Origin: Phaeotremella fagi
Lineage: Eukaryota; Basidiomycota; Tremellomycetes; Tremellales; Phaeotremellaceae
NCBI GenBank assembly: GCA_001599715.1
Contig: BCHU01000012.1
Coordinates: forward strand, 868,001-932,000
Reading direction: 5' to 3'
DNA length: 64,000 bases
The translations under genes and the position numbers were made by a program. The notes beneath the pieces are model-generated. The model was given only the letters and a program-made list of their open reading frames with translations. It was not told the origin of the DNA and made no database searches. Of this stretch, positions 1-64,000 are shown piece after piece; position 1 is the stretch's first letter; each line of letters opens with the position of its first letter.

Positions 1-558
1 ATCGGTGTCACCCAGGTCTGTACCACAAACGACTTTATCGTGGTCCGATGTAACGGTGTCAGAATTTACACAAAAACCCTAACCACTTTCGACACCCTGC
101 CCGACGGTATAATCGCTACAACACCCGACCTAATCGCCGTCGCCACCACCCACCACATCCACCTCTATCCGAACAAAAAATTCTACATCCCGTACCCACC
201 CACCGCGTTAGGTTTCATCGGTGACAACGTGTTTGTTGGGATGGGTGAGAGGGGGTGTTTGATCGATACCAAAACTTCCGCTGTCATTGACCCACCACGA
301 ATGGCCCCGGGGGAGTGGAAAATCAACGACGGTGTCATCACGAGGGGTCCGGTTTCGAGAGTTTACGCTCACCACTACGAGTACCGATGGGAGGAGACGC
401 CTGACAACGTGGTCAGTTCTGATCGAGGATTGGTGTCCATGTCCAGGGGTTATCTCCACACCGAGAGGGGGTCGATCCCGTTTGATGGGGAGATTCTGTT
501 GGGTGACGGTAGAGTTTACATGGGGGTCGGCAACAAGGTTGTGGTTTTGGAGATATAG
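1..558 (+). CDS. 3' end of an unidentified protein (partial at window edge)
   Basis: The reading frame is open from the first base of the window to the stop at 558, so this is the last exon or exons of a gene that begins upstream. About 185 residues are visible. They alternate short hydrophobic strands with glycines and turns (GDNVFVGMGERG, GDGRVYMGVGNKVVVLEI), which resembles blades of a beta-propeller, but I recognise no family. A CAG at 13-15 could be the end of an intron, in which case coding would begin at 16. The protein ends with a hydrophobic strand. No function is proposed. Confidence 0.6.
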   Translation: MGVTQVCTTNDFIVVRCNGVRIYTKTLTTFDTLPDGIIATTPDLIAVATTHHIHLYPNKKFYIPYPPTALGFIGDNVFVGMGERGCLIDTKTSAVIDPPRMAPGEWKINDGVITRGPVSRVYAHHYEYRWEETPDNVVSSDRGLVSMSRGYLHTERGSIPFDGEILLGDGRVYMGVGNKVVVLEI

Positions 559-921
559 GTTGAATTATGCTTGTAGTGTGGGCTATATGGTGGTCTGGAG
601 ATTATGCTTTTGGTAGCTGGACTATATGGTGGGAAGGAGATGATGCTTTTAGTGGGCTACACGGCGGTGGAAAGGAGATTATGCTAGTATTTGTGGACAC
701 CTATGTCGTAGTGACTCCAACGGGATTCTAACGATGCCAAATTACCGTTCTTTTGCCAATAAAGCTTGTCGTACAATTGCGTACTATCATGGACAGGGAC
801 AAACGTATTCATAGCAACAACATAGTCTAATCACTCCACGATGCAGAGTAGAGTCATGCACCAAGCACCAAAGACGTGCTCGCGTATACAACACCACCTA
901 ACCACCCGACCTACGGCCGGG
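559..921. other. Intergenic region between convergent genes, with degenerate tandem repeat
   Basis: Lies between the stop of the left-edge gene and the stop of the minus-strand ELL-like gene. It holds the 38-nt repeat described separately and otherwise no supported gene. Confidence 0.6.
564..696. repeat. Degenerate ~38-nt tandem repeat, about 3.5 copies
   Basis: Units start at 564, 601, 640 and 678 (partial). Each begins with a form of ATTATGCTT and ends in GGAAGGAG or similar, with a central CTATATGGTGG-like segment. The repeat lies immediately 3' of the left-edge gene stop. Confidence 0.75.
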
Positions 922-2173
922 CTACTCCCCAAACCACCTCCTGATCTCTGCCAACTCGGTATGCCATTTCTCCCACTTCTTCACCATCCCCTCGAGAACC
1001 CCGGTCTCAACCTCGGCACCATCAGTGACGTCCCCATGCAGCGTCATCAATTTCGTCGTCAAAAGTTGATAAGCAGGGAACAACTCTTCGTACCTATCAC
1101 GCAGAGTGTCAGGCTGAGGTGTGGGTTTAGGCTTTGACTTTTTGACCCGATCCCTCTTCCTGCCCCTCTCGTCCTCTGACGAAGTGTATTCAGGTGTCCT
1201 GGAACGTTTGGATTTACGTCCGTCGTCGTCCCTGGACAGACTCGAGGATCGTTTCGATTCGGCTTTGAATTTGGCGATTTGTTTGGAGATTTGCAGTTGT
1301 TTCGTGGAAGGGGTGGGTTTGGGTTTTGTCGGGGTTGGTGTTGGTGGGGAGTGTGGTGGGGAGAGTTTGGAGGGGGTAGGTTTGGTAGAAGGTTTGGTGG
1401 AGACGGTGGTTGAGACGGGTTTGGTAACCTCTTTGGGTGGTGTCGCTGTCGGAGATATTTTAGCCCTTCCTAACACCCTACTTCCCAATTCCACCCTCCC
1501 CTCCCTAGTCTCACCCCCCTCCCTACTCCCCACCACCCTCCTCTCCAACTCCACCCTCTCCTCCGCATCCTCAGGCAATCCCATGGAATCAAAAGCCTCC
1601 CTAGCAAGGCCCACCACCACCTTTTGCTCATCCTTCGTAAACATCTCTAATTTGACCTTGGAGTATTGCGACGGTTCGAGCGAGAACGACGTGGGCGTAA
1701 TTTCACGTCCGACCTGGGGTCAGCCAAGTCAGTTAGCAAACATACCACATTGACCACTCTCATGATATCCTGCTCTGCCCCACCGACTTTAGCTACTATA
1801 TCGGTGAGACTGGTTGGACCAAGGGCTAGGGCTTGGACCACCCTCGTTTTCAGTGGGATCATCGGTTTGGGAGTTGATTTTACTGGAACTACGAGACGGG
1901 AATTGGCGATAGCCAGGGGTGAGAGTTGATGACCGCTGGTGTAGATCTCTGATGATTGACCGTTCGGTCTGGGTTCGAACGTCATCGGTGGGTGAGAAGG
2001 GATGTGAAGGGTCTGGGGTTAGTTGATTCAACAAGTCGACTCACCATCTCCTCCCCTAACGTCATGGTCATGCCTCCCCTTTTTATCTGTTCCCATGTTT
2101 CTTCGGGGAAACGTACGAGGTAAGCTGGACGGGTTGGATGGCCTGGGTGGATGGGTGTTGATCCGTGAAGCAT
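922..2173 (-). CDS. ELL-type RNA polymerase II elongation factor
   Basis: Three exons on the minus strand (2173-2045, 2012-1746, 1713-922) give 395 residues. Both introns are exactly 32 nt with GTGAGT/GTATGT donors and CTAAC or CTGAC branch sites. The N-terminal part carries an ELL-like segment (LVRFPEETWEQIK, then a helix ending VVNVVG). A low-complexity Pro/Thr/Lys linker and a basic Ser-rich stretch follow. The last 60 residues resemble the occludin/ELL C-terminal domain (YEELFPAYQLL, EKWHTELAEIRRWF). ELL proteins work with EAF partners to suppress Pol II pausing in the nucleus. Start is uncertain: the frame continues upstream of 2173 with a plausible KPGITKVDTLL segment but meets a TAA at 2240-2242, so an unseen 5' exon is possible. 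Family call is from motif resemblance only. Confidence 0.7.
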
Positions 2174-2585
2174 GGTGGTAGGTGATAAGAGTGTATCGAC
2201 TTTAGTGATACCGGGTTTGTCTTGTATCGATACTACACGTTATGCGTCACTTGCTGACGACGTTGGTGGAGACATGCAGATTGTTGATGGTGAAGTTGGA
2301 TGTAAATAACAGAATGATGTGAATGAGATCAACTTCGTTTTCGGCTTTAACTGGGGCTTATCCTTCTGTCCTTTGCTGCTCCTTTCATCGTGATCAATTA
2401 CAACATCCATGTACGCTGCATACAATCTATGTAGGATCTCTACGTCTGTACCATGTCCAGCTGGTTGTCGACTCAGATACCGATAGGATGCATGTACATA
2501 ACCCTTAGTCAGTAGAGAAAAGTGAGAGTCGACTACAATCAACAGCTTTTTTTCCTCCTGCAGCCCATCCCCAGATCACAGCAAC

Positions 2586-2722
2586 GATAATATATTCCCA
2601 TTGCCCCTAACCAATCTAACACCCCAACCTAACCCCCTAACCCTCTAACCCCCTAACCTGTCCACCGCAAAACTCAACCTGGGTCAGTAAGGGTGAATTT
2701 GTGCTGGTTGCTCAGATTTCGC
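2586..2722. repeat. Telomere-like dispersed repeat, copy 1
   Basis: A 137-nt element starting GATAATATAT and ending CAGATTTCGC. Its core, 2603-2660, is dense in CCCCTAA/CCCTCTAA units, the complement of TTAGGG-type fungal telomere repeats. It is roughly 90% identical to the copy at 2791-2924 by eye, in the same orientation. Confidence 0.85.
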
Positions 2723-2790
2723 AAATTAATATGATTTTTCATAATCCTCTCAAGCCTCCAACGACAATAAGCAGACTTCTTAGAAGGAAT

Positions 2791-2924
2791 GATAATATAT
2801 CCCCATACCCCCTAACCACCCTAACACCCCAACCTAACCCCCTAACCCTCTAACCCCCTAACCTGTTCACCGCAAAACTAGACCTGGGTCAGTAAGCGTG
2901 AGACTGAGCTGTTTGCAGATTTCG
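2791..2924. repeat. Telomere-like dispersed repeat, copy 2
   Basis: Second copy of the element at 2586-2722, separated from it by 68 nt of unrelated sequence. CCCCTAA-rich core at 2808-2863. The flanking GATAATATAT start and CAGATTTCGCC end are conserved. Confidence 0.85.
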
Positions 2925-3215
2925 CCTTAACTTGACTTCTTCAAAATCGCCAGTTTAACGCACCAAATCGATTCTACGACAGTAAGCTGCACTCTAGGAC
3001 TCTACGTTGCCCAGAACCTTTCACTCTCATAGCTTGAATACCTCGATTGCTAGCTGCGCTGTATCATTGACAACTTTGACGCTTATCTGCTCCAAAAATC
3101 GCTGCAGCTCACGACAGTCAATGCTACTGTGATCCCCATCTCAGTGTAGCCAGAGACTCAGTACACAGCGCACAATTAAAATTCCAACACAAACTGCATA
3201 TCATACTACCCTACC

Positions 3216-3709
3216 CTACTTTCCAGCGATTCTAGACTTCAATTGAGCTTGAGGAATGCTTTGGACGTCAGAGCAACCACCGATAAACTCTTGATTGATG
3301 TAAACGTGGGGGACGGTTCCTTGACCATTGAGTGATTTAAGATAAGCTTGGATTTCGGCTAGAGCGTTTGTGAGTAAGAGAACGACGTTCAATCAAATTA
3401 ACCTACAGCCCTCATCCATTTCATCGAGTTCGAAAACTTTCAAATCATCGGTCTCAGGTGCGAGAATGGCCTTGGCTCTTTTACAGTACTGTCGTCAGTT
3501 CAATTGCATGACTGTGAACTCACTGGACAGTATGATTTTGAGAAAACAGTGACTTTATGACCTGCGATGGCTTCGTCGACTAGTTGTTTGACTGATGAAC
3601 TCATTGTGGTTGTAGAATATGATGAACCCAGTTTGAATAGATGTTGTTGTGGTTGTTGTTGCTTGAGTTGTATTAATAGTGGTCTAAATAGACGTAGATG
3701 TAATGACAT
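3216..3709 (-). CDS. Glutaredoxin, dithiol CPYC class
   Basis: Three exons (3709-3524, 3488-3407, 3358-3216) encode 136 residues. The active site CPYC at residues 61-64 is split by the first intron (35 nt). Downstream are the glutathione-binding TVPHVYINQ and the GGCSD motif typical of glutaredoxins. The enzyme reduces protein disulfides and glutathione mixed disulfides using GSH. A second in-frame ATG at 3604, 35 codons in, begins right at the glutaredoxin fold. The preceding residues are basic, Ser/Gln-rich and free of acids, like a mitochondrial presequence. The gene may therefore make mitochondrial and cytosolic forms by alternative starts. This is inference from composition. Confidence 0.93.
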
Positions 3710-4236
3710 GTAGAGAAGGAAGAGAGTTATTCTATCTATGGTTTATATATCTTTTCACTGGCTTAGCAAGCATCCATTCACGGCGATTGATTGGTGGCGT
3801 CATAGTCAGTAAGCAGGCCCACATCTACATTCCTCTCATTATCTTTGATTATTGTCATTATTGTCATTATTGTCATTATTGTCATTCTAGAATCCTAGTA
3901 TCCACCTACTCACCCACTCACACACACCCACACCCACACCATGACCTCAAAAACATCCCCGAAACACCTACCTCCCTCCCTAACGGACCCACCGTCCCCA
4001 ACCCCCCTTCCATCCCTTCCCTCAACGGACACCTTTGTTCTCATGACAGAATTAATCCAATGCATGCTAATTACTTCTAATCTTCCCACTCCTCCCCACT
4101 TCCATTATTCTGACCCCGGTCTCACTTGCTGATCATCCCATCTGAACCCCCACCTGACCCCCAACCACCTGGTCTCAGCCACTCCCAGCCAGTTTGAATC
4201 GTAACAAAAACATCCCAGCTCTTGGAATAAAACTCA
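3710..4236. promoter_or_regulatory. Divergent promoter region, glutaredoxin / RhoGEF
   Basis: Shared upstream region of two divergently transcribed genes. It contains a 9-nt tandem repeat (ATTATTGTC, four units, 3848-3883) and long C/T-rich and A/C-rich stretches toward the RhoGEF start. No specific factor site can be assigned. Confidence 0.5.
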
Positions 4237-6016
4237 ATGCTACTTCCCCAGTATCTAGATCAATTCCCCATCCCACCAATGTCATCCCCCTTGCCCTCAC
4301 CAAGACTTCGTTCACCACCTCGACCAAGAACCAAATCTTTCACCCAAAGTATCCCGCCTTTACCTAAATTCGACACCCGGGGTAAAGAGAATGGATTGTC
4401 TACACCACCACCTAGACCAGCTAGACGAGACACGACTACACCGACACCTATGCGTAAACGCGATTCTGCTCAACGTAGGTTAAGCGCGTTAAGGGGTTTG
4501 GTGGGTACACTTGATCTGAGTCAACCTTGGAGTTGTAGTCCGAAGCAAGAGGTTGAAGAGTATTTCACCCCGTTCGAACATGACGATCATGGATGGACGT
4601 CCAACGCCGATTCCAAACGTCAGGAAATTTTGATCGAAATGGTGGAAACTGAAAGATCGTTTGTTGAATCGATGAAAACGGTATTGAAACTCTTCGCTAC
4701 ACCTCTCAAAACTCCCAGAGGTAAATGGATAGACGGTATACCAGAAGATGTAACCGAGCTGTTTGATCATCTAGAGGTTATAGTTCATGACCATGGGGTG
4801 TTGGCCAAGGCGCAGAGGACTATCGACATGGGAATCCTTGACATCTTTCAGAACTGGATACATAGGTTACGACACTACGAGGGGTATCTACTTCAATTCG
4901 AGTCCGTCGTTAGGGTGGTCGAAGAAAACGTCCGCGATCCTGAAAGTGTCTTTGGTGAATTCGTCAGAATGCAGACGAAAGAACCGTCAATGGGGTACAT
5001 GAGTTTGGGTAGTATGCTGTTGAAACCGGTTCAAAGGTTGACCAAGTATCCGTTATTTTTCAAGGTAGGTAATGTGGTCGACCACACTGACCCCAGCGTC
5101 TTCTCGATTCCACACCTACGACCCACCCCTCTCACGCAACCATCACCTCCCTTCTGTCTCAAATCGAATCCATCATCCTAACCCTCCAAGCCATCAAAGC
5201 TAAAGAAGACGACTACACGTCACTTGTTCAACTCGAATCTCGTTTATCTGGATTAGACGGGTTCAAACTAGCCACGCCAGGACGAAAACTTCTCGGTCAA
5301 GGAGTGATAACTCGTATCCCGTATTCCCCAAACCCTCGCTCAAGTCTTCACTCCTCCAGAGGTAGCGTCTCGTCAACAACAAGCTCGCCGTGGGATATCT
5401 CAGTCCACACCCCGAGCACCTGTCGATCATCAGCTTTCTCAATCTCATCAACAAGTTCTTTCAACCCCCCCTCCCGTGCCAACTCGTTCTCCTCCAACAT
5501 ATCGCCCAAACGCCCTACCATCGTTCGATCAACATCCTCGACGTCGATAGTGGAGCGTCCCCCTACACCAACCAGGAAACGTAAAGACGAAGCGATGCTG
5601 TTCGTGTTTGACGATTTGGTAGTGATCGCTACGCAGGTTGACAAGGGATTGTTTAAGAAAAAAGAAAGGGCCTATCGCGTGGTGTCGTTACAAGAAGGTG
5701 GTTTGGGTCGAGTCACAGCAGTGAAAGATTGGAGTGGTTGGGGAGGTGAGTAATGAAGCCTTCAGAGCTAACTTCAGGTTACTCCACGATGATCGCTCTC
5801 ACTGTCGAAAACAGTTTGACAACTTTTACCACTTGTTTCACCCTCCCCATTCCAAACTCTCCTAAACACTATAAAGGGAAATCGTTGACTTTGACCACTT
5901 GTGCGGATTTCATGAATGTGTTGAATCAAGCTACGATGTCGACTGATTTTGGAAGGGATTTGGAAGTGTTGGGAAGTGAGGGGAGTGGGAGTGAGGGTAT
6001 GGGTTATGCCCAGTAG
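4237..6016 (+). CDS. Rho guanine nucleotide exchange factor (DH and PH-like domains)
   Basis: Exons 4237-5064, 5097-5745 and 5778-6016 give 571 residues; both introns are 32 nt. A Pro/Arg/Ser-rich N-terminus (about 120 residues) precedes a Dbl-homology domain starting near KRQEILIEMVETERSFVESM. That domain ends with the conserved helix signature SLGSMLLKPVQRLTKYPLFF. A Ser-rich insert follows, then a PH-like segment with basic patches and LFVFDDLVVIA. The protein would activate a Rho/Cdc42-type GTPase at the cell cortex and so affect polarity or wall synthesis; the specific GTPase cannot be told. A second Met at 4279 is an alternative start. The Ser-rich insert between DH and PH is long for the family. 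Confidence 0.88.
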
Positions 6017-6129
6017 CTATTTTATGCAATTAAGCTTACGTTGATTACCACATTCCGCCCTGAGTTGATTGGCCACAAATAAGTTGAAATAAACGTGTTG
6101 ATTTTCAATTCAAATCTATACCATCAACC

Positions 6130-7891
6130 ATGACTGTAATCCAAACCCTCATCTCCAACTCGACAATAAGTAAGTCAAACACCAGACCCCCATTCACACC
6201 AGACCCCGATAAACATGTACACGTCGCTCCTGAATCCCCTTACTTTGTCTACTACCTCCTAGCGATCATAGGGATAGTACTACTCGGCGGAGTTTTCTCT
6301 GGACTCACCCTAGGTTTAATGGGATTAGATCATGTAAATGAACGACACCGGAACATCACTGACCCCAGGTGAATCTCGAGGTGATAGCTCTCTCTGGAAC
6401 CCCCGATCAAAGGAAGCAAGCGCCAAAGGTGTTGGCGTTGTTGAATTCAGGTCGTCATGTTATTCTAGTCGTTTTGTTACTTGGTAAGTGGTAGCTCAGA
6501 TCCGACTGACGTCAGGTAACACGGTGATCAACGCTTCTTTACCTATCTTCTTGGATTCTATTGTGGGTGATGGAGTGAGTTTAACTGATTTTAGGTTGGT
6601 GGAGGTTGGATCGCGGTTTTGGGTAGTACTTTCTTGATTGTAAGTTGAGTTTGGAGTTTGACTGATTGTAGGTTATTTTTGGGGGTACGTATTTGATTCA
6701 ATACGATTCCGTCTAACCTTGCAGAGTAAGTCTCATACACTTCCACACTGACTTTAGAATCATCCCTCAATCCGTTTGCGGAAGATACGGTCTAAGTATC
6801 GGTGCAACTTTCGCCCCTATCGTTAAAGCCTTGGTCATTGTCATGTACCCAATTGCATGGCCAATAGGAAAAGTATGTCTCCACCAAATCGTTACTAATC
6901 CCAGGCTTTGGATTTCTTTCTTGGAGCTCACGAATCAGGTTCAACTTACCGTAAAGCCGAACTCAAAACTTTTGTTACTCTCGGAGTTGAAGATAAACTT
7001 GAAGACGAAGAGGTGGCGTTGTTGGGAAGTATGCTGGAGTTTTCAGAGAAAACCGTGGAATCCGTCATGGTGAGTTGAGTCTTTAGAACAAACTAACGTC
7101 AGACACCTAAAGATGACATGTTTACTATCTCTGCGGAGAAGATTATGGATGAAGAATTGATTCAACAGGTAATTGCCTCCCCAACACCACTGACTCCAGA
7201 TCCTTCGCAAGGGCCATAGTAGAATCCCAATTTACGAACCAAGTTCTCCAGGAGCTTTCATCGGATTCATGACGTAGGTAGTCAACGTCGCCACCCCTAA
7301 CCCCAGTGTACGAGCACTTGTTGGCTACGACCCCACAGACCTTCATCCAGCATCGAAATTCATCACTCAAGTTCTACCCCAATGTCCACCTGATCTGAGT
7401 TTGGTAGAGGGTAAGTTGATCCTTTTACACCACTGACGATAGCTATGAAATAGTAGGTTCCACAAGTGAAACTCCCACCAACACCAGTTTCCAAACTGGT
7501 AGAAGTCACATTTTGCTAGTCTCGAAACATCCCGGACAGGATAACGGTGTTCTGGGAATAGTAACTCTGGAAGATGTCGTGGAAGAACTCATCGGTAAAG
7601 AAATAGTCGTAAGTCTTAACTCTAGACCTCACTGATTTCAGGACGAAACGGATCAATACTTGGATATAAGGAGGTAAGTTTGTAGCTGGAGCCTGACTGA
7701 GTTTAGTCGAATCCCCGTTGTCAGACCTAAAAGCCGAGCTCCTGGGTAGGTCTTGATAACGACTCCCACTGACACCTAGACCTGGACTCAAACGCATTTT
7801 CGAAGGTACACTCGCAAGACGTCGTGTGATACTTGCTAGACGTGGAGAGACACCTACAGGATCTTTGATTGATCACCCATCTATAGCGTAG
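6130..7891 (+). CDS. MAM3: CNNM/Mam3-type CBS-domain membrane protein, with a 1-nt exon
   Basis: Sixteen exons: 6130-6333, 6369-6483, 6516-6562, 6595-6639, 6672-6684, 6725, 6758-6872, 6905-7069, 7103-7168, 7200-7273, 7307-7410, 7443-7452, 7488-7608, 7642-7673, 7707-7745, 7780-7891. They sum to 1263 nt, giving 420 residues. The DUF21 transmembrane region carries SGLTLGLMGLD and FGEIIPQSVCGRYG. The cytosolic CBS pair includes GHSRIPIYE and GVLGIVTLEDVVEELIG. Yeast Mam3 is a vacuolar membrane protein affecting metal tolerance and mitochondrial morphology; animal CNNMs handle Mg2+. The Glu of FGEIIPQ is assembled from three exons, one of them the single A at 6725. Fifteen introns of 31-40 nt lie within 1.5 kb. 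The symbol is by family resemblance. Confidence 0.93.
6725..6725 (+). other. Predicted single-nucleotide exon
   Basis: The base A at 6725 is bounded by an intron ending CTAACCTTGCAG (6685-6724, 40 nt) and one starting GTAAGT (6726-6757, 32 nt, CTGAC branch). The joined codon is G+A+A = GAA, giving the Glu of the conserved FGEIIPQ motif. Treating 6685-6757 as one intron shifts the frame and reaches a stop. Confidence 0.8.
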
Positions 7892-8021
7892 TAATATGAA
7901 TTTATAATGTACCGGAATGATTCGCCTGCCACGCACGCAGTTTTTCGGCCGTGTCGTATCATAAATAAACACATCGTCTCATCTCACAACTATCTTCATC
8001 TACTTCATCTTTCTCACCACC

Positions 8022-10386
8022 ATGCCTTCCCCCGTTGACCTCCTCATAGTCTTTCTGACAATAGCCCTCCCCCTAGCATACATATTTCGTGAATCGATCC
8101 CATTCATAAGTTCCAAACCTAGATCAGCTATAGCCCAACCAGTCCCCAAAACCAAGATCGATGAAGGTGATCCAAGAGATTTCGTTGGGAAAATGGAACG
8201 AGGGGTAGGTCAGGATTTCCAACCCAACTAACACCCAGGGCAAACGATGTGTCATGTTCTATGGATCTCAAACTGGTACAGCAGAAGAATACGCCGTTCG
8301 ACTAGCGAAAGAAGCTAAATCAAGATTCGGAATTTCGTCTCTCGTCTGTGATCCTGAAGAATACGATTTCGCCAATCTAGATAAAGTCCCAGAAGGATCT
8401 GCAGTGTTTTTCGTCATGGCTACATACGGTGAAGGGGAACCTACAGACAACGCTTCAGCTTTAATGGAATTCCTCTCCGATGAAAACGTAGAATTCAGTA
8501 ACGGCAGTCGATTAGATAACCTTCACTACGTTGTTTTCGGTTTAGGAAACAAAACTTACGAATACTACAATGAGATCGCTAGGAAGGTCGATAAACGATT
8601 AACGGCACTTGGAGCTAAACGTATTGGAGAACGTGGTGAAGGTGACGACGATAAATCCATGGAAGAAGATTATCTAAGTTGGAAAGATGGCATGTGGGAG
8701 AATTTCTCTTCTACTCTAGGTATAGAAGAAGGTGGTGCTGGTGACGTCGCTGATTTCTTGGTTACCGAATCCACCTTCCCCGCTGATAAAGTTTATCATG
8801 GCGAGTTGTCTCCAAGAGCTTTGATCGCTGCTGCGTCTGGGACATCAACACCTGTGGGTAGTTATGATTCAAAAAACCCATATCCAGCACCTGTCCTTCA
8901 ATCCAAAGAACTGTTCAAAGTCGGCGGTGATAGGAATTGTATTCATATCGAATTCGATACTACAGGCAGCGGAATGACTTATCAACATGGTGATCACGTT
9001 GGGATATGGCCTACCAACCCTGAAGTCGAGGTTGAAAGGATGTTATCGGTTCTAGGATTGGATTCGGATACCAGACGACACGCTATCATCTCTATCGAAT
9101 CTCTCGATCCTGCATTGGCTAAAGTCCCCTTCCCAACTCCAGCAACCTACGAAGCCATCTTCAGACATTACATTGATATCTCCGCCATCGCTTCCAGACA
9201 GACTATAGCTTTTTTATCAAGATTCGCTCCTACCCCTGAAGCCAAGGAGAAATTGACTCGTTGGGGTACGGATAAAGAGGCTTATCAGAAAGAGATCCAC
9301 GGTCCTGCTCTTCGTTTGGCTGAAGTTTTGCAGGCTGCTTGTGATGATTCTTTGGTTCCCCCTTTTACATCCACCGTTTGGCCGATCCCTTTTGATAGGA
9401 TCGTTTCGTCGATTCCAAGGTTACAACCGAGGTACTATTCCATCTCGTCTTCGTCCAAACTCTATCCTTCGTCTATCCACGTTACAGCTGTTGTTTTACG
9501 ATACCAATCTACCCCTTCACCTGCTCATAAACACGAATCGAGATGGGTGTTCGGATTGTCAACCAATTTCATCCTCAGTGTATCAAGAGCTGCTTCAGGT
9601 ACATCAACACCAGTTGAAGGTATCGATCAACCCAACCTTCTCAAAGCAGTCACCACGCCGTCTTACAAAATCGCCGGACCACGCAACCACTACATGAAAG
9701 AAAACACCTACAGAGTCCCGATCCACGTCCGAAGATCCACGTTCAGATTACCTACATCACCCAAAGTTCCAATCATCATGATAGGTCCTGGTACAGGTGT
9801 AGCTCCGTTCAGAGGCTTCGTTCAAGAACGTGTCGCGTTGGCTAGAAAGGCTTTTGAGAAAAACGGAAGTGGAGCTTTGGACGATTGGGCTGATATGCAT
9901 CTGTTCTATGGGTGTAGGAACGAGAATGAAGATTTCCTTTATAAAAATGAATGGGAGGGTTATGGATTGGAATTGAAAGATAAATTCAAGATGCACACCG
10001 CGTTCTCAAGAGGTGAAAAGAGGAAGCCTGATGGTGGTGAGTCAGTTTGATCTTTATCTAGAGTTGTTAGCTGACTTTGACTATAGGTAAAATCTATGTT
10101 CAAGATTTACTTTGGGATTTACGTTCGATAATCGCCCCACTGATTCTCGAGAAGAGAGCTTACATCTACATCTGCGGTGACGCCAAGAACATGTCTAAAG
10201 CCGTCGAAGAGAAGTTGATGGTCATGCTGGCTGAGGCTAAAGGTGGGAAAACTGAGGTTGAGGGTGCGAAGGAATTGAAATTGTTGAAAGAGAGGAATGT
10301 GGGTTGTTCTTTGTGCTTTGATGGGATTAGGATTGAACTGACTGTTTTGATTTTTACAGAGATTGATGAGTGATGTTTGGAGTTAG
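8022..10386 (+). CDS. NCP1: NADPH-cytochrome P450 reductase
   Basis: Four exons (8022-8204, 8239-10036, 10087-10298, 10360-10386) encode 739 residues, the usual length. An N-terminal membrane anchor (residues about 5-22) is followed by a flavodoxin-like FMN domain with GSQTGTAEEYA and ATYGEGEPTDNA. Then comes the FAD domain with RYYSISSSSK and the NADPH-binding GPGTGVAPFRGF near residue 577. A 27-nt last exon supplies the conserved C-terminal DVWS. The enzyme transfers electrons from NADPH to microsomal P450s, including the sterol 14-demethylase, at the ER. Two short Ser/Thr-Pro stretches (SGTSTPVG, SGTSTPVE) are family-variable inserts. It follows the Mam3-like gene on the same strand, 130 nt downstream. 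Confidence 0.97.
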
Positions 10387-10587
10387 GTTGGGAGGGAATC
10401 AAGGGTGGTTGGTGGATGGGTCTCTTGCATATAGATATTTTATGAATCATTGAATAACTCGAGTTCCATGAAGATTGAGATTGTTTGTTCCTTTGTCAAT
10501 TGCCACTGACGTTGGTGTTGGTGTTGGCGTTTGATTTTTGATTTTAAAAAAGATTCAACATTCCAACTTTAACCAACTAACAGAAAA

Positions 10588-11894
10588 ATGGAAGATCCCT
10601 CTGGCTGGTCATTAACAGAATCAGATCCTCAAGTGTTCACTGAACTACTTAAAAATCTTGGAGTCAAAGGGTTACAAGTTGTGCGTTGGAGTTACCGTTG
10701 TCAGTGTTGCTGACACCAACAGGACGATCTATACTCTTTAGACCAAGATACACTCAACACACTTCAACCTATCCATGCTTTGATTTTCTTGTTTAAATAC
10801 GTTGGTGGTGAGGAGGGAAAGATGTCTTCTGGGGTCGATGTTGATCCATTGCAATCTGGGGTTTGGTTTGCTAACCAGGTAAGTCGTGCTATATCAAGTC
10901 TAAGTCTGTATTTGTTGACAACGACGTTAGGTTATAAACAACAGTTGTGGAACTTTGGCTGCTTTAAATGCTGTAGGTCTAGATTTAGCTCAATGATTTA
11001 GATCTAAAAATATCGACTAGGTTATGAACATCCCCCCTACACCTTCCGAATATCCTGCTGAATCGATAGAATTAGGTGTAAGTCCCCAGCTCATCCAGAT
11101 GTTCGACCATTAATCCATCATAGTCAGAATTAGAAAATCTACGAGAATTCGGTGCAGGAATGGATTCAATGGAGTAAGTCCATCACCAACCCTCTCAAAT
11201 CCAATTCAACTCAACCCAACCTTAACAGCCTAGGACATATCCTCTCGTCCTCTGAAAAAATTCGTGAAGTCCACAACTCGTTCTCGAAATCATCACCTTT
11301 TTCACTTGATCCCAACGCTTTCCCGGAAAGGGAGAAAGAGGACGCTTACCATTTCGTAACTTATCTACCTGTTAACGGGATGTTATACGAGTTGGACGGA
11401 CTTCGTTCCATGCCTGTCATGCATGCTCCTGTAGATGGGGATTGGTTGGAAGTCGCGAGAGAAACTATTGAAAGGAGGATCGAAACTTATCCACCTGGTT
11501 CTGTAGGTCGTTCATCAGTTACTCAAGGCTAACATGTAGGTCATGTTTAATCTCCTTTGTATACGTTCATCGTCTATACCTCGATTAGAACGATTACTTC
11601 AAAACCCGAATCTGGCTCAGGAATTGAAATTTACATTAGGGGATCAATTGGAACATGAGAAGAACAAGGCGATGGTTGGGGCAAGGGAGAACGCGCTGAG
11701 AAGACATAATTTGTTACCTGTCGTTTTCGCTTTGTTCAAGGCTTTAGGTGAAGGTGGGGGTTTGGGTAGGTTATGTTTCTCTTAATCTGTTGAGCTTGAT
11801 GTTGATCAGTTTTGTCGTAGATCCCTTGGTTGACGCTGCTAGAGTTAAGGGGAGGGAGAGACGGGAGAAAAATAAATCCAAGGGGGAGGAGTGA
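10588..11894 (+). CDS. Ubiquitin C-terminal hydrolase, UCH37/UCHL5 type
   Basis: Eight exons (10588-10680, 10723-10878, 10931-10972, 11021-11077, 11124-11173, 11229-11502, 11540-11765, 11821-11894) give 323 residues. The N-terminus is a peptidase C12 domain (WSLTESDPQVFTELL). The likely catalytic triad is Cys89 (NNSCGTLAAL), His174 (DAYHFVTY) and Asp189 (YELDGL). After the catalytic domain a helical extension (LGDQLEHEKNKAM, then LLPVVFALFKAL) matches the ULD tail by which UCH37-type enzymes bind the proteasome lid receptor Rpn13, and the protein ends in a short basic tail. It would trim ubiquitin chains at the proteasome. S. pombe Uch2 is the fungal equivalent. The NNSCGT spelling is a normal variant of the active-site block. 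Confidence 0.94.
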
Positions 11895-12035
11895 GGGTCA
11901 GTCTTAAGTAGACAACAAAAGCTTGATGTAATGTTGTCGCTACAATGAGAAACACCAAATCCGACACCAGTATATTCATCTCTACTTGAATCTTTTACGT
12001 CCCCACTAACTCAACCCTAAACTTCATCCACTAAC

Positions 12036-12657
12036 CTAATGATGAGCATCCTTCTTTGGTAAATCTTGTTCCAAGAAACTCAAATATTCATCAGCACTCT
12101 CACCACCTGTAGCGGCACCAGCACCAGTGGCTGGTTTAGCGGTAGCGCCGAGAGTTGGTTCGACGGTATCGAATTTTGATAGTTCACCTGCGAGATCGGA
12201 GGGGAGGGTTGGTGGTTTGGGCGCTGAGGGGGCAGTGAAAGATCTGACGGCTTGGGCGGCGGCTTCTTTTGACTATTGGGGGTTGGGTTAGGTTTTGAAT
12301 TGGACTGGGAGGGGAGAGGGGGGGACTTACGACTGGTGGAGCTTTGTATCCTTTTAATTGGGAGACGTAGAGGTCTTGAATGAAGTCTAGGTTGGGGTTA
12401 GTTTGATGTTGGGATTGTGATTTGGATGGTGGTTTTTGAGATAGGACTGTGGGTACTGGATGGGTTGCTACACTTACCCTTCTTAACAGCACTCGACACA
12501 GAGAAAGATCGAGTGAAAGTTGGAACACGAGCCTATTTTTTCATGTATCAGTTTAATGTGTTCTTTTTTCGATGGGTTGTCAGAAGTGAAGGAAAGGCGG
12601 TGTGGGGAAGTGAGGCTGGTGCTGATAACTTACACCTAGACGGAGGATTGAAGCCAT
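12036..12657 (-). CDS. ATP14: Mitochondrial F1Fo ATP synthase subunit h
   Basis: Exons 12657-12634, 12532-12478, 12386-12331 and 12272-12036 sum to 372 nt, 123 residues. The first exon is only 24 nt and supplies the start of a mitochondrial presequence. The presequence is rich in Arg, Ser and Thr and free of acids. The mature part starts near FIQDLYVSQLKGYK, the signature of yeast Atp14, and ends in an acidic segment (ESADEYLSFLEQDL). Subunit h belongs to the Fo peripheral stalk, which holds F1 against rotation in the inner mitochondrial membrane. The gene is convergent with the UCH37 gene, 141 nt away. The long first introns (101 and 91 nt) are unusual beside the short introns nearby. Confidence 0.9.
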
Positions 12658-13454
12658 TGTATAGATATTTGGAATTTGATTTACTGGATGAAGAGGATGG
12701 ATAATGATTTGACTTGGAGTGTAGGAGATGAAAACGGAGGGGGGTGCTGTTTGACGGAACGGGGTTTGGGCGGTTTATACGGGGGGTTCATTTAAGAGTG
12801 GTGTTTTTTGGCATGCTTTTCTCTTAAATTTCGGAGGGGATACATGGGTTCTACGGACGATGATAGATAGGAGGATAGCTGGGGGTAGGAAAGAGGTGGT
12901 ATGACAGGTCTACAATGGTATATACAACACTGATCATGAACAATCCCCTTCAGCACCAACTAAACCGAGTAGATGTTAACAACCTCCCTCCTCCTCCATC
13001 GACTACTCTACAACCCAAACCCCAGCTCAACTCTACATCAAACCACACTACAACCTCCATTCCAAGCCTTTTAGAGTCAGACCAAATAGCAAAAGCCGTC
13101 CCTATTTAAACAAGGATTGTGGCTGCCGAACGGCAGATGTCAACCTAAAGTCTCTAACGATCTTTAGTCATCTCTCTGCAGCCTAGGAATGTCATCCTTT
13201 CTTAAAAACTAGAGGGGGATGGTTTGTCAGTGCATGTTTTTATGAAAATATGTTAGTGAGAGATATGACTTACCTTGGAAGGATGAAGAAAGAGAAGAGA
13301 GATCGTGTAAAGAATGAATTTTGGTAGGGAATGATTGATAAGGATAATAATTGGTTAATACACGTAATATTTGTATTCCTATGTTGTTACTGTGTACCAT
13401 TCTGAACATCTATCTAACTATTCTATCTACCCTCCCCTTGCCCCCTCCCTCAGG
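12658..13454. promoter_or_regulatory. Divergent promoter region, ATP14 / ARID protein
   Basis: About 0.8 kb between two divergent starts. The frame upstream of 13455 is open to 13371, and CCCTCCCTCAG just before the ATG could be the end of a leader intron. Short ORFs here look accidental. Confidence 0.45.
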
Positions 13455-16400
13455 ATGAACACTGAAAATGAAGCTGCTAGAGCTAGAAGACTCAAGAGAG
13501 AAGCTCTACAAGCTCAGTTAAGAGCTTTAGACGACGAAGAGAGGTTAGTTCACGTCATTTCCTTCTCTAACTCTAGATCCCAATCCCAAGCTCTGGCCCA
13601 AGCCAGATCACGATTAACAGCGATACCTGCACCTGTACCACACTCCAAACAAGCAGCTAGCTTACCGTGGCAACACACATCTCAATTCTCCGGCAACTAC
13701 CCCCCAGTCTCTGGTCCAGGTCCAAGTTCGTCACGTTCAATCAGTCAACAATCGATTCCTCCAAGAAGCACCAGCTCAAACTCCAACTTGAACCAGACAA
13801 CGCCTTTACCCTGCGGATCTCTACCGCTTCCATCCAGAGAACAGGTGAATGATTATCTCATAACTCATCAGAACCAACCTAGAGGTCTCGATTCAGGGTA
13901 TGCCATTGACGGGAGGACGTTTGATGTCTACGGTCTCTTTGCAGCAGTAGCCAACGCAGGTGGAAGTGAAGCTGTAAGTTAACCCGTGCTCGATTGTCTC
14001 TGACCCCCAGGTCACGACCAAGAATTGGTGGCCAGTGATAGCTGGTTTCGTTGGGTTCACTATCGTTCCATCCAGAGAACCAGGTATAAGATCTTCACCA
14101 GTGGTCGGTACTTTTATTCAAGGTTTCTATCAGAAAAGATTAAGAGGTTTGGAAGAGCTGTGGGATCGGACACAGAATTTGGACTCGGCACTCCCTCAGG
14201 CCGAAGGGTCAGGTTCAAGAATGTCGTTAGGTGCTATCGTTCATTCCGATCCAACCCATAATCACCCCGAGTGGTCTAGTAACTCATTCGGTTCTGGTAT
14301 AGCACCGGTTCAAGTGAGTCAAGACGTGAAGAGTGCTTATGCCAGGTACCACGCGAATATCCCAATCTCCCTTGGTCTGGTCCATCAACATCCCCACTCG
14401 ATCGTCAAGAACAATCTTCCACAGCTGAAAGGGAAAAGAACAATGCTAGACATCAATCAACTGCTGTTCATGGACATCGAGTTCTACACCAACCTACACC
14501 TTCGTATCCTCCTTCGAACGGCGTTCCAGGATTGTTAACTCACCAAGCTGAACTCCAGTCACGTCATTTGATCCATGTTCCAGATTGTATACGTTCTACT
14601 CAACTATCGGTGTCCCCCACATCCACGACCTCCAAACCAAAGAAAAAAGCCATTCCCTCACCTCTGATTACACCAACATCGGCCATAATGCCACCAACCC
14701 CAGCTTCACCTGCTTTACCTCTAGGCGTGATTCCACCAGAAATTAAAACGTTTGAACAGTTCGTCGCATCGCGGTTTCTGTTGTTGCCCCTCCCTGGTGA
14801 CGGGGTATCAATCAATCCAACCGGCCACACACCGTTCGTCTATTACAGCTTACGTTGTCACGAATTGAAACACGCCGTTATGAATCTCAAAGCCAAAACT
14901 CCTGGACATAGATTGTTGAAAGAGGAGGAGATGAAGTTTTGGAACAAGCTTGGTAAGTGAGGTGTTTAGTCTGGAGTTGACGTCTAGTTGCGATTTTGGA
15001 TGCAAACAGGAGTATCACCGTCCCAGCTGTTGCCGATCTTCAGCTTGGCACAAAGAGATTAGTAGCTGCGTTGCCAGCTTCAAGGTCGAAATCGACCCCA
15101 TCGAATCCAACCAGTGCAAATGGCAAAACTCCCGCATTAATTCCTGCACCCGTCTCCTCTTCCAGCGAGTCTCATTCTTTACCCCAATCGACACCATCAA
15201 ACAGTTCTCATCCCATTCAACCGCCGTTTTCTTCGCGACCACTCAATTCTGCCATCTCTTCTGGTTCAAACCTTTCAATCCAACCCACACCGACACCACC
15301 CTCCAGACCTACCAGCGTGTTGACCAGCTCGACACCCGCAGCTGATTTCATCAAAATGGTTTTCAACAGAAAAGTCGAAACTATTGTAAACACCATCAAA
15401 TCAGGGGTGTCACAAAAACCACCAACTCCAACGTCGGCGTCAGCTTCAGCGTCAGCTGGTCCTTCCAGCACGCCCACTGGTACACCCACTGCTACCAAAG
15501 CACCCAAACAACCCAAACCGAAAACGCCTAAAGCACCCAAAGAACCGAAAGCGCCTAAACCCCAACCGTTCAGTTTAGCCTTTACGCCATCTTCATCACC
15601 CAAAACTCTTATCCACCTGTCTACCGGTCGACCTAGTGTTGCCCATATCGCTTCTCCCAAGAGTGCAACCAAGGCAACAACTCCGAGCACAAAGGTTGCA
15701 GCAGTTGTCAACAAGGTATCTACACCTCTCCCAGAGGCGGGACCGTCATCGATACATACACCAACGGTTCCTACTAGCTCTTCTGCCACCCCTAGTCGAC
15801 ACGCAGTTGATCGACTTTCAGTTGTTATCCCGCCTCAAATCTCCCCTCGGTCTCTCAGACAACGCTCAGTCACCCCTCGCCCAGTTCGTCACGCTGTTGA
15901 CCGAATGCAAGTGGTGATTCCAATAACAAGTAGCAGACGATCAAATTTGATCCAACGGGGTCACTATGGTAAGTCAGCCGTGCGATCGTTACTAACCTTT
16001 AGACGCATTTAGAGACGATGCAGATGACGACGGTACAAGACGGCGATCAGCCCATATCCCACTACGTCCTGTCAAAATCAATCTTCCGTTAAAATCTCGC
16101 TCAGCAAAACCTAGAGACCCAGAGGATATTCCTGAAAGATTCCTTAGTCGACCTGGACCGGGTATTTTGGAACCTTTCAAATCGGTTCTCACTGAAGCCT
16201 CAATGGTCAATCGAGTTTGTGAATTCGAATGCGATTGGAAAGGTTGCGATGCTGTTTTAGCCTCTGAAGCGCATTTGAAGAAACATGTCATGGTTCGTCG
16301 TCACGCTCTTCAGGGAAAGTTTCAAGCAGGAGTATGTTTTTGCTGTATTTGCAAGGCTAATTTCGTAGCAATGGGGTCAAGACGTTTTGTTCAGATGCCA

Positions 16401-17164
16401 CTGGCGGGGTTGTGAGCAACCTTGTTTCACGAGTGAAAAGAATTTGGAGCAACATCTTGTCGCTCGTCATATATCCAGAATTCTGTTCTGTCCTTATGAA
16501 TGTGGGTTTGGACTTTGGGGCAAGGCTGATATCAGATTGTGATTCGAACTCACCGACTGTCTCACATTTGGCTCGTGTAGGTTTTTGGTCGTTCCTCGCT
16601 TCAGTACTAATAAACTTTTAGCACGTTATGAAAAATCACGACGATCCTTCGGACAAACCAAAACCTTTAACCGATCTTTCAGAAAGGTTACCTCCACCTC
16701 GTCCGATACCTTTGGAACCGTTACCAACAGCCGCGAGAGCTGATGAACTAACAACAAACCAAGTCCCGGGTACCTCGTACAGATCAGCAACGAGACAAGA
16801 ATACATTCGACAGAAAGTCCAAAAGAATTGTTTCGGTGGTGAAGATCCAGTATTGGTCGTTACCCACCCTATACCCATTCTTCAACCTCTCGAAAATAAC
16901 GATGACGCTTCAATGTCTGTTCCCAATTCTGTTGAATTGGGTTTGGGGACGGATGGTTTTGACGAAGATGATTTACGTGGTAGGGTTTTGGGTAGGAAGA
17001 ATAGTAGGAAGAGGGTTAGATTGATTTTGGAGGTTGTTATCCCTGTTAGGAAACGATCTAGATTGGATCAGGTTGATCAGGTTGAGGAGGAGGACCAGAT
17101 TGAGGAGGAGGATCAGATTGAGGAAGAAGATCAGATTGAGGAGGGTCCGATTGAAGTTTATTAG
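13455..17164 (+). CDS. ARID and C2H2 zinc-finger chromatin-remodelling subunit (RSC9/ARID2-like)
   Basis: Exons 13455-13973, 14011-14313, 14346-14952, 14988-15968, 16003-16331, 16369-16501, 16536-16576 and 16622-17164 give 1151 residues. After a Gln/Ser-rich N-terminus comes an ARID-like domain (TFDVYGLFAAVANAGGSEAV, NWWPVIAGFVGF). A long Ser/Thr/Pro linker precedes C2H2 fingers (CDWKGCDAV...HLKKHVMVRRH; CHWRGC...HLVARH; a degenerate third). This order matches ARID2/RSC9-type subunits of PBAF/RSC remodellers, which act on promoter nucleosomes. The C-terminus is acidic with three near-identical six-residue units (EEEDQI) at 17082-17144. A 33-nt stretch at 13544-13576 has a good donor, branch site and acceptor and is in frame, so the true protein may be 11 residues shorter. 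Confidence 0.82.
17082..17144 (+). repeat. 18-nt coding tandem repeat (EEEDQI units)
   Basis: About three copies of an 18-nt unit of the GAGGAGGAGGATCAGATT type near the 3' end of the ARID gene, encoding an acidic tail. Such a tract is prone to copy-number change between strains. Confidence 0.8.
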
Positions 17165-17600
17165 TGTTTTGGTGAAAGTTTTATCATAAGCATAACCATA
17201 CAGTATATATTGTTGGCATTCTTCATCCTTTGTATTTAGACGACGCTGTATGTATGTATTCGTAGAACACAACGCTAAAGCTGCATCTGATGATCTCACA
17301 CGAAACAACCAGGCTCTGCTCCAGGAATGTTCGATGCCAGAATCAGGGAATAGGATTGTTTCATTTATGAGTTTGGAGTATGCAGTATCCCCTCCCCTTT
17401 ACCTGCCACAACCATTTCTATAGCTGTCTACGTTCCTTTCGAGCCTCCTTGCAAGGATTGGTACGTCACATTACTTCAGCTGAGCAATATCCTTTCAAGA
17501 CCATTCGGAGTTCCAATGCGAGTCATACAGTCCAGTGGCGACAAATATCTTTTTCACCTCTTCTTTCCTACTTCCATATCGAATCGATTAATCAAGCACG
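17165..17600. other. Intergenic region upstream of first orphan paralogue
   Basis: Contains 3' sequence of the ARID gene and the promoter of the next gene. The segment 17506-17543 is shared with the promoter of the second paralogue (18691-18726). Confidence 0.5.
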
Positions 17601-18435
17601 ATGAGTACCCAAAGTTCGTCTAACCCTCAATTCAGTGAGAACAATGAAGTTCCAATTCATACAGAATGTGAGTTCCTCTTGAAAAGAATTACCGAGGAAT
17701 CTACTGAAGTGGCCCGCCTTTTTCTCCTTAGCTACGCCCCCAGCCCTCACCGCTGAACAAGTATACGAGAAATATTCAAACGCAAGATATCCGTCTCCAC
17801 CCCTTCCTGGGCTTCGACTAGAAAAGAGCTTCGACTGGCCCACAGCACTCAAAGATTACGATGCACTTCCCGAATCCGGTGTCGACGAAGAACGACTTTC
17901 TTACATCACAGCGTTCTTCAAGAGTGCTTTCAAAGCTAAGAACATCGAAACCCAAAACCAATCCTTCAGACGATCAACTGATGAAGACACCATCTCAAGA
18001 GAACTTGCTCAACTCAAAGTCGTTGGACGATTAGCTCAAGTTTTAGCCACAACAACGCCTTCGCGCTTGAGTGACTCGGCTTTAGAGATGATCGAACCTG
18101 GAGCTAGTCTTCATGCCAGGGAAATTTGGAAGACGTCGGCAGCAGCGAGTACAAACGGTGATCCTTCTGAGGGAACGGCGGTTTCTGCTTTGCTGATGAG
18201 CTATAGAGAAGATCCTGAAGATTGGAAAGAGGATAGAAAGGTCAAACCGTACACTTGTTCCATTCATTCTTTGGTTGATGAGAGTGAAAGCAAGGAGATT
18301 GATGGTAACGAAGAAGGAGATTCTGGGGTCAACCAACAAGATCTCGAAAGCCGAGGTGGAGACGGTGTTTGGGAAGAAATAGGTGTAGAAGGAGACAGCA
18401 GTGGAGTCTCACGAACCGCCAGTACTAAGAATTGA
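17601..18435 (+). CDS. Unrecognised protein, tandem paralogue A
   Basis: Two exons (17601-17667, 17732-18435) encode 256 residues. I do not recognise a family. A short Ser/Asn-rich start is followed by a segment shared with the next gene: LTAEQVYEKYS, then TALKDYD, SYITAFFKSAFK, IETQNQSF and a helix ending MIEPGASLHARE. The C-terminal third is acidic and low complexity and ends in a form of SGVSRTASTK. No signal peptide or membrane segment is seen, so a soluble cytosolic or nuclear protein is likely. Exon 1 is 67 nt in both paralogues and the intron phase is the same, showing recent tandem duplication. Confidence 0.75.
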
Positions 18436-18787
18436 AGAAGGAAGGGCGGCTTTTTCTGAGGCACTTGTTTACGAGGAAGAGGAGAATGCTTAGGGATACA
18501 ATTCAGAAAAGTGCTTGGTGAGGTGCTGTACAGTAGTTTGAGTTAGTTAATTTTCGTAGTCAGTTGAATGTAGGCGTATTGAGACATTTAGTATTTCTTG
18601 TAACCAAATATCTTCCCATCCTTTCGACAAGGTCTTCAGTCGACTGTGCATGATGCTGGTCAAAAAAGGAAATCTCCTTTCACGACTGTAGGAGTTCCAC
18701 AAGAATGATACAGTCTCTTGTGGGGACACTTTCCTTCTCAACTTTTGATTTCTACTTCCCCTTTTCGGTACACCGACGTAAGACATC
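18436..18787. other. Intergenic region between orphan paralogues A and B
   Basis: Contains a promoter block (18691-18726, GGAGTTCCA...ATACAGTC...GGGGACA) resembling the sequence upstream of paralogue A, so the duplication included the promoter. Confidence 0.55.
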
Positions 18788-19709
18788 ATGAGCAGTCAGA
18801 CGTCCCCCACTGAGTTTAATGAGAGTCAGCCAGGGCCCTCAATCGGCAGTCATAGTGAGTCATTCGAAGCTTCCATCGTGAGAACAATGATCTGAACTAA
18901 ACCCCTCAGCTACCGTCCTCACGCCTGAAGAGGTCTATCAAAAATACGCGAATTCCACAACTCCAATCCCTTACTCTTTTGCTCTCCAATGTGAACTAGA
19001 CTTTGACTCGGTCACCGCCCTCAAAGATTACAATTCACTCGAAGATCAAGACCCAAATCGATCCTCCTACATCGCAGCTTTTCTCAAAAGTACATTCAAA
19101 CGTAAAGGTATCGAAACACGAAATCAATTTTTCAGTCTTACGCCTGATAGAGAAACTCTGAAAAGAGAAATGACTCAATTGTGGGTAATCGACGAGATCG
19201 CCCCAGTTGTTCATCAGTCAGGTTCAAGTCGGGTGTTAGATCCGATTTTGGGGATGATAGAACCTGGCGCTCGTCTCTATGCAAGAGAGTCTTTCAAGCT
19301 GTTTTCATTGTTCAACAGTCTTAAACATACAAATGAATATATCTCCGGTGAAACAAAGCTTATACTGAAGGAGTTGGAAAGAGCAACGAACGGTCGGTGG
19401 GAAAGCATGCGAAAAGAAAAACCGCGCAACTGTTCGGTCTCTTCTCTAATCGATGAGAGTGAGGTTAGGAGAGTCGAAGGTTATGGCGAAGGAAATGATT
19501 TGAAGTCAGATAATGAGAATCAAAAGGCTGGGAGTCTGGTAGTCTCAAACAAAGGTGACTTGGAAGATAGAGACGAAGGAGAGAATAGTGGAGTCTCCCA
19601 AAACACCAGTACCAAGACTTCAAAGGTTGGTCGCACGTCCAGACTTTTAAGTAGACTAGGTCTCTCTAAGGGGAAGAACAGCGAAGTCCCTCCACAGGGG
19701 GATGCTTAA
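18788..19709 (+). CDS. Unrecognised protein, tandem paralogue B
   Basis: Two exons (18788-18854, 18910-19709) encode 288 residues. It aligns along its length with the neighbouring paralogue A: LTPEEVYQKYA, TALKDYN, SYIAAFLKSTFK, IETRNQFF, MIEPGARLYARE, and the SGVSQNTSTK tail. It extends further, with a basic end (SKVGRTSRLLSRLGLSKGK). Identity looks like 35-45% by eye, so the pair has diverged quickly while keeping gene structure. No known domain is visible. Confidence 0.75.
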
Positions 19710-19984
19710 CCAACTAGGAAATGCGTGTAGTGATGTGTTGTAGTATAAGTTAGTTCATTTTCCCTTATACGAATGATACAGTACCGGAATGTAGATTGAT
19801 GGACGCTCATTCTTGATTGCTGGTTCTCACAGTCGTTGATTTTGCATGTTCATCTTATGCAGTAGCTAATAAGTATATTAGCACGACGAGACACTTATTT
19901 TTGATCAATGACTCGAGTTGTACACTTGTAAAGTAGCATCAATTTATTCCACGAACTGCAGGTTAAGAATGCCCGCCACGATCG

Positions 19985-21651
19985 ATGGCGACCATTCGGC
20001 CTCGGTCAAGTTTCGTCCAGAATCAGAAGGATACACAGTATCAACAAAAACACAGCAGCAACAACAAACCACGAACCAAACACCCCATGCAAACAACAAG
20101 ATCACTTTGGAAATCAATAACCAAATCAGCAACAATGGCAGCAGCTGTGGTTACCCAAGTCCAAGTCTCAGCCGCACCATCGGAACCAAGACTCAAGAAA
20201 GATCATTGGGCGAATGATCAGGGGACGTTGTTCTCTAACCCATGGCCATCGTTTCGAGTCAAGAATGTGAGTAGTGAGCATGTGCAGAGGAGAGTTCGCT
20301 CACTGATCTATCTGTTAGGATGCAAAAGGTATTGCCAAGGTGAGCACCAATTCCCATTTACCACACTTCACTGACGTCCGAAAAAGATGTTCTGGGAAGT
20401 CACAAGAAACCCACCACCAGATAAAGCCGACGCCTATAAAAACCCTTCGAAATACGTACCCCAAGTGAAACCAGATTTCGGAATTTCCCCAGCTTCAACT
20501 ACAGATAAACTCAAAGCTACCTGGTTAGGTCATGCCTGTTACCTCATCGAGTTACCTTCAAACGAAGGTTCTAAAGGTTTGACGATCCTTTTCGATCCAG
20601 TTTTCAGTAAACGATGTAGTCCGAGTCAATGGGCTGGACCTGAGAGGTTCACCCGTAAGTTTTACATTTGGTTGGTTGATCTGTTTGATTGACGGTTTCG
20701 ATTTTTAGCACCTCCATGTGATGTAGCTGCCCTACCTGAAGTTGACGTTATCGTGAGTAAAACAATCTGATACCAATCCCTAACATAAAACAGGTGATCT
20801 CACATAACCACTACGACCATGAGGACGTAACGACCCTTTCACAACTCTACACCAAACACAAATCCAAACCACCAGCACTTTTCGTCCCACTAAACACCGC
20901 TCGTACTTTAGGTGGAGTTTCCAACCTTCCCAAATCGTCTATCACGGAATTCGATTGGTGGGAGAACAGAGAGGTTACCGTTGAAGGTAAAGGGAAAGCC
21001 AAGATCACTTGTAGTGAGTACATTTCACCAATCCTAGATATCAATTCTTGGTATTGATACGATCATAAAAAGCACCCTGTCAACATTTCACCGGTAGAAG
21101 TCTTCTGGACCAGAACCATTCGTTATGGGCTTCATGGGCTGTACACAGTATCCCTCAAAAATCCGAGAAACCAGTTTCTGTAAGCCCCATTGAATATACA
21201 ATTCCTAACCAACCTCTAGGTATGGTTCGGAGGTGACACAGGTTACTGTACAGTAGATTCCGAGGTTTACGATATCGACCCCAGTCGACCAGTTTGTCCA
21301 GCGTTCAAAGAAATCGGTGATAAACTAGGTCCATTCACTCTAGGCTTAATCCCTATTGGAGCTTATAAACCCAGATGGTTCATGTCTCCAATCCATAACT
21401 GTCCTGTCGATTCAGTAAGGATGTTTCAAGATATCGTATGTTGTCTCCATCTTTTTATCCGTACGTTCACTGATTTCGAGGATCGAACGTAGAAATGTGA
21501 AAAAGCTATTGGGATCCATTGGGGTACTTGGATCCTTACCAATGAACCTATCGCTGAACCACCCAAGTTGTTGGCCGATTCGAGAAAATTGGTTGGCTTG
21601 ACGGAAGAGCAATTCACAACTGTTGCCATTGGTGAAACTACTTTTTACTAG
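19985..21651 (+). CDS. NAPE-hydrolysing phospholipase D-like metallo-beta-lactamase-fold enzyme
   Basis: Eight exons (19985-20266, 20319-20339, 20387-20654, 20709-20752, 20794-21013, 21073-21179, 21220-21435, 21493-21651) give 438 residues. The metallo-hydrolase core shows [12 protein letters not shown], the metal-binding HNHYDH, a second histidine in [18 protein letters not shown], and IHWGTWILT near the C-terminus, the order seen in NAPE-PLD and yeast Fmp30. These zinc enzymes release N-acylethanolamines from N-acyl phosphatidylethanolamine; Fmp30 is mitochondrial. The N-terminus is basic, Ser/Thr/Gln-rich and free of acids for many residues, fitting mitochondrial targeting. A second start at 20135 is possible. 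A 21-nt exon (20319-20339) lies between two introns. Confidence 0.9.
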
Positions 21652-21852
21652 GGTTTCGGACTGCACATTATGATTGGATAGACAAGTTTGTAGATAGACA
21701 AAGATGTACCAGTACCCAATCGCAGACAATCAAATACATCGTCAAAACATACGAAACTATAAAACTACGTTTTCCAACCAATCCTCATAAAACTCTCTCT
21801 TCTCCTTTAATCATAATTTACTTCTTCCTTCTTTCTTCAAATAGACCTTCTC

Positions 21853-24131
21853 CTAAAGTTCAGCCTTGGCAGACTTGCTAGCTTTAACACTAACACTACT
21901 CAAAGATGAAGAGTAAGAGCTAGCCGATTTAGAAGCTGAACTAGCAGAGACCGAAGCGACCGAAGACAAACTGGAAGCTGATTTGGAAGCAACGATGTAA
22001 GCTGATGACAATGAGCTGGAGATTGATTTAGCAGAAGCTGAAGCGGCGGAAGCGGCTGAGACTGCTGATCTGGAAAGTGAGACTGAGAGGGATGAAGCTG
22101 AGAGTGAAGCTGAATGAGCGTAAACTGATGCAGCTGATGAAGCTGATGACGCCAATGACGAAGCTGAAGATGAAGCGTAGGACGCAGCTGAAGTTGCTGA
22201 TTTGGAAGCGACTGAGGCAGCTGATGATAAAGATGGGACGGCTGATTTCGAGGCTAGCGATGAAGCTGATGATGCGGCTGATGAGAGACTTTTTGAAAGT
22301 GACTCGGCGGCAGAGACAGCAGCACTTGAAGCACTGGAAGCGGAGTGACTAGGGTTTGTCAGTATTAATCCTGATAACTAAAAACAATACTCACTAAGCA
22401 CTGACTGAAGCAACACTGGCGGCAGAAGTTGCACTAGCTCCAAGATGGTCCGCAGCTGAACTAGCTGAACTGACAGCGTGAACAAGAACAGATGAAGCTG
22501 AAGCGTATGATTTTTCGAGTTTCTCCTCAGCAGTAAGTTTAGAAGCGGTTAATAACTAATGTCAGCTAACGTCCAATTTGATAACCTACGTCAAGGACTT
22601 GAGCCAATTTCTCTTCTGCAAATTCAACACCACCAGAGATAGTTTCACGAATTGAAGCAAGAATCTGTTCAACCTTGTTTTGAGATTGGACATAACGAAT
22701 TCTAACCTCATGAATCAAAGATGGTCTAGTAGTGAATTTCGTATCGTCAATACCGTATGAACGAAGTTGAGCACGTAAACGTGCATCAGGCCATGCGAGA
22801 TATGGTGTAGCGGTGACGTCCTTGTATTTGGATGAAATCATGTTGACGAGTTCGTCACGTTTAGCTTCAGCGTCTGATTTGAGATAACCGTGTTCGACTA
22901 GCCATGAACGGAGTTCTGAGTCGTACCATCCAGAGAAAGCGGTTGATTTAGCTCTGGTGTAGTGTTCGGACAAGAGTTTTTCGTATTTCTCTCTCTTGAG
23001 TTCCGCAGCGTCGGTGTTACTGTTTGTCAGTGAAGTTCATATATTTCAACCTACATGACACCCTCGGAGATGAGCCAGTTTCTCATTTCACTAGTTGACC
23101 ATTTACTGTAAGCGGTATCCTTGACGTCGTAATAGTTTTTCTCCATGAGAGCCAACAACTTGTCGCGAGCGGTAGGTTCGGGAGCGACGACACCATGTTC
23201 AACCAACCAATTGTGGATAGTTGAAGTTGACCAAGATGAGTAGAACGGATCGACAGTCTTGTGATAAGCTTCACGAACATTGGCTAGAAGAGCTGCACGA
23301 CCTGTAGGAGCAGGATGTGAGATGACGTCATGCTCTTCTAACCAAGTTTTGAGTTGGTTGTCATCCCAGGTAGAGAAGATGTAATCTTTAGCGTCGTCGA
23401 GTTGCTTTGAAGCTACAGCTGAAGCGTAAGCTGCTTGAGATGAAAGGACTGAAACACCTGATGAGATTGATGAAGCGGCACCGTAAGCTGCTGAAGAGAT
23501 TGAGGAAGCAGCTTGATCAGTTGGGTGACCGTAGATGGCGGTTGAAACTGATGATGCTCTGACGGTCAGGTAACTTTCTTAGTGAAAGACTTACTTTTGT
23601 TTAGCTAAAACGAGAAGTTGTTCTCTGGTTGATTGGGGTGAGACAACACCCTTCTCAAGGAGGTATTCTCTTAATTGAGACTCTGACCATCTGAGTGGAA
23701 CGATCAGTAAAATGGACTGTTTGTTAATGAGCCCTCGAACTCACTTTTCGATAGCGAGATCAGAGTAAGCCTCGTAATGAGCTTGAGCTGAACCAGCAGC
23801 AGCGGCTCCCCACTAGAAACAGGTCAACAAACTTGTCTTTGGTTATTCGAACACCTCGAAACTCACGGTAGCAGCAGCGTCGGCATGTTCAAGAATCTGT
23901 TTTTGAACTTCAGCCAAAGTAGGTGAATCGCGTATGGCGATACCTTGTTCTTTAAGGAATTGGATTGATTGTTCCAAGGACCAATCTTCCCAGATGGCTG
24001 AGGTTTGTTAGTTGGAGTAAAAGTGGAGATGGTGCTGTATTGAACTCACGTTTGTCTTTACCGAATACTTTTGATTCTACACCTATTGAGAAGGCTAGAG
24101 CAGCGAAGAGAGCTGCTTTGGTGAACTTCAT
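21853..24131 (-). CDS. Ish1/Msc1-repeat stress protein with Ser/Ala-rich tail
   Basis: Eight exons (24131-24050, 23997-23867, 23812-23745, 23690-23595, 23558-23055, 23019-22590, 22555-22395, 22348-21853) give 655 residues. A cleavable-looking signal peptide (hydrophobic to about residue 16) is followed by at least six Ish1 repeats, each with a Trp and a WL core: SWSTSTIHNWLVEHGVV, KWSTSEMRNWLISEGV, GWYDSELRSWLVEHGY, AWPDARLRAQLRSYGI. A helical segment follows, then about 200 residues that are almost only Ser and Ala. S. pombe Ish1 is a stress-induced nuclear-envelope protein and S. cerevisiae Msc1 is related. The Ser/Ala tail is far longer than I would expect. A CRE-type palindrome lies 177 nt upstream. 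Confidence 0.88.
21860..22345 (-). repeat. Low-complexity Ser/Ala coding tract
   Basis: Most of the last exon of the Ish1-type gene codes for Ser and Ala with scattered Val, Lys, Tyr and Leu. On the plus strand it reads as GAAGCTGAT-like repeats and yields spurious ORFs. Confidence 0.8.
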
Positions 24132-24307
24132 TGTGTGTGGGTGGATGTGGATATGGATGTAAGTATAAGTATGAGTATAATAATAAATAGATAAATGGAT
24201 GTTAAAGTTAAAAGGAGCTTAGCTGTCTACTCTACCACTACCACGTCACTCACTTTCCCACCACCATCACAACCGTCATACCTTCAACTTTACACAATTT
24301 TATACAA

Positions 24308-24315
24308 TGACGTCA
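24308..24315. promoter_or_regulatory. ATF/CREB-type CRE palindrome
   Basis: Perfect TGACGTCA, 177 nt upstream of the Ish1-type start, followed by a near copy (TTACGTCA). In S. pombe the ish1 gene is activated by the Spc1 MAPK through Atf1, which binds this motif. Function here is inferred. Confidence 0.5.
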
Positions 24316-24432
24316 TTACGTCATAATCAGTCTGGTTGATGAAATGGCGAAATAATGGTGGCACCTCAACAATGCAGCAATTCAACCATCACAAAACATC
24401 GAATGTCATTACAGATTATAGAATTATATATT

Positions 24433-24487
24433 AAAGTAAAGTAAAGTAAAGTAAAGTAAAGTAAAGTAAAGTAAAGTAAAGTAAAGT
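24433..24487. repeat. (AAAGT)11 microsatellite
   Basis: Eleven uninterrupted copies of AAAGT, 55 nt, just downstream of the C2-domain gene stop. Confidence 0.95.
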
Positions 24488-24529
24488 GGTAACTGAAATC
24501 CAATACACTAATCATCGAAACATCACATC

Positions 24530-26216
24530 CTAAGCCACCTTTTCACCCTCCTTGTCATGATGACCAGGTAAAGCATTCTTCAAAGTCTCTCCAGGATGTT
24601 CCAAAAACTCGACCCCAGCCCCAATCCCCGTTTTACTCTGTTTCCCACCTTCCCCAATAGCGTTCGCCCTCTCCTCTAAATCTTCACGATCACCACTCGA
24701 GATACTTCCACCATCACTCTCAACGTCCGAAACCGATTGTTGCCCAAACACCATCCCATCTCCTTCCTTGATCTTAGCTTTCCGTTGTCTATCCTTAATC
24801 TCATCCAACTCTTTATCAGTACATGATTTAGTGGTTATATGTAAACCTGGGAAATTGCATTCCAAGAATTTATGAAGGACTGGAAGAAGTTTCTCTTGGG
24901 GTCGATAAGTCCCGCTGTCGTTGTCTATGACTAATTCGTAGTGTTTGGGATCTTTTGGTGGTGAGGAATCCGGGGGACCGTTGGGTAATTCGGAGGATGG
25001 ATGGGTTTCTTGGTCGGTTGATTCGGATGACTTCTCGGGATTTTTGAGTCTTCGAATGAGGAATTCTCCACTCCAAGCGATATAAATCTAACCAGGGGGT
25101 AAGCGTACGAAGTCTGAAAAGAACAACCAAAGACTCACGTTGACATCAGAATGCATCGTATGTTTAGATAGCAAATCGATACCGAATTCCTTCCCAGTCT
25201 CGGTAAACCTGAACAACCCATCAAGAGTGATGACATAGGTGAAGATTCTTCCGCCTTCATCATAATGAACCATGTCCAAGAATTTCAACGTCATCTCGTC
25301 ACAAGGTCCATCAGGGAATTCACCGTATTCAGTAGCCTTGTCGTAGATGTAGATACGTTTATGTTGTTTATGTAAAAGTTTGTTTAGAGCTTTACCACGT
25401 AAACCTTGACCTTCAAACATTCCTAGGACGAAGCCTTTGAATTCGACGAATCGATGATAGAGTTCATTAGGCACCGGTCCTTTAAGTTGGATCTCGTTGG
25501 ATTGGAAACTAAATAACAACAATTAGTCAACCAGAAGTAAACATAACAATCCTAACCTACACAGTTCGTTCAGTCCCATCCCTCCCCGTACCTTTAGTCT
25601 TAGCCATCTTCCCAATCATAGGAGAATAATGAACCCTCCAAAAGTTATTAACCGTATAAGCCTTCCCAACTTCCTCCTCAGTCTTTCCCAAAACCTCAAC
25701 AGACAAAATCAACTGTCCATGCATTTTATCATCGAAATGAGTCAACTTCATACAACTCCTGAAAGCGTATGCACGAACGCTAGCCCCAGTTTTATGAATT
25801 TTGAAAGCTTCTTTAGAATAACCTTTCCAATTTTCGTCTAAATGGTGTTGTTCAATCTTGACTTTCCCAAGTAAATCATCGTGATCACCTGGATCTTCAT
25901 CCATCACTCTTAGTTTCAACTCGAAACCTGATTTAGGGATTCCAGCGACAACCCAAGATGATTCCCATGACGGTTCAGTGGTTTTTTGAAGAGTTTTCGT
26001 TCGGTGACGTAAATAGGGATCTACTTTGTGTCTTGGTTTTTGGGCGGTGTTGATTTGAGCTAGGATGTAGGGGTCGGAGGAACGGGTGTTGATATCTGAG
26101 ATAGGGAGGTTGACTGCTTTGTGGAATGTTATTCGGAGCGTGTAGGTTGGTTCGTGAGAGGGGTGGAGGGGGGTGTCGTCGTAGCCACCTTTGGGTTGTT
26201 TGTCGTTGTCACTCAT
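24530..26216 (-). CDS. C2-domain protein of unknown function
   Basis: Exons 26216-25561, 25508-25139 and 25087-24530 give 527 residues. The N-terminal C2 domain starts at YTLRITFHKAVNLPI and includes SDPYILAQI, PSWESSWVV and LKLRVMDEDPGDHDDLLGKV, keeping the acidic loops that bind calcium in typical C2 domains. A second conserved region (FVEFKGFVLGMFEGQGLRGKALN; RIFTYVITLDGLFRFTETGKEFGIDLLSKH) probably forms an alpha/beta domain unfamiliar to me. The C-terminal 120 residues are polar and acidic. There is no signal peptide or membrane segment. A role in Ca2+-dependent membrane association is plausible. A CRE palindrome lies 161 nt upstream. Confidence 0.82.
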
Positions 26217-26863
26217 GATGTGGGTGTGTGTATGTGATAGATTGTAGCTATCGTGCGGAATGAGATGATTTGATATTTGTTCTTATCCTACTCTCCATAC
26301 ATATTAATAGCTTAGAAAGGCTTGGTTAGGTGACTAGCCTATCCTATGAAAATATGTCTATCTAGACTATCTCGAATGACGTCACTGTAAACAAAATTTT
26401 CCGTGGCACTTTGAACGAGGCAAAATCCTTTCAGTCGTGTGACAAAATGTCTTTTCAAAAACAATGTAAAGACACTCAGAAGCATACAACATGTAAATAA
26501 CAGTAAACTTTAAGATCATCTTAGTGGCGGATGAACACCTTCTTTCAAGGGCTCTCGGAGCTGTTTCGGCATACTCACATTTCGCATTTCACATCTGACG
26601 CTATCTATACAAGTACTATCGGTAAAACACTTTGAATCACAATACAGACTACGTCAGAAATCGCACGTTCGTGTAGAAAAGTTCATCCTTTCAGTGTTTG
26701 GACTTCTCTTGGAAGACTAGCCTTCTTGCAAAAACTGCAGATAATATACTGTACATGACTATTCGCCACCCTTCCATTTCCTTCCTCAACATTGCTTCTC
26801 TTTTCCTCTCTCAACCATATTCAGATAAATTTCGACCAATCCTACGACAAATCAAACACAAAC
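26217..26863. promoter_or_regulatory. Divergent region between C2-domain gene and orphan family
   Basis: About 0.65 kb upstream of both neighbouring genes. Contains a perfect TGACGTCA at 26377-26384. No gene is supported. Confidence 0.45.
26377..26384. promoter_or_regulatory. ATF/CREB-type CRE palindrome
   Basis: Perfect TGACGTCA, 161 nt upstream of the C2-domain gene start on the minus strand. It matches the spacing of the motif upstream of the adjacent Ish1-type gene. Regulatory role is inferred. Confidence 0.4.
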
Positions 26864-27452
26864 ATGGCATACGCTTTCGTAACCTTCGATCCAGAGGACC
26901 TTGCCTCGTCCTTGAACCAACTCACTGCTAGTCTCCAAAAATTCGAAAATTCCAACTTTCACAAACTAGTTGGACTCTCCGATGAAAATTTGAAAGATGT
27001 TTGGTTTCCCCCACTTGATATTCCAGTCTCAGAAGCTATAACAAGCATGAGTTTCTACATCAATGGAGAATCCACCAAAAGAAAATACTATCTAGATCTT
27101 CATGCTGGTCCCACTTACACCGTCGATTCAGGGATAAACCGCAAATACGAACCCGAGGAGGTCGTGCTCACGGTATGGTCGACCAAAAGAGGAGCGAACT
27201 CGAGTCACGGAAAACATTCTACAAAAGATCTCTTGCTCGTATAAGATCCATAATGATCCACGGCTTCCTAGTTCATTGGCAAGAAAACCGGGTTTTCTCC
27301 TCCGGCAAAGTCGCATCGACCCTTCAACTTACAAGCTGGAGTTTTCTTATGGAAGGGCATTTGCAGGTACTCGACTAGGTCATGAATTGGATGAGGAGAT
27401 TGGGGATGGGAACTTGTCTGCCAAGGCAGTTCTTTCATTGTATAGTCCGTAG
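26864..27452 (+). pseudogene. Orphan intronless family, member 1 (frameshifted)
   Basis: The first frame runs from the ATG at 26864 to a stop at 27244 and begins like the other family members (AFVTFDPEDLASSLNQL, then ASLQKFENSNFHKL). Similarity continues past that stop only in another frame, from about 27172 to the stop at 27452, with RVTENILQKIS, KPGFLLRQS and YKLEFSYGRAF matching members 2 and 4. The break lies near 27145-27180 and equals one extra nucleotide. No usable intron bridges it. This is either a disabled copy or a sequencing error; the gene is otherwise intact. Confidence 0.7.
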
Positions 27453-28121
27453 TAAACCATACGTTTCGAGACTTTGCATGCGGAATTTTTCAGCTCTTGC
27501 TTTTCTGTTTTGTGTTCAATTGATTTGGGAAGGGAGATTCAGGGGAGGAACTCAGATTTAATCTATGTAGTTTGATATGAAAGTGTTTGATGGGAGTCGT
27601 TCGAACACCTAAATGGGTTCTACTCAGAAGTTGCTATAATGCAGTAGCGCATGTTCGTTCAGAAAATCTGACACTTAGTTGATTGGACTCATGTTCAAAA
27701 ACAGAAGATTGGAGGATAGTACGAGTACAGTACAGCACGTCGTACAGACTGAAAACTTTACAACATTTACATTACTGTACCAATCTCCTCTCCTCTCATA
27801 CCCTCGTAAATGTAGCACAGCACAATGGTGCAATGATAAATGGAAATTGATGATTGTCTTTTCGGGAAAGGGTTCAGCTTTCTATCCTCCTTTCTCCTTT
27901 CCGCTCCACATTTCGAAGACTAGTGTACAGTAAATGATGCATTATCCCAACTGCATGTCGTCATTTGCTATCCTTTCACAAGTCTTCTCTCTGAATTTCT
28001 TCACTTATGAGAGGATATTAAATTGTCTACTTTTCCAGCCTCATTTCTCTGTTTTCCTACTATTTCATATCCATATTCGCCACCCAGAAATTCAATCCAA
28101 AGTATAAAGTATAACACAACG
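27453..28121. other. Intergenic region in orphan family cluster
   Basis: Upstream region of member 2. It contains a block (27856-27910: TCTTTTCGGGAAA, TTCAGCTTTCT, ATCCTCCTTTCTC, CGCTCCACA) repeated upstream of member 4. Otherwise nothing recognisable. Confidence 0.55.
27856..27910 (+). repeat. Shared promoter block, copy upstream of member 2
   Basis: About 55 nt nearly identical in order and spacing to 32476-32534, with a shorter third copy at 32368-32394. It lies 212-266 nt before the start codon of member 2. Confidence 0.7.
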
Positions 28122-28892
28122 ATGTCTCTCGATAATACAACCACAAACCCAGAGATCGCATTTGTCATTTTAGACAAAGACAAACTTTCTGAAATCATTC
28201 AATCATCCCTCGAATGTTTGGAAGATTTTGAAAATTCCGTTCATCCCATGATTCTCGATGTTTACAAGCTCCACAAACACTCTTCCATCATCAACACCGC
28301 CATCAAACCGGGTGATGAAAGGGGTTGGCAGAATTCAAGTCGCTACAAAAGCGATGTTTCGAAGGAGGCAATCGACTCGATCATCTTTGAGAACCCTCAA
28401 GACGGCATCTCGTACTCTCTGAATTTCCAACTTATTCCGTTTTACCACTCCCACAACAAATCAGATAACAGTGTTCTCCACAACTTCAACGGAGATATCG
28501 AGGTCAAATCAGAAAAGAAAGATCGCGCTAAAGTTCGAGGCTTCTTCCAAGATCAGGTTTCCAAAGCCTACAAAACATGCGACAACACTTCGATCAAACT
28601 TCCAAAATCAGTTGGTACGAAGAGCGGTTTTCTTTTGAGTCGAACTGGAGATCCCCACTGGGCAAACAGCTACACCTTAGAGTTCGATTACCATGAGCCG
28701 TTCAATGCAGAGGTATCCGCCCTTTCAATTGATCTGGATGAAAGTGGTAAGCGGGAAAGAAAAGTTTTAGATCAAAACGAAGGTAAAATGTCTTTCAAAG
28801 CCAAGGTAGAGCTGGTAGGCCGCCCTACTTTAGCCGCCACTCCCGAATTCTATCACAATATCTTGAAAGCGGTTGAGAGAAAGGAGTGGTAG
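28122..28892 (+). CDS. Orphan intronless family, member 2
   Basis: A single 256-residue ORF without introns, unlike almost every other gene in the window. I do not recognise a known family. It shares with members 1 and 4 an N-terminal AFVILDKDKLSEII and CLEDFENSV, a central DRAKVRGFFQDQVSKAYKTC, then SGFLLSRTGDP, YTLEFDYHEPF and a final strand KMSFKAKVELVG. It has a C-terminal extension the others lack. No signal peptide, membrane segment or catalytic motif is visible. The upstream in-frame codons (28023-28121) look like leader rather than protein. Confidence 0.75.
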   Translation: MSLDNTTTNPEIAFVILDKDKLSEIIQSSLECLEDFENSVHPMILDVYKLHKHSSIINTAIKPGDERGWQNSSRYKSDVSKEAIDSIIFENPQDGISYSLNFQLIPFYHSHNKSDNSVLHNFNGDIEVKSEKKDRAKVRGFFQDQVSKAYKTCDNTSIKLPKSVGTKSGFLLSRTGDPHWANSYTLEFDYHEPFNAEVSALSIDLDESGKRERKVLDQNEGKMSFKAKVELVGRPTLAATPEFYHNILKAVERKEW

Positions 28893-29833
28893 TTAGTTTT
28901 GTTTCCGATTTGTAGTTCATAAGTTTATTTGAAGAGTGTGCTGGTACTGAATTGTTACGCCCATGTCAAGCACTGGTATATGATAGGATTTCAATCAATT
29001 ACCATAGATTGAAACATCCTTTTGGCGAAGTGGTACCGTTGCAGCCTATTTATGCACGGTCATCACATGAAACTGTTACAAAGCATTGTTGAATCATCAC
29101 CTCTCCATCTTGCAATGTTATCAAAGTCTTTGTATGACAGAGGTTACAATATGAAATTGAATTTGATGTGGCAGCGCTCGAGTTCATTGGTGGCGCTGAT
29201 CTGGGTCAACAGTAATCAAAATCTCTTCTGAAACTTGATCATTCCGACGATACTTCTTCAAGAAAGAAGGAATCAGTGCATAAGCATTCTGTGTGGAGAC
29301 AAGTGCGTTTCATTCAAGGCTCTGTATTCTTGATCAAGCCACAGAACACAACAAAGCTCCACGAGCAATTCTTAATATAAACACAATTTCATTACCAATG
29401 CACTTTTTCCAGCTCAAAGACGAATCCGATATCTCCAAATGATAAATACAAGACTATCAATGGGGTAGGGTTTCGCCAGAATTCTAACACACAAAACATT
29501 CAATGAAATGTATAGCTCATTTGTACCTACGCATTCTATATCGAATATACAATAATCAACAGATGAATTAGACGTAAGAAGGCAAGACCGCGAAGAAATA
29601 AGATGTATCAAACATCTTCTCGGACAGACGACTGAGAGTTTATTTTACCCTTTCATTTTACGTTTTATTTGAAGCTCCACATGTTGCTTAGTGTCTATAA
29701 CAAAACTCCATAACTTGGGTAAAACAAATATTCACAGCGAAAGAACCTAGCACCTAACACGCAATCCTCCTGACTACATACAGTACAGTACAATATGTAC
29801 AGCGCCACAGCAGTCTTTCCACTTTGCAGGGGT
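28893..29833. other. Intergenic region, 0.9 kb
   Basis: Between the stop of member 2 and the stop of the convergent orphan gene. AT-rich with scattered short ORFs on both strands and no supported gene or repeat. Confidence 0.55.
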
Positions 29834-30579
29834 TTACGGAACAAAAGTAGAAAGATACGTCTTTTGATATTCTAGGAGACCCTCAACTACATCCTCACTT
29901 TTAACATCGCTCCATTTTCTCTTATCCTATGAACATACGGTCAGTAACGCATTTGTCTGAATATCTAGGCACTCACATCCCACTCTTCCGTACAACTATC
30001 CTCTCTATGTTTCCACATTTTGTGGTTGGTATCAGAATTGAGAATAAAAGAAGGTAACGGTTTAAGAAGTCTTGACATTTCGTTTCGTTTTTCTCTCATA
30101 TCGCTGTACGCCAAGTGGGAGGGATGGATGGCTTCCGTATCCCAAAGACTAACATGATCTCCAGATGTATCTTTACTTTTACCGTACGCCCACAAACAAT
30201 CAAAGAATTCACCAATGATTTTTGAAGATTTTTGAGTATCCTTATCGATAGCCTCACTACCCTCACTACCCTCACTACCCTCACCACCTTCCTCTGAAAA
30301 CCCTTCAAATTGACTGAGAAGATATTTTGATTTATCAGACAACCTTCTCTTCGTACCACCAACATCGACTTGGAGTGTTGAGATAGATATTGTCTTTGCG
30401 TTTCTGAGTGATGTTTGATCTGGACCTTCGTTGGTGTAGACGTTATCTAAAACCCATTCTTCGCCACTAAAACAACCAAAATTGTAGCGATTCGATGATT
30501 TGTACAAGTGTTCACCAAGGTTTGTGTGACTGATACTGATGTTGAAATGTGCTAAGCTTGAATTGAGAAAATGACTCAT
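29834..30579 (-). CDS. Unrecognised protein with GSE repeat
   Basis: Two exons (30579-29977, 29926-29834) encode 231 residues. I do not recognise a family, and it does not clearly align with the neighbouring intronless paralogues. Visible features are a Ser/His-rich N-terminus, an acidic Gly-Ser-Glu tract encoded by a 9-nt tandem repeat (30252-30287), and a Trp-rich helical C-terminus (LWAYGKSKD, MWKHRED). The frame is open for 21 further codons upstream of 30579. Coding status rests on ORF length, a good intron and matching phase. Confidence 0.6.
30252..30287. repeat. 9-nt coding tandem repeat (GSE units)
   Basis: CCTCACTAC repeated about four times on the plus strand, encoding Gly-Ser-Glu units of the minus-strand orphan gene. 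Confidence 0.8.
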
Positions 30580-31222
30580 GGCTGGAGGTCTGATATTACT
30601 TGTAGTAGAAAGCGGGAAAGAGAGAGAGAGCGAGAGAGACACGAAGAAAGCGGAGTGTGAATTTGAGTCGGCTTTGTAAATTATTTCTCATCCCATATCA
30701 GATCTCAAAGGAGATTGTTTTCACCCTGACAAAGGTTCATTCCTTTTCGAGATTAAGGGAATTGCATCCAGGTATATCGCACAGACTGAAAGCTTCATTT
30801 ACTCTGGCAAACATAGAAATGTTGACTGCGCATATATATGCCTTCCATCGAGAATCAAGGGAAAGTCCTACAACCAAGATATAGAAAGATAACAAAACAC
30901 TCGCAGTCAAGACCTTATCAAAGTTTTTGAGAAACGAGACATCGTCATCGACAACCTTCTAGCGTTTCGGATGAAAACTCTCAGATCACCCTTTGACCAT
31001 CCTAATTTGGTCACCGCGATACCGTGTTTGAAGCGGGTTCGAGAAAATGGGTCGGTTTCATAAATCAGAGCTCTTCTTTTCAGTTTACCTACTTTGCTCA
31101 GTTTTCTCGTGGAAGACAACTTTTTCATCTATACTAAGCTATTTAGAATAGGTGTTTGCCACTCTGTTCTTTCCTTCTTCTCATCATCTTTTCAATATTA
31201 TAATATAATCAACAACCCAGTC
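30580..31222. other. Upstream region of member 3 with possible coding relic
   Basis: A plus-strand stretch at about 30913-31071 reads LIKVFEKRDIVID...LRSPFDHPNL...KRVRENGSVS before a stop. It faintly recalls the N-terminal half of member 4 (LVDRLRTPFQKVRKSG). It may be a decayed fragment. The remainder holds nothing recognisable. Confidence 0.35.
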
Positions 31223-31789
31223 ATGTCCCATAAAGCCACTATCACCTTCAAATACCCTGGTAACGCTTTAAGCAAAATCACAGCTGGTCTCGATGAATTC
31301 ACTCACGAGGAAGATTACTTGAAGCTCATCCCAAAGTATCAAGGCAACGGGAGTGTAACTACTTGGTACAAAGAGTTCGTCAAAGCATACTTCAACTTTG
31401 TTCACATCACCTCAATTATCTTCGACGATGACACATCCAGATCCTTCGAAGGTCGACTTGAGTTTCTTTTGAGGCCAAGATATAGTGTCGAAGATCAGTC
31501 GTCCAGTAGATACCAATACGATGTTGGATCAGGTAGAATGTATTCAGACAGCAGGGACAGGGTAAAGATCGTCGACGATATCAAAAGCAAAATTTTGGCA
31601 TGTTCAACCGAGAGCGGTCTTGTTTTGGAGGTAGAAAGTGCTGGGGAAGATAAATTTACCTCCAAAGTCTGGACAGTTGATTTCGAAGCAGCTAAATTTC
31701 GTGGTGAGGGTGAGGAAGGGGACAGAGTTACAGGGAAGCTCAGTGTCGATGCTTATTTCTCACTGACCGTCTCGAATCCGGGTTGGTAG
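31223..31789 (+). CDS. Orphan intronless family, member 3
   Basis: A single-exon ORF of 188 residues. It aligns with member 5 over its whole length (MSHKATITF versus MSQKAVITF; YSVEDQSSSRYQY versus YRVEDPYGRHQY; LVLEVESAG versus LVLEVEKSE; KLSVDAYFSLTV versus KSTTEAYFFLDT). It aligns more weakly with members 2 and 4 through DRVKIVDDIKSKIL. Predicted as a soluble alternation of strands and helices with no recognisable motif. Member 3 lacks the long N-terminal polar leader of members 2 and 4, so the family has two subgroups. Confidence 0.75.
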   Translation: MSHKATITFKYPGNALSKITAGLDEFTHEEDYLKLIPKYQGNGSVTTWYKEFVKAYFNFVHITSIIFDDDTSRSFEGRLEFLLRPRYSVEDQSSSRYQYDVGSGRMYSDSRDRVKIVDDIKSKILACSTESGLVLEVESAGEDKFTSKVWTVDFEAAKFRGEGEEGDRVTGKLSVDAYFSLTVSNPGW

Positions 31790-32731
31790 TCTCATGTAGC
31801 CTTCTAAAGGTTGGGGTGGGGAGGAAGTATGTGTTCGGAAGTGTTTGTTGAAATTCAAGTATGCAGAAAGGAGCAGAGTGATGGTTTATTCTGTAAAAAA
31901 GTGATATTCATGAAAGATCTCATAACACACCTCTTCATTTGCACAAATGATACTCTGTTCGAACCTGAATTTCACGCATAAGTTGCATATTGATTTGTTT
32001 TGCTTCGCAGATCCTGCACTCAAGTTGAGTAGAGTGTCATGATGCAGACTACAGTAAACCTCTTTTCATAAAATCTTTTGTCGTTCTTTTGTCTCCATGT
32101 GGAAGGCTGGTTCAAAAATGCCACAGAAAAGGCAAAAATTGGGAAAAGATGCAGTAGCAGGGCATATCCTCCAACCTGACCCCCATCAAGACGGGGGTGT
32201 CAGCATTACATCATTGAGAGCCAAGCTAAGCTGAAAGCGTTCATCTTTCCTAACATCTCGATGAGAACGCTTCGTTCAAAAAGCCAAAAATCAGCTGCAA
32301 CAGGAGCTGGACCGAGATATTCTGACAATTCTTTCTCTAAATGCATGGCGATACCGTATCCTCTTCCTATCCTCCTTTCTGTCAACGCTCCACATGCTGC
32401 TTGCAACAACTAATATTCTAAATTTGAGATGCCCCATCAAAGGCAAATTCTTGAAGAGGAATGAAAATATATGACATCTTTTCGGGAAATGATTTCAGCT
32501 TTCTGTGTATCCTCCTTTCTCATTTCGCTCCACAAGTCGTAAATCAATGTAAATGACAGATCACAAAAAATTGGATGTCGTCATTCATGATTTTTTCAGG
32601 ATGCTTCTTTTGAAAATATTGACTTCCAAACGTATTGATATTTATAACACTGGTTTCTCCCCACCCTCTTTCTTCATTAACAACCAACTTCAACTTTTGC
32701 CACTCTCAACAAATCTTCTATAATCACTGAA
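31790..32731. other. Intergenic region with duplicated promoter blocks
   Basis: The segment 32030-32113 (AGAGTGTCA, then TCGTTCTTTTGT and CATG-GGAAGGCTGG) resembles 33560-33636 upstream of member 5. Two CCTCCTTTCT...CGCTCCACA blocks lie at 32368-32394 and 32476-32534. This suggests a lost or degraded family copy between members 3 and 4. Confidence 0.5.
32476..32534 (+). repeat. Shared promoter block, copy upstream of member 4
   Basis: Matches 27856-27910 upstream of member 2 (CTTTTCGGGAAA, TTCAGCTTTCT, ATCCTCCTTTCTC, CGCTCCACA), placed about 200 nt before the member 4 start. Confidence 0.7.
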
Positions 32732-33376
32732 ATGTCTACAAATACTTCAGATTCAAATTCAAACCTTGCTTTTGTCACGATCGACGAGTCAGAACTTATC
32801 GATGTACTCCACCTACTCACCTCTCCCCTCAGCCAGTTCAGAAACTCTGTTCTCGTCGATCGTTTGAGAACACCCTTCCAGAAAGTACGCAAGAGTGGTC
32901 CCATCGAATATTCGACCTCCGGTATTCTTAAAGAAATCCAACACGAACCTTACACCAGGTTGATCGACTCAGTATTTGTTGGTCCAAACGCCGAGAAGTC
33001 CAAAGGGAAGCTTCTATACAGCAAGATCATCCCGACCTATACGGTTGCAAACATTCCCAAAGATAGCAAGTACGACTACAACTCTTCCATTCTCTACACA
33101 GCAGAAGAAAGTCAACGATCAAAAGTCACAGAAACCCTCAAGAACAAGATCCTCTCGGCTTATAAAAAATGCGATAGCAGCATTCAACTCTCAGATAGGG
33201 ATGCTAACACCCGTGGGTTCGTCTTCAAACAAAGTGAAGAAGGTAGTCGACACTACGCTATGGAGTTTGATTATGATGGGGAGTTTGAGGGTACTATACT
33301 TCCTCAAGATAATGATGAGGAAAGAGGGGAGGGAAAATTCACTTTCAAAGCGATTATCACTTTGGGGGTTGATTAA
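32732..33376 (+). CDS. Orphan intronless family, member 4
   Basis: A single-exon ORF of 214 residues. A short Ser/Asn leader precedes AFVTIDESELIDVL and LSQFRNSVLVDRL. The central region has QRSKVTETLKNKILSAYKKC, and the end carries TRGFVFKQSE, YAMEFDYDGEF and KFTFKAIITLGV. These blocks match member 2 and, across its frameshift, member 1. No known domain is recognised. The promoter block shared with member 2 supports duplication of gene plus promoter. Confidence 0.75.
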   Translation: MSTNTSDSNSNLAFVTIDESELIDVLHLLTSPLSQFRNSVLVDRLRTPFQKVRKSGPIEYSTSGILKEIQHEPYTRLIDSVFVGPNAEKSKGKLLYSKIIPTYTVANIPKDSKYDYNSSILYTAEESQRSKVTETLKNKILSAYKKCDSSIQLSDRDANTRGFVFKQSEEGSRHYAMEFDYDGEFEGTILPQDNDEERGEGKFTFKAIITLGVD

Positions 33377-33739
33377 GGTAAAGGTACTGTGAATTCAGGT
33401 GGCGGAAGGATTAGTATTTTCTGTAGTATTGTAGTGCAATGAAACAACTGAGTGGCGATCACTTCTTTCCAACACATCTTTATTGGGCCACACGTTGCCG
33501 TGCATTTCACGAAGTAATTGCTTGCTGATTGTTCTGCTTGTACGACATGCACTCACACTGAGTGGAGTGTCAAGCAGATTATGACACCTCTCTCATTAAA
33601 CTTTTTACCGTTCTTTTGTTCCTCATGGAAGGCTGGACTTTTCTTTGTCAACGGCTATCAAGGAAAGATTTGCTAGCTTTTTCTTCTTCCTCTTCTCCAT
33701 CATCACACCCGCAACAACAGTCGAATTGAAGATCATATC
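33377..33739. other. Upstream region of member 5
   Basis: Carries the 33560-33636 block also seen at 32030-32113. Otherwise nothing recognised. Confidence 0.5.
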
Positions 33740-34280
33740 ATGTCTCAAAAAGCTGTCATCACCTTTAATTCCAATGAACACGCTGATACATTCAACAATC
33801 TCACTGGCTGTCTTGATCAATTCGAAAACTCAGAACACTATATCAATCTTACACGTCATATTGTAGACAGGGACTTGTGGTGATGCGGATGCTTACTACA
33901 GGATTGTTGAACGCCGAAAAATCAGCTCCATCACCATTGGTGATAGAACATACCAATGCCCACTGAAGTTTTCATTATCCACAACATATAGAGTCGAAGA
34001 TCCGTATGGACGTCATCAGTACAAATTCTCATCTCCCCTCACGATGATCTGGGATGATGATGTTCGCACAAGTATCGTCAGAAAGATTAGCTCAAAGGTT
34101 TTCTCTTTGTTCAGTAGCCAACCACTTGTTCTGGAGGTAGAAAAGTCGGAGGGGGGTACGTCACATAGGTCAACAATCTTCAAGGAAGAATTTGACGCTA
34201 AGCCGCTTTCCGGTGCTGGGAAAGGGGAAAGGGGTCCAGGAAAGTCCACTACAGAAGCATACTTCTTCCTCGACACCTGA
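33740..34280 (+). pseudogene. Orphan intronless family, member 5 (frameshifted)
   Basis: Starts MSQKAVITF with TGCLDQFENSEHYINL, then stops early at TGA (33881-33883). Homology to member 3 resumes in another frame (YYRIVERRKISS, YRVEDPYGRHQY, DVRTSIVRKISSKVF, LVLEVEKSE) and ends at 34280. No GT-AG pair of credible length joins the two frames. It looks like a recently broken copy, since both halves are well preserved. Confidence 0.7.
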
Positions 34281-34855
34281 TAAGAATGCTCTAGTCATTC
34301 GTCTTCGGAGCTGAGGGGATGGAAGGACATCATGGAAGTCGTTTGTTCATCTTTAAGAGTTATGTGAAGGGCAGTGAAGTCAAAACGTTTTTTGTTCAAT
34401 AATGATATGTAAATAAAAAACATGCAAAAAGTGCCATTTCGTTGCAGTGTCGCTAGCAACAAGGGACATTCGAGTTTGATGTAGATCTTCTGCTCGAGTT
34501 TTTTTTGTTGATTTAGGCATGCGAGAAAGTTTTACCTGCTCTTGTCAGGAAATGGAGTCGAAAGAACGATATAACCAACCAGATGTGCCACCATAGGGAG
34601 TGAGTATTATTTTAAAAGTATTTTATTGAATTTATCCCATGACTCGCGTTAGAAGGTGTCGATGATCGAGGACGCTCAACCACCAACCAACCAACCAACC
34701 AACCACCAACAATAACAATAACCGTTCATTTATTCTCTTCACTTAAAACACTAATTATTTTCCCACCTTCATTTCTTATTCTATTTAGTATCTATCTTAC
34801 TTCCCACCACCCCCCTCCCATCCCTTACTTCCTACAAAACTTACAATGAACGCCG
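34281..34855. promoter_or_regulatory. Upstream region of importin beta gene
   Basis: Includes a CAAC tetranucleotide tract (34683-34705) and C/T-rich sequence just before the start codon. No gene is supported. Confidence 0.45.
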
Positions 34856-37800
34856 CTGAACTACTCAGCAATTCGCTCTCGCCCGGTGAGTCTTTCTTTC
34901 CTTTGCCGCCATCAACATCAACGTAGACAACCTATCTAACCAGGTAACTCTTTTCCCACTTAGACGCTGCAACTAGAGAGAACGCTACAAAGCAACTCGA
35001 AGCTGCTGCTCAGGATAATTTCGTATGTTTATCCCTCTTCCTTTGACATTACTGTGGATATTATGGCTGACGATTTGTCGTGTAGCACGCTTATTTACAC
35101 ACTCTCGCTGCTGAACTTGCTAATGAACAAAGTGAATCACATATCCGTAACGCTGCTGGTTTAGCTTTCAAGAACTCTTTAGCTGCTAGGGTGAGTGTTT
35201 TTACACAAATCAACAAAAACAGCGTCTAAATCAACCCTAGGATTTCGTCAATCAACCAGCTCTTTCAGCACGTTGGCTTTCTTTACCTGATCAAGCAACC
35301 GCCCCCCTAAAACAATCACTGCTTTCAACACTCGGTTCAAATGATCATAAAGCTGGAGGTGTCGCTGCTCAATGTGTTTCAGCTGTTGCGGCTATCGAAT
35401 TACCTGTTCAGAAATGGCCAGAGTTGATACCCACATTATTAGAGTTTGTTGGAAATCAAGAAAACACAAATTTAAGAATAGCAACACTTCAAGCTGTCGG
35501 TTATGTTTGTGAAGTTATCGTGAGTGAATGATCGTGTCCTCTGTACTGACTTTTAGCGACCTGAAATTCTCTCTTCGAGATCGAACGAAATTCTCACCGC
35601 TGTTGTTCAAGGTGCAAGAAAAGAAGAAACAAGTACAGATGTTCAAGCTGCTGCTATTCATGCCTTATACAATTCGTTAGAGTTCATTAGAGACAATTTC
35701 GAGAGAGAGGTAGGTCAAACATCCAGAACTCAACTGACAATCAGGGTGAAAGAAATTACATCATGCAAGTCGTTTGTGAGGCCACTCAAAACCCTTCAGT
35801 TGCGGTTCAAGTTGGTGCTTTCGAGTGTCTAGTATCAATCATGAGTTTGTACTATGATAAAATGGAGTTTTACATGGAACGTGCTTTGTTCGGCGTAGGT
35901 TAATAGGTCGAATTTGGCTGACGATAGTTAACAATCATGGGTATGAGACATCCTGAAGAACCAGTTGCTCTACAAGCTATCGAATTCTGGGCAACCGTTT
36001 GTGAAGAGGAGATTGAATTGGCTGTTGAAGCCGAGGAGGTGAGTCATTTAATCCAACAGTACGCTGACCCCAGGCAATGGCATTTGGCGAAGAACCCGTT
36101 GTTGAATCAAAACATTTCGCCAAAATGGCTCTCGGTGAAATCCTACCTGTTCTACTGGAACTTCTTTCGCAACAAGAAGAGGATGATGATGAAGATGATT
36201 GGACCAAATCAATGGCTGCAGCAGCATGTTTGGAATTATTGGCTAGGGATGTTGGGGATGACGTCGTTCAACCCGTCGTACCGTTTGTGGAAGCTGGAAT
36301 CAGACAACAAGACTGGCAACATCGTGAAGCCGCTGTCATGGCCTTTGGTTCTATTCTCGACGGTCCCGATCCAAACACTCTTGCTCCATTGGTTACCCAA
36401 GCTCTCGGTGCTCTCATTCAAATGATGCAAAACGACCCCAGTGTTCAAGTACGAGACACCGTCGCATGGACTCTTAGTAAAATCACAGAAGTCATGTTAC
36501 AGGTCATCGATCCCAACGTTCATCTTCAAAGTCTTGTTACAGCTTTGGTTTACGGTCTTTCCAGTTCACCAAGAATCATCAACAGTTGTTGCGCTGCTCT
36601 TAACAATCTCGTCGTTCAACTTTCTCAAGCAGATGCCGTTGACGAAATACAAACTTCACCAATGTCAATCTATTACGAAGGCGTTTTCAAAGCTCTTATT
36701 CCAGTTTCCGAAAGATCAACAAACGAATCCAACAGTCGAAGTGCAGCATATCAAACCATTGCTACTTTCATCTCGTCATCCGCTCTTGACACTCTGAACG
36801 TTGTTCAGGAAGTCGCCATCGCCATGCTCTCTCGACAAGAAACTCTTTTGGGTATGCAAAATCAATTAGTTGGTATCGACGATCGAAACAACTGGAACGA
36901 TCTTCAAATCAATCTCTGTGTCGTTGTTCAAAGCGTCATTCACAAATCCCCAGCAATGGTCGCTCCATTTGCTGATCGAATCATGACCAATTTACTTGGT
37001 CTTATTCAATCATCTGGTAAAAACGCGGGTGTTTTGGAAGACGCCTTTGCTACCATTGGAGCTTTAGCTGGAGCGTTAGAAGCTGCGTTCAACAAATACA
37101 CTGAAGCATTTGCTCCATTCCTATGGAACGCTTTGGGATCGGTCGAAGATTGGCAGGTCGCTCAGGCAGCTGTTTACGTGACCAGCGATATCGCAAGAGC
37201 TATCGGTCACGACATTACACCTTATGCTGAAAGAATCATGGTTGCTCTGATCGAAATTCTTCGTAGTCCCGTTATCCACCGAAACGTCAAACCCAATGCC
37301 ATCGCAACCATTGGTGAAGTTGCTTTGGCTGTTGGTCCCGATTTCGTTCCCTACCTCGATACGACCATGTCAATCCTCAGTCAAGCAGGTTCAACAGCAG
37401 CTGATGCTAACGATTCAGCAATGATTGAATTCGTTTGGTTGATGAGAGAAGCTATCGTCGAGGCGTTTATCGGTATTATGAACGGATTAAAGGTTACTGA
37501 TGGTGAGTAGTGGTCGATTGATTGTACTAACGATGTTAGCAACACCTTTCCGTCCATATGTCGGAGGTATCATGGCATTCCTCAAAGGTTGTATGGATGA
37601 TGCTGAACGTACCGATGCGTTCACGGTTTCTACTTTAGGATTAATCGGTGATTTCGGTGACACATACAAGACCGGAGTTAGGGATGAACTGTTGACTGGA
37701 TGGGTCACTAACGCTATCTCATTGGGTAGACAGCGTGGATCATCGAAGCAATCCCGTACGAATGCAGCTTATGCTCAAAAAGTGAGTCAAAGTGTTACGT

Positions 37801-37856
37801 TGATCAAGACCTGACTAATTCAAACCCCACAGGCTATCAAGGAGGTTTCAAAATAG
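34856..37856 (+). CDS. KAP95: Importin subunit beta-1 (karyopherin beta)
   Basis: Ten exons (34856-34885, 34964-35022, 35086-35190, 35241-35519, 35557-35709, 35745-35894, 35928-36038, 36074-37502, 37540-37791, 37833-37856) give 863 residues, the normal size. HEAT repeats run through the protein, with the N-terminal Ran-binding part ([23 protein letters not shown] helix) and the acidic loop ([11 protein letters not shown]) that contacts the importin-alpha IBB domain. It carries importin-alpha/NLS cargo through nuclear pores and is released by RanGTP. The first exon is 30 nt and introns shorten from 78 to 33 nt before the long central exon. It ends in a 24-nt exon. Confidence 0.96.
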
Positions 37857-38599
37857 TTTTGGGATCTCAATATACCCGTTCTCAAAATTCACTAATCAGT
37901 CACCTATCGAATTCTCTGTGCACATTTCAACAACTACCGGTATCTTTTCTTCTCCAAATTTCTAACCCTTCACCTAGTCTCGACTCAATCTCAAACCTTG
38001 CATTATGGATTCGATCATTCCCAAAACATATCAATCATATTCAATTCAAACTCAAATCAGCCGCGCTCTGATCGTCCGAGGACGACCAATCGTCGCTTCA
38101 ATCATACAATATACGCCATAGACGTTTATAAATTCAACTTTCACTCAGCATTGTTCTCATGATTTTTTTTTGTTTCTTTTACTTACAGACTGGGAGCGCG
38201 ATAGCTCATAGTTTACTTTGGTTCCTTCTCTCTTCGTTTCCCCAATTATCCCAATTTTTGTTCGTCTTTTGTTTCCACAAAAATCTTGTCACTTGTCGAG
38301 GCATGGCTTAAATGCCATTCAGCCTTTCAGTAGAGTTTTCAACACGTTCATTTCCTCGGTGTTATCTAGTTTTCATCGTAGACAATTTCATTTCTCATTC
38401 GGTAGATGCTTGTACAAAGAATATGAAGATTTGATTTCTTTCTCTGCCATTCAGATTTTCATCGAAATTCAAGACTGTCGATCGGAGTGTCCAGAATAGA
38501 AGAGCGGTGCGCAAGTAACCTAGCAACATCAGATTGCAATTGATTCAAAGCTCGTCGTCAGCATCACTACAGTTCAAATTCATACATTCAACACCAAAA
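37857..38599. other. Intergenic region downstream of importin beta
   Basis: About 0.74 kb of C/T-rich sequence. A 93-codon ORF at 38218-38499 has no supporting features. Confidence 0.5.
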
Positions 38600-38972
38600 A
38601 TGCCAAAGAAAAGATCATTATCACCTTCGTCATCAAACGACTCAGATGAATCAGCCCCAGCACCAGCATCATCACCATCCAAGACCACATCCAAAAAAAC
38701 AAAACCCAACGACTCACCCAAATCTCGACTTTCGAAAGAATCTAAACAACTGATCGCTCAAGAGATCATAAGTAAAGGAGCTGGAATGATTGATATCGAT
38801 CGTTTGGTTAATGTTGTATGTAACTTTCCATCTTTTAGTAGAGGATATACTGATGACAATTTGTATCGCCAACCAGACCGGTTTAACTAAACAACAAATC
38901 AAATCTCAGGTTGTTGATCATCGTCAAAATCTTAGGAAACAATTGATGGATTACGCTATGAATCTGGCTTAG
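38600..38972 (+). CDS. Small basic protein of unknown function
   Basis: Two exons (38600-38815, 38877-38972) encode 103 residues. The first half is Ser/Pro/Lys-rich and disordered-looking, with several Ser-Pro sites and KKTKP-type basic patches that could act in nuclear import. The second half is a compact helical domain (LSKESKQLIAQEIISKGAG; VNVTGLTKQQIKSQVVDHRQ) with a helix-turn-helix feel. I do not recognise the family. The intron sits inside the helical domain and restores a continuous frame. Confidence 0.7.
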
Positions 38973-39041
38973 TTTTCTTTGTTGGTTGGTGGGAGGGTCT
39001 GGTTTGATTAAGATGATGCATGACTTTACTGAGTACCACAC

Positions 39042-40065
39042 TTAATCCTTCTCTTCATCTGAATGATCTTCTTTTCCAGATTCTATCATACCTGAGTTCC
39101 CTTCTGCTAATTTCTTTTCACGACGACTGAAGAGTAGATTAGGTTAGTTGATCAATTTTCATTGTGCGGAGTGTTAGACATACCGTTTAACATCCCACTA
39201 TCGAAATGGTATCAGCACGGCATCTTCATCGAAGAAATGTGATTTAGTCGACTTACATTATGAACTCTAGCGAAGTTGACTTCCATGACTGTAACCTGTT
39301 CTCTTAACCATTCTAGATCTTCGATAGTTTCTTTTAGAGATTGTTTGGCTGATGACAATTTACTCGATAACAGGTCTTCAGCTTCTTGTAATGGATAGAG
39401 AAGCATCGTGTTGGCCTATATATCAACAGAATGGTATATTAGTTACATCAACATCAAGATTGATTGAATATTCAACGTCAACTCACACCTAACCAAATTC
39501 CAACTTGACCAGTCTCTTCAATTTCAGCCTCGGCATAGAGGGTATCGTTGAGTTCGAAAAGTGTTTTCAGCGGTTCATCGTTGTTCTCATCATCATCGTC
39601 CAAATCATCATCCAAATCATCCTCATCCTCATCGTCGTCATCTTTCTCCTCTTCAACAACTTGACCTAAAGCCTTCTTCCGTCTCATATGTAGATATTTG
39701 ACGACTGACAAAGTTTGACTGATATCTGGAATTTTACTTGATAGGGCTTTACGTCTTTGTTGAAGTGAGATTTCCATGTATCGATATTTACTTTGGATAC
39801 AATTAGTATTTGGATTTGGATCATTAAACAGTTGAGATATGACTTACGAAGACGTTTCTTGGAATTTCTTCATGGTACTTTCAATCTCTGCATCTTTACC
39901 TCCAACGTATTCATCGACATTCGCCTAAGGGGGTGGTAGTCAGCGAAATGAAATTCATGAGGGAGTCTCTCGAAAAAATGATGGACATACAACAAAAGGT
40001 GCTCTGGGTATACCTCTTGGGTTGACTTCCATTTGGGGTTTAGATGTCGAAGCTACGGTGGTCAT
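39042..40065 (-). CDS. PAC10: Prefoldin subunit 3
   Basis: Six exons (40065-39991, 39924-39848, 39790-39487, 39415-39257, 39197-39184, 39126-39042) give 237 residues. NPRGIPRAPFV at the N-terminus, MKKFQE and the two coiled-coil arms flanking a short beta region (YAEAEIEETGQVGIWLGAN) match VBP1/Pac10/Gim2. Prefoldin is the hexameric cytosolic co-chaperone that hands actin and tubulin to CCT. An acidic insert of about 25 Asp/Glu lies between the arms, longer than usual. Exon 5 is only 14 nt and encodes WDVK of the conserved NWDVKRRR end. Confidence 0.94.
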
Positions 40066-40316
40066 TTTGATTATATAGAGTTAACGTAGATTTAGATTAT
40101 TTCGAAGAGGTAAAAGCAATAACGTCGGGCGAACTTTGAAATCAATGTACGAGTACTGTCGTGGCGGTGGCATTTTACAGTATTTCTTCTCATTCCAAAG
40201 AGTAGGATTTCAAGTTCTCCTCAATTTATCTGCATAAACTTCTTATCTACAGGCTAAAAGAACAAGAACTTCAACTATATTATGGAACGGCTACAGCAAG
40301 GTTTTGAAAAAAAAGG

Positions 40317-41299
40317 TTATAACAAAAGACCTAAACCTAAAGCCATAATTCCAACCATTCCTGAACCAGCAGCGATGACTTTAGCGGCACTAAAAAAAGT
40401 GTTGTGAAGTTAGTTTCACCCTATAACTTCTATTTGTTGACATGAACAAAAACTTACCCAGATTTGGATGAAGATGATGCACTTGCACTTGAACCTGTTC
40501 CGGAGGCTGTTGATGAACCTGAACCAGAGTCTGAACCTGATGCGGTGGATGAACCACCTTTAGCTGTAGTGGTACTGGTAAATCAACAAGATTAGTATGG
40601 GTGTAAAAGATTATATTCAAACGAAATCAAACACTTACCTGGTTGAAGTTGAGTTTGTACCTGAAGCTTCAGCAGCTGCTTGGAAAGCAGAGAAACTTTT
40701 GGCGGAAGTGTCGTTGGCGTTGATGCTACATCGATATGTCAGTTGGATTCTCGTGTGAACATGACGTGTGTTGAAGACTTACGCCATGACCATACCAGCT
40801 TGACAATGACCTACTTGACCACAGTAAACCCAGATTGGAGTGGTTTCGTTGATCATGATAGCGTACTATACCACTGTCAATTGAAACGTCACCAAATCAC
40901 AACCAAAGGAAGTCTTACCTGTGGTGGAGCAGTTGCTGAACCTGGTTGGAAACCTGAAGCGAAACCTGCATGAGTACATGGAGCAGCGAAAGTTGATTGT
41001 GTAGCTGTATGGTTTCCAGCGACGAATTCGAAAATGACCATGTCGCCTACTGCAGCTGTGATCCTGGAGACGAGTCAGTGGCGAGGTCCATGAAATGTAG
41101 ATATCAGACTTACTCGTTAGGTGTGAATGTCTGGATAAGAGGGTTTGGGTGTTAGTGAGTTGGTTTGTAGTTGATGATCAATGATAGGACATACCTTGGC
41201 ACCTCCAGCACCAACTTGGACGGTATGGTTAGTAGCGCCCAAAGCACTTCCAGCTGTCAAAGCTAGAATACCAAAAGTAACAATTGATGAAGAAACCAT
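40317..41299 (-). CDS. GPI-type secreted cupredoxin A
   Basis: Seven exons (41299-41195, 41130-41114, 41063-40919, 40865-40783, 40725-40639, 40574-40458, 40389-40317) give 208 residues. A signal peptide is followed by a plastocyanin-like fold: TVQVGAGG, TFTPNEITAAVGD, GNHTATQS (first copper His) and WVYCGQVGHCQAGMVM (Cys, His and Met ligands). A Ser/Thr/Gly-rich spacer and a hydrophobic C-terminus follow, as in GPI-anchored wall proteins. Such fungal blue-copper proteins sit at the cell surface; some are tied to copper acquisition or wall integrity. Exon 2 is 17 nt. Cupredoxin B next to it has the same intron plan. Confidence 0.9.
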
Positions 41300-41845
41300 T
41301 TTTTTGAAAGTAAGAATAGGAGTTTAGGTATGTGAAACTGATTAAACAAGAGAATTGAGACTAGCTCTAAGAGAAAGAATATCAAAAAGTTGAAAAGAAT
41401 GAGACGTGAAGTTAAAAGGAAAAAGGAATGAGAGAATTAATGATGAGGTATATATATCTCTAGTTATTGCCTCATTCTGGACAACGATTCACTGCGGTCG
41501 GTATGGGACTGTAGGGGCTGTGATCCTTCCTGTAAAGGTGGGTAGTATTGGTTGTCAAGGTTTCGGTGCTGCGGGTAACGAGGATGAAAGGATGGTGTCT
41601 AGCAGAGCTTTGCGTAGCTAGTCGTGAAGATCGTTTAATAACCTTGCTGATCACTTGGAAACCACCTTGACAACGACCGACAGGCTCCCTTTAACGGCTC
41701 AGCTTAGCGTGATTCAGAAAAAAGAAACCGTATGCATCTGAAACTGAAACACTGACTCTATTCTCATTATTCACAGATTACTGTCAAGTGGACATGTACA
41801 AACTCGAAGAAAGTCATATGGAAAGGAGGTTTGTAAACGTGTACT
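41300..41845. other. Intergenic region between cupredoxins
   Basis: Promoter of cupredoxin A plus 3' end of cupredoxin B, about 0.55 kb. No gene is supported. Confidence 0.5.
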
Positions 41846-42807
41846 CTAAAGGAGTGCAAATCCGACCACTCCGGCAAAAATTGATAAAAAGCTCGCACCG
41901 ATTGAGTAAATCGTGATTTTACTACATGATCAGAGTTAGATCAGAGACAACGTCAATGGGAGCTTACACGACTTACCCAGAAGAACCATATGGTCCAGCA
42001 CCTGATGTAGCTGCACTAGTCTGAGCAGCTGATGTGGCGGCTGAAGTAGCTGATGAGGCTTTTGAGGTTGATGATGAGGATGAACCAGCTGAACTGACAG
42101 TGGCGGCGTTACCCATCGCCGCAGCTTTGAACGCTGTGAATGATTGATTGCCGGAATCGTTGGCGTTGATACTGACATCGAAAAACTGTCAGTCGCGTCT
42201 ACAGTAGATATGTATATCGCATAACCTAAGGTTTATGACACTATACAAGTGCACTTACGCCATGACCATACCTCCTTTACAATGACCTACTTGTTTACAG
42301 TAAACCCAAATTGGATCAGTGTTGTTGACGGTGACAGTGAACTACAGTTACGAGCTTGTGAGTGATACGAAAATGACCATCAGTGGGTAAACGACATACG
42401 GTACTTCCAGAACTGGCTGGGAAACCTGAATCGAATCCAGATGTTAAAGGTGAACATGGATTGGCGAATGTAGATTGAGTAACACTATGGATGTTACTGG
42501 CTATAACGAAGCTGTCATGGGTTAGTTAGATTTGTACGGTATGGGACAGAAGACTTACTTGACGGTATCACCAGCGACGGCGGTGACTCTTGGGGAAGTG
42601 TGTCAGTTGAAGTGATCATTGCCTGCGTGAAATAATAAGGGAACTCACTCGCTAGGGGTGAAACTCTGTAGAGGATATCAACAAGTCATCAAGTCAGCCT
42701 ACCGAGAGAGGACTTACCAATCCACTCTGTCCAACTTGGACGGTGAAGCTAGCACCTAAAGCTGATGAAGCGAACATAAAGAGAGTAAAGATAGAAGGGA
42801 GCATCAT
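41846..42807 (-). CDS. GPI-type secreted cupredoxin B
   Basis: Seven exons (42807-42718, 42665-42649, 42588-42559, 42511-42400, 42341-42259, 42171-41977, 41921-41846) give 200 residues. Signal peptide, SFTVQVGQSG, SFTPSEVTAVAGDTV, NIHSVTQS (copper His) and WVYCKQVGHCKGGMVM (Cys, His, Met ligands) parallel cupredoxin A. A Ser/Ala/Thr spacer and a hydrophobic tail (IFAGVVGFALL) fit GPI anchoring. Exons 2 (17 nt) and 5 (83 nt) have the same lengths in both genes, so the pair arose by tandem duplication. B has one intron more in the first half (after VAGDTVN) and lacks one in the Ser-rich spacer. Confidence 0.9.
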
Positions 42808-43712
42808 GATGATATTTCGAGTTTGCGCTTTTGATTTTTTTTATTTGGCTCAAGTAAAGTGTAAATGGCTCAAAGAGTAAGAGTAACAAAGTTGGTTAAA
42901 GAAGATCTCTTCATCTCCTACTCCAAGCTTAAATACATATACACTAACTCGCTCGTACTCCAGCCTCGTCCTCCTTTCAAAAGAAACACACAACGTGTAA
43001 AGCCTCATCGTACGATCTAACTGACTTCGGCATCCAGTTCTTTTAATAGAGTTTAGTGCACTTGGTCTCCCGTCTGAGAAGGAGGTGTGTGTGAGTTGTG
43101 TGCAGTAGTTGAATTCCCAATTCAATGAATGATGTACGAATATACCGTTCAGTAACTTAGGTGCCAGTGCCTCGAATACGCCACGTACTCGTACAGTCTA
43201 CTCGTACACTACGTTTGGGTGTGCCAAGGAAAGGTGATCGAAAGTCTGAATCGTTTAGTCAGTTGACGATTATATGCATGCACATCGATTGCTGTGCAGT
43301 AATTTTAAAAAGTCCCGAGAAAGTATCAGTTAAGGAGAAGTTGGACGGGGATGTGGAGGTGGCTAAGTGGAGGTTTTGGTTTTTGTGACATCTTCATCCA
43401 CCTTGCTACCCAGTATACTTGTTAACTTACTGATCATCCCGTATTCCTCGGATAATGATATTCAAATTCACGTCGTTGCTTAAGTAACTCAATAATCTGA
43501 TAAGGATTGTCAAGGAAAATGCTGTGCAGATCTGTAGTAACTGATGACGAAACCAACACTTCGAAAAACACATTTCCTGTCACCTTGTGACTTACCCATC
43601 TTTCACTTCTGGTGCTGGGTGTGAATTTAATTCCATATCAAGTAAATCTACAATGTAACTTAACTTCTACACGTTTGTCCGCTTCTAATCTACCACCATC
43701 CAAGACGCCTTC
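42808..43712. other. Intergenic region upstream of cupredoxin B
   Basis: About 0.9 kb between the start of cupredoxin B and the stop of the MTFP1 gene. Small ORFs (for example 43161-43388) have no support. Confidence 0.5.
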
Positions 43713-44676
43713 TTATAGTTCTTTCTTAGGTCCGGAACCGGTAGGGGCAGCTGCACCTTTGAACCAAATTTCTTCCAATTTCTCGAAAGAATAATCGACA
43801 ACAGTTTCGACCTAAAACGGAATAAATTAATCCATTTAATAAACCCCATCAAAGAAACTCACAGGATGATCAAACAGATAAGGTAAAGCAGGAACAATAC
43901 TAATTCCAACAGCTGTTGGACCCCATTTCCTTAAAGTTGGATTAGCGCTTTTAGCGAATTGTTTAGCAGATTGTTTGACGGCTGTATGGATAGTGAAAGC
44001 TGGTAGAGCCATACTGGCGATCCCTTGAAATACAGATCTCTTGACTGCAACCATAGCTAATCTAGTTGGTTCCGACAAGTTGGCTGCTTCGAGAGGTGTT
44101 GGTCCTTGTTGAGACGATTTGTAGGTGGTGAATGAAACGTCTCCGATTAGATAGGCCCACGAGATACCGTAGGCAGCGGTTACTACGGGTTGGGTTAGTT
44201 CAATCGATAATTGAATTGAGTAATCGTCGTTGGATCACTGAACTTACCTATGAAAGGTGGTACAACTGGTCTGAAAGCTTCTCCAACGTCACTAGCTGAA
44301 GAGAGATGATCAGCACGTATCTGTTGAACAGTTGGGGCATGATCCACTTACTATACGCAGTATACCTCGAACCAGCTCTGACGATATCCCTCGCTCTTCT
44401 CAAATAAGCGGCTAACGAGAAATGTCAGAATTAAGATCTAAAGGAAAACAACTCCCGAATCTAGACTTACCATATCTTATATTTGAATCAGTAGAATCAG
44501 CTAGAGAACGGTAAGAATGATCAGTCAATGGTCAACGAAGGTGTACAAACGATCCTACCATCTGTTTCAACCAGTTCTTGAACTGTATCGGTGCTTGCTT
44601 GTTCAACAGTAGCGACTTCTGCTTTAGCTGATTTCTCTATTGAATCTACTGTTGGTGGTTTGATTGAAGTTGACAT
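43713..44676 (-). CDS. MTFP1: Mitochondrial fission process protein 1 (MTP18) homologue
   Basis: Six exons (44676-44559, 44500-44471, 44411-44352, 44295-44248, 44182-43863, 43811-43713) encode 224 residues. The family signature is clear: RYTAYTSDVGEAFRPVVPP, AAYGISWAYLIGDV, LAMVAVKRSVFQGIASMALPAF and GISIVPALPYLFDHPVE. Hydrophobic segments match the inner-membrane spans of MTFP1. It promotes mitochondrial division in animals; fungal homologues are widespread and less studied. A polar, acid-containing N-terminal extension of about 40 residues precedes the domain. The second exon is 30 nt. Confidence 0.93.
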
Positions 44677-45048
44677 TGTAGTGTGGGGTGGTAGTGGTAG
44701 GGATTGTATTATAACGTGCGAATGTATCTAAGAAATAGTAGATGTACACTAAATCTCTGTTGTGAATCCAATCCAATCCAATCTCGTTACATTATCGTCT
44801 TCGTCATTTCTCGGCAGCAAATGGCAAAGATTAAACCACTGCCACTGGCGGTAATTTCATATATCACCGATCATGTTCACACCACCTCCGTGTTTCAAAG
44901 CAAATACTGCTGATGGTTCCTTTGTGCATTGGTAATGACGTTACCAGTACACGTTATCAAGTGTTTCACGAATTTTGACGATTAAAATGTTGAAAAAATC
45001 GGTGAATTTCATTCAAAAAATCAAGTAATCTTTAGATACTGACTGCTT
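44677..45048. other. Intergenic region beside tRNA
   Basis: Upstream of MTFP1 and downstream of the tRNA. Contains an AAAAAA run (45015-45020) which on the minus strand is a T6 Pol III terminator about 30 nt past the tRNA. Confidence 0.55.
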
Positions 45049-45132
45049 TGAAAGTAGGCGGGCTCGAACCACCGACCTCCCGTGTGCTACTGGCTGTGGA
45101 ACGGGTGCGCTAACCAACTGCGCCATGCTTCC
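45049..45132 (-). tRNA. tRNA gene with a short intron; isotype uncertain
   Basis: Read on the minus strand. A box TGGCGCAGTTGG, D stem GCGC/GCGC, anticodon stem CCCGT/ACGGG, five-base variable loop, T arm GGTGG-TTCGAGC-CCGCC and an acceptor stem GGAAGCA/TACTTTC with one G-U pair and one C-A mismatch. The anticodon loop region is 17 nt instead of 7, so an intron of about 10-12 nt is needed. With the 5-bp stem and a canonical 37/38 intron it reads CAC (Val) but with C33. Opening one pair gives CCA (Trp). A non-canonical intron would give AGC (Ala). Confidence 0.78.
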
Positions 45133-45841
45133 TTCTGTAGTTAAACCGGCACGTGGATTTTTTGTGGTTATATACTGTATTTTACAGTCGTCTGTGAATT
45201 TTTGATGCTAATGTTCCTCGATTTCTCCAACTGGCGGACGGGACTCGAGCTGGGACAGTATGTGGAACATTTGTCCAGCGAAAGAGCTGTCAAGTCTTTG
45301 TGGTAGACGTTGAGACGACGATTGAAAAGTGAGGATAATGCCAACCTATATGCCACTGTCGGTATTTTGGATATCACCGTTCACGACCAAGTTCAGGGTC
45401 AACAACCCCGTTGTTTGGTAACGAGGCACGGCGTGAGAGGAGAGGTTCAAGAGAAGAGAGGAACGGGACCAAGCTGTCTCATACTTACAAGGGAATGGAT
45501 ACTGTAAACACTTGAAAAACAGCAAACACACTACTAACTACATTCCATTCTCATCCATTGAAGTTCATATCATCTTTTATCCTCTACCTTCATCTTATTC
45601 TACTCAAACCACTCTCACTCTAACTCCCAACAAAACATCACACTACCCAATCCGACCACACCCGGACTCAACACAACAAAAGAATACACTCTTTAAAACC
45701 TTTCACATTTTTACCCCTAGAGAACCGTGTAGAATTCGACACAGCTTCAGCTTCACCTTCACCTTTGATTCCTTTCTTAATCTCCGTCTCAACTTTAGGA
45801 TATCTTTCAACACTTAGACAAGTTATTATATATAAACAACA
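45133..45841. promoter_or_regulatory. Pyrimidine-rich upstream region of Ser-rich membrane protein gene
   Basis: About 0.7 kb. From about 45540 it is strongly C/T-rich on the plus strand, typical of highly expressed fungal promoters and leaders. It ends at an ATG at 45842. Confidence 0.4.
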
Positions 45842-46168
45842 ATGAGTGGTAAGTTTCCTTTCTTCATCGTCACTGTTACCCACGACCGCGTCGCGCCAAG
45901 AAGAATTTCATTGTCACATTCCCTAAACCCTATACGTTAAATCGTCTTAAAATCGTTCACCCCTATCATCTATCTTCTTACACTTCTTTCAATTTCTATT
46001 CCACCACATACCCATCGTCAACACTATTGCTGAGCAAAGGTGTTGATCGAAATTCCCCAAGGAGATTGTAGCTTTCTGGTAAAGCCACTCCCTTCAGTCC
46101 GTTTAAATCATCACACACCCGCAGTTGTTTGGATCAAATCAAACCAATTACGAACAATAAAACTGATC

Positions 46169-47444
46169 ATGTCTTCCATAATTCCATCTTCCCCTTCACC
46201 TACCTCGGACGATCCCTTTATCGTACTCGCTGGAATATCAACAGATTCAGCAGCAGCATCAGTCCCAGCAGCAGCTAGTAGTCCAGCCGCGTCTCAACCG
46301 GTAGTTTCAGCACCAGCACAAGTATCGAGTCAAGCACCAGCTTCATCTCAACAAGCTCAAAGTAGTGCTCCAGCCTCTGATTCAGCTAGTGCACAACAAT
46401 CTTCTCAGCAAGCTTCAGCTTCTGATAGTGCAAGTGCTTCCGCTAGTCAATCTGCTCAACAAAGTCAAAGCGCTAGTCAACAACAATCAAGTGCTCAATC
46501 GTCCCAACAACAATCTTCTTCTCAACAAGCTTCTTCAACCAGTCAAGCTTCTTCTCAAGTCACTTCGTGAGTTTTCGTTGATTTGGATGGTTGACTGATC
46601 CATCAATAGTCAATCGGCTGTAACCTCTGCTAGTCAAATCTCAACTTCGGACACTACACTCGCATCAGCTATCTCTGTTACTACCACCGATTCAAAAGGA
46701 AACGTCGTTACCACTGCTCCATCTATCGTCACTCAAACTTCTGTATCAACCAACGCCCAAGGTCAAGTCTACACGATCACTCAAGTCGTTCACAATCCTT
46801 CATCCAACGATTCAGCTTCAACATCAGCCTCAACTGGTGGATTCTTCACCAACACAAGTGCTGTTGCTGGTACATTCGTCGTCATCGGTTTAGCCATCAC
46901 TGCCGGTGTACTTGCGTTAGTCTTCTTACTCCTTCGCCGAAGAAGACGTCAAAGACTTGACAGGGATGTAGCAGCTGCTGCAGCAGCTGCCGCTGCAACT
47001 CAACATTCACGTTCAGCGTTTGACGATGATGAAGAACCAGGAATGGCCCAATACGGTGGTTACTACGCCTCAACGACTCCAACAGGTGGTGATTTGATGT
47101 CACAACCTCAACCCCCACTTGGCGGTTATCAAGATTACGAAGATCCATCAGGTGGATACGATCATTACGCCTCTGAGATCGTTGGTGGTACGACTGCAGG
47201 TGTTGCGGTTGGATCTGCACCAGGTGGTTACTCTGATCACGATCAATACAATCAACATCAATACGATCATCAACCATACAACAACGGCAACACCAACGAA
47301 AACTCGTACAACTACAACGAAGACGCTTATGGTGGATACGGCGATGAACCTATGCAACCCCCATCTCACCGCAGGACGGGTAGTGAGGGTAGTGTAGCTC
47401 GTGAAGCTGAAGAAAGGAGTGGGTTGAGAGTAGCAAACGTCTAG
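46169..47444 (+). CDS. Ser-rich single-pass membrane protein (Mid2/Wsc-sensor-like architecture)
   Basis: Exons 46169-46566 and 46610-47444 give 410 residues. A Ser/Ala/Gln-rich ectodomain of about 190 residues, likely O-mannosylated, leads through a Thr/Ser/Val stretch (TTDSKGNVVTTAPS) to one transmembrane helix (VAGTFVVIGLAITAGVLALV). A stop-transfer RRRRRQR and a cytoplasmic Gly/Tyr/Asn/Gln-rich tail follow. This is the layout of fungal wall-stress sensors, but no WSC domain or Mid2 motif is present, so function is inferred. No signal peptide follows this start. An ATG at 45842 followed by GTAAGT may be the true start with a long leader intron. Confidence 0.72.
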
Positions 47445-47976
47445 GTTGGAGTTGGGGGTCTGTGTTGTGGTTGTCATCTTTTTCTCCTGACATTTTAACG
47501 TCTATACTGTCTTTACATCTTAACGAACTTTTTTTCCTCCCTTATATCTTTTATCTTTACATTCTATTACCCGTTCTTATTATTGGTTTTCTCTGATAAT
47601 TACTTTATTCGTTCTCGTTCGCATGTCGATGGAGTTGAAGTTTGTTCTTTTAATAGTGACTCTCGTCAAACTACGTGCAAATGCAGGATTTGTTTTTGTT
47701 CCCAGTTTTGTGGCAAATACGTGTGATCGGTTGAGGCGAAAGGAATCCATGAAACGCAGATAAGGTGTTTGTTTTTGTGTTGTGTTTGACCACACATTGG
47801 TGTTGCGTTTGTGGTTCCAACATCTTATTGTCCTGATGATCGACAGTACTCACACATCCCTTGATCATCAAAGATCGAGAAAACAGCGACAAAAAGTCGT
47901 GCAAGTCTTTCTGCACCTCAAATCAACTTACCATTAATTCCTAAATCCTACATTCCAAGCCTCATAACTAACTCAA
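47445..47976. other. Intergenic region
   Basis: 3' region of the Ser-rich membrane protein (T-rich) and promoter of the glucanase gene. No gene is supported. Confidence 0.5.
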
Positions 47977-50134
47977 ATGAAAACAATAACATTGATACTG
48001 CTACTCAACCTAGTCCAACTCATCTATTGTAAACCACTTCAACGACGTAGTACTCTGTTGAATCCAATTGGAAGGGGGAACCCAACAACCAAAGCGCCAG
48101 GTTTCGTATGGGGTAAAGATCCAATGCGAGGGGTGAACATTGGTGGATGGTGAGTGATAATCTTACTTCCGGGGGGACAGAAATGACCAAGGAATCCTCG
48201 GATAGGTTAGTTTTAGAGGTATGTCAACAACTAGGATGTGGACGTCGACGTTGACCCCGACTCAGCCTTGGATCACACCTTCGTTGTTCATCTCGAAACC
48301 TGATTGGGTGGTTGATGAATGGACTTATGGGGTTTATGTTAAATCCAACAATCATACTTTATATGAGATCACTAATCATTGGGCCACTTGGTTTCAGTAT
48401 ACCGAGTTAGAGAAGTAGGTCAATTTCTCCATCATGATGTATATCGAAAATTGGATGTTGTAATGACTTGTTTTGGTGGTTAGTATAGCTAGTGTTGGAT
48501 TGAATACTATTCGTATACCTATCGGTTGTAGGTTTTATCTCTTCTCTCAGTTGTAGCACCCAACGTTCTAACCGAAACACCTAGTTTGGTCTCTTGTACC
48601 ACTCGAAAACGGTGAACCGTACATCGTCGGTGCGTATGATTATCTCAAGATGGCAGTGGGTTGGGCATACAGTTTGAATCTCAAGGTAGATGACAGCATT
48701 GTACTTTAAATGATTAACTAAATAATCCTTTTTTTTGTAGGTAATGCTCGATCTACACGGTGCACCAGGTAGTCAAAATGGATTCGATAATTCGTAAGTC
48801 GTTCCATTAAACATCCAAAACTACAGTATTTCCTAATCCAAATCAAAAGTGGTAAAAGAGGAACCCGGAATTGGTTCAGCAACACCACCAACATCTCACG
48901 AACCCTTACAGCCCTCCAAATCCTAATCTCAGAATTCACCAACACAACTCTGTACGGTAACACAGTCCAAACCATTGAACTCATCAACGAACCTTTCCCA
49001 TATACCTCGAGTGAACTTTCGATTCTCAAGAATTTCTATTTGGACGCTTACACTTCGTTGAGAATGATTGATAGTCATATGGTTTTGGCTATTGATGAGG
49101 CCTTTCAGGGGTTGGGGGTTTGGGAGGGTTTCATGGATGAACCAGGTTGGAATAATGTCGCTCTTGATACGGTGAGTCGAAGTTTGATTTGGCAGAGTGT
49201 TTGTAGCTGACCCTTGGTTTAAGCATATTTACTCCATGTACGTTGAAGCGCTCATCGATATGAATCTGTTTTCGACAATCTAATATCTGCAGGTTCGATC
49301 TTGATTTGATAGCTTTAGGCTATGTCGCGAACATAGAATGGACTTGTGGATTCCAATCTTCACTGAAACAATCGAATATAGATCATTGGACAATAGTCGG
49401 GGAATTTACTGGTAACCCAATCTTTTCGAATGATGTTCAAGTCCTAACAAACGTCCAGTCGCCAATACAGATTGCGCAATGTGGTTGAACGGTCGAGGCA
49501 CAGGATCGAGATATGATAACACTTTGAATGGGACTGCGCAGTATGTCAGCTTGAAGGAATCGTCCCATGTAAAGCTGAGACTTACTATAGTCTTTCATTT
49601 CCCGGAAATTGTGCTACCAAAACTGGAGCTGATCCAACTAAATTCGATAACGCATATATCAATCATCTAGCTCAAAGCTTCGAAACCCAAACCTGGGTAT
49701 ACGAGAAAGCAGTGAGTGAGAATAAGTCGATTATAAATTTATTGATTCTGTATTCCTTTCTAGTCAGGGTGAGTTTACTTTGAGATTAATTGAGATTGAT
49801 GAATGAAGATGGCTCTATTGGACTTGGAAAGCTGAGCAAGCCAGCGATTGGAGTATGCAGATGGGTATCGATTATGGTATGTTGTTGAGTACCGGTATTC
49901 GCTAATCGTACTCTAGGTTGGATACCTAATCCGATAACAGCTAAACCACATGGGTGAGATTGTGACATTTGAAGATTGATTAACCGATTTAGAACCCCTT
50001 GTAATTTCACCAATTCAACAGCGAACGTGTCAAGTTCGACCGAACGAATTATGAGGAGTAAATCGATAGTTTGGACTTTTATGTCCATATGGATCGTTTC
50101 CGTTTTGATAAAATTTTTCGTGTTGTATGAATGA
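47977..50134 (+). CDS. Exo-beta-1,3-glucanase, glycoside hydrolase family 5
   Basis: Fifteen exons (47977-48149, 48206-48218, 48266-48414, 48484-48527, 48585-48685, 48741-48793, 48850-49171, 49224-49237, 49293-49411, 49459-49540, 49591-49711, 49764-49768, 49809-49876, 49917-49953, 49993-50134) encode 480 residues. Signal peptide first, then GH5 subfamily 9 hallmarks: GVNIGGWLVLEPWITPS, LDLHGAPGSQNGFDNSG, acid/base Glu225 (LINEPF) and nucleophile Glu327 (VGEFT), and YWTWKAEQA. A C-terminal hydrophobic segment could anchor it in the membrane or serve as a GPI signal. It would trim beta-1,3-glucan in the wall. Exons of 13, 14 and 5 nt are required to keep conserved motifs in frame. Confidence 0.94.
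49764..49768 (+). other. Predicted 5-nt microexon (TCAGG)
   Basis: Lies between introns 49712-49763 and 49769-49808. TCA GG plus A of the next exon gives Ser-Gly, joining EKA to WLYWTWKAE exactly as expected for the GH5 motif. Confidence 0.8.
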
Positions 50135-50154
50135 TTGATCGACAATGTGTCCAT

Positions 50155-51320
50155 TCAAGATAGTTCTGGATTTTGCGATGATTCCTCTTGTTTCTCGACT
50201 TGTTTGAGCACCTCGGCTTCTCTCACTCTACGTCTGATTCTTTCACGTCTTTCTTTACCGTGGAGCGCAGCTTCTTGTCTTGCTTCCGCCAACGCATGCG
50301 ATGCACTAAAATAGAAAGGTCAGCTACAGCTGATGTTGTAAATACCTGACAACTTACTCAAGATGTTGACGATCTAACAACTCCCTTGTGGATCCAGCAG
50401 CCATCCCGAGTCTATGATATTGAATCCAACCAGCGACTAGACACTACATCGCGTCAGCTTTATTCTTTTTATTTCAAAAAACTAGCTCACAGTCACCCCA
50501 ATAACCGCCAAGAACCGATGGTTCGACATATATCTCTCCTCTCGACCAGGTTTATAATCATGAGCCTGGAACCCGAACCCAAACCCAAAATCATTCTCAT
50601 GATTAGTATAAGGATGATAATTTCCATCGCCCCTAAAACCACCCCAAGCACCTCTTCGTGCCTCACTCTCTCTAAAACTTCGACGTGAATTTTCCCAAGA
50701 CGAGGCACCGTTCGAACGTCGCTTCAATATCTCCCTTCGCATCACCTCATCCATCTCTTGGTTGTTGTTGGTATTTTGATTCCAACCGAATCCAGTTTGT
50801 AGATAGGAAGATCTACTTGATGGTTTTGAAAGTAGGGTATAGGCTTTATGCAAGGTTGAGAAATTCTCGGGACATGCTGATGGATGTGAGGAATCTGGAT
50901 GAAGGATGAGAGCTAATTTATAATCTATCGACAAGAGTTAGAGATACACTGGCCACTACGAGTTGAGCCCAACTTACATTGTTTTTTCACATCGGATTCA
51001 TCGGCTGATCTACTTAAACCTAAAACTTCAAATGGATCTGGTGAACCACCATTTCGACCTTTCACTGGAAATTTATACTCAATTTCACTTTGACCATGGT
51101 GTTCGCGTTGACGTTGTCTAACTTTCCTTGGATGGAATCTAGATTCCGGATATATTCTATGTGTATGAGAATGAGGAGAAGATGTTGATGTTGTTGATAC
51201 ATCTTCATCAGGTAGAGGCGCCGCTGCTGAATGGGCTTTCCTGAGTTGGTAGACCAGAGTACGAGTACCGTTGGCGATCGATGATGTGGACGCTGTGGAT
51301 CGAATTGATCGTGTGATCAT
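50155..51320 (-). CDS. J-domain (DnaJ) protein, probably mitochondrial
   Basis: Exons 51320-50978, 50924-50491, 50443-50358 and 50305-50155 give 337 residues. The N-terminus is basic, Ser/Thr-rich and free of acids for about 35 residues, like a mitochondrial presequence. The J domain runs from DPFEVLGLSRSADESDVKKQ to the HPD motif at residues 123-125 and continues with FSTLHKAYTLLSKPSSR. A Gly/Phe/Arg-rich segment, one hydrophobic helix (FLAVIGVTCLVAGWIQ) and a charged coiled tail follow. J proteins stimulate Hsp70 ATPase; the partner would be matrix Hsp70 if the targeting call is right. Its stop is only 20 nt from the stop of the convergent glucanase. Confidence 0.85.
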
Positions 51321-51653
51321 TTTGTTGAACTGGATGATCTGTTTTCAGTCGAGATTAATGTAGATTTATATCAAGATTTGATCATAATCTGACTCAATGG
51401 CTGTTGGATAATGTCAAGAAGTGGTATAAAGAAGAGGTGATTGGTGACTGTCTACGTCTAAGAGTATGATCGCCATATCACATCGATGAGCACCTCCACA
51501 CGGAGATTAGATATACTCCCTACCACGTGGTTCGGTCTCTAATCCTGAACTGCGTGACTGATTTCCTTGCTACACCATATGGGTTATCCATCCCCATCTA
51601 CACTTCCAATCTCCTACAAACAATGACATCCTAGAGAACACAAAAACATCATC
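51321..51653. promoter_or_regulatory. Divergent promoter, J-domain protein / Ser-rich protein
   Basis: About 0.33 kb between divergent starts. No motif can be assigned. Confidence 0.4.
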
Positions 51654-53507
51654 ATGTATTCCACAAACTCAATTTCATCCTCCACCACATCCAGACCTCC
51701 CCTCCATCTTCGAAACACTTCCCTAAGTTCATCGTACGGCATAGAATACATAGCCCCTCAACCGAAACTAATGAAACAATATTTCAAAACCTCTTCATCC
51801 TCGTCATCTTTCACATCAAAATTATCAAGAGTGTTCTCATTACCAACAAGGAAGCGTAGTGTTATCAACAAGAGAAACGTATCCTATCAAGTCACTTCCG
51901 ATTCTCAAAATGGTGGTTTTGGATTCCAAAGTCTTGCTGGAGTTAGTGAGAGAAGGGAACCTAGAGATGTCAATGATTACAGAGGAGAGTTTGGACCCGT
52001 AGTTGAGATCAATAAGGGTACGACAAGAGATCATGGAGGTAAGTCTGAGTTCTGAAGCGTGGATGACGAACTGACGCTGGCTAGGTATGACAAATCAAGC
52101 TGAACGCTCTTCAAGACATCTTCATCCTACCAGTACCTCATTCAGCCTGACCAATTACGTCCCTGACAACTCTTCAACTCAACTAAATCACAACACGACC
52201 GAAAATAACCTCTTCCGTACACAATCAAGAAACCAACTTACTCGAAACGCTCGAACACCCCCCTCTCAACCCAATATGGATTCATCCCCAACACCCGACA
52301 CCGACGCCGGACTAAGAAGAAAGAAAAGTTGGAGAAAACCAGTTCCACCGTTTCTCGATTCACCTTCAACACCGGGTTCAAGACGTATGAGATCAAGTTG
52401 GAAAGGTCGTCCTATCTCTGGTGGAACTTTTGGAGTCGATAGGTTATCGTTGTCTGGTCTTCAGAATTTAGATCTATTTTCAACGGATCCTGATAGATCG
52501 TTTGGTATTTCTGAAAGTGTCATCTCAGCTGCTGTCGATGGATCAATTGAATCACCATCCTCCCCTAACGAAGAGGTAAGTCAACAAGTATAGCTCTAAA
52601 CTAATTTGTAGTCTCAAAACGATATTACTTTCAGAGAATCAACACCCACTCCAGGAAGCAATTTCCTCCAAACTCCAAATCTCGATCAATCAATAGATTC
52701 AACATTCTCAGAAGATACGATCAACCACATCGAAATCGAACAACAAGATCTCGATGCGCTATTCGAAGATGTCATGGAGGCATGGGAGATCAAATCGTCC
52801 GAACCAAGTTATCACAGTCAATTATCTGAATTGACGGATGAGATGACTGATGACGGTCATTTAAACGCTCAAGTCCAAGTCGCAGTTGTCGCTACCAGCG
52901 TACAAGCCACACACCGTGACAAAGAACGTAGGATCTCATTACGAAGAAAAGGTCAACAAAATATCAACAACAGAAAACCTGAAAAGTCAACCCAATCGCT
53001 CCAAAGGTTGTCATCCATTACATCCCATAAATCTCCATTAGGTGTTTCACGTCTACAAGAAAAGGGTTTTTCTTCGATTGATTCGAACGGTGGGAATTTG
53101 ATAGATACCAAATACAATGCTTCTGGTTCGATGGAGAGAATCAATGTCGGACCTCCAAGAAGAGCCGTTGGGAAAGTTTTAGCTGTTGTTGAAAAATCTG
53201 AAGGTCCAGTGAGTTTAGATTTTATTTTGAGTGGTAAATCGTTTCTAATAGGATACTTTAGAGAACACCCCAAGATCCAAGTAGATGTGTTACACCTATC
53301 AGAGGTCAGTTTTCTCTGATTAAATGTGATAGTAAATCAACTGATTCAAACTACAACAGGACTCGGGGAAATATTGAACAAACCAATCCAAGTTTCATCA
53401 GCTGAATTAACGGTTGAATCGAAACGATTAAGTAAGTCTTTTATTTCTGATAAAGCTGACTGAATTCAGTGGAAGAGACAAGGTTGAAGAGAGCCGTTAA
53501 AAAGTAG
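51654..53507 (+). CDS. Ser-rich protein of unknown function
   Basis: Six exons (51654-52038, 52085-52575, 52612-53208, 53262-53304, 53360-53431, 53470-53507) encode 541 residues. Mostly polar and probably disordered, with many Ser/Thr-Pro sites (SPTPDT, STPGSRR, STPTPGSN). An acidic helix (IEIEQQDLDALFEDVMEAWE) and a C-terminal conserved-looking part (TPIRGLGEILNKPIQV, then MEETRLKRAVKK) stand out. The architecture suggests a cell-cycle or cytoskeletal regulator phosphorylated by proline-directed kinases, but no family is recognised. The intron at 53209-53261 was chosen because reading through it breaks the frame leading to GEILNKP. Confidence 0.65.
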
Positions 53508-53753
53508 TTGAAAGATGTGAGTTTGAGAAACGCTTCAAATTGAACTCTTAACTGATATCGAAATTACCTTTCAGTATACAACATTCTCAACAAAGCATCG
53601 CACAACAGTATACCATGTATTTCAAATATAAACCGTACTCTAAAATATAAACAAACAAACAGACATTCTTGAAGAATTAAAAGAATTAACAATATATATG
53701 CACAACTGTATCCTATAACATTTCTACTTTAGATTTATTCTAAAACGTTCAAT

Positions 53754-55807
53754 CTAATCCTGATTCAAAACTCCTTTTGCCCATCTCCTCAAAACACCTC
53801 TCCCACGTTCGTGGAAAGGGTATTGAGTTGGATCACTAACGAATATTATCAGCATTTTGATTCAAAGAAAATATACAGTATCGTTAACGTACCGAACGAC
53901 AATGACAGAATGTGAATTATTAACCTCAGGATACCAAGTAACGTATTTCCTAACATCTAACCGATTCAACCAAAGCGACATTTGGATCTGCGTCTCCATC
54001 AAACGAAGTTTGACAGTGGGTTCATCCGATTGATGACCTTCACCATCACCATCACCGTCACCGTCACTTTCCCGACGATCATTTCCTAAAAGAGGTAAAG
54101 ATTCCGGAACAGATTCGATCAAAGGTGATTCGATACTTCTTTCAAATTTCCTAATCGCCTGACGAAGATTTTCGACGGATAGACCTGAAGCGGTGGGGAT
54201 TTTCAGTGGTGTTGAGGATCCTGATTGTGGTTCGGTGTGAGAGGTTTTAGCTAGACGTTGGAGTCGACCTTGTCTTTTTGAGGTCAGGAAATATACGAAA
54301 AAAGTCTAAAATTTGACTTACGATCGTCTGGTGTCTAATGATAATCGTGCTATCCTGTTTTCGTTCATGTCAGATGAATTCTCGAATTCTCTGGTAGTGA
54401 CTTACATCAATGTTATAATCAATGGAAGCATGATAGGGAATAACAAAAGAATGATCTAAACCAAAACATCAGGGAACCATTCCCGGCCTTCCCCAACCCT
54501 CCAGCAACTCACATAATTGAACGGAAATCGATATTGTAAAACAGGTGGTAATTTCCCAACTGAAAAACCCCATCCTTTCTTTTTAATCTTCTTCGGTTGA
54601 ACTTGGGCATTTTGATCTTGAATTCGATGTTTCGACCAAGATTTTATGATCCCATCTTCATCTGTATCAACTTCTAGACCTTGTTCTTGCCATTCAATGA
54701 ATGGATCTTTCGTATCGTAAGACGCTGTGGGATATGGGACTGTGTTATCATGGATCCTACATTGGAGGTCAGTTACGGTCTCATCCACAACGAAGCTACC
54801 AACCCATTAGCGAATATTTGTATCAGAGGGAAGACTTGTAAGCCTTGATAGAACACTTGAGCTGTTGTTTATTAGTTTAAGAATAAGTGTTGGGGAAGGG
54901 AGGGAGAAGACATACATGGATCCGCCATTATCAATAACAACGGTCGTGGATCTTCGCTCGAATAACTATCCTTGACATGAAGCTGTTCACCAGATCTTGA
55001 GAGTAATCTACCACCGAGAGAATGGAGTACCGTTGAGAGGAATGTACTATACCGTGGGATACCGTAGTGCTGTCGATTGATTAATAATTAAGTGGAAGAA
55101 GGAGGAAAATCAACCTACTGGTGTAGCGATCGTTGAGAACGATATTGGTTTATGTTGATCGAAGAATGATGGTGTTCGAGAATGAAGTAAACCGATTAAA
55201 TATCTTGCAACCACTTGATGTCAGTGAACGATCCATGGTCTAACTCACGTCCACCTAGAGAGTAACCAGTCTAAGATGAATGCAATCAGCACACTGAACC
55301 CTCCCAAAACAAGAGACCCAAACGTACAACACTAAATTTAGTCACCTTCCTACCATCCTTCTCAAGTTGAACAATCTGTTCATCAACCTAAATTCCAATT
55401 AGCTTGAGAAGATCCCTATATCAAGATAAACCCTACCTCAAATGCAACTCGACTCGCACAAACGTCAACCCCATCATAAGTCAATTGACTAGTCATCCCA
55501 CTAGCAATGACGACGACCAACTCTTCTTTCCCACCGTCATCAAGTTCAGTCTTTATAATCGGATCTTTCACATCACCGAGTATTTCTGTTTGGGTGTCGA
55601 TGGTGGAAGATGACGATGCTTTGGACCAAGCTTTTTCAAGTTCTTCCTTGGCTGCTGCTAAATGAGATGGGGAGCCTGGTTATCACCGAACAATCGAACG
55701 TTAGTGTTTTGGTTTGGTTGGTTGATCTCTTCCTTTTTCCTTCTTTATGACTCACCCCATAAACCATGGATTAGGATTACTAAATGGATTTCTTTAGTCT
55801 GGGCCAT
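53754..55807 (-). CDS. DUF676 lipase/serine esterase (Rog1/Lpl1-like)
   Basis: Twelve exons (55807-55756, 55675-55437, 55387-55328, 55270-55249, 55213-55119, 55069-54916, 54861-54804, 54756-54513, 54455-54406, 54354-54322, 54273-53893, 53835-53754) give 489 residues. The alpha/beta-hydrolase core begins IHLVILIHGLWGSPSHL and has the nucleophile elbow GYSLGG with Ser121. A likely catalytic His lies in IHDNTVPY. A hydrophobic segment (IILLLFPIMLPLIITLM) follows. Related yeast enzymes are lipid-droplet phospholipase Lpl1 and acylglycerol lipase Rog1. The late acidic Asp-Gly repeat (GDGDGDGEG) is low complexity. Substrate is not predictable from sequence. Confidence 0.9.
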
Positions 55808-56108
55808 TCGAAGGCTTGTAATGAATATCTAAAGCCTTTCTGTTGATATATAAATATTAACAATAGACAATTATTAACAGTTGTCAATTAAGAAAGTAGT
55901 AGAATGATGAAATCAATAAACGTTTCACTCGGCCACTAAAATAGTGTACACGTACTGGTACTTGTGATAGATATGTTATTTGCATATGCTTGACGATCAA
56001 ATGGTTATGTTCAATATATACACTTCTTTCTTTGCATTCATTCAACTTCCATCCCATCCCCATCCCATTCGCCATACGCTATCGAGCTCTCACGACTCTT
56101 CTTTTCGA

Positions 56109-57677
56109 TCAAGCTTTAACTTCCTCCTTGGTTTCACCGTTGGCGGTCTTAGCCTTCTTCTTCTTTGGTGCTCTTAAAGGTTGAGTGATGAGGGTTTTAA
56201 CAGCTTCATCTTGGATTGATTTAGTTGAACTGACTTTGTCACTGTGTGATTGTTAGCGTTGCCTTAAAGATGGCTGCAAACGACTTACGCTGAATACCAA
56301 ACTGGAGCTGGAGACAACAATAATGGACCAGCTGGAAGGAGAGCAACTTGAGAAGAAATCAGTTTTCGATTCCTAGAGTCCAGACGTTCAACTTACGAGT
56401 GAAGAAGAACTCTGCGACGATGGTACCTGCAGGTGTTTGGACGATTTCGTAAGGTTTAAGCAGACCTATGATAGTGTTACTTTGGATTCTTGAAAATCAA
56501 ACAAGACACCTACCATGTTGAACAGCTTCTGAAACACCCATTCTTGCTCTCTTCTCATCCTCTAAAGCTCTAAGAGTGAAGGGGAAAGGTCCAGCTTTCT
56601 TTTGAATTTCAGAGTAGACAGCACGAGAAGTCTTCATCTTGAGTTGATAGTTGACATCGGTAGCTCTTTTGTAGATTGAAGTTCTTGATGGATCTGGTTT
56701 AGCCTAAGAAATTGATAGTCATTTAAAAAGCCAATCGTAAGCACATCCGTCCGACCTACCTTTCCATCAGCACCGGTGACAATCAGAATGTCAACACCGT
56801 AAACCTCTCCTTCAGCGAAAGTAGCGGATTCATGTTCTCTCTTAAGTTCAGGTGAAGGGTTGAGTAGAATTCTTTTTTTACCATCGGTAACCTCCTTTTC
56901 ATGTTGACAACTCAACATTCCCTCGACACCTGAACAACCATAATCTTTAGCGATTTTTTCAACGGCTTCAGTTACATCCCAGTTTTTGTTATCAACTTTG
57001 ATAGTTCTCATGGCGACTTGAGCAGCGTCGTAAGCAGCTTTAATAACGTCAGCGGCTAATCCATCGGTTTTAGATCCAAGATGTAAAGTTTCAGCGTGGG
57101 TGACGGCGTAGCCATCAAGTTGAACACCGAGCATTACTTTGACGACGTCTCCATCTTTAAGAATAACTTCTGGATCGGATGGGAGTGGTGAGAAATGTGA
57201 AACTACGTTGTTGATGGAGATTGAAGTTGGGAATGCGAGACCTTAGATTTTTGGGTCAGACGACTAATTACTCAACTTGTTCAAGTCCCACTTGCCTTTA
57301 GAAATTTTGACACCATTTTTGGATTTGTTCCATAATGGTGCAACGGCATCAGCGACAAGTTTATCACCCCTGTAGAGTGTGTCAGTGAAGGTAACAACGT
57401 AGAACGCAGAAATGGCCACTCACTCGATACATAGATCCAAAACTTTCTTTCCGGATGCAACAGATGGAATGAGCTTTTTCAAAACTTCACCTAAAACTTG
57501 ACCAGCAGAAGTGTACTTTGTAAGACTAGAGTAGTTAGATGGTCAACATGAGTGGGATATCATGCATGATATAAATTGGACTCACGCATCGTTACCAAGA
57601 CCTTTCTCCTCTTCCTTTACTTCTTCAGTAACGGGTTGAGCTGTTTTTTTAAGTTCAACAGCGGGTTCGGTGGACAT
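56109..57677 (-). CDS. PA2G4/EBP1-type protein (S. pombe Cdb4 homologue)
   Basis: Eight exons (57677-57586, 57525-57424, 57369-57296, 57241-56760, 56703-56514, 56465-56397, 56346-56289, 56241-56109) encode 399 residues. The fold is methionine-aminopeptidase-like (ISINNVVSHFSPLP, DGDVVKVMLGVQLDGYAV, TFAEGEVYGVDILIVTG) with the catalytic metal ligands absent, as in the family. It ends in a Lys-rich tail (RAPKKKKAKT) that in EBP1 contacts ribosomes and RNA. The protein associates with ribosomes near the tunnel exit and affects growth; S. pombe Cdb4 was described as binding curved DNA. The third intron (57242-57295) has a GC donor (GCAAGT). Confidence 0.94.
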
Positions 57678-57977
57678 TTTTGAGATGTGTTGTTGGTGAT
57701 ATTTCTGTTTTGTTATCGATTCTTTGTGATCTCCTTAACTTTTACTTTGGTGAATGGATTTACAAAGGAGAGGTTAGAATGTAAGAAATAAATGAATGAA
57801 TATGAACGAATCTATCTACATGCAAAATGACGTTCACTATGTAAAAAATAATCCCGCGAATTTCCGTTTCTATGGCATCTGAGTGAGTTTAATCTCGCTA
57901 CTCTGGATGCTGTCTCCCTGCTCTCTTCTCTCCACCCCACTCCCACTCCTACTCCTACTCCTACTCCCACTCTACCA
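57678..57977. other. Intergenic region with CTCCTA tract
   Basis: Between the start of the PA2G4 gene and the stop of the GT8 gene, both minus. A C/T/A hexanucleotide tract lies at about 57941-57972, just past the GT8 stop. No gene is supported. Confidence 0.5.
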
Positions 57978-59182
57978 TCACCTATGCACAGTAGCATCAA
58001 CTTGTCTCCATCCACTATCTTCACCTTCGTTCTTCATCTCTTCCAACATCTGTTCATAAGCTATCCACCACCATTCATGTACTTCATCGTATTCCGTTAT
58101 ATTCCTTTGTGGTCCCGTGTTACGAACTGTGAATAGCAACGATGGCGGTAAATCGTCTTTAGCTATCGAAGCGATAGTCGGTTCAGTTGGAAGTGTCGTT
58201 GGTCTTTTGTTCCATGGTTTAGCTAGACTGTTTCATGAGAAAACGATCAGTAAATCGATTTGAACCTGGTGCAATAAACCAACTCACATGTAATGTATCA
58301 AACGAACTTCAGTATCAGACCATAAAGTTGGATGAACAGCACGAATAGTTTTTAAAGCGTTACACCACCAAGGTAAAGGTTTCCATTTACCTTTAAACAT
58401 GACAGCCAAAGCGTCTTGATCAGGGAATCTGAATCCAGAAACTAAAGGTGAGGTGTTCAAGAAATTTATTATAAACTCCATTGTAGTTTTTGACGGTGTT
58501 AAAATCACTAAACCAGAGTTGAGTAAATGACTGGTTCTTGGATCATCAGCTGTAGGGATAGGTGGTCCATCAATTGTAGTCGGTGCCATTTGTTTACCGA
58601 ATGAACAATTTGCAGGAATCCTATATCATGCAGTTAGTTTAACATCGTTGAACAACCAGACTTACCAATCGGTTGGATAATCTGGAATCTTGAACGGATT
58701 ACATGTACAAGCTGGAGCAGAAGCTATCCAATCGTTTGGCAATTCCAAATCAAACAACTCATCCATAGGTCTCAAAAAGATCATATCAGAATCAATCATG
58801 ATCAAACGTTCGTATTGAGTTAAACCGAAAACCTGTAACTTCGTCCAAGTATCTCTGAACCTTGCAAAAGCTTCATCGAACCCTTTATGATTTTCTGGAT
58901 CTAATCTTGGTATATCGAGGATTTGTATCCCTTGATTGATGATAATTTTACGTGATGATTCAGGTAGATCTTCTGTTGCGAGGACTATCAGAGGATATTT
59001 GGAGACAGCTCTTAGAGTTCTCCAAAGTGTCAAAACACCTGTAGAAGCGATACAAAAGATGTTGATCAGAACACGTTCTCGATCGGAAGCTTCGAGTTTC
59101 ACTTACCTGAGAGATAGGCTTCATTGGTTATGAGAGTTGCCCAAGCTTTTGTAGTTTTATCATCTTGATCATCTAAAGACAT
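57978..59182 (-). CDS. Glycosyltransferase family 8 (glycogenin/galactinol synthase-like)
   Basis: Four exons (59182-59107, 59038-58666, 58620-58288, 58227-57978) give 343 residues. The GT-A fold is indicated by ATLITNEAYLSGVLTLWRTLR, the metal-binding DxD in LIMIDSDMIFLRPMDELF, NSGLVILTPS, FPDQDALAVMF and VRLIHYILAKPW. No signal peptide or membrane segment is present, so it acts in the cytosol using a UDP-sugar. The acceptor is not evident; relatives make galactinol or prime glycogen. It is divergent from the SDR-exostosin fusion gene across a 490-nt shared upstream region. Confidence 0.91.
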
Positions 59183-59671
59183 TGTGGTGAGAGAGTTGAG
59201 GTGGTGAGAAGATGATGTTTAATGTTTCCAATGAAACTGACGATCAAATATATGTTGCCAGGTGAACTTGAACTTGACGCCGTACCGCAAACTGTCGGGA
59301 TCGCCGATGAGATCTTAGATCGTTGTTGGTTGATATTTCTTGGTTGTTTTCGGCTTTCTCTCTACTTATAACATGATTAGTTGTCTTCATGACGGATATC
59401 ATCTCATGATTCTACTCTACTAAAATGTCAAGTAATACTTATTAGATATAAAGTTCAATATCCACACTGAATAACGCTTTGTTGATGTTCAATCAAGCCA
59501 AGCACAGTCAAGTGTTTCAAGTCAGTAAAGCGAGTAATCAATCAATCAATCAAGATCTTAGTCTGTGTGAGAATTTAACCTACGATGATGGTTAAATCAA
59601 AGGAATACTCATATCATTTACTTTTACTTACATCTTATCTAATGATATCTTTTGAATAACACTCATCTACA
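59183..59671. promoter_or_regulatory. Shared upstream region of two glycosyltransferase genes
   Basis: Divergent promoter of 489 nt between the GT8 gene and the SDR-exostosin gene. It includes an AATC tract (59538-59550). No factor site is assigned. Confidence 0.45.
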
Positions 59672-62600
59672 ATGCGCTTCTCAAGTCCAAGACTACTTCT
59701 ACGTCGCTTACAACTCAACATCAAAACAATCTTATTTCTTTTCTCTTTTTCAGCAGCTCTCCTATGGTCCTTTACATCCATCACGGTGAGTTCTGTTTTG
59801 ATTTCTTCGTATACCCCCCGTTGAATCAATAATAGGGTAACAAACGACTGGAAACCCTATCATTCAACCATAATAACTGGATACAGGGAGATCATTCTCA
59901 AAGTCAACCACGAAAAATCATCATTACTGGAATCCTCGATTCTCTAGGTGAGTCCATAACATTTTCTTTCATGTGCAGAAAGGGGACATGAACTTCTAAC
60001 TCCCCTTTCTACAGGTCAAACAGTTATTGAAAGAATCTCTCAATCTTATACTTTAACCGTTGTCAGTGAATTGGCCACAGAATTACAAGACTTCAATGAC
60101 AACAACCACGTTGAAACAATATATATCGATCACAACGATCCATCTTCGTTCTCAGAAATCTTAACACCGGATGTTGTAGGAATCATCAATATTGTCTCTA
60201 CATGTCGACCTCGATGGTGCGAAGATTACGAACAGGAATGCGAGAAAATCATCGTGGGAAGGACAGAACGGATTTTGGATTTGTTTGACAACAACGACAA
60301 TACTCTATCTGAATTATCACAGACCCCTTGGCTTCTACACATCTCCTCAACCGGTGCTCAAAACATTCATCTCACGACGGATTACTTGCAAACTCTCAAC
60401 AAATGTCATCAACATCAATCATCCGCTGAAAAACTCATCTCAAAAGCAGTAGATCAAGCTCATCTCCATGGTCAAAATCTACGTGCCAACGTTCTTCGAA
60501 TCCCATCTGTATACGGTGCGATAAACGACGACTCGGATAGAGTGGTACCAACCTTTGTTAGATCTTCTCTCGCCGATCTTTCTATCCAAATCACGGGGAA
60601 GGAGACGGAAGTTGATTTAATACATGTGGATGATTTCGTGGGATCTATCGTAGATGGTATAGACCGAATTGAAAAGATACGTCAATCTCCCTTCTCACCA
60701 TGGCGGAAGAAGACTTTACTGGAGACATTCGATGTTGTTTCGCCAGATGGACCGATACGACTGGCTAGATTAGCAGAAATGGTGATCCGTATGACACACT
60801 CTGCGTCTCCCATCCAAACTCTACCTGAAAATCCTATCTACTCACCCTCAACCCTTTCCGCATCTCAATCACCTTTCACACCAACCATCTCACTCTCCAA
60901 AGGTCTCGAAGACTATGTCAACGAATACCAAAGTTCGTTCCTAGAATATTCCCAAAACTTCATAAATCAACATTGCACTCCGCCAACGACCCCCGATATC
61001 GAAAACAACCAGTTATCAAGATTAGATGGATGTTTGGTTCATCTAGGTGTCAACGTTAACGGCGACATTCACCAGTTGCGTCAATCTGGACCACACGCTA
61101 ATGGGAGTCAGTTATTTCCCGATGGACTCGTTCATAATGTATGGGGAAAGATCGAAACGGTTTTTAATTCTGCCAAGATTCTCGTTGAATACAAGGAGGA
61201 TCAAATTCGGTTCAAGGTTGAAGGGCACGATATAAATCTAAGTGAGGATTCAATGGGGTATGGTGTAGCGACTTCTTTCAGACTAGAAGTGAGTGATTGA
61301 TAACATATCATGCTGAAGTATTCAGATGGAACCTAATTCACCAGCTTTTCGACTCGTCGAAACTGCTTCAGGAGAAATGGTCATCAGTGATGGCAAAGCA
61401 TTCTCCTTATCCCCTATCTCGAATGATTACTCGTGGAGAATGACTCCGTTATGCTGTCCCCGTCCAAGTCCATGGCCATTTTTGAAAGATGATTGTGAGT
61501 TGGATGAAAAATCCAACTGACTAACAGATATCGATTCTGATATCCGTTGGGGATCACGTAACACTATGCCTTTCAATTCCACCAATCGCCTTTATCGTTG
61601 TGACGCTGTGGCTAAAGCAAAGGAACGGATAGAACGACTCTCTTCATCCGAACAAAACGTCGAACCAGTGTATGGTGATTATGTTGGATGGAGTAAACGG
61701 GATTTACCTATTTGTTGGAACGATTGCGATAGTCCAACTATCTGTATCCAAACTGGATCATGTCGTTGTGTCAACAGTGACAACTGCGTTCGAAATCACC
61801 CATCCGCATCATCTCAAGAAACATCCTCATCGGTCGAAAGTCGATTATCGAAAATGTCGAAACAAATATCTTGGAAACAACTGCTACTTCCCGAAGGACG
61901 TAGACAAATTGATTTATCTCCTTCACCACTGAAAGTGCATGTTGTTACTGGATACGTCAACGAAAGTGCAGCTACCAACGACCCGTGTCATACTCTCAGA
62001 CGTAGACACTGTTTTTCAAGCGATTACGTCTTGTACAGCGCTTTACGACATACCTCGGTACCTGTCGAAGAAGCTGAATTGATTGTTCATCCAATATATC
62101 AACCCGGTCAATGGTGCGGATACGATTCTGCCAAAGAAATTTGGGACGTTGCGAAACATTATCCTAAAAATATACCAATAGCTTTTGCTCTCACTCATGA
62201 TTTTGGTGTACATTGGGATTTCGAATGGTAAGCCAGGTTCAGTGATTGGTGGTTACAAACACCACTAATTAAATTCTCAGGGATCCTTGGACATACCGTC
62301 GACCACATACAAAACCTTTCCCCTTGGCACCTTTTGTCGATAGAAGTATCATTTGGTCGGTGAACGCAGATTATGACCTCCCAAGATCAAGAGGTCAACG
62401 GGATGTAACGATCCCGACTCGATCATGTTTAACCTCCAAACTTGAAGCAGCTTTTTCAGATATCAATAAAGTCAAACCCATCTCAGAAAGGAAAACGTTC
62501 ATCGATTTCGCTGGTACGATCTGGGGAGCTGGGATGTATCTCCGTCAAAGATTACAATGCGATAAAGGAGATAGTTTGGGTGAATCGAAACCTTACTATG

Positions 62601-63074
62601 GACCTGATGATTTTTTGAATTTATTGAATGACACTCGTTTCTGTCCTGCACCAAGGGGAACTGCGGGTATGTACTGAAACCCAAAATGTTGAATTTATTG
62701 ACCTCTCGTCAGGATGGTCAGGAAGAGCTTTGGACGCAATCTACGCCGGATGTATACCAGTTTTCATGGCAGAAGGTTCATTACCACCCTTCTCGGATCT
62801 AATCGATTGGACCCAAATTTCGGTCAAAGTGGATTCACTAGATGTTGATCATTTAGAAGAGATCTTGTCGAAAATTCCTTTGGAGAAATTAGAGATTATG
62901 CAAGCTAACCTGATGGTTATTAGAGAAGCTTTCATTTATCCCTCGAATGAACGTACGAAGGATGAATTGAATAGACGAGGTCCTCTCTTCTTTACTCTTC
63001 ATTCTACTAGAATGAGATTACAGACTGTTTATCCTTCAATTCGTCATGAAATGGATTGGGAACTTGGTTTATAG
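59672..63074 (+). CDS. SDR epimerase-like / exostosin (GT47) fusion, type II membrane protein
   Basis: Seven exons (59672-59787, 59836-59947, 60015-61288, 61326-61495, 61528-62227, 62281-62666, 62713-63074) give 1039 residues. A signal anchor spans about residues 18-35. Residues about 64-330 resemble an NAD-dependent epimerase/dehydratase: KIIITGILDSLGQTV and LRIPSVYGA, with a conserved VDLIHVDDFV. The active-site YxxxK appears replaced (SSAEKLISKA, near residue 212). A middle part of unknown nature follows. Residues about 690-1030 look like exostosin (HVVTGYVNES, WSVNADYDLPRSRG, CPAPRGTAGWSGRALDAIYAGCIPVF). It would sit in the Golgi and transfer a sugar to a surface glycan. Confidence 0.85.
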
Positions 63075-63185
63075 AGGGTTTTCTGTTACTGTTTATATCG
63101 TGAATAAACATATATATTTTCTGGGATTTTATCATAGATTGATTGACACATGCATACATTTCTGATAGACTAATCCTATATCGAC

Positions 63186-64000
63186 CTACTCTTTCTCGAC
63201 TTCTACTGCATAAACATGACGTTGACCTTCCCAATTACCACTGAAAATCAACCATTTACCATCAGGAGTGAAATTCGCGTTTGGTTCAAGCTTGTAATCC
63301 TGCCCACTCAGATTGACCAATTTCTCCGATTCCATCACTTGACTCTTGATCAAACCTGGTGATGGATCACCCTGGATTCCTGCGACGGAGGGGACATCTC
63401 TAGGTTTAAGTAGGTATAACCACTTTGCGTTTTTAGCTCGTGCCACCATTTCTTCATCACTTCCATCGCCGGAGAATAAATGATTTGTTGGACTCGAATG
63501 ATAATGAACTGACCACTCGTCTCTTTCCAAATGACAATAAGTTCTCTGACCATCCGAAATTCTGTATCCCGCAACAATGAATTTTTCACCTCGAGGTTGT
63601 TGAACATCATACCAAACAGTTTCTCCATCATGTGACCACCATTCATGTCCAGCTATCTCCATCTCAATGGTTCTAGTATGAATCTTGATTGGAATTCGTT
63701 TATCCAATCGAATCATCCAAAGTCGATCAACTTTATGCCATGCACCTTCATGACAATACATCAAGAGATTCGGATCAGTCGGTGAAAAAAGTAAATGATT
63801 CAACCAATTTGTCGATGAATGGATATTCCTCCTTTCGCCCGTTTTGATGTTGAGTGTATAAATCGTCATTGGGATTTTGGCTTCTAAGCGTTCATTCAAC
63901 CTAACCTCTTTGGCGTCTGCATAAGTCATTGGTGTACCGTCTGGCCAAGTTCCTGCATAATCGACCTGATCAGTTCCGGGATTTCGTTTACCAATGCCAT
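63186..64000 (-). CDS. Oligogalacturonide lyase, PL22 (partial, 5' end beyond window)
   Basis: The open frame runs from the stop at 63186 past the right window edge; about 270 residues are visible. Motifs match the beta-propeller lyase family PL22: CHEGAWHKVDRLWMI, IAGHEWWSHDGETVWYD, HYHSSPTNHLFSGDG and DGKWLIFSGNW. These enzymes cleave short oligogalacturonates inside the cell by beta-elimination, using Mn2+ held by histidines and a glutamine. It points to growth on pectin or plant debris. Upstream codons to the edge (GTDQVDYAGTWPDGTP) are in frame, so the Met at 63929 is internal. The stop is convergent with the SDR-exostosin gene, 111 nt away. Confidence 0.9.
   Translation of the reverse strand, partial: GIGKRNPGTDQVDYAGTWPDGTPMTYADAKEVRLNERLEAKIPMTIYTLNIKTGERRNIHSSTNWLNHLLFSPTDPNLLMYCHEGAWHKVDRLWMIRLDKRIPIKIHTRTIEMEIAGHEWWSHDGETVWYDVQQPRGEKFIVAGYRISDGQRTYCHLERDEWSVHYHSSPTNHLFSGDGSDEEMVARAKNAKWLYLLKPRDVPSVAGIQGDPSPGLIKSQVMESEKLVNLSGQDYKLEPNANFTPDGKWLIFSGNWEGQRHVYAVEVEKE

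What the first reader, a model, noticed from the sequence alone, without database searches (positions are those of the whole stretch)
6685..6757. Predicted one-nucleotide exon inside a conserved motif of the Mam3/CNNM gene
The sequence reads GGGG, intron 6685-6724 (GTACGT...CTAACCTTGCAG), A, intron 6726-6757 (GTAAGT...CTGACTTTAG), AATCATC. Joining G+A+A makes the Glu of FGEIIPQ, the hallmark motif of the DUF21/CNNM family. All 16 exons then total 1263 nt, an exact multiple of three. The second intron is 32 nt, the commonest intron length here, and both introns have good branch sites. As one intron the frame breaks at once. A 1-nt exon challenges exon definition; removal may be sequential, like recursive splicing. 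One-nucleotide exons are extremely rare; I know of one reported in a plant gene.
Basis: partly seen in the sequence, partly recalled or inferred. Interest (0 to 1): 0.95.

Follow-up and report, generated by a model that had tools for sequence, protein, structure and literature searches.

The report
A one-letter exon in fungal CNNM
In a likely Tremella-like fungus, a CNNM/Mam3 membrane-protein gene reads its conserved motif only if a single base lying between two very short introns is kept, so that base is predicted to be a complete exon supplying the middle letter of an almost invariant glutamate; published gene models of many related fungi lose this same amino acid, likely because they too have a tiny exon there.

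Summary
With 16 exons the gene gives 1263 nt, a 420-aa CNNM/Mam3 protein (PF01595 + CBS). No single excision between 6672 and 6779, whatever its ends, gives FGEIIPQ in frame. Of 9 canonical GT-AG two-intron parses, only 6685-6724 + 6726-6757 does, leaving A6725 as a 1-nt exon. One correction: a single intron 6689-6757 stays in frame, but reads FGGTIIPQ and loses the glutamate. The signature branch-YAG-N-GTRNGT occurs 56 times in the 22.6-Mb genome; with strict sites only this one has fitting introns on both sides and stands up (four weak-donor places stay unresolved). New evidence: in Agaricomycete orthologues the same glutamate is gapped in 58 of 98 genome-annotated models (next-worst comparable position 7 of 98) but in 0 of 22 sequences from short, apparently cDNA-like contigs; only 9 of 29 Tremellales models keep the motif. 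Annotation therefore likely misses a conserved micro-exon here: 3 nt in Agaricomycetes (inferred), 1 nt in this species. One-nucleotide exons are known (plant APC11 and VPS55, Fusarium CYP621A), so this is a new member of a known kind, the first from a basidiomycete that my searches show. No transcript of this species was available.

The parts
6130..7891 (+). CNNM/Mam3-family gene, 16 exons, 1263 nt coding including stop, 420 aa
   Evidence: gene model; PF01595 2.6e-31 and PF00571 5.5e-10; 66% identical to a Saitozyma protein over 96%
6640..6671 (+). intron 4, 32 nt, GTAAGT...CTGATTGTAG
6672..6684 (+). exon 5, 13-nt micro-exon coding VIFG plus first base of Glu
6685..6724 (+). intron 5, 40 nt, phase 1 (G^A of the Glu codon), donor GTACGT, branch CTAAC, acceptor CAG
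6725..6725 (+). exon 6: predicted single-nucleotide exon A, middle base of the Glu142 codon (G|A|A)
6726..6757 (+). intron 6, 32 nt, phase 2 (GA^A), donor GTAAGT, branch CTGAC, acceptor TAG
6758..6872 (+). exon 7, begins with last base of Glu142 then IIPQSVCGRYG
7443..7452 (+). exon 12, another micro-exon of 10 nt (AMK + first bases of Y codon), needed to read EAMKYFQTGRSH

Best explanation
The base A at 6725 is predicted to be a complete one-nucleotide coding exon of a CNNM/Mam3-family gene, likely joined to its neighbours by two separate canonical splicing reactions that together build the Glu codon (G|A|A) of the FGEIIPQ motif. Shown: the sequence, the frame, the splice-site and branch consensus on both sides, and the uniqueness of the parse for this motif. 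Inferred: each intron is recognised across itself (intron definition), because these introns are only 32-40 nt. Also inferred: the two introns go one after the other, because the acceptor CAG and the donor GTAAGT are one base apart and could hardly be bound by both machineries at once. Either order leaves working sites: removing intron 5 first leaves GGGGA|GTAAGT...TTTAG, and removing intron 6 first leaves CTAACCTTGCAG|AAATC. Skipping the base, or retaining either intron, shifts the frame and stops early. Inferred evolution: this is the shortest form of a micro-exon that spans this Glu codon widely in Agaricomycotina (about 3 nt in Agaricomycetes).
For: (1) No contiguous excision with any start and end between 6672 and 6779 gives FGEIIPQSVCGRYG in frame; of 9 canonical GT-AG pairs (first donor 6672-6699, introns at least 20 nt) only this one does. 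(2) Single intron 6685-6757, skipping of exons 5-6, retention of either or both introns, and the [D1,2] stwintron reading all stop at 142-163 aa instead of 420. (3) The core signature is found 56 times in the genome. With strict donors within 26-60 nt, two sites pass: this one and L037, which is a 22-nt exon. (4) Donor class GTRNGT is 7.3-fold enriched upstream of branch/acceptor sites; GTACGT 3.9-fold (3 seen), GTAAGT 10.4-fold (30 seen); the window's own sites are within these counts. (5) The Glu is near-universal: 98 of the 120 first-list homologues have FGE..PQ, and the 22 that do not are 19 Tremellales and 3 Polyporales models. In the 81 listed outside Tremellales/Trichosporonales and Agaricomycetes, 81 have it. 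PDB chain 11gq (CNNM4) has Ala at this position where 9y9g has Glu. (6) Annotation loses this same residue elsewhere: gapped in 58 of 98 Agaricomycete genome models, against 0 of 22 short-contig sequences. (7) Kockovaella and Naematelia models read FGGILPQ, the product of forcing one intron here with a one-base slip (6685-6756 or 6686-6757 gives FGGIIPQ). The C. amylolentus model reads ..FRILPQ; reading through the 3' end of intron 6 here gives ..FRIIPQ. (8) The 13 other introns and the reading frame are intact, so it does not look like a decaying gene.
Against: No RNA of this species was available, so splicing is not observed. Nine Kwoniella models carry an intact FGEILPQ; whether those genes have a 1-nt exon or an ordinary intron cannot be told from protein models. 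No DNA of any relative could be fetched, so conservation of exactly one nucleotide is untested. In Tremellales models another place (residues 276-282) is lost as often or more (up to 14 of 28, against up to 10 of 28 around the motif), so the Tremellales part of the annotation argument is not specific on its own. With relaxed donors 11 of 56 signature places have some donor upstream and branch plus AG downstream; five of the other ten read on as plain exon ends, L037 is a 22-nt exon, and four (L014, L026, L039, L045) stay unresolved.
Confidence: 0.9

Rival explanations
1. A single 69-nt intron 6689-6757 with donor GTATTT is removed; the protein reads FGGTIIPQ, one residue longer and without the glutamate.
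For: In frame and free of stops. GTATTT is not excluded as a donor: 5 seen against 1.6 expected upstream of branch/acceptor sites, a small count that includes this same locus.
Against: Replaces a residue that 81 of 81 listed homologues outside Tremellales/Trichosporonales and Agaricomycetes keep. 69 nt lies in the tail of the length profile (of 112 GTRAGT-donor matches of 18-79 nt by my sum of the table, 2 exceed 60 nt; that scan takes the first acceptor and so favours short lengths). The class GTATTN is near background (6 against 4.7), and the reading ignores a full internal acceptor and donor.
Confidence: 0.04
2. A base-call or assembly error: the true sequence has one extra A beside a splice site, so one ordinary 73-nt intron suffices and the inner splice signals are accidental.
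For: One base is exactly the deficit.
Against: A one-base slip in the G run or at the acceptor gives FGGIIPQ, not glutamate, so the error would have to be a lost A, at a place outside any long homopolymer. The inner signature would be a coincidence (29 of 200,000 shuffles).
Confidence: 0.03
3. [quoted passage not shown]
For: AGAGTAAGT allows internal 6685-6726 and an external donor G+TAAGT. Stwintrons are described in filamentous fungi.
Against: The [D1,2] product stops at 163 aa, and no contiguous excision gives FGEIIPQ.
Confidence: 0.01
4. The 1-nt exon is real but works mainly as a switch: skipping or intron retention gives a truncated frame that lowers transporter output under some conditions.
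For: The six alternative outcomes listed (single intron 6685-6757, the three retentions, skipping, stwintron) truncate the protein.
Against: No RNA evidence either way. In Agaricomycetes the 22 short-contig sequences all carry the Glu, which fits constitutive inclusion if they are cDNA.
Confidence: 0.1

Closest known systems
Plant APC11 single-nucleotide exon (Guo and Liu 2015, PMC4674806) and VPS55 1-nt microexon (PMC8831610)
   Same: Nuclear, spliceosomal, coding 1-nt exon between two canonical introns; missing from reference annotations in the plant study (passages); authors of the APC11 paper also favour intron definition plus stepwise removal
   Different: Plants; backed by RT-PCR and RNA-seq; unrelated genes
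CYP621A one-nucleotide exon of Fusarium (Nelson and Syed 2026, PMC12940212)
   Same: Fungal, inside a conserved motif, found because exon phases do not match (phase 1 into phase 2, as here); supplies the middle base of a motif codon
   Different: Ascomycete P450 gene; the exon base is G (AGGGT) within a 139-nt stretch in F. graminearum; backed by SRA reads and 20 orthologues. Here the base is A (AGAGT) within 73 nt, in a likely basidiomycete, and transcripts are lacking
Spliceosomal twin introns (stwintrons) of fungi (PMC5639578, PMC6616335)
   Same: Two adjacent introns that need consecutive reactions
   Different: A stwintron leaves no exon between; that reading is excluded here by frame
Mitochondrial 1-nt exons (placozoan cox1, group I introns, PMC5436844; Ophiostoma-group rnl, group II introns, PMC12308204)
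   Same: One exon base between two introns
   Different: Group I or II introns in organelles, not spliceosomal

Membership tests
CNNM / Mam3 (DUF21) family | CNNM transmembrane domain PF01595 | tested here: met
   109.1 bits, cut-off 28.4, residues 45-215
CNNM / Mam3 (DUF21) family | CBS domain(s) after the membrane part | tested here: met
   PF00571 39.9 bits, residues 303-355; aligned with CNNM4 chains over 37-377
CNNM / Mam3 (DUF21) family | FGE[IVL].PQ motif | tested here: met
   Met only with the 1-nt exon
CNNM / Mam3 (DUF21) family | ion transport activity | not testable with these tools
   No assay; function taken from the family
Spliceosomal single-nucleotide exon (APC11 / VPS55 / CYP621A kind) | canonical GT-AG introns directly on both sides of one base | tested here: met
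Spliceosomal single-nucleotide exon (APC11 / VPS55 / CYP621A kind) | frame and conserved protein require the base | tested here: met
   one in-frame rival without the Glu exists (6689-6757)
Spliceosomal single-nucleotide exon (APC11 / VPS55 / CYP621A kind) | conserved at the same place in orthologues | tested here: inconclusive
   Protein models of relatives break at this codon; no DNA of relatives could be fetched
Spliceosomal single-nucleotide exon (APC11 / VPS55 / CYP621A kind) | base present in mRNA | not testable with these tools
   No transcripts of this species held
Stwintron | nested introns removed with no exon between | tested here: not met
   No contiguous excision gives the motif; [D1,2] reading truncates

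The most novel reading that the evidence does not exclude
The one-nucleotide exon is the end point of an ancient, shrinking micro-exon: across mushrooms, polypores and Tremellales the key membrane glutamate of CNNM transporters is coded by its own micro-exon, 3 nt in Agaricomycetes and worn down to a single base in this fungus, and annotation of dozens of fungal genomes has silently deleted that residue.
Probability: 0.5. Interest if true: 0.78.

Novelty: new member of a known kind. Interest (0 to 1): 0.66.

Why it matters
If true, it adds basidiomycetes to plants and ascomycetes on the very short list of lineages with a nuclear one-nucleotide exon, here between introns of only 40 and 32 nt, where exon definition can hardly operate. 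It offers a compact substrate for asking how the spliceosome handles an acceptor and a donor one base apart. It also points to a systematic error: the motif is incomplete in 74 of 98 genome-derived Agaricomycete models listed here, which would mislead alignments, structure prediction and functional work, and it may give a natural series (3 nt to 1 nt) for studying how exons shrink.

Tried and rejected
Single intron 6685-6757, intron retention, exon skipping and stwintron readings were translated and rejected on frame.

The first gene model lacked the 10-nt exon 12 and stopped at 319 aa; adding intron 7453-7487 fixed it.

A second genome-wide 1-nt exon was sought: L037 looked like one but has a 22-nt exon in an ABC-transporter-like gene; L054 is an ordinary exon end. 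With relaxed donors ten other places have some donor and acceptor at hand; L027, L032, L033, L036 and L054 read on as plain exon ends, L037 is as above, and L014, L026, L039 and L045 were left unresolved.

DNA of relatives was sought in viral and prokaryote contigs with a Kwoniella protein: none. Literature on the CNNM glutamate was sought without use. I tried to infer exact exon borders in other Tremellales by back-translating broken models in my head; this is too ambiguous to report beyond the phase-2 acceptor hint.

Rows left out of counts: Tremella mesenterica P0259 (50% identical to the Naematelia query, motif intact, taken as the other paralogue) and the Kwoniella paralogue P0120 were not put in the 29 Tremellales models; loci L003 and L016 were dropped as copies of the window.

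Full report
WHAT WAS CHECKED. The window lies in a 22.6-Mb genome of 24 contigs. The gene at 6130-7891 (+) codes a 420-aa protein with a CNNM transmembrane domain (PF01595, 109.1 bits) and a CBS domain, aligning with CNNM4 structures over residues 37-377. Its nearest listed relatives are Tremellales (Saitozyma 66%, Cryptococcus sp. 68%, Kockovaella 71% identity), so the organism is likely a member of that order.

GENE MODEL. Intron lengths are 31-40 nt, 32 nt being commonest (6 of 15); 13 of 15 donors fit GTRNGT and 14 of 15 ends fit CTRAY-N1-7-YAG. Exon 5 is 13 nt, exon 6 is the single A at 6725, and exon 12 is 10 nt. Between 6640 and 6757 only 14 of 118 bases are exonic.

THE PARSE IS FORCED BY THE MOTIF. 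Removing any one contiguous stretch, whatever its ends between 6672 and 6779, never yields FGEIIPQSVCGRYG. Of nine pairs of canonical GT-AG introns (first donor in 6672-6699, each intron at least 20 nt) only 6685-6724 with 6726-6757 does. The single intron 6685-6757, retention of either or both introns, skipping of exons 5-6, and the [D1,2] stwintron reading give proteins of 142-163 aa. It keeps the frame but replaces the glutamate, uses a donor outside the enriched GTRNGT class, and would be 69 nt long, where introns with GTRAGT donors in the held DNA cluster at 32-38 and 46-53 nt (2 of 112 matches of 18-79 nt exceed 60 nt by my sum of that table; the scan favours short lengths and the DNA is not a random sample).

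CHANCE. The signature branch, YAG, one base, GTRNGT turned up in 29 of 200,000 dinucleotide-preserving shuffles of the 73-nt stretch; the bare AGAGT turned up in 11%. In the whole genome the signature occurs 56 times (17 + 39). Reversed-pattern controls gave 40 and 19, so the bare signature is not clearly enriched. All 56 were scanned in fetched DNA (47 with loci, 9 fetched). With a strict donor and a branch plus acceptor at 26-60 nt, the window site and L037 pass; L037 resolves to a 22-nt exon. With any GTR donor within 75 nt, 11 of 56 pass including the window: five others read on as ordinary exon ends (L027, L032, L033, L036, L054), L037 is as above, and four with weak donors (L014, L026, L039, L045) were not resolved. 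So weaker one-nucleotide exons elsewhere are not excluded.

THE SAME CODON GIVES TROUBLE IN RELATIVES. Of the 120 best homologues, 98 carry FGE..PQ; the other 22 are 19 Tremellales and three Polyporales models. With one model added later, 9 of 29 Tremellales models keep the motif while 6 of 6 Trichosporonales do. Two annotation versions of Kwoniella dejecticola and of K. pini, and two strains of K. mangroviensis, differ at this place, among others. A second search, from a Trametes protein, listed 120 orthologues. Of these, 98 come from annotated genomes, and 22 come from the sources lgn/jgi: proteins of 421-501 aa on contigs of 1.5-4.7 kb. I take the latter to be cDNA-derived, because the gene is intron-rich (inference; their DNA was not seen). 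The motif is present in 22 of 22 of the latter and in 24 of 98 of the former (Fisher p = 1.2e-11). Column by column over residues 45-370, the glutamate is gapped in 58 of 98 genome models and 0 of 22 others. Apart from residue 192, which is gapped in all 120 and so is an insertion in the window's protein, the next-worst position is gapped in 7 of 98. Forty-eight models show an exact in-frame loss of the one residue. Species of one genus differ (Trametes, Armillaria, Suillus, Cubamyces, Pisolithus), so annotation rather than evolution is the likely cause. In the 81 remaining first-list proteins (Ustilaginomycotina, Pucciniomycotina, Mrakia, Glomeromycotina and others, including a Kwoniella paralogue) the motif is intact in 81. 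I infer a micro-exon of 3 nt at this codon in Agaricomycetes. In 31 of 93 broken models (those that keep I-PQ but neither FGE nor a plain FG-I-PQ join) the residue before I-PQ is never one coded only by NNY codons, as expected if the downstream acceptor lies in phase 2 as intron 6 does here; the species are not independent, so this is a hint.

LIMITS. In Tremellales models residues 276-282 are lost as often or more (up to 14 of 28, against up to 10 of 28 around the motif), so the Tremellales figures alone are not specific; the Agaricomycete figures are. No DNA of relatives could be fetched, and no RNA was available. Two other CNNM genes of this genome carry the motif without an intron inside it (L002 FGEIIPQ; L001 FAEIIPQ, with an intron just upstream), read by eye on the reverse strand.

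MECHANISM. Shown: sites, frame, uniqueness. Inferred: intron definition and stepwise removal. Either order leaves working sites: after intron 5 leaves, GGGGA|GTAAGT; after intron 6 leaves, CTAACCTTGCAG|AAATC. Guo and Liu argue likewise for APC11 (discussion section read). The glutamate is probably functional: a CNNM4 structure entry, 11gq, carries alanine there (alignment; the depositors' reason was not seen).

WHAT IS KNOWN. Seen here: opening text and discussion of the Arabidopsis APC11 paper; passages of the plant microexon study reporting 1-nt exons in APC11 and VPS55; abstract, introduction, results and discussion of the Fusarium CYP621A paper of 2026, which calls itself the first for a fungal gene; passages on mitochondrial cases; stwintron passages, and an outline with abstract. 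Searches of the held library for 'single-nucleotide exon', 'one-nucleotide exon', six spelling variants, microexon+basidiomycete, microexon+Mam3 and CNNM+micro-exon listed no basidiomycete one-nucleotide exon and no fungal CNNM/Mam3 micro-exon that I could see. Of most listed papers I saw only title and abstract start, of PMC3990503 one passage, and most subscription papers are not in that library.

VERDICT. It is a new member of a known kind; the wider, bolder point is a micro-exon at one functional codon that likely varies in length between fungal classes and that genome annotation keeps losing.

Noticed in passing
7443-7452 and 7453-7487: A 10-nt micro-exon in the same gene; its downstream intron (35 nt) lacks the usual CTRAY branch motif (it has CCAAC).
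   Followed up: partly
window 8022 onward: The next gene downstream codes a flavodoxin-domain protein (likely NADPH-cytochrome P450 reductase). A Kwoniella bestiolae model (P0032) carries PF01595 together with PF00175 and PF00667, suggesting conserved gene order and a mis-joined model.
   Followed up: partly
L037, reverse strand near 1510: A 22-nt micro-exon in an ABC-transporter-like gene between short introns; tiny exons may be frequent in this genome.
   Followed up: partly
residues 276-282 of the protein (exon 10/11 border, around 7274-7306): Another hot spot where Tremellales gene models lose residues (up to 14 of 28).
   Followed up: no
window and fetched loci, about 217 kb: Introns with GTRAGT donors fall into two length groups, 32-38 and 46-53 nt.
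   Followed up: no
L001 and L002: Two further CNNM genes of this genome have the motif uninterrupted (FAEIIPQ and FGEIIPQ).
   Followed up: partly
L014, L026, L039, L045: Four places with the branch-YAG-N-GTRNGT signature and only weak donors upstream; whether any is a real one-nucleotide exon was not settled.
   Followed up: partly
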